A stretch of 21,200 nucleotides of DNA from a virus: the IMG/VR virus record IMGVR_UViG_3300010413_000204, positions 1-21,200 of that record; one strand, written 5' to 3'. Shown in pieces: positions 1 through 21,200 of this stretch. The position numbers and the translations under genes are program-made. The stretch's first letter is position 1. Every line of letters starts with the position of its first letter. The notes beneath the pieces were generated by a model. The model worked only from the letters and a program-made list of their open reading frames with translations. It was not told the origin of the DNA and did not search any database.

Positions 1-384
1 AAACCGCAAACCAAAAGGACCCCCCGGCCCGGCAAACATAGGGTCGTCCGACCAAGCGATTTCCGAAATCGCCGCATCCGACCAAACCGTCCCTTCCGAT
101 ACTTGGACAGCCGATCGGACCCCGAAAAAATATGACCCTTTTTCGGTCAAGGTAATTAAAAAGGTCAAATCGGAAGTTTCGCCGATCATAGCCGGGTTTG
201 TTTTGTTCGGATCGGTCTTTGCATTTGCCAAATAACATCGATAAATCAATCTTTCGCCCTGATCGATCGAATACGTCACCGCGTCCCAAGCAACCGTCGC
301 CTGATTAGTTGTGACCCAATTTTGAGCGATCGCGGGGACCGCTAAAAGTGAAACCATTAAAATAATCAAAATAATCTTTCTCAT
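1..384 (-). CDS. Secreted protein with signal peptide and possible FN3-like domain (3' end outside window)
   Basis: The frame opens at an ATG at 384 and stays open to the window edge, giving 128 residues with no stop. The first 20 residues form a typical signal peptide: MRK, a hydrophobic core rich in I, L and V, then a VPAIA-type cleavage site before QN. The mature part begins with a tryptophan-containing strand pattern (AWDAV), an alternation of beta strands, and later YFFGVRS and TVWSDAAISEI. This resembles a fibronectin type III fold, but that assignment is by eye. Its ATG overlaps the stop of the preceding small gene as ATGA, so the two are probably translationally coupled. An exported protein after the tail genes could act at the host envelope, for example in superinfection exclusion or lysis, but no family is recognised. 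I am confident it is a gene and unsure of its function. Confidence 0.75.
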   Translation of the reverse strand, partial: MRKIILIILMVSLLAVPAIAQNWVTTNQATVAWDAVTYSIDQGERLIYRCYLANAKTDPNKTNPAMIGETSDLTFLITLTEKGSYFFGVRSAVQVSEGTVWSDAAISEIAWSDDPMFAGPGGPFGLRF

Positions 385-581
385 TTCAAGCCCCTTTCTT
401 TTTGTTCGTCGTTTTGACCGCAAGTTTTTTCCTTGTCCTTGTATCGATATTTCCAAGTGATCGCCTTTAGACCGAAAAGCGAAAATCTTTCGATCATAAA
501 AAAGCCAAACGGTTTTGAATCAAGAAATTCCCTGATTCTTTTTTCCAAAACAAAAGATAAAAATTCGCTTCGTTCATCCAA
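381..581 (-). CDS. Small basic protein of unknown function
   Basis: This is a short lysine- and arginine-rich frame with aromatic residues in its middle (FFMIERFSLF) and a very polar C-terminus. Its stop overlaps the ATG of the downstream secreted protein as ATGA, the same coupling used by clear genes elsewhere in the window. That is the main reason to believe it is translated. No ATG lies near the 5' end. I chose the TTG at 581, which overlaps the preceding stop by 8 bases and gives 66 residues. A second TTG at 644 would give 87 residues but overlap the upstream gene by 71 bases. No Shine-Dalgarno sequence clearly decides between them. No homology is recognised. It could be a membrane-associated or accessory morphogenesis or lysis protein, but nothing in the sequence proves either. 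Confidence 0.5.
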   Translation of the reverse strand: MDERSEFLSFVLEKRIREFLDSKPFGFFMIERFSLFGLKAITWKYRYKDKEKTCGQNDEQKERGLK

Positions 582-1176
582 CTTTGAAACCCGGATCGAA
601 ACCCAATAAATTTTTGATATTTCCCGACCGCAAATCAAAGACAATCAATCTTTGTTGATTCATTGGAAGTTGGAATAAAAGTTCCAATGTCGGTCGACTC
701 AAATGTCCGTTGCTTGTCAAAACATCAATCGCGATAATTTTTTTCGCCTTGTAAAACCAAGAATTCGCTTCAAGCAAAGCCCTTTTTTTTTCGTCGATTT
801 CCCCCAATTCTTTTTTCAATCTTTCGCCGACTTCCAAAAAGCGGTCAAGTTCTTTCCATGTATTTAGGTAATCAAGTTTCAAGGATCGCATTTGCCTTTT
901 TTTACGGTCGATCGCAATTTTCAACTTGATACGGTTTCCCGATTTTTTCTTCGCCTTTTTGCAAAGATCGGCGATTTCTATCGCGCAAAGGATCTTATCT
1001 TCGCGCAAATTTAAAATCGAATCATATCGCGCCTGAATTTCACGAAGCGCTTGTTTATATTGAAACCAAGTGTCCCCGGATGATCCAATGATAAAATTTT
1101 CGATCTGATAATCAGAATGCTTCGCGCGATGATCGTTTAAAAGTGATTTGATTAAATTGATTTTTCCATCCTTCAT
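574..1176 (-). CDS. Coiled-coil protein of unknown function following the tail-tip gene
   Basis: The product has 200 residues and starts at an ATG that overlaps the stop of the peptidase/Kelch gene as ATGA, so it is very likely translated from the same message. The middle (about residues 40-135) is rich in lysine, glutamate, arginine and leucine with heptad-like spacing, suggesting a long helical or coiled-coil segment. The C-terminus (about 145-195) is more globular, with a short beta-strand pattern near KIIAIDVL and LIVFDL. No catalytic motif is visible and I do not recognise a family. Its position after a receptor-binding-like protein is compatible with a fibre chaperone, a tail-tip accessory protein or an early lysis-cassette member. 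I cannot choose between these. Confidence 0.7.
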   Translation of the reverse strand: MKDGKINLIKSLLNDHRAKHSDYQIENFIIGSSGDTWFQYKQALREIQARYDSILNLREDKILCAIEIADLCKKAKKKSGNRIKLKIAIDRKKRQMRSLKLDYLNTWKELDRFLEVGERLKKELGEIDEKKRALLEANSWFYKAKKIIAIDVLTSNGHLSRPTLELLFQLPMNQQRLIVFDLRSGNIKNLLGFDPGFKVG

Positions 1177-2672
1177 CTAATAGCCCCGGCTTGCGAATAT
1201 TCTCCGGCATAAATCGGCGCATAACTTGGATTCAACATTCCGATTTGCGTCCATGTATCAGATAAAAAGTTGTATTTCTGATTTGGTATGATCCAATAAT
1301 ACGGGGTTATTGCCAAGGGGATCTGAAGTTGCAACCCTTCGACGAATCCCCCGACTGCCGGGGTCCTGACGGGACCGCGACCGGGCTTTTCTTCGAAATC
1401 ATAAGGATTGACGACCCAATCGAAGATCGGGTCCCCGTAATATGTCGCCTTATATGCCAAAGTGTTTAAATCAGTCTTTCGCGTCCATGTATCGGCGACC
1501 GGATCAAATTTGTATAATCTTTCGGTTTCGTAGACTGACCAAGTCCCCATTGTTGTTTCGTGCGAATATGCGTCAAACGCCGGTCTTGAATAGCCGCCGC
1601 ATAGATAGCCATTATTTAAGCTGAAATCTTCAAAACTTGACATAAAAGCCCAATTTGTCGCCGGTAGATCCGCCTTTAAGCTGAAGGCGTCGCCGATTGG
1701 ATCATATTCGCGGGTCTTGTTGTGCATGAAATCGGTATTTTCCCAAGATTCTTGACCCCCTAGAATATAACCCTTAGAAGACAAAACAAAATGTCCCATG
1801 AATCCCAAGGCAAGCGGAAGGCTTGTCTTTGAAGTCCAAGAATCCGAATCGACAGCATATCGAAAATTGGAATTTGAAAAAATAACGTCGTCGTCATATC
1901 CGCCGAAACAATGGATAAAATCATTGAATGAAAAAACGCCTTCGTTCGCTTTTTTTGAAGGAATAACCGTTTTATCCGTCCAAGCTTCAGTCAATAAGTT
2001 ATATTCCTGATTCGTATTGTATTGAAAAGTTTCGTTATACGGCGGCAAACTATACGTTTCATCTTCGCCCCCCATGAAAAAAGCCTTTTGATATGACCCC
2101 GCGACCGCGCCTTCCGCCCGCGCGGGCGACGGATAGTTGGCGATTTGAGTCCAAGAATTATCGCCGGGATCAAAAATCGCGGCAACCCTTCGGTCGTATA
2201 CTTCATTATAAGACCCTGAAGTCCATAAAATTTTTGATATGCAACCCGAAGGGCTTTCTTTAAAGCCGACGACCTTCGGCTTTGAAAAATCCTGATCGTC
2301 AAATTTGACGATCACTTCATCGCCGTCGGCAAAAGCGGCGGCATTACAGGACATATATTCGATCGGGACCGACTGAAGCTTGACCGTATAAAAAGCCCAA
2401 GATTGGCCCGCGCGCTGATATCCGATCCAAGAATAGGGAAGGGAAGCGAAGGGCTTGACTTCATCGTATCGGTTATCTAAAACAAGCGTTCCCTTGTTGG
2501 CCGTCTGAATTATCAAGACCCCATGCGCGCCGCCCGTTTCGGTATATCCCGCGCCGATCTGCAAATTTTTGATCGGAATCCCGGCTTGATATAGCTGATC
2601 CATTTTTGTCAAAGCGAAATCTTCGCAGTCGCCGCGATCCCCCGGTTCCATTATGTCCCAATATTCCGACAT
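1173..2672 (-). CDS. Tail-tip protein, distal part: transglutaminase-like cysteine peptidase (BTLCP) domain and Kelch propeller
   Basis: From the first ATG at 2672 the product is 499 residues. The N-terminus carries the BTLCP-type catalytic set: Cys16 in GDCEDFALTK, His50 in GAHGVLI and Asp66 in LDNRYDEV. Residues 103-140 (PIEYMSCN, GDEVIVKF, PKVVGFK) form a beta-barrel-like stretch that I recall from phage tail-tip proteins. Residues about 155-499 contain six Kelch-type repeats of roughly 45 residues, each with a Y/F-D-P or similar start, a W-T pair and several with a GG strand, enough for a closed propeller. The frame is open upstream of 2672 back to a TGA at 2793, and those 40 codons encode the expected first helix of the peptidase but contain no ATG, GTG or TTG. 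The true product therefore probably starts in the upstream frame. The Kelch part may bind the host surface and the peptidase may process envelope protein or peptidoglycan; both roles are inferred. Confidence 0.85.
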   Translation of the reverse strand: MSEYWDIMEPGDRGDCEDFALTKMDQLYQAGIPIKNLQIGAGYTETGGAHGVLIIQTANKGTLVLDNRYDEVKPFASLPYSWIGYQRAGQSWAFYTVKLQSVPIEYMSCNAAAFADGDEVIVKFDDQDFSKPKVVGFKESPSGCISKILWTSGSYNEVYDRRVAAIFDPGDNSWTQIANYPSPARAEGAVAGSYQKAFFMGGEDETYSLPPYNETFQYNTNQEYNLLTEAWTDKTVIPSKKANEGVFSFNDFIHCFGGYDDDVIFSNSNFRYAVDSDSWTSKTSLPLALGFMGHFVLSSKGYILGGQESWENTDFMHNKTREYDPIGDAFSLKADLPATNWAFMSSFEDFSLNNGYLCGGYSRPAFDAYSHETTMGTWSVYETERLYKFDPVADTWTRKTDLNTLAYKATYYGDPIFDWVVNPYDFEEKPGRGPVRTPAVGGFVEGLQLQIPLAITPYYWIIPNQKYNFLSDTWTQIGMLNPSYAPIYAGEYSQAGAIR

Positions 2673-2765
2673 CCGATAACCCGAAGCGTCGGTTTGATAT
2701 TCATGGGATTCGTTGACGCTTTTATTTATGCTTTTAATCAGGTCGAATTGACTTTCGCTTACATA

Positions 2766-2795
2766 AAGCGCGCCCGGCGCTTGCGTATTCGTTCA
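2766..2795 (-). promoter_or_regulatory. In-frame TGA followed by a hairpin: possible read-through site
   Basis: The TGA lies at 2793-2795. After 10 bases comes the perfect inverted repeat AAGCGC / GCGCTT with a five-base loop (2766-2782). The downstream frame stays open for more than 530 codons and encodes the missing N-terminal helix of the peptidase. A stem just after a stop codon is the usual layout of read-through stimulators and of bacterial selenocysteine elements, but neither is demonstrated. A nonsense mutation or a base error remains possible. Confidence 0.4.
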
Positions 2796-3476
2796 AGTCG
2801 GATGTCCCGGATATCTTGTGCAAAAATCGGCAAACCCTGACAAGATCAATCCGGTGCAGTCCGAAAACCCCGCATTTTTGTTTACATTCAAATTTAGTTG
2901 GCTTGAAAATTCCGCATCCAAGCAAACATCGCAAAGATTTTCCGCATAGTTCATCGAATCGGCGACGATCGTCCCATAACGATATAAGGGCTTGAATTTT
3001 TGCCAACCCGGAAGGATGCACTTATTTAGAAAAACATTCCAAGGACCCATAGCGATTGATGGTTTCAGTTGACCGTCGCGGGCTTGGTTCCAAGCCGCCT
3101 GATTCGTGTATCCCGGCTGAATATTGACTTTGTTCATTAAAGGCGTCAGTTCGCCGGGAATTTCTATCGTCCCGACTTCGCCCGTCAAGTTCGTCGTCAA
3201 ATCCGCGCAATAGGCATCGACGACCGGATCGGGCGGAAAATTATTGGTAAAATATTGGACGCTTTTTTTCAGTTGTTCAATCTGCAAACCGACGATCCGT
3301 TTCGCCCAAATTTCATCGGGATTTGTTTCAGGCATCGAACCAAATTTGCTTTGAAGTTCGTCGATCTTGTTATTCAAAAGGACGATCCGCGCTTCGTTAT
3401 CAGCCCTTCCGGAAAACAAAAGCTTGACCTTGTAAAGCCCGTCGCCTTCGTTTGTCTGAATTTGTCCCCGTCCCAT
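2793..3476 (-). CDS. Tail-tip protein, proximal part, ending at an in-frame TGA
   Basis: This 227-residue product starts at an ATG three bases after the stop of the mosaic tip gene. It begins with a small beta-rich segment (GRGQIQTNEGDGLYKVKLLF), followed by a helical stretch at about 27-75 that looks coiled-coil. A conserved-looking middle follows with ADLTTNLTGEVGTIEIPGE and LPGWQKFKPLYRYGTI, then a cysteine-containing end. It stops at TGA (2793-2795) and the same frame continues without a frameshift into the peptidase/Kelch region. The two halves look like one protein: its C-terminal strands (DAEFSSQLNLNVN) appear to be continued in the other reading segment at PIEYMSCN. It may be a proximal fragment, or the major product with a minor read-through form. 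The function as a tail-tip or hub-associated protein comes from gene order. Confidence 0.75.
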   Translation of the reverse strand: MGRGQIQTNEGDGLYKVKLLFSGRADNEARIVLLNNKIDELQSKFGSMPETNPDEIWAKRIVGLQIEQLKKSVQYFTNNFPPDPVVDAYCADLTTNLTGEVGTIEIPGELTPLMNKVNIQPGYTNQAAWNQARDGQLKPSIAMGPWNVFLNKCILPGWQKFKPLYRYGTIVADSMNYAENLCDVCLDAEFSSQLNLNVNKNAGFSDCTGLILSGFADFCTRYPGHPT

Positions 3477-3478
3477 TT

Positions 3479-5011
3479 TTAGCCTTCGCGGATTTCCATA
3501 ATCGTTTGAAATTCATTCACCATGTAGACGATATAATCGATCACAAATTCGTCGTTGTCGATCCGGCAAGTATCGCCGGGGTTTAAATAGGGGTCAATAT
3601 GTCCGAATCGATGCAAAATGTTTCCGCTTTGAATGCTTCTATAAATCGACTTTTCAAGCGTTATAAGCTGATTTTGAAAGCTTTCTGTTTTGTATCCCGA
3701 AAGGGTTATCGACCGATTTTTCGCGCCTTCGTCGGTTCTGATATCGTCGATTGCGACCCGAAGGATTTCCTCTAAAAATTGGATCGATCCGGCGATCTCA
3801 TAACCCAAGCTGACAACGATTTCACCGTTTGACCGATCGGTGATTTCTTGCGCGTTTTCAAATCCCGGCAAAACGACCGAAAGATAAGTCGGATTGTCGG
3901 TTCGTTTGCGCGCCTGAAAATTTGAAATTTTGACTTCGATGTCGGTTGTATCATCAGCCGCGCCGGTTATAGTGCAAAAATAGCGGGGAATAGCCCGCGC
4001 CTTGTTTTGTGCAAACCAAGCCGACCAGTTGAAAGCGCTAATCGAATCGCCGATTGATATTGATTCGTCGATATCGATAAAAATATCTAAAACAACTTGA
4101 CTACTTTCGACGATTGAAACGGATTCGGAAACATCGATCGCGGCAAGATCCATCGCCGCCAAAATATTTTCAATGATCGATATGTTTTCATAACTTCCGG
4201 GGATCAAAGTAAATTGAAAAAGTTCGACCCCGACAATTTCTTCAAATGCGATCTGATCGGTTGCGACCGGGTCCCATGAATCGAAATCGATCCCGAAATT
4301 TTCGGTTATCGTCAGATTATCGATTCCAAGCGGCGGAAGCGTATCAAAAAGAATCGAAGCGCTTTCTTGAATTGCTATCCCTTGGAAATAGTCAAGTTCG
4401 CCTGAAAAATCCAAGGCGACGGTATGCGTTTCTGTCAAAGCGATCGTTTCAACCGCTTCAAGCGCCGAATAGTTGACGATCAATTCGGCGCATTTCGACG
4501 TCGATCCATTATAAGTATAAGGTCTTCTATATCGGCTTGTATCCGAACCATCGTTCCGGATATGGATTGTTAGCGAATTCCCGGATTCCCAACCGTCCCG
4601 ATTTATGATTTCGTTGATAATTGAAATGATACTAGGTGAATCATAGGTCCCTTCTGCCGTCCATCCGGAAACATTGTTCCAATCGATTTTTGCCGAAGTC
4701 ATTGTTCGGCTGATTAGATCGGCCCCGTTTGCGATCGCCGTCGCGTCGTCTTGATCTTCGCCGTATATGTCAAGATTGACGACGGTTCCCGAATCCGTCG
4801 CTTGTGCGATGAACCTTATTTTTGCCGAATTTATTGTCGCGCCTTTTGGAATATTGACGCCCTGAAAACGGAAAAAGGCATAATATAAAATTAATGCGGT
4901 CGATCCCTTCCCCATATATACAAAACTTGCGGAGTTATTGAAGCTTCCGCCGTCATAAAGGGAATATCCGTCGTCGGCCCCGGCTTGTATTTGAATTGAA
5001 AAATCTGTCAT
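3479..5011 (-). CDS. Mosaic tail-tip protein: DNRLRE-like N-domain, short repeats, hub-like C-terminus
   Basis: This 510-residue protein starts at an ATG overlapping the previous TAA (TAATG). Three regions are visible. Residues 1-183 resemble a DNRLRE-type jelly-roll: aromatic-rich strands, FRFQGVNIPKGATINSAKIRF, a long strand-rich middle, then a closing AELIVNYSA. Residues about 187-327 hold six or seven degenerate repeats of 20-25 residues built on the pattern xIxIxEx with acidic spacers, for example ETIALTETH, GIAIQESAS, LTITENFG, NISIIEN, VSIVESS and SISIGDS. Residues 328-510 look like a baseplate or tail-hub beta domain ending in GDTCRIDNDEFVIDYIVYMVNEFQ. It lies between small tip proteins and the peptidase/Kelch gene. 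A role in tail tip assembly with surface binding by the N-domain is inferred. Confidence 0.75.
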   Translation of the reverse strand: MTDFSIQIQAGADDGYSLYDGGSFNNSASFVYMGKGSTALILYYAFFRFQGVNIPKGATINSAKIRFIAQATDSGTVVNLDIYGEDQDDATAIANGADLISRTMTSAKIDWNNVSGWTAEGTYDSPSIISIINEIINRDGWESGNSLTIHIRNDGSDTSRYRRPYTYNGSTSKCAELIVNYSALEAVETIALTETHTVALDFSGELDYFQGIAIQESASILFDTLPPLGIDNLTITENFGIDFDSWDPVATDQIAFEEIVGVELFQFTLIPGSYENISIIENILAAMDLAAIDVSESVSIVESSQVVLDIFIDIDESISIGDSISAFNWSAWFAQNKARAIPRYFCTITGAADDTTDIEVKISNFQARKRTDNPTYLSVVLPGFENAQEITDRSNGEIVVSLGYEIAGSIQFLEEILRVAIDDIRTDEGAKNRSITLSGYKTESFQNQLITLEKSIYRSIQSGNILHRFGHIDPYLNPGDTCRIDNDEFVIDYIVYMVNEFQTIMEIREG

Positions 5012-5520
5012 TAACTAGCCGCCAAAGTTATTTGAATCGTTATTTTCAAGACCGATCCAGAGATCACCGCTTCGGGCGATGAAAAAAGACTTTCGCAAAG
5101 AAGCTTGCCGCCGCCCGCGACGTCGCCCGGCGTCGTCGGGTCGGTTCCGCCGCCGACAAGTCCGCCCCCGTAAATTGTTTTCGAAGCGTTGAACGTAAAC
5201 GACGCTTTGTTCGCACTATTTGTAATGATCGCGCCTGATACTGATCCCGGTTGCCAACCGGGACGCGCGCCGCCGTCATAAGCGGTTGTTTCAGTATATC
5301 CGGGGACCGCATAGTTATCATTGGCATCGGGCGTGTGATTATCTTCATACAAAGCGACATACCAATTCGAAATCAAGGTCCCCCCGGAGAAAACAACGTC
5401 AAGGATATAGTTTCGCCCTTCAAGGACGAAAAGATTTTCTTGATCGAATTGATTTATTTTGATTCCCTTTAGCCAATGTTCGACGGTCCATATTGAACCG
5501 ATTTTCAAAGCTTCGATCAT
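5011..5520 (-). CDS. Small tail-tip/minor tail structural protein
   Basis: The product has 169 residues and is beta-rich. It contains the stretch NWYVALYEDNHTP, a threonine-rich TETTAYD, a GGARPGW segment, and the pattern ITNSANKASFTFNASKTIYG. I recall this combination from a widespread uncharacterised phage tail protein family found next to tape measure genes. A glycine-rich loop (GGGLVGGGTD) precedes a last pair of strands. Its start is an ATG two bases after the previous gene, and its stop overlaps the next start. It has no signal peptide or catalytic motif. The structural assignment rests on position and general similarity, so the precise role in the tip is unknown. Confidence 0.7.
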   Translation of the reverse strand: MIEALKIGSIWTVEHWLKGIKINQFDQENLFVLEGRNYILDVVFSGGTLISNWYVALYEDNHTPDANDNYAVPGYTETTAYDGGARPGWQPGSVSGAIITNSANKASFTFNASKTIYGGGLVGGGTDPTTPGDVAGGGKLLCESLFSSPEAVISGSVLKITIQITLAAS

Positions 5521-5522
5521 GT

Positions 5523-5858
5523 TTAATCACCTACTAAAAAAGTCAAAGTCAAAAGCCCGCCGTCAATAACCATATTTGATATTGTCCCCGAAAAAAAGCC
5601 TTCGCGACAGGACAAATTGACAAGCGTTTCGGCCCGGTATATTTCCCAAAGATCATTTGCGGTTTGTTCATCCAAAACCGCGCGGATCGTAAATTCGCGA
5701 TCGTATTCGGAAAAACCGCGATGGTCGATAACCGCGCCGCCGTCAAGCGTCGGGGTCCTGACTACCCGCGCCGCCGCATTCCTGAAAACGCTTGAAGGCA
5801 ATTCTTCGAAAAAAACCCCGTCAATCGTTTCGGCTGTTTTAGTCGTTATTGAAATCAT
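5523..5858 (-). CDS. Minor tail protein after the tape measure (gpM- or distal-tail-like position)
   Basis: This 111-residue beta-rich protein is encoded immediately after the tape measure, with only three bases between stop and start. It contains VVRTPTLDGGAVIDHRGFSEYDREFTIRAV, here cited as positions about 32-61, whose alternating pattern suggests a beta sandwich like that of distal tail or gpM-like proteins. The gene order (tape measure, small beta protein, tip proteins) is that of siphophages. No catalytic residues are apparent. It is probably a structural connector between tail tube and tip. The exact equivalence to lambda gpM cannot be decided from sequence reading alone. Confidence 0.65.
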   Translation of the reverse strand: MISITTKTAETIDGVFFEELPSSVFRNAAARVVRTPTLDGGAVIDHRGFSEYDREFTIRAVLDEQTANDLWEIYRAETLVNLSCREGFFSGTISNMVIDGGLLTLTFLVGD

Positions 5859-5861
5859 TTT

Positions 5862-8549
5862 CTAAGCCCCTAAAAGCAGTTCAAGCCCTTCGGCATTGCT
5901 TTGAATTTGCGCGCGTTCGATTATCTTTTGCAAAACGATTTCAAGTTCCGGATAGACTCCCGAAGCTGAAATTTCGATCAATCCGCCGCCGCCTTTTTCA
6001 AGCCTTTCCGCGCGCGCGCGCGTTAAGTCGATTTCGGCTTGGGTCAATTCCTTTTGTAAAGCCAAAAGTTCATCGCGCCTTTTGCTTTCGGCTTCGATTG
6101 CTTCGATAACCTTGAAAGATTCATATCCGGAAAGATCCGCAAGCGATGAAGCAAACCCGACAAGGACTTCGCCGCTATTTTCAAACATTCGGGTTATATT
6201 TCCGCTTAAAATTTCGATTTTTTGGACTTGCGCTTCAATTTCGGCTAGATCGATTTTCGCTTTCCATTCAAAGGCCGCCTGAAGGGTTTCGGCTTGCGCG
6301 CGGATCTTTTCGATTTCGATATCGATTTCGCCTTGCAATTTTATTTCTAAAAGTTTTTGTTCCGGGATTTTTTCGTCGATTTTTTTCTTGGCATCGTCAA
6401 GGGAAGTCGAATCCGCCTTCGTATAAACGGGGACAATTAGTTCGGTCCCCAATTCTTCGTCGACAAGGACTTTTATTTCCCCGACTTGCTTTCTAAAATC
6501 TTCGGTTTTTGCCTTGACTTCGGTCGTTTTGGTTTCAGGGACGGCGGCGATTTGATCTTGGATGCGCTTTAGTTCGGCTTCATATTCCGGGGTTCCCTTG
6601 ATAAAGATTTGGGTTTCCTTTTCGTCCGGCATATCTAAAAGACCGGATACAATTTGCGCGACTTTTGCGCGCGTATCTTCAAGCGTTTTGATTTGTTCGA
6701 CTTGCGCTTTCGTGACCGTTTCGGTCGTTTGTCCCCAATGGGTCAGGCGGAAAACAGCTTCCCCGATCGCATCGCCGATCGCTTTCCATGTTTGCGAGTG
6801 TTCATATAGTTCGGCCCCGAATAAATAAGCCGATCCAAAAGAAGCAATCGCCAAAGCCCAAGGACCCAAGGCCGCCGCCGCGCCGCTGATCGGCCCGATC
6901 AGTCCGGAAAATCCGCCGATCAAATTCGGAATTTGGGTCAGGGTCAAAACCCCGATCGATCCCGTCAAAAGCTTCAAAACGTCGGTCAATTTAGGAATAT
7001 ATTCAGTTATAACATTGATCGCCTTTCCCGCGCCTAAAATCTGACCCGTAAATTTGAAGGTTTGTCCTTCAGCCTCAAGTAATTTATTTACAGATTCAGA
7101 AAGCTTCGCAAGGAAAGGCGCGAGTCCGTCGATGATCCCGGCTGTTGTAAAGATCAATTTTTCAATCGCATCGACGACCTTTTGGATCGCTTTTTCCAAA
7201 TCTTCGGGCTTGGTCAAGTCAAGATCGCCGAAAATATTCACGAACAATGATTTTGCCGATGCGCCGAGCGTCGCAAAAGCCTTTTCAAGTTCGGACCAAT
7301 CCAACCCGGCCAAAGCTTCCGGAAGCGCTTTTCCGACAGCCTGCAAATATTGTCCGATTTCTTCGGCGAAATTTTCGATTATCGCAAAGACCGGCGCAAA
7401 GGCCCCGGCGTCAAGCCCTTCGCCGATTCCCTTGAAAATTTCGATGATCCCGTCGGCGATCGTCCCCCATTCGTCAAGAAGCGGAGTCCCGACTTCGATC
7501 AAGGTTGCGCGAAGATTGTTGATGATCTTCGCGTTTGTGATTTCAAAGTTATCGGCCATTTTTTGAAATGCGGTATCGACAGCCCCGGCGCGGTTTGCCA
7601 TTTGGTCAAGCGCGGTTGCATATTTGCCCGAAGTATCAGCGCCAAGAATCAAGGCCCCGTTTAAGCCTTCAACCCGTCCGAAAAATTTTGCCATGATTTC
7701 AGCGTTTCCGCCGGTTTTTTCGTAAATTTCCTGAAGGAAAGGCGCAAGTCCTTTCGCCGCCAATGCTTCGGCGCTGAATTCGATCCCCAAAGCCTTCGCC
7801 GCTTTTTCGGCTTCGCTTGAAGGCTTTATAACTGCCGCTAGTATCCCTTTGATCTGAGTTATTGCGAGCGAAGTATCCCCAACCGTTCCCGTCAATGCGG
7901 CGACCGCTGAATTTAAGTCGGCAAAGGGGACGCCCGCCGACGACGCAAGCCCCGTTACCGTCCCAAGGCTTGCCGAAAGTTCGGTCAAATTCGTAACCCC
8001 GACCCTAACCGTTGTAAATAAAATGTCGGAATAATCGGCGGCATCGCTTGCGTTCTTTCCATAGGCATTTAATGACGTCGCCAAAAGCTTAGTCGTCGCG
8101 TCAAGTTGCCCGGCCCCGGCGTCGGACAACTTTTCAGCCGCGCCTAAAAGGGTCAAGGAATGCTCCCAATCGCCCGTCGCCGAAACAATCTGATAAACGG
8201 ACTGAGTTATTTGTTCGATTGATGCCGAGGATGTCCGGGAATAGTCAAGAATCTGATCTTTGAATGTCCCCATTTTGTCGGAAGGCGCGTCGATCAGGGT
8301 CGAAATTTCATTGAACGAATCGCCGAAGTCGCCCGCTTGTTTTGTCGCGACCGCAAGCCCGCCGATCGCCAATGCCGCCAAGACCGCATCAACTTTTAAA
8401 ATCGCGTCGGTCATATCGGCAAGCGGCTGAGTCGCCGAATTGATATTCGTCGAAAGGGAATCAAGACCCTTGCCAATCGAATTGATCGTTTTTGAAAGTT
8501 GATCGTCCCCGGAAAAGATTATTTTGACGACTTTTTCAAGATCGGCCAT
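5862..8549 (-). CDS. Tail tape measure protein
   Basis: At 895 residues this is the longest gene in the window, as expected for the protein that sets tail length and enters the host envelope during DNA ejection. It starts at an ATG preceded by AAAGGGG. The N-terminal 350 residues show the TP901-type core pattern: repeated alanine/glycine/serine helices such as AATKQAGDFGDSFNEI, SSASIEQITQSVYQI and LNAYGKNASDAADY, followed by FFGRVEGLNGALIL. A hydrophobic stretch lies at about 528-585 and could insert in a membrane. Residues about 690-870 are strongly charged and probably coiled-coil. There is no recognisable muralytic motif. It directly follows the frameshifted assembly chaperone gene, the standard siphophage order. 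Confidence 0.93.
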   Translation of the reverse strand: MADLEKVVKIIFSGDDQLSKTINSIGKGLDSLSTNINSATQPLADMTDAILKVDAVLAALAIGGLAVATKQAGDFGDSFNEISTLIDAPSDKMGTFKDQILDYSRTSSASIEQITQSVYQIVSATGDWEHSLTLLGAAEKLSDAGAGQLDATTKLLATSLNAYGKNASDAADYSDILFTTVRVGVTNLTELSASLGTVTGLASSAGVPFADLNSAVAALTGTVGDTSLAITQIKGILAAVIKPSSEAEKAAKALGIEFSAEALAAKGLAPFLQEIYEKTGGNAEIMAKFFGRVEGLNGALILGADTSGKYATALDQMANRAGAVDTAFQKMADNFEITNAKIINNLRATLIEVGTPLLDEWGTIADGIIEIFKGIGEGLDAGAFAPVFAIIENFAEEIGQYLQAVGKALPEALAGLDWSELEKAFATLGASAKSLFVNIFGDLDLTKPEDLEKAIQKVVDAIEKLIFTTAGIIDGLAPFLAKLSESVNKLLEAEGQTFKFTGQILGAGKAINVITEYIPKLTDVLKLLTGSIGVLTLTQIPNLIGGFSGLIGPISGAAAALGPWALAIASFGSAYLFGAELYEHSQTWKAIGDAIGEAVFRLTHWGQTTETVTKAQVEQIKTLEDTRAKVAQIVSGLLDMPDEKETQIFIKGTPEYEAELKRIQDQIAAVPETKTTEVKAKTEDFRKQVGEIKVLVDEELGTELIVPVYTKADSTSLDDAKKKIDEKIPEQKLLEIKLQGEIDIEIEKIRAQAETLQAAFEWKAKIDLAEIEAQVQKIEILSGNITRMFENSGEVLVGFASSLADLSGYESFKVIEAIEAESKRRDELLALQKELTQAEIDLTRARAERLEKGGGGLIEISASGVYPELEIVLQKIIERAQIQSNAEGLELLLGA

Positions 8550-8577
8550 TTAAACCCCTTTGCATAAAAAAACCGAA

Positions 8578-9194
8578 TCAAAACTTTTTTCTTTGCTTTT
8601 TTTCATCCTTCGAATCGAAAAAGCGCGTCCAAAGTTCCAATTCGGCTTGACTTAAAGTTCCATGCGGGAAAAGATCCGGCCTTGCTTCGAATAGAAATCG
8701 CCCTTTGGCATGACAAAGCGCTAAAGCGACTTGGACGCTTTGATCTTGCCAAAGGGCTTGGATTTTCCCGGCGTCATTCCCAACCCGGTCAAAATTAGGA
8801 TTTCGTTTGTTAGGTTTAAAAAAACCGTCGGACTGACCTTGTTGACTTTTAAAGCCAAATCAAGATCGCAAACCGGATCGACCGATCCCATTTGCAAATG
8901 CTCAAGTCTTTTGATGATCGCTTCCGGCATATCTTCGGCGCGTCCGACAAGATTTTTGATCGCTTCGATGATTTCATCGTTTCTTTTTGAAAGCAACCCT
9001 TCAAGGACGCTTGCGGAAACCGACCGGCGCGCCGCGACTTGATCCGCGAGTCCGATTTCCTTTCCCGTTAAGCCCCTGACAATCCAAACGGGCTTTTCGC
9101 CTTCGTCAAAAAAATCCTTCAATTCCGGGACCGGGACCGCTTTTTCTCTTGGTTCGAAATTTTCGGACAAAAATTGCTTCGAATTGAAACCCAT
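8578..9194 (-). CDS. Tail assembly chaperone, -1 frameshift fusion product (gpGT-like)
   Basis: Ribosomes that slip back one base at G GGA AAA (8763-8769) would read the -1 frame to a TGA at 8578. The product has 205 residues: 144 from the short form and 61 new ones. The extension is open throughout and protein-like: CHAKGRFLFEARPDLFP, then SQAELELWTRFF, and a basic tail. The LSQAELELW motif resembles the T-domain of tail assembly chaperones. The extension also fills what would otherwise be a 170-base gap before the tape measure gene. In lambda the equivalent site is G GGA AAG. Slippage itself is inferred; efficiency cannot be read from sequence. Confidence 0.8.
8721..9194 (-). CDS. Tail assembly chaperone, short form (gpG-like)
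   Basis: The unshifted product has 157 residues and ends at TAG. It starts at an ATG with AAGGTTAG just upstream. It contains a short beta segment (PVWIVRGLTGKEIGLADQ) typical of phage tail chaperone N-domains, a helical middle (IIEAIKNLVG, EAIIKRLEHLQMG), and a final helix NLTNEILILTGLG just before the slippery sequence. It lies between tail tube and tape measure, the position of lambda G. The protein is expected to coat the tape measure during tail assembly and is not expected in the virion. Confidence 0.85.
   Translation of the reverse strand: MGFNSKQFLSENFEPREKAVPVPELKDFFDEGEKPVWIVRGLTGKEIGLADQVAARRSVSASVLEGLLSKRNDEIIEAIKNLVGRAEDMPEAIIKRLEHLQMGSVDPVCDLDLALKVNKVSPTVFLNLTNEILILTGLGMTPGKSKPFGKIKASKSL
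8763..8769 (-). promoter_or_regulatory. -1 ribosomal frameshift slippery heptamer G GGA AAA
   Basis: In the chaperone frame the codons read CCG GGA AAA TCC, so the heptamer is X XXY YYZ with X = G and Y = Z = A. It sits 13 codons before the zero-frame stop. The -1 frame is open through and beyond it. I see only a weak four-base stem just downstream, not a strong stimulator. Confidence 0.8.
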
Positions 9195-9218
9195 ATCTAA
9201 CCTTCAAGGGAATTTTTT

Positions 9219-10238
9219 TTAAGCGCTGATCCCTTCTCCGACAAATTCGGCGGCGATCGCGCAAGTTGCATTGATATTAGCGCCCGCCGGGAATTGCTTC
9301 GTTATCCCGAAATATCCTTGGCAAAGGATATATGGATCTTCAAGACGATCGGCGAAAAATTTAAACCAAATCCGCTGATCGACTTGTTTCAAAATGTTAT
9401 CGGTGATTCCGTCTTTTAGTTCTACATTGAAGCTTCCGGCGTTTAAGGTTCGCGAAGCGCTTCCCTTTGTTCGCCCATAAACTTCAGTTGTGTTGATCGT
9501 GTGCGCGTTTGCGGGCGGCGAAAAATCGTAAGCGTCGATCAATTCGACAAAATTCGGCGTGTAGTATGAAGCATAGACATCCTTTCCGAAAACAGTCGAT
9601 CCGCTATCTTCGGAATGAATTTGCGGTAAAGCAGAATGAAAATAAATCCCGGCAAGCCCCAAAATATTATTGACGACGTCAATGTATTTGGTTTCCCATG
9701 CCGGATTATCGAATCTTTCAAGGTGGACATTTTCAACCTGTTTGATTTCATCGGCTGAAATTACTTGACTGCTTTGGGTATCCATCCAGACCTGACCGAC
9801 TTCGATCGCGTCTTCGTCAATCCAAGGCGGCCCGCCCGCCGCGCCGCGCGTATCCGAAAAAGCGGACCCTTCAACGCCTTCGACAACCGCATAAACGCCC
9901 GCCGAAGTAACTGTCACCGAATGCTTTTGATAATTACTGACCGTCGGACGCGCGATCGCCTGATCGGGGACGGCGGAAACATTCGTCGCGACCCCGGCCA
10001 AATAAACGACAGCCGCCGCGATGTCGACTTCGTCGGCTGTCCCTGACGATTCAGGCGTAATCGCGCCGCCTGATTTCAAGCCGTTGGGTCTAATGACGGG
10101 CGACTTTCCGCTTTTGCCCGACCAAAGGGCGTCGGCGCTTTTGAAATTGATCGCGTCGCCCTGATCGGTCAATTCGACGAAATCAACAAAATTCTGATCG
10201 GCTTCAAACATAAGTTTTGCATTATAAGCTGTTGGCAT
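9219..10238 (-). CDS. Major tail protein (tail tube)
   Basis: This 339-residue protein lies between the tail terminator and the assembly chaperone, the position of the tail tube gene in siphophages. It starts at an ATG preceded by AGGAG. The sequence is beta-rich, with an N-terminal strand (AYNAKLMFEAD), a central segment around residues 100-160 that could be an added domain, and a C-terminal part with INTTEVYGRTKGSASRTLNAGSF and WFKFFADRLEDPYILCQGYF. No enzymatic motif is visible. It is longer than the minimal tube fold, so an extra surface domain is possible. Function rests on position, size and strand pattern; no single diagnostic motif was identified. Confidence 0.75.
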   Translation of the reverse strand: MPTAYNAKLMFEADQNFVDFVELTDQGDAINFKSADALWSGKSGKSPVIRPNGLKSGGAITPESSGTADEVDIAAAVVYLAGVATNVSAVPDQAIARPTVSNYQKHSVTVTSAGVYAVVEGVEGSAFSDTRGAAGGPPWIDEDAIEVGQVWMDTQSSQVISADEIKQVENVHLERFDNPAWETKYIDVVNNILGLAGIYFHSALPQIHSEDSGSTVFGKDVYASYYTPNFVELIDAYDFSPPANAHTINTTEVYGRTKGSASRTLNAGSFNVELKDGITDNILKQVDQRIWFKFFADRLEDPYILCQGYFGITKQFPAGANINATCAIAAEFVGEGISA

Positions 10239-10256
10239 TTTTCAAATTCTCCTGTT

Positions 10257-10979
10257 TTAAATTTTTTGAGAATACGGATTCCCCGCAATCCGCCCATATT
10301 TACAGTTAAAGACGACGGTCATTCCGACGGAATTTTGATCTTGGTTGGGAAATTGGGGGACCGCTGAAACGAATTCGATAGAATCTGCCAAGGAATTAGT
10401 CAAGGTCTTAACCGGACCTTGTCCCGATAAAACCCCGTCGATATTGCAAACGTCGTCGTTTTCGTCAATGTTGATTTGTTCATCGTCTAAAAATTCCCCT
10501 GAAACGCGCCGCAAGGAAAAATTTCCGGCGGCATCTTCGCCCGACCAAGTTCCCCCGGAAACATCGACGCCGCAAATATAGCCGGTTGCGGCGCTTGTTT
10601 CCCCGATTATCGTTGCCCCGACAACCGCGCGGAAAGGCCCGCCCGAATCAAAGCCGATCGTCCATTGGGTCCCAAGGACGTTTTCAAGAATATCGGCGAA
10701 AATGAGTTCGGCCATTTGGCCGGGAAGGACTGTCCCGAATTTCGCGACCCCTTGGATCTGGATCTGGACGTTCGCCTTTTGACGTTCACCATGAAGCGAT
10801 ATCGATTCTTCGAAAAGCGGCAAAAATCCGACAGCCGGTAAAACGCTATAATCCAAAGGCGGCAAAAAGGACCGGAAAGCCTCTTTCCCCATATCAAGGT
10901 TGTAGCCGTTTGAAATTAGGATCGTCTGAAGCTTTGATTCAATCGAATCGAAGATTTTTTCGCGGATCGTTTCGGTCAT
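10257..10979 (-). CDS. Tail terminator (gpU-like) with an inserted beta domain
   Basis: The product has 240 residues, about 100 more than lambda gpU. Its ATG overlaps the preceding TGA as ATGA. Residues 1-108 give the expected start of the fold: helix IREKIFDSIESKLQTIL, then VLPAVGFLPLFEES and VQIQIQGVAKFG, and a helix around MAELIFADILENVLG. The fold appears to resume at about 194-240 with LADSIEFVSAVPQF and VGMTVVFNCKYGRIAGNPYSQ. In between (about 115-190) lies a glycine- and threonine-rich beta segment with ATIIGETSAATGYICGVDVS and SGEFLDDEQINID, a pattern of small decorating domains in phage proteins. Tail terminators cap the tube at the head side; the insertion would be on the outside. 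Confidence 0.7.
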   Translation of the reverse strand: MTETIREKIFDSIESKLQTILISNGYNLDMGKEAFRSFLPPLDYSVLPAVGFLPLFEESISLHGERQKANVQIQIQGVAKFGTVLPGQMAELIFADILENVLGTQWTIGFDSGGPFRAVVGATIIGETSAATGYICGVDVSGGTWSGEDAAGNFSLRRVSGEFLDDEQINIDENDDVCNIDGVLSGQGPVKTLTNSLADSIEFVSAVPQFPNQDQNSVGMTVVFNCKYGRIAGNPYSQKI

Positions 10980-11578
10980 TTCGCGCTTTCGATTAATTGG
11001 TTTGTATGGTGTTCAAGCCTTTCCTGTAACCGGACGTTTGCATTTTTCAAAACGGGTTCCATAATGTCGGGATCGTCGAAAATGTCGGGAATCCGGGGTC
11101 CCCAAAGTTCGAAAATTGGAAGCGAATATTTTGTTTTATAAAGGTTGCCATAGACTTTGGTCGGATCAAAAGCGACCCTTTTTCCTGTATATGCGCGCCA
11201 AAAAACCCCGCGATGTCCGGAGCGCATCGTCATTATTTTAGCGTGTGGGACGGTAAATTTCGGCTTTGATCTTAGAATCCGCACCGAAACCCCTTTCTTG
11301 ACATCGGTCGCCTGAAATTCGATCAATGGGATCGGAAACGACCGATTTTCTATATGCGCCGAAAGATCCGCGACAGTTGTCTTTTTCAAATAAAAGGTTT
11401 CGCGAATAACAGCCGCCTTCAAGGCGACTTTTTGGCCGATCAGCCGGACTGATTCGGTTTTCAGTCCCGACAAGGAATCGTTTGTCGCCCGCGAAATAAC
11501 CAGTTTCGCACCGTATTTGAAAGTGTTAATCGTCGCCCTGATTTCGGCCAAATCTGCATTGTCGATTTTGGCATTCAT
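10976..11578 (-). CDS. Minor tail protein Z-like (gpZ)
   Basis: The 200-residue product has the layout of prophage minor tail protein Z: an N-terminal helix with DLAEIRATINTFKYG, ATNDSLSGLKTESVRLIGQKVALKAAVIRETF, a strand-rich middle (PLIEFQATDVKKGVSVRIL), a basic histidine- and arginine-containing loop (MRSGHRGVFWRAY), and a C-terminal helix with ELWGPRIPDIF and VRLQERLEHH. Both ends overlap neighbours as ATGA, so it is tightly coupled in the head-tail connector operon. It sits between the gpFII-like and gpU-like genes, as in lambda. It probably acts at the head-proximal end of the tail, but its exact role is not known even in lambda. Confidence 0.85.
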   Translation of the reverse strand: MNAKIDNADLAEIRATINTFKYGAKLVISRATNDSLSGLKTESVRLIGQKVALKAAVIRETFYLKKTTVADLSAHIENRSFPIPLIEFQATDVKKGVSVRILRSKPKFTVPHAKIMTMRSGHRGVFWRAYTGKRVAFDPTKVYGNLYKTKYSLPIFELWGPRIPDIFDDPDIMEPVLKNANVRLQERLEHHTNQLIESAK

Positions 11579-11910
11579 AATATAATTTTGACGCTTGAAG
11601 TTACGAAATAATCGTCGGATTCAGAAATCCCGACAACTTCATAAACGACGCCGGAAACTGTAAATTTTTCGCCTTCGGCATTCGGCCTTTTGGCGATCGG
11701 GATTTTCCCGATAACTGAAATCAGCGCTTCAATGAAAATCTGTTCGCCGACGGTCTGGACATTAAAGCCGTCGGGTTCGGCGCTTGTTTCCCTTGTCAAA
11801 TTCACCTTGCAAGGGATCGGATCGCCGTCGATCGGTTGAAAGACGGCGTCCGTCCCAAGATGGTCAAAAACGTCGACCATCGCCGCTTGAAGTGTAGCTT
11901 CATCGGTCAT
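11575..11910 (-). CDS. Head-tail joining protein (gpFII-like)
   Basis: This 111-residue protein opens with a short helix (EATLQAAMVDVFDHLG) followed by strands (AVFQPIDGDPIPCKVNL), a second beta stretch with EQIFIEALISVIGKIPIA, and a final hairpin (EKFTVSGVVYEVVGISESDDYFVTSSVKIIL, positions about 81-111). This is the pattern of lambda FII-type joining proteins, in which a small beta barrel sits between head and tail. Its stop overlaps the start of the gpZ-like gene as ATGA. It lies between decoration protein and gpZ, as in lambda, apart from FI, which is absent. The assignment is good by position and shape. Confidence 0.75.
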   Translation of the reverse strand: MTDEATLQAAMVDVFDHLGTDAVFQPIDGDPIPCKVNLTRETSAEPDGFNVQTVGEQIFIEALISVIGKIPIAKRPNAEGEKFTVSGVVYEVVGISESDDYFVTSSVKIIL

Positions 11911-11922
11911 AGCGCCGCCCTG

Positions 11923-12312
11923 TTAACTGGTTATCGCATAGCGCAAGGCGACGACGGCTTTTCCGGCTGTCAAGGCTTCGACGGCGACGGTAAAGGTCAA
12001 TTGAGTATAAGCCGCCGTCAAAATCATGTTTGCCGCCGTCCCGTCGGGGACAATGTCGACAAGACCGGCGGCAAGCGAAGCAATCGCAGTCGCCGCAAGA
12101 ATATCGGCAGTCCCAACCGCTTTGATTGCGACCGTCGCCGATCCGCCTGAAGCAAAGTCGGTGAAAACCTGAAGAAAACCGTCCATGACGACCGCTGAAG
12201 GCGGCAAAAGCTTGGGTCCGACCAAAATGTCGCCGACCGCGCCGCCAAGCTTGGCGAAATCATATTCAAAAAGGGCAAGACCGACCCGTCCTTCCAAACT
12301 TGAATTTTGCAT
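11923..12312 (-). CDS. Putative capsid decoration/head protein
   Basis: The product has 129 residues and is rich in alanine, valine, glycine and threonine, with no cysteine. It has an N-terminal FEYDFAKLGGAVGDILVGPKL, and a hydrophobic beta pattern SAVVMDGFLQVFTDFAS, then repeated ALA/AAG strands, ending with AVEALTAGKAVVALRYAIT. It follows the major capsid gene, where lambda has gpD, and the start has an AAGGAAGG ribosome binding site. It is not clearly homologous to gpD. I recall similar small beta-rich proteins next to capsid genes in other phages, often annotated as hypothetical. A decoration or head-fibre role is inferred from position. Confidence 0.6.
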   Translation of the reverse strand: MQNSSLEGRVGLALFEYDFAKLGGAVGDILVGPKLLPPSAVVMDGFLQVFTDFASGGSATVAIKAVGTADILAATAIASLAAGLVDIVPDGTAANMILTAAYTQLTFTVAVEALTAGKAVVALRYAITS

Positions 12313-12339
12313 TTTAAACCTTCCTTTTTTTTAGTTGAT

Positions 12340-12401
12340 GCCGGGGAAACCCTTTTTTATCGCTCCGGGGAAGCAAAGGAAAGCTGATCGGGTTCCCCGG
12401 C
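12340..12401 (-). other. Intercistronic alternative hairpins between capsid and decoration genes
   Basis: On the plus strand GCCGGGGAAACCC (12340-12352) pairs with GGGTTCCCCGGC (12390-12401) with one bulged A. A third copy CCGGGGAA (12365-12372) can pair with the same right arm. The two stems are mutually exclusive. Neither is followed by a T-run on the transcribed strand, so a simple terminator is unlikely. A message-stability or processing element is more plausible. Confidence 0.5.
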
Positions 12402-12414
12402 AAGAATTAAAAGA

Positions 12415-13869
12415 TTAATTTCCCATGTTGAGATAAAGCCCGCGCCAATCGACGGCTTTTGCGCCGACATCGATTCGGACTTTGTATTCCGTACCGTCAA
12501 CCGACCATCCCGCTTTTGTTTCAAGGTATGGGGTCTGAACTCCATTTAGGAAAAACGCGACAACCGTTTTTCCGCGCGGCCCGGCCAAATACCAAGCGGC
12601 GGCGTCGACGTCGTCCAATCGCGGTTCATAAACGCGCGTGAAATATGATCCCGAATAAAGATTTTTTCGGGTCGATGCCAAGGACGAATCGGTCGCGATC
12701 GTATCGGTATCACTCCATTGAATCGTCTGAAAAAAGACTTCCGAAATTCCTTCGATCGTAACCGGAGCGATAAAAAATTCGGGTCTGATATTCAATCGCC
12801 GAAGCCCTTGAAGGTCTTTTTGCGTTTTCATCGCCAAGATGCCCGCGCCGATCGTCGCCGATCCGGGGACGGCCCCCGACGCCTGATAATTTCCATGATC
12901 GGCATGAAAAAGCGCGGTTCCATCGCCCATAGCGGCATTCGCCGTCAAGACTGCATAGACGACATCGGCGACCTTTCGGCTTGCAGACTCCCCATGTTGC
13001 GCGGGAATTCGGGTCAACGCGCCGAGGTCGTCATTGATAATCGTCTGACGGGTTATCGCAAAAAGCTTGCCATAGGTTGCAATCTGATATTGTTCTTGCG
13101 CTTCAGTGATTTTCCCATAACGATATTCGCCGGATTCGGGGATTTCTTCAAGGTCGGCCATTTCCGACGCGCGCGGAAGCGAATGAATTTTGAAATCGGC
13201 GACCTGATCAGTTGCGACCCAAGTTCGCCAAGTTTCCGGCGCGGTATCCCAACCCGAAAAAAGCGATTTGTTCGCGACGTTCGCAAGGATCAAGGGAAGA
13301 TCCGAAGTCGCAAGCGCGCGCCCGATCATTTCCATAGGCGACCCGGCGGTCTTCAGATTCCCGACCCGAAGGGCTTCGCGCGCGAGTTCGCGCAAGCTGA
13401 ATCCCATTAAATCGCGATGTCCTTCGGCGAATTTTTCGGGTTTGTAATCGATCGCCGACCGCGCCAAAAGCGCATCGGTCGCCGCCGCCCTGAATTTGTC
13501 TTGCGAATCGGCGATAATTGTTGCGGGCGGATGGTAGTTCAAGCCGGATTCGGGGATCGTTTTCAAAATCGCCCGATAAGCTTCGACGACGCTTTTTCCT
13601 TCCCGGATCAATTTCAAGGCAAGATCCGGCTGATCGAAACGCTTTCCGAGCGAATCGATTTCGATAATCCGCGACCTTTCTTCGCCGGTCGCTTCCGCCC
13701 TGATTTCATCGATCATAGCTTGCGGATCTTCGACTTTTTTGTCCGGTTCCGGTTCCGGTTCCGGGTCTTTCCTGACTTCAAGGCTTTGCAAAAACTGCCA
13801 AGCCTGATCTTCGGTTGCGTCCGGGTCAAGTCCCCGGCTGACAAGAAATTCTCTAAGTTTTGGGTCCAT
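12415..13869 (-). CDS. Internal in-frame start: scaffold plus major capsid protein without protease
   Basis: An ATG at 13867-13869 in the protease/capsid frame is preceded by AAGGGGG at a six-base distance, one of the best Shine-Dalgarno sequences in the window. Translation here gives 484 residues, M206 onward, beginning MDPKLREFLVSRGLDPDATE. It would supply scaffold plus capsid subunits in excess of protease, as nested genes do in lambda (C/Nu3). The signal is clear in the sequence; use of the start is inferred. Confidence 0.6.
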   Translation of the reverse strand: MDPKLREFLVSRGLDPDATEDQAWQFLQSLEVRKDPEPEPEPDKKVEDPQAMIDEIRAEATGEERSRIIEIDSLGKRFDQPDLALKLIREGKSVVEAYRAILKTIPESGLNYHPPATIIADSQDKFRAAATDALLARSAIDYKPEKFAEGHRDLMGFSLRELAREALRVGNLKTAGSPMEMIGRALATSDLPLILANVANKSLFSGWDTAPETWRTWVATDQVADFKIHSLPRASEMADLEEIPESGEYRYGKITEAQEQYQIATYGKLFAITRQTIINDDLGALTRIPAQHGESASRKVADVVYAVLTANAAMGDGTALFHADHGNYQASGAVPGSATIGAGILAMKTQKDLQGLRRLNIRPEFFIAPVTIEGISEVFFQTIQWSDTDTIATDSSLASTRKNLYSGSYFTRVYEPRLDDVDAAAWYLAGPRGKTVVAFFLNGVQTPYLETKAGWSVDGTEYKVRIDVGAKAVDWRGLYLNMGN

Positions 13870-14484
13870 AGTTTCCCCCTTGTGGTTTTTGTTTTTGTTA
13901 GTGTTTGCATCGCTTCGCGCCTTTGCCATTTCATCAGCACCGATCGGGACGATCGACCCTTCCTTTATCCGCCAACGCTTAGTGATCCGGACCGGACCCG
14001 CGAAGCTTTTCCCTTTGTATTGATAGCTTTCGCCTTCGGGAATCCATCGGCTGTCAATCGGTCGGTATCCGGCGGAAAAATCGGTCAAATGCCCCTCTTG
14101 GACTTTTTGCCAAATCGAATCAACGTCGGCGACTGACGAAAAAAAGGCGCGTCCGATAAGTTGCGAATCTTCTTTTTTGAGTTCGCGGATTGATCCGACG
14201 ACGCTTGAAGTGTCAAAGCGCTGATGCGTATCTAAAAGCGGGATTTGCCGCGAATTCGGCATTTCGACGCCGTCGATCAACAAAATTTCTTTGACGATTT
14301 CGTATCGTTCAAAGTCAAAGACTTCGGTCGGTTCTTGCGTCGCGACGACGATTTCAACGCTTCGATTTTCCTTGTCGATACTTTCCGGACCTTGTCTTTC
14401 GAAAGAAATCGTCCGATAACTTAACTTGTCGAATCCTTTCGCTTCGGCCCGCTTCATCATTTTTTTGACTGTTCTTTTTTTCAT
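12415..14484 (-). CDS. Prohead protease fused to major capsid protein
   Basis: The full-length product has 689 residues. Residues about 20-190 are a prohead protease of the HK97/S78 type: His87 in LLDTHQRFD, Ser137 in DFSAGYRP, and the strand pattern VVGSIRELKKEDSQLIGRAFF. A linker with a PEPEPEPDK repeat lies at about 240-250, within a segment that may serve as scaffold. Residues about 320-689 form a capsid domain that resembles the Mu gpT type, with PLILANVANKSLFSGW, an E-loop-like stretch, MGDGTALFHADHGNY and a C-terminal strand pattern. Fusion of protease and capsid in one gene is known in other phages. The start has GGGGCTG upstream of ATG. It lies between portal and decoration genes, which fits. 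Confidence 0.9.
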   Translation of the reverse strand: MKKRTVKKMMKRAEAKGFDKLSYRTISFERQGPESIDKENRSVEIVVATQEPTEVFDFERYEIVKEILLIDGVEMPNSRQIPLLDTHQRFDTSSVVGSIRELKKEDSQLIGRAFFSSVADVDSIWQKVQEGHLTDFSAGYRPIDSRWIPEGESYQYKGKSFAGPVRITKRWRIKEGSIVPIGADEMAKARSDANTNKNKNHKGETMDPKLREFLVSRGLDPDATEDQAWQFLQSLEVRKDPEPEPEPDKKVEDPQAMIDEIRAEATGEERSRIIEIDSLGKRFDQPDLALKLIREGKSVVEAYRAILKTIPESGLNYHPPATIIADSQDKFRAAATDALLARSAIDYKPEKFAEGHRDLMGFSLRELAREALRVGNLKTAGSPMEMIGRALATSDLPLILANVANKSLFSGWDTAPETWRTWVATDQVADFKIHSLPRASEMADLEEIPESGEYRYGKITEAQEQYQIATYGKLFAITRQTIINDDLGALTRIPAQHGESASRKVADVVYAVLTANAAMGDGTALFHADHGNYQASGAVPGSATIGAGILAMKTQKDLQGLRRLNIRPEFFIAPVTIEGISEVFFQTIQWSDTDTIATDSSLASTRKNLYSGSYFTRVYEPRLDDVDAAAWYLAGPRGKTVVAFFLNGVQTPYLETKAGWSVDGTEYKVRIDVGAKAVDWRGLYLNMGN

Positions 14485-14492
14485 TTCAGCCC

Positions 14493-16109
14493 CTAATTTT
14501 TGATTGTCAATTCGTCGATTTTGTCAAGCAAGTCGACAAGAATCGTTTCGATATCGGTTGACGCCGCCGGCAAGTTTCCGGCAAGCGCTTTTTGACCTTC
14601 CAAGGCCGCCGGGTTATTGGCGACCGAGGTCGAAGGGGTCCCGAATTCAAGCCCGGCGTCTTTTAAAAGTTCTTTTGCCCGTTTAATTTCTTGGATCAGG
14701 GTTTCGTAATCCTTGCCCCTTGCCAATGTTATTTCTTGCGGCGATCGAAGCCCGGCTTCCATTTCCGAAATAAGTCCCTTTGTTTCGCGCAAGGGGTCAA
14801 CGTGTTCCATCCCCGGAGGTTGCCATTCGGCCTTAAGATAGCGCCAAGGGTCGGTGAAATAACCCTTCAGGGTCAATCTTTCTGACATGACGGCTTGATC
14901 CATGAAATCGCGAAAAATCGGACTGCAAAAGCGCCGGATATGCCGGACGATCAAGGGCTTTATAAACCGCGCGAAATCGTTCCGCGATATCCGCGCCGAT
15001 GAATAGGAAAGCCCCGAATAATCAAAAGATAACAATTCATAAGGGACATTGGTCGTTGCGGCAAAAAGCGAAAGCATCAACTTGACAGTCGGCGGAAAGT
15101 TCGCGCCGGGCTTCGGATTGCTTGCGATCGTTATCGATTCGCCTTGCCCAAGATATTCAATGATAGCGTTTTCGATTTCATCAATTTTTTTGCCTTCATC
15201 GGCCCCGGTCCCTTCCAGAAGTCCGGCTGTCCTTGCCGAAGGATCGGCCTTTGTAACAAAAGCAAGATATTTCGCGGCCATTTTTGCGGTATCGATCTCA
15301 GCGTCAAGGTATTCGCTCAAATCATGGGACAAAAGGACGCCCGGCGCAAAGGATGAAATCCCCCGAAGCTGTCCGGGTCGCAAGGTATGAAACCCATGCA
15401 AGACATTTTCAGCCGCGACCCTTGTCGCTTTCCCCCATGAATTCGGGTCCGAAAAATGATAGGCGACGGGCTTTCCGGTCACTTTGTTATATTCGATCCC
15501 CTGATCGATCGCGTTTGTTTCCGAAACCATTGTCGACGGATAACCCGTTAGCCAATCGGGTTCGATCGCTTGTAAAGCGAAGGGAATAAACCGCCTTCGA
15601 TCCGAAACTTTTTGTTTTATCAATAGGAATTCGCCGCCTTCAAGTTCTTGTCGCTTTGCGAGTTCCATCAGTTCATAAAAATGGAGTTTTCCCGAAATGT
15701 CGGCTTCATCCGCCCAAAAATTGAAAGCCGATTCGATCTTGTCGGTTAATTTTTTGTCGATCTTGGTCCCGGTTGAATCCGTCGCGCGGCTTTGAAACAA
15801 TAGGCCGCGACCGATCGAGGTATCGATCAGGACTTGGACGGCGCGGGAAAAGACGGGGAAATCGCGGATCAGTTGCCGGACCCTTGCCCGGACTTGCGGC
15901 GATGAAGCGCGGATCAAATCGTTTACGCTTGCATCGATAGGCGACCAACCGCCGGTCAGTCGGGATGTTTTCGCCGCCGCATAGGTCGCCGACCTTTTGT
16001 TCTTTTTGTCTATCAAATCCCGGTAAAACTTGCGCTTCAAAGCGCTTTCGGGCGAAAAGATCCCGATCGCATCGTCAAAAAAATTCCCGATTGAATTTGA
16101 TAGGGTCAA
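14493..16109 (-). CDS. Portal protein (lambda gpB family)
   Basis: This 538-residue protein matches the lambda-type portal pattern: an N-terminal YAAAKTSRLTGGW, then SVNDLIRASSPQVRARVRQLIRDFPVFSRAVQVL, a conserved acidic/aromatic segment with LEGGEFLLIKQ and LQAIEPDWL, and the C-terminal helix SYSSARISRNDFARFI near a DYSGLSYSS motif. The start is a TTG overlapping the TGA of the gpW-like gene as TTGA. The first in-frame ATG lies well inside the protein and would remove the conserved N-terminus. The portal forms the dodecameric ring through which DNA is packaged and to which the terminase docks. Confidence 0.93.
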   Translation of the reverse strand: MTLSNSIGNFFDDAIGIFSPESALKRKFYRDLIDKKNKRSATYAAAKTSRLTGGWSPIDASVNDLIRASSPQVRARVRQLIRDFPVFSRAVQVLIDTSIGRGLLFQSRATDSTGTKIDKKLTDKIESAFNFWADEADISGKLHFYELMELAKRQELEGGEFLLIKQKVSDRRRFIPFALQAIEPDWLTGYPSTMVSETNAIDQGIEYNKVTGKPVAYHFSDPNSWGKATRVAAENVLHGFHTLRPGQLRGISSFAPGVLLSHDLSEYLDAEIDTAKMAAKYLAFVTKADPSARTAGLLEGTGADEGKKIDEIENAIIEYLGQGESITIASNPKPGANFPPTVKLMLSLFAATTNVPYELLSFDYSGLSYSSARISRNDFARFIKPLIVRHIRRFCSPIFRDFMDQAVMSERLTLKGYFTDPWRYLKAEWQPPGMEHVDPLRETKGLISEMEAGLRSPQEITLARGKDYETLIQEIKRAKELLKDAGLEFGTPSTSVANNPAALEGQKALAGNLPAASTDIETILVDLLDKIDELTIKN

Positions 16110-16324
16110 TCAAACCGTCCGATCGGCTTCGCGAAAGCGCGGTCGACAACTAGGCCGAGTTCCGAAGCCATAGCATTCAAGGTTGATTTTAGTTGCGGGA
16201 TTTGCACGTCTTGATATCTGACGAATTTTCCGCCAATGGAAACTTGGACGACTTTTTCGCCCGACATAAGCTTTAGATAGGCCGCTTTTAAGCTGTCAAA
16301 ATCGGATTGGGTCCAAATAGACAT
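16106..16324 (-). CDS. Head completion protein (gpW-like)
   Basis: The 72-residue product has the two helices and the central beta hairpin of lambda gpW: FDSLKAAYLKLMSG, VVQVSIGGKFVRYQ, and a second helix LKSTLNAMASELG. Lambda gpW has 68 residues. It sits immediately before the portal gene, as in lambda (A-W-B), with a TTGA overlap. There is no good Shine-Dalgarno sequence; instead one arm of a nine-base inverted repeat abuts the start codon. GpW plugs the portal after packaging. Confidence 0.88.
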   Translation of the reverse strand: MSIWTQSDFDSLKAAYLKLMSGEKVVQVSIGGKFVRYQDVQIPQLKSTLNAMASELGLVVDRAFAKPIGRFD

Positions 16325-16358
16325 AGCGGTCTAATGATAGCATAAAAAATAGACCGCT
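16325..16358 (-). promoter_or_regulatory. Nine-base inverted repeat abutting the gpW-like start codon
   Basis: AGCGGTCTA (16325-16333) and TAGACCGCT (16350-16358) are perfect inverted repeats separated by 16 A/T-rich bases. On the minus strand the last arm ends one base before the ATG. A TATCAT sequence in the loop could be a -10 element, but no convincing -35 is seen. It may be an operator, a translation-control hairpin, or both. On the plus strand it would also resemble a terminator followed by TTTT. Confidence 0.45.
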
Positions 16359-16365
16359 TTTGAAA

Positions 16366-16423
16366 TTTACGGGTTTTTACGGGTAAAAAGGGCTTTTTTA
16401 CTGTTTTTTACGGGTTTTTACGG
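16366..16423 (-). repeat. Direct repeat pair of TTTACGGGTTTTTACGG flanking a short hairpin
   Basis: Copies start at 16366 and 16407. Each is made of two TTTACGG units. Between them lies GTAAAAAGGGCTTTTTTAC, which can fold on itself. The second copy overlaps the 3' end of the small HTH gene. A regulator binding site or a leaky terminator is possible. Confidence 0.5.
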
Positions 16424-16631
16424 TTGACAGGGTCGCTTTTTTCGTCGAATTTTCAGACAATCCGAGGTCGATTTGCTTCTTTCGCCAATCGTCAATCTTG
16501 TCGGTGTCCGATTCCCATCCGCCGGTTATTTTAACCGCCGGAAAGTCCCTTTCCCGAATCCATTTCAAGATCGTTGATTCGCTTCGATTGCAAATTAAAG
16601 CGATATTTTTCATCCCGGAAATGCCGCCCAT
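16398..16631 (-). CDS. Small winged-HTH DNA-binding protein, second of a tandem pair
   Basis: The 77-residue product contains KNIALICNRSESTILKWIRE (a helix-turn-helix) followed by DFPAVKITGGWESDTDKIDDWRKK, the wing-and-helix layout of excisionase or MerR-type N-domains. The start follows the stop of the upstream HTH gene without any gap, with AAAGGTGA as ribosome binding site. The C-terminus is basic. It may help the terminase or regulate late genes. No partner is shown by the sequence. Confidence 0.7.
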   Translation of the reverse strand: MGGISGMKNIALICNRSESTILKWIRERDFPAVKITGGWESDTDKIDDWRKKQIDLGLSENSTKKATLSTVKTRKKQ

Positions 16632-16931
16632 TTATTCACCTTTGTTCTTTTTGGTCCGGCGATAGCGTCTTTTTTTGGGTTTTGGTTCCGCTTTTTCTTG
16701 CGGATCGGGCGATCTTTCCGTCTTTTCTGATAAGGATTCGTCGGGTTCCTTCGCTTTTTTGATTATACCGTCGCGCCAAGCTTGAATATCGGCTTTGTTC
16801 GAATAAAGCCTTGCGCCAATTCGATCGACCGGCATTTTGTGTTTAACGATCCAATCGATTATTGTTGCAAGTGAAATATTTAAAAATTGTTGGATTTCTT
16901 CAGCGCCTTTTAAATCATATTCTTTCGGCAT
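16632..16931 (-). CDS. Small winged-HTH DNA-binding protein, first of a tandem pair
   Basis: The 99-residue product has the same fold as the next gene: GAEEIQQFLNISLATIIDWIVKHKMPVDRIG, cited here as positions 9-39, then a wing and ADIQAWRDGI. Residues 60-99 form a long acidic/basic tail rich in lysine, arginine, glutamate and proline, probably disordered. It begins just after the terminase large subunit gene with AAAGGGGG upstream. The wHTH resembles that of Nu1-type terminase small subunits, so a packaging-related role is plausible but unproved. Confidence 0.7.
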   Translation of the reverse strand: MPKEYDLKGAEEIQQFLNISLATIIDWIVKHKMPVDRIGARLYSNKADIQAWRDGIIKKAKEPDESLSEKTERSPDPQEKAEPKPKKRRYRRTKKNKGE

Positions 16932-16947
16932 TTTTCCCCCTTTCTTT

Positions 16948-18807
16948 TTACCATCTTGATTTTTTCCCGGTTTTCTTCGAATTCGTCGGCCTTGCCGCCG
17001 GGGTCGAAGCTTTTGTTATTTTGATCCGATCCGGTTTAATCGAATCCCAATCGGTAATATGCGCCATTCCCGCGCGCAAAGCGGCGGCATAGGCCAAGAC
17101 TTCGCAGTCAAGGACGTCGTTTCGTTCACGAACCTTGACCCATTCAAGAATCGGGAATCCGTTTCGAAAATGAGTAACCTTTTTTTCAGCCGTTAACTGC
17201 AAATAATATTCGTCGTCGATCCCAAAAGGGAAATGGTAAAACCCATGCCCGGCGGATTTGGCCGACAGCCGCGAATAAATTTGCGCCTTTGCGGTATCGC
17301 TTCCGACCGTCCACAAAAGGCAACCGTCCTTGATCGTTTCACCCTGCCAGTTGACGTCGACTTTGTTCGGGCGATTGACGACGGGCTTTCCTTGGATCTT
17401 CGACCCCTTCGTTGCCATAGTCAAAACCGGACGCGACCGGCAAAAATTATAAATCGCTTGCGGCAAATAACCCGAATCGATAGCCATTGTTTTGATAAAA
17501 AGCTGAGTCCCGGATTCATGGACAAAAGGTTGCAAAAGAAGATTTTCAAGCGCTTTCCAAACGTCGGGTTTGTTCGGATCGCCGAAAAGTTCGGTCCAAA
17601 GCACTAGCCAAGACTGTTCGCCCTGACCCCAACCGCGAACGATAACCGGCAAGCGATTCTCTTGAACGTCGACGCCTGCCGTCAAGAAGCAAACCGGATC
17701 GGGCGGCTTCAAGATCGAATAGACTTCAGCCCGATTCTTTAAAATAACCCAATCCGGTTGACTTCCCGCTTCGTCCCATACTTCGGCAAGCCTTGTATTT
17801 TTCCAGACCTGAAGGCGTTCCGGGCTTTGCTTGACTTCTAAAAATTCGTTGACGATCTGCAACCAAGAAACCCAACCGATCGGACTATATAACGAACTTA
17901 TATGATATCCGCGCTTGCGACGATCCGGGAATTTGGCGACCCATTTTCCTTTCAAAAGCATTTGCGGCTTGTGACTTTCGTCAATTCCTTCGTGACAGAA
18001 TTTGCATTCATACCAAACCGCGATCGCCTGACCCGATTCATCGCGCTTGAATTTGATCCCCCGTTTCAAATTCTTTCCGCCCCAATCCAAAACTTGAAAG
18101 CCGCCGCAAAATGGACAGGGGACTTGATAGAATCTCTGATCGCTTGCGATGAAATGCTTTTCGATCTTCGATATCCCCTTGATCGTCGGGGTCGAAACCC
18201 TGAATATTTTTCGCCGCGCGGAAAAGGCGTCCGTTCTTTTTTCCGCAAGTTCCGCCGGGTCGCCTTCGTCGCCGACGGTCGGCGGAAAGCCGTCAAGATC
18301 GTCAAGGAAAAGATATCGGATTGATTTCGATCGGTAGTTCGCCGGGGAATTTGCGCCGGACATGAAAAGAATTCCGCCGGGAAATTTCTTTCTGAGCGTT
18401 GAATTCCCGGCGGTCTTGGTCGTTCTTTTGCCGAATTTTGCCTTCAGTTTCGGGCTTTCTTCGATCGTCGGCGCGAGTTTTTGTTGCGAGTGTTCTTCGG
18501 CCAATCTGTCAGTCGGGAAAATCCAAAGCATCGGCCCCGGCGCGGCGTCGATTATATATCCCAACCAGTTATTTCCGACTTCGGTCAAGCCTAATTGGGT
18601 CCCCTTCATTACTGAAATATCGTCGACCCCTGAATAAACGCCCAACGAATCGGCGATTTCCCGGACATAAGGCGTCCGATCGGTTCGGTATTGGCCCGGT
18701 TCCGACGACGATTCCGAAGGCAAGATCCTGAATTCGTCCGACCATTTGGAAACCGAATATTCAGGCGAAGGCGTTATCCCTTCAACTATCGCTTGGATCA
18801 ATTCCAT
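16948..18807 (-). CDS. Terminase large subunit (GpA family)
   Basis: This 619-residue protein packages DNA into the prohead using ATP. The ATPase part has a Walker-A-like loop at 67-75 (MKGTQLGLT) and Walker B at 165-172 (YLFLDDLD). A zinc-ribbon-like set of cysteines is at 231, 234, 268 and 271. The nuclease part shows the acidic residues Asp380 (AGVDVQE), Asp444 (AIDSGY) and Asp567 (NDVLDCEVLAYAAA). Length and order agree with lambda gpA. The C-terminus is basic. The start is an ATG within the preceding small gene, with which it overlaps by 26 bases. Confidence 0.95.
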   Translation of the reverse strand: MELIQAIVEGITPSPEYSVSKWSDEFRILPSESSSEPGQYRTDRTPYVREIADSLGVYSGVDDISVMKGTQLGLTEVGNNWLGYIIDAAPGPMLWIFPTDRLAEEHSQQKLAPTIEESPKLKAKFGKRTTKTAGNSTLRKKFPGGILFMSGANSPANYRSKSIRYLFLDDLDGFPPTVGDEGDPAELAEKRTDAFSARRKIFRVSTPTIKGISKIEKHFIASDQRFYQVPCPFCGGFQVLDWGGKNLKRGIKFKRDESGQAIAVWYECKFCHEGIDESHKPQMLLKGKWVAKFPDRRKRGYHISSLYSPIGWVSWLQIVNEFLEVKQSPERLQVWKNTRLAEVWDEAGSQPDWVILKNRAEVYSILKPPDPVCFLTAGVDVQENRLPVIVRGWGQGEQSWLVLWTELFGDPNKPDVWKALENLLLQPFVHESGTQLFIKTMAIDSGYLPQAIYNFCRSRPVLTMATKGSKIQGKPVVNRPNKVDVNWQGETIKDGCLLWTVGSDTAKAQIYSRLSAKSAGHGFYHFPFGIDDEYYLQLTAEKKVTHFRNGFPILEWVKVRERNDVLDCEVLAYAAALRAGMAHITDWDSIKPDRIKITKASTPAARPTNSKKTGKKSRW

Positions 18808-19003
18808 TTTGTGATTCGATTAATCGATTGCATCGCGCGCAAAAAATAGCGCTATGATTCCCCTTGATCTGGCGGATGATTTCATATCCTTTCGAATCGG
18901 CCCAATCCGCGAAGGCTTTTAAAACATCTTCGGAATAGATAAACCGCATCGCGACGGGATCGCAATCGATCAAATATATTTGCAAAAGTGATTTCAGATT
19001 CAT
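18782..19003 (-). CDS. Small CxxC protein between terminase subunits
   Basis: The 73-residue product is preceded by AAGGA inside the end of the small terminase gene. It contains two cysteines in FCARCNRLIES near the C-terminus, resembling half of a zinc ribbon, and an acidic helix KAFADWADSKG. Its end overlaps the terminase large subunit start by 26 bases, so translation is probably coupled. I do not recognise a family. A metal-binding or terminase-associated role is guesswork. Confidence 0.6.
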   Translation of the reverse strand: MNLKSLLQIYLIDCDPVAMRFIYSEDVLKAFADWADSKGYEIIRQIKGNHSAIFCARCNRLIESQNGIDPSDS

Positions 19004-19009
19004 TCTTTT

Positions 19010-19579
19010 TCATTCCTTCGCATCCGCGCCAATCTTCGATAGGTTCGACAGTTGCCGGACATATTCCGTCAGAACGTCCTTGATCTCTTTTTGGATGATA
19101 GCAAAACATCGGCTTTGATCCGATTCCGCCGCGACAAGCGGCGAAATCCGCGCCGCTATATTCAAAAGCGATTCGCGCGCAAGGCGCGCCGCCCGAAACG
19201 CCTGATTTTTAACGTCGGATTTTTTGATCCATTGTCCTTGTTTTATTTCCCATTGTAGCCTTTTTTCCTTGGCTTTGTAAAATTCGGTTTCGGCCCGCGA
19301 CTTTGCGAAGCTTGAATCGCCCGCCGGTTTTTGCGAACGATCGTTCTTTTTTTCTTGGCTTCGGCTTTTGATTTGGCGCGCCTTGCGGAAGTTGGGGTCC
19401 ATCGCGGCATCATACAACTTTTTTGCAAGCGGGAATTTTAGAAGCGGAAGTTTTTTCCCGTCCTGAAAAACGATCGCCTTTTCGAAGATCCCGTCGCGCT
19501 TGGCGCGCGAAACCATTTGCTTTGTGACTCCGATCCTTTTTCCAAACTCTGAAAAAGTTATCAGTTCGGTTTTTGCCAT
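19010..19579 (-). CDS. Terminase small subunit (Nu1-like)
   Basis: The 189-residue product has an N-terminal winged-HTH: LITFSEFGKRIGVTKQMVSRAKRDG, cited as positions 6-30, then a strand pair and LAKKLYDAAMD. The middle is charged and probably helical. The C-terminal half contains AFRAARLARESLLNIAARISPLVAAESD (positions about 136-163), a pattern of phage DNA-packaging small subunits. It recognises the packaging site and recruits the large subunit, and the gene follows directly after a repeat array. The start codon ATG has no clear Shine-Dalgarno sequence; the gene could be translated weakly or from a leader. Confidence 0.85.
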   Translation of the reverse strand: MAKTELITFSEFGKRIGVTKQMVSRAKRDGIFEKAIVFQDGKKLPLLKFPLAKKLYDAAMDPNFRKARQIKSRSQEKKNDRSQKPAGDSSFAKSRAETEFYKAKEKRLQWEIKQGQWIKKSDVKNQAFRAARLARESLLNIAARISPLVAAESDQSRCFAIIQKEIKDVLTEYVRQLSNLSKIGADAKE

Positions 19580-20020
19580 TGGCGTTCTATTGTATTGTAT
19601 TCAATTCAACATAATAGCATAACATTAAATCGAATCGACCCTTTCGGGCTTGGTATAAAATTGGATCATATTGAATCCAATTTGATGTTAATTGACCCTT
19701 CCGGGCTTTGAACGAAACGCAATACTAACATACCGAAAGGCATTATACATTATTGACCCTTGCGGGCTTTGAACGAAACGTAACACTAAAGTAAAGTAAA
19801 CCATACGAAGCCATCTTCCCTTTCGGGCTTTCAACTTTATAAGATAGTATCGGATAAAACATAACTCTATCAGACATTATTTTATCGACCCTTGCGGGCT
19901 TTTAATGACACGATATTACATCAGACATTATGAGATCAAATATTACATTAAATATCTACCCTTGCGGGCTTTTAACGATACAAGATTACATTTGATTCTA
20001 TTCTATTCAATGGCTAAAAA
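19580..20020. other. Gene-free region of about 440 bp holding the repeat array
   Basis: No convincing gene lies here: the longest minus-strand frames are about two dozen codons and the sequence is A/T-rich except for the repeat cores. Candidate -10 elements (TATAAT, TATTAT) are present on the minus strand, but I find no matching -35, so I call no promoter. The stretch separates the RAMP/small-gene pair from the terminase operon and is the expected place for a cos or pac site. Confidence 0.8.
19639..19968 (-). repeat. Six-copy degenerate repeat array with GNRA-type hairpin cores
   Basis: Hairpin cores lie at 19639-19648, 19696-19705, 19757-19766, 19818-19827, 19889-19898 and 19959-19968, spaced 57, 61, 61, 71 and 70 bases. 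On the minus strand each reads CCC-GNAA-GGG, with loops GAAA, GGAA, GCAA, GAAA, GCAA and GCAA, so the only varying loop base is the free N of a GNRA tetraloop. On the plus strand the unit extends as (T/C)GACCCTTNCGGGCTTT(N)AACGA; copies 2 and 3 match over about 36 bases and copies 5 and 6 over about 38. Four copies are preceded on the plus strand by ACATTA. Interspaces are A/T-rich and mostly unique. Options are a phage RNA leader, a CRISPR-like array serving the upstream RAMP protein, or small-terminase binding sites (cosB/pac). Confidence 0.75.
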
Positions 20021-20227
20021 TCAAAGTTCCTTTAGCTTTTGCGCCGCTTCCGAAAGCATCTTCGCCCGTTCCTGATCGCCCAAGGCATTGATTAAACGGG
20101 CTTCGGCAAACTGATTCATCGCGACAGAATGCCCGATTTTGTGAATTGCATTCGCGGAATCATTCGTCTTTTTGCCTTCATTATGCGCGATCATGGCTTT
20201 TATCAGTTCTTTCCTTGCTTCGATCAT
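20021..20227 (-). CDS. Small helical protein of unknown function
   Basis: The 68-residue product starts at an ATG preceded by AAAGGGGGTGAT at a three-base distance, an almost perfect match to the 16S 3' end; this decides the start over longer upstream frames. The sequence is entirely helix-compatible: EARKELIKAMIAHNEGKK, then AIHKIGHSVAMNQFAEAR and a C-terminal ERAKMLSEAAQKLKEL. It has no cysteine or catalytic pattern. It lies 43 bases after the RAMP gene and directly before the repeat array, so it may form one transcription unit with both. In Type III and IV systems small helical subunits accompany Cas7 proteins, but no specific similarity is seen, so this is only an analogy. Confidence 0.75.
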   Translation of the reverse strand: MIEARKELIKAMIAHNEGKKTNDSANAIHKIGHSVAMNQFAEARLINALGDQERAKMLSEAAQKLKEL

Positions 20228-20270
20228 CTTATCACCCCCTTTCATCAGCATTATTAGAATCCGCTTGAAT

Positions 20271-21005
20271 TTATACAAGTTCCGCCTTTGTGACTTTCCA
20301 TTGTCCATATCCGGCCCCCCTTGATCCGCCTTGCCCGTACCATGCGGATTGGTGAATCGCTTCGATGATTTTGTTCGGGTCGGAAAGCAAGACGCCGAAT
20401 TGCTTGTTGTTCGGATTGATCTGCAATTTATAGGAAACCTTGAAGGGGTGCCGGATGATTTCATAATAGGCAAACCCTTTGACCGGGCCGACCGGCTGTT
20501 GGCCTTCCAATGTTTCAAAAGGTTTCTTTATCACTTGCCCGTCAAGCTGATAGAAATAAACATGATGCGGCAAAATCTTGATAAATTTCCGCAAATGCTT
20601 TTTGCTTGGTTTCCCCTTTTGATTCTTCTTTCCGTCCTGATAGAAAAAATCAGGGTTTAGGGCGTCCAAGGCATCGCGCAAAGCCCCAAAGTAGGAATGC
20701 GCGCCAAGGAAAGGAAACCCACCATTTAAAGAATCTTTTCGAAAACGGTTGATCGGCGCTGAATATGGCTTCTTGACTTTGGCGACATAGGCTTGAAGGA
20801 CTTCGGTCGCCTTCAGGGTTTCGCCCTGACCGATTAAAAGTTCGACTTCAGCCGATACGATTTTAAATTCAAGTTTTGAATGATCCTGATTCGTTCCGTC
20901 AAGTAGGTTTTCAATGTTTTCAGGCGTCGCCGCGCGCCAATCGGACTCGCTTTCGCCTTCAACCTTGATCTGATAGATACTTGTCTGATTTGGATAACTT
21001 GTCAT
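20271..21005 (-). CDS. Cas7/Csm3-like RAMP-superfamily protein
   Basis: This 244-residue protein shows the order of motifs found in Cas7/Csm3-type RAMP proteins. An N-terminal strand with VELLIGQGE (54-62) corresponds to the LxIGxG strand. FPFLGAHSYFGALRDAL (97-113) corresponds to the conserved IPGSSLKGALR motif that follows the thumb. A basic, lysine-rich loop (124-140) follows, and the glycine-rich C-terminal loop YGQGGSRGAGYGQW (223-236) corresponds to the GGxxxxGxGxV signature. Such proteins bind RNA, usually along a guide. No other Cas gene is visible in the window. The start has AAAGGGG upstream. A phage-encoded lone RAMP could serve RNA binding, defence against other phages, or inhibition of the host system. 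The superfamily call is fairly strong; the function is unknown. Confidence 0.6.
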   Translation of the reverse strand: MTSYPNQTSIYQIKVEGESESDWRAATPENIENLLDGTNQDHSKLEFKIVSAEVELLIGQGETLKATEVLQAYVAKVKKPYSAPINRFRKDSLNGGFPFLGAHSYFGALRDALDALNPDFFYQDGKKNQKGKPSKKHLRKFIKILPHHVYFYQLDGQVIKKPFETLEGQQPVGPVKGFAYYEIIRHPFKVSYKLQINPNNKQFGVLLSDPNKIIEAIHQSAWYGQGGSRGAGYGQWKVTKAELV

Positions 21006-21020
21006 TTTGCTTCCCCTTTC

Positions 21021-21032
21021 GCGCTTTCGCGC
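21021..21032 (-). promoter_or_regulatory. GCGC-GAAA-GCGC hairpin in the RAMP leader
   Basis: On the minus strand four bases pair around a GAAA tetraloop, and the next bases are AAAGGGG, the ribosome binding site of the RAMP gene. The hairpin core resembles those of the array in loop type but not in stem sequence. It may shape translation of the RAMP mRNA. Confidence 0.4.
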
Positions 21033-21050
21033 AATTCAATTTAATTTGAT

Positions 21051-21119
21051 TCAATCGTAAGTGATCCGATCGAATCCTAATGGATCGCCGGGAAAATGTC
21101 CCGGAATGATAAACGCTTT
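21051..21119 (-). pseudogene. Possible small gene remnant with orphan ribosome binding site
   Basis: AAAGGGGGTGAT at 21123-21134 is identical to the ribosome binding site of the 68-residue gene. At the same distance where that gene has ATG, this one has AAA. The frame from there reads 22 sense codons with a protein-like sequence (FIIPGHFPGDPLGFDRITYD) to TGA at 21051. Loss of a start codon would explain it. It is short and could be coincidence. Confidence 0.3.
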
Positions 21120-21134
21120 TTTATCACCCCCTTT

Positions 21135-21200
21135 CTAAGTGCCTGAAAAGTCAATCGATTTTTCGCCCTTTTTTCTTTCGATTTTTCGGGCGAATCTCCG
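21135..21200 (-). CDS. C-terminal end of an upstream gene (5' part outside window)
   Basis: From the window edge the minus strand reads 21 sense codons to TAG at 21135. The sequence is lysine- and arginine-rich and ends IDFSGT. It is followed directly by a strong ribosome binding site. It is probably the tail of a gene that extends to the right, but with so few codons the frame choice is uncertain. Confidence 0.35.
   Translation of the reverse strand, partial: RRFARKIERKKGEKSIDFSGT

What the first reader, a model, noticed from the sequence alone, without database searches (positions are those of the whole stretch)
20271..21005. Lone Cas7/Csm3-like RAMP protein encoded by a phage
Seen: the motif order LLIGQG, FPFLGAHSYFGALRDAL and a C-terminal glycine-rich YGQGGSRGAGYGQW. 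Known: Cas7-family RAMP proteins of Type III and IV systems share IGxG, PGSSxxGALR and a terminal G-rich loop and bind guide RNA. Inferred: this is a RAMP outside any visible cas operon, next to terminase genes, so it may be an RNA-binding protein with a phage-specific function.
Basis: partly seen in the sequence, partly recalled or inferred. Interest (0 to 1): 0.82.

Follow-up and report, generated by a model that had tools for sequence, protein, structure and literature searches.

The report
Divergent phage VIPR-like RNA-guided system
A phage gene that looks like a CRISPR backbone protein sits beside a previously unnoticed array of five-base-periodic guide-like RNA repeats, so it is probably not a lone protein but a strongly diverged relative of the VIPR RNA-guided systems that phages use against each other (described in a 2026 preprint).

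Summary
No profile library or PDB sequence search recognises it, and AlphaFold models were too poor to test the fold. The DNA on both sides of the gene holds eight tracts of 8-11 pentamers, all in one 5-nt register (N-R-T-N-N; T in 76/80 units, R in 68/80; G = 192 against 26 +/- 7 in shuffles). Six tracts end in a conserved AAGCCCGNAAGGG hairpin with a GNRA-type loop. A pattern search led to phrog_4652, a phage RAMP-like family that includes phage SUSP1. Nearly every phrog_4652 locus I checked has GGY/NN-type pentamer arrays beside the gene. That is the published VIPR system (Vipr protein plus vrRNA guides; bioRxiv preprint, PMC13142463). The window is best read as a divergent VIPR locus inside the packaging module of a lambda-like phage, with a relaxed scaffold: two fixed and three free positions per repeat instead of three fixed and two free. 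Fold, RNA expression, target rule and targets are untested or not found. New variant of a known kind.

The parts
20271..21005 (-). RAMP/Vipr-like protein, 244 aa; IGxG (56-61), GAHSxxGALR helix (97-113), C-terminal G-loop (223-236)
   Evidence: ORF list; colinear with phrog_4652 Viprs in alignment A7; no library hit
21032..21086 (-). T0: vrRNA-like tract of 11 NRT/NN pentamers upstream of the gene
   Evidence: strongest period-5 signal in the record, p about 4e-8; units
21021..21032 (-). T0 tail hairpin GCGC-GAAA-GCGC (GNRA tetraloop)
   Evidence: sequence; folded
20021..20227 (-). small ORF (68 aa) just downstream, with its own ribosome-binding site; possible accessory (vap) gene
   Evidence: sequence; no clear family for the in-frame stretch 20021-20401
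19972..20021 (-). T1 tract, 8 pentamers
19959..19971 (-). tail 1 AAGCCCGCAAGGG
19902..19958 (-). T2 tract, 10 pentamers
19889..19901 (-). tail 2 AAGCCCGCAAGGG
19831..19888 (-). T3 tract, 11 pentamers, all RT
   Evidence: chain of 11
19818..19830 (-). tail 3 AAGCCCGAAAGGG
19770..19817 (-). T4 tract, 9 pentamers (most degenerate)
19757..19769 (-). tail 4 AAGCCCGCAAGGG
19709..19756 (-). T5 tract, 9 pentamers; 3' part nearly identical to T4
19696..19708 (-). tail 5 AAGCCCGGAAGGG
19652..19695 (-). T6 tract, 8 pentamers, partly self-complementary
19639..19651 (-). tail 6 AAGCCCGAAAGGG
19580..19638 (-). T7 tract, 10-11 pentamers, runs up to the TerS start codon; no GNRA tail
   Evidence: chain of 10
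19010..19579 (-). terminase small subunit (context)
   Evidence: phrog_57, E 7e-20
16948..18807 (-). terminase large subunit GpA (context)
   Evidence: PF20454/PF05876

Best explanation
A divergent VIPR system. The 244-aa protein is a Vipr-type RAMP. Transcripts of the flanking DNA give several 60-75-nt guide RNAs, each a tract of 8-11 pentamers followed by a small GNRA hairpin tail. Vipr subunits would assemble along the tract, each holding the fixed R-T of one pentamer with thumb and G-loop and presenting the variable bases, so that the complex binds a matching double-stranded DNA with 3 target bases per 5 RNA bases and represses it, most likely in a competing phage, prophage or satellite. 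Shown here: the ORF and its RAMP-type motifs, the arrays, their single register, tails and strand, and the same layout beside most phrog_4652 Viprs checked. Inferred: RAMP fold, expression and processing of the RNAs, protein-RNA binding, DNA recognition, repression, and the identity of the target.
For: Pentamer register: over 80 units column 3 is T in 76, column 2 is A/G in 68, the other three columns are near-uniform; G = 192 against 26 +/- 7 (max 53) in 1000 dinucleotide shuffles. Four RT chains of 8 or more pentamers lie in the array (minus strand) against none in 3.09 Mb of background; one further chain of 8, on the plus strand at 19634, lies in the same array. The best period-5 windows of the record flank the gene. 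Six AAGCCCGNAAGGG tails, 0.07 expected with up to one mismatch, all with GNRA-type loops; T0 also ends in GCGC-GAAA-GCGC. Relatives: the only RAMP-like protein found by G-loop pattern, L059, is phrog_4652. phrog_4652 loci wV8, LESphi2, MakoManhole, L097 and phiHSIC have period-5 arrays beside the gene. SUSP1, the published VIPR phage, is in the same hit list. PMC13142463 describes Vipr, vrRNAs of 9-16 GGY/NN pentamers 'or a related consensus', 3' tails and flanking intergenic location. L097, with a TerL 45% identical to the window's, has its VIPR in the packaging module too. The window scaffold NRT is a relaxed GGY: purine then pyrimidine in the same order.
Against: No statistically detectable sequence similarity between the window protein and Vipr or Csm3 profiles; the test has little power, since several undoubted Viprs also fail it. 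Fold not confirmed. No close homologue in IMG/VR, phages, plasmids, genome contigs or about 1,190 sampled genomes. The scaffold lacks GG, and T4/T5 are degenerate. No target found in 1.67 Mb of loci, in phage records (contiguous reading of four tracts) or in 398 Pseudomonadota genomes (T3 only). The 68-aa ORF is not a recognisable vap.
Confidence: 0.8

Rival explanations
1. The array is a DNA packaging or regulatory site (cos/pac, terminase-binding repeats) upstream of terS, and the RAMP-like gene is an unrelated neighbour.
For: T1-T7 lie directly upstream of terS, the usual cos position in lambda-like phages; hairpins recur at 57-71 nt.
Against: The same 5-nt register also occurs upstream of the RAMP gene (T0). 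None of about 60 loci with 26-65% identical TerL shows such an array except L097 with its deletion relatives L094/L095, where the arrays belong to a vipr. GNRA loops and the constant/variable column structure fit RNA scaffolds.
Confidence: 0.08
2. A lone Csm3/Cas7-like RAMP captured from CRISPR with an RNA-binding role, using no adjacent guide array; the pentamer DNA is neutral degenerate tandem repeat.
For: The motif order IGxG, GAHSxxGALR, SRGxGYG resembles Csm3 proteins extracted.
Against: Three columns are near-uniform while one is T in 76/80 across eight tracts with conserved tails, not what slippage produces. The hhalign score against Csm3 is within the shuffle range.
Confidence: 0.07
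3. A new RNA-guided class built on a RAMP-like or unrelated fold that converged on pentamer guides, not homologous to Vipr.
For: No sequence similarity to Vipr detectable; different scaffold.
Against: Shared G-loop, helix motif, colinear alignment, array layout and phage setting.
Confidence: 0.05

Closest known systems
VIPR systems (Vipr + vrRNA; bioRxiv 2026.04.26.720920, PMC13142463); phrog_4652 as in SUSP1, wV8, LESphi2
   Same: Phage-borne small RAMP-like protein; flanking intergenic tracts of about 8-12 pentamers with fixed and hypervariable columns; hairpin tail after the tract; array plus one tract on the other side of the gene (as in SUSP1).
   Different: Protein 244 aa with a 44-residue N-terminal extension and no detectable sequence similarity; scaffold NRT/NN (information 0.04, 0.62, 1.64 bits) instead of three conserved columns (GGT, GGC or GCA in the relatives); minimal 13-nt tails; no recognisable vap; seven-tract array abutting terS.
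Class 1 CRISPR Cas7 RAMPs (Csm3, Cmr4, Csf2; PF03787)
   Same: Order of IGxG, G-x-S/H-x-x-GALR and C-terminal glycine-rich loop motifs.
   Different: No cas genes or CRISPR repeats in the window; PF03787 does not match it even at E 10 in its own record.
TIGR-Tas (PMC12045711)
   Same: Phage-encoded compact RNA-guided system with an array.
   Different: Tas proteins use a different guide-RNA-binding domain (Nop-type, from my own knowledge); nothing like it was seen here.

Membership tests
VIPR | RAMP-fold protein with RRM core, thumb and G-loop | tested here: inconclusive
   Motifs and G-loop present; AF2 models unusable; hhalign without power
VIPR | Intergenic vrRNA tracts of tandem pentamers flanking vipr | tested here: met
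   Eight tracts of 8-11 units in one register, both sides of the gene
VIPR | GGY/NN scaffold or a related consensus | tested here: inconclusive
   NRT/NN: R and Y positions agree with GGY, first position free. The preprint's fig. S17 of related consensuses could not be read
VIPR | Structured invariant 3' tail | tested here: met
   AAGCCCGNAAGGG hairpin after six tracts, GCGC-GAAA-GCGC after T0; T7 lacks one
VIPR | Accessory vap gene | tested here: inconclusive
   Only a 68-aa ORF without a family; the record ends 195 nt upstream of the gene
VIPR | Vipr clade in phylogeny | not testable with these tools
   No homologues and similarity too low to place
VIPR | vrRNA expression and copurification with Vipr | not testable with these tools
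   Experiment needed
VIPR | dsDNA recognition by the 1-nt skip rule | tested here: inconclusive
   No match in 1.67 Mb of loci at any skip length beyond controls, nor for T3 in 398 Pseudomonadota genomes; host and sample unknown
CRISPR-Cas type III/IV (Cas7) | Recognised Cas7/RAMP family match | tested here: not met
   No Pfam, NCBIfam or PADLOC match
CRISPR-Cas type III/IV (Cas7) | Other cas genes and CRISPR array | tested here: not met
   None among the window ORFs scanned; repeats are 13-nt tails between periodic tracts, not repeat-spacer

The most novel reading that the evidence does not exclude
A VIPR type with a two-base scaffold (RT) and three readable bases per pentamer, so that the guide reads consecutive target triplets without the skipped base: a continuous code written discontinuously in RNA.
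Probability: 0.2. Interest if true: 0.88.

Novelty: new variant of a known kind. Interest (0 to 1): 0.66.

Why it matters
VIPR was reported only in 2026 as a possible forerunner of CRISPR. A member with no detectable sequence similarity but the same gene-plus-array layout would extend the family, show that the RNA scaffold can drift from GGY to NRT, and allow a direct test of whether the third base of each repeat is read. It also shows that such systems can be found from array periodicity alone when protein searches fail.

Tried and rejected
Library and PDB sequence searches: nothing. Rfam on the array: nothing. Searches for close relatives in viral, genome, plasmid and phage collections, in 31 virus records and in about 1,210 genomes: nothing convincing; three weak hits proved spurious. 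Tail-array pattern in IMG/VR: none. hhalign against Vipr and Csm3 profiles: not above controls. Contiguous decoding of T3 hit Aeromonas phage 25 gp51 over 22 nt (E 6e-3), but the remaining units mismatch, so I treat it as chance. Small ORFs through the tails (seen by eye) change frame between units, so coding was rejected.

Full report
What is there. The window is an IMG/VR virus record that ends at 21200. It carries a lambda-like packaging and structural block on the minus strand: TerS, GpA-type TerL, portal and capsid. The ORF in question, 20271-21005, is on the minus strand, 244 aa, with a ribosome-binding site (GAAAGGGGAAGCAAAATG).

What database searches say. Pfam, PHROGs, NCBIfam, PADLOC and PDB sequences give no significant match. 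IMG/VR, phages, plasmids and genome contigs give no close relative, nor do about 1,190 sampled genomes from three phyla. PF03787 does not match the record. Structure prediction failed twice for lack of homologues, so the fold is not demonstrated here.

How the relatives were found. A DNA pattern for the glycine loop, scanned over IMG/VR, returned 60 stretches. The 43 usable frames included one convincing RAMP-like protein, L059 1293-1916. It belongs to phrog_4652, 'unknown function' (E 2e-30), and has a weak RAMP-superfamily match in its G-loop (E 0.11; E 0.0017 for one genome). tblastn shows this family in 122 phage records, mainly Felix O1-like phages including phiSUSP1 and SUSP2, plus LESphi2, MakoManhole and Listonella phages. 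A further member, L097, lies in a phage whose TerL is 45% identical to the window's.

The key observation. Beside the phrog_4652 genes lie blocks of degenerate pentanucleotide repeats: GGT-NN in wV8, GGC-NN in LESphi2, MakoManhole and L097, GCA-NN in phiHSIC. L059 shows a weaker period-5 signal. A period-5 scan of all loci at a strict threshold reported only phrog_4652 loci and two deletion relatives of L097. A literature search then found the explanation: PMC13142463 (bioRxiv, April-June 2026) describes VIPR systems, in which a phage RAMP protein, Vipr, binds vrRNAs made of 9-16 GGY/NN pentamers with a structured 3' tail and recognises double-stranded DNA through the NN dinucleotides with one skipped base, repressing competing phages and prophages. 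Its model phage, SUSP1, carries a phrog_4652-type protein by my tblastn search.

The window has the same layout. The strongest period-5 signal in the 21.2 kb lies directly upstream of the gene, with further peaks between the gene and terS. One comparable peak elsewhere, at about 4240-4305, lies inside a coding gene and is a single window. Cutting at the six AAGCCCGNAAGGG repeats (0.07 expected) leaves tracts that share one register. Of 80 pentamers, 76 have T at position 3 and 68 have A/G at position 2; positions 1, 4 and 5 are near-uniform. G is 192 against 26 +/- 7 for shuffles, maximum 53. Note that phases were chosen per tract, in the shuffles as well. Runs of eight or more consecutive RT pentamers occur four times in the array on the minus strand (and once on the plus strand within the same array, since AT is self-complementary) and never in 3.09 Mb of other phage and genome DNA. 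The tails have GCAA, GAAA or GGAA loops on the gene strand, a GNRA-type RNA signature, and the upstream tract ends in GCGC-GAAA-GCGC. This points to the gene strand as the transcribed strand.

How it differs. In the phrog_4652 relatives three columns per pentamer are conserved; in the window only two are (0.62 and 1.64 bits; position 1 has 0.04 bits). Read in the same order, N-R-T is a relaxed G-G-Y. Position 1 differs in purine content between tracts (p = 0.012): it is mostly purine in T0, T6 and T7, mostly pyrimidine in T2 and T4. This leaves open whether it is a loosened scaffold position or a third readable base. The protein is longer and shows no detectable similarity to Vipr or Csm3 profiles; that comparison also fails for several undoubted Viprs against the Csm3 profile, so it neither supports nor refutes membership. 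Alignment with six Viprs is colinear across the N-terminal strand, the GAHSxxGALR helix and the G-loop, which is suggestive only.

Targets. Decoding with 0-3 skipped bases gave nothing clearly above controls in 1.67 Mb of fetched loci apart from the tracts themselves (two 2-nt-skip matches exceed the shuffle maximum by one position). Contiguous readings of T0, T2, T3 and T7 gave no credible phage match, and T3 under the 1-nt skip rule gave none in 398 Pseudomonadota genomes with two mismatches. Host and sample are unknown, so absence is weak evidence.

Verdict. Most likely a divergent VIPR system (0.8). Fold, RNAs, binding, code and targets remain to be shown. The preprint's supplement, which lists related scaffold consensuses, could not be read here, so I cannot say whether this belongs to one of the seven described types or is an eighth.

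Noticed in passing
L097 2858-4190; L094 2861-2941; L095 6921-7011: L097 carries a complete phrog_4652 VIPR between its terminase and portal genes. L094 and L095 are near-identical on both sides (99.7% and about 96%) but lack about 1.27 kb, joined inside the GGC pentamer tracts and leaving one solitary vrRNA-like tract: a natural deletion of the vipr cassette.
   Followed up: partly
L156 (phiHSIC) 12151-12431: The phrog_4652 gene ORF22 is followed by three tracts with a GCA/NN scaffold rather than GGY/NN.
   Followed up: partly
PHROGs phrog_4652: The family labelled 'unknown function' can be annotated as Vipr, an RNA-guided RAMP, on the strength of the preprint and the flanking arrays.
   Followed up: yes
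L076 (wV8) 2759-2816 and 4152-4209: The repeats annotated as 'DR_4' in phage wV8 lie at the tails between vrRNA tracts.
   Followed up: partly
window 21032-21086 and 19652-19695: Tracts T0 and T6 are self-complementary and fold into 10-bp stems better than shuffles (z -2.7 and -2.8); an AT-phased scaffold favours this, so its meaning is unclear.
   Followed up: no
window 20232-20243 and 21121-21135: The same strong Shine-Dalgarno-like string AAAGGGGGTGAT precedes the 68-aa ORF and occurs again upstream of T0 with no obvious start codon after it.
   Followed up: no
window 16398-16931: Two adjacent small HTH_17 proteins between TerL and portal; L097 has a similar-sized 78-aa protein downstream of its TerL.
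   Followed up: no
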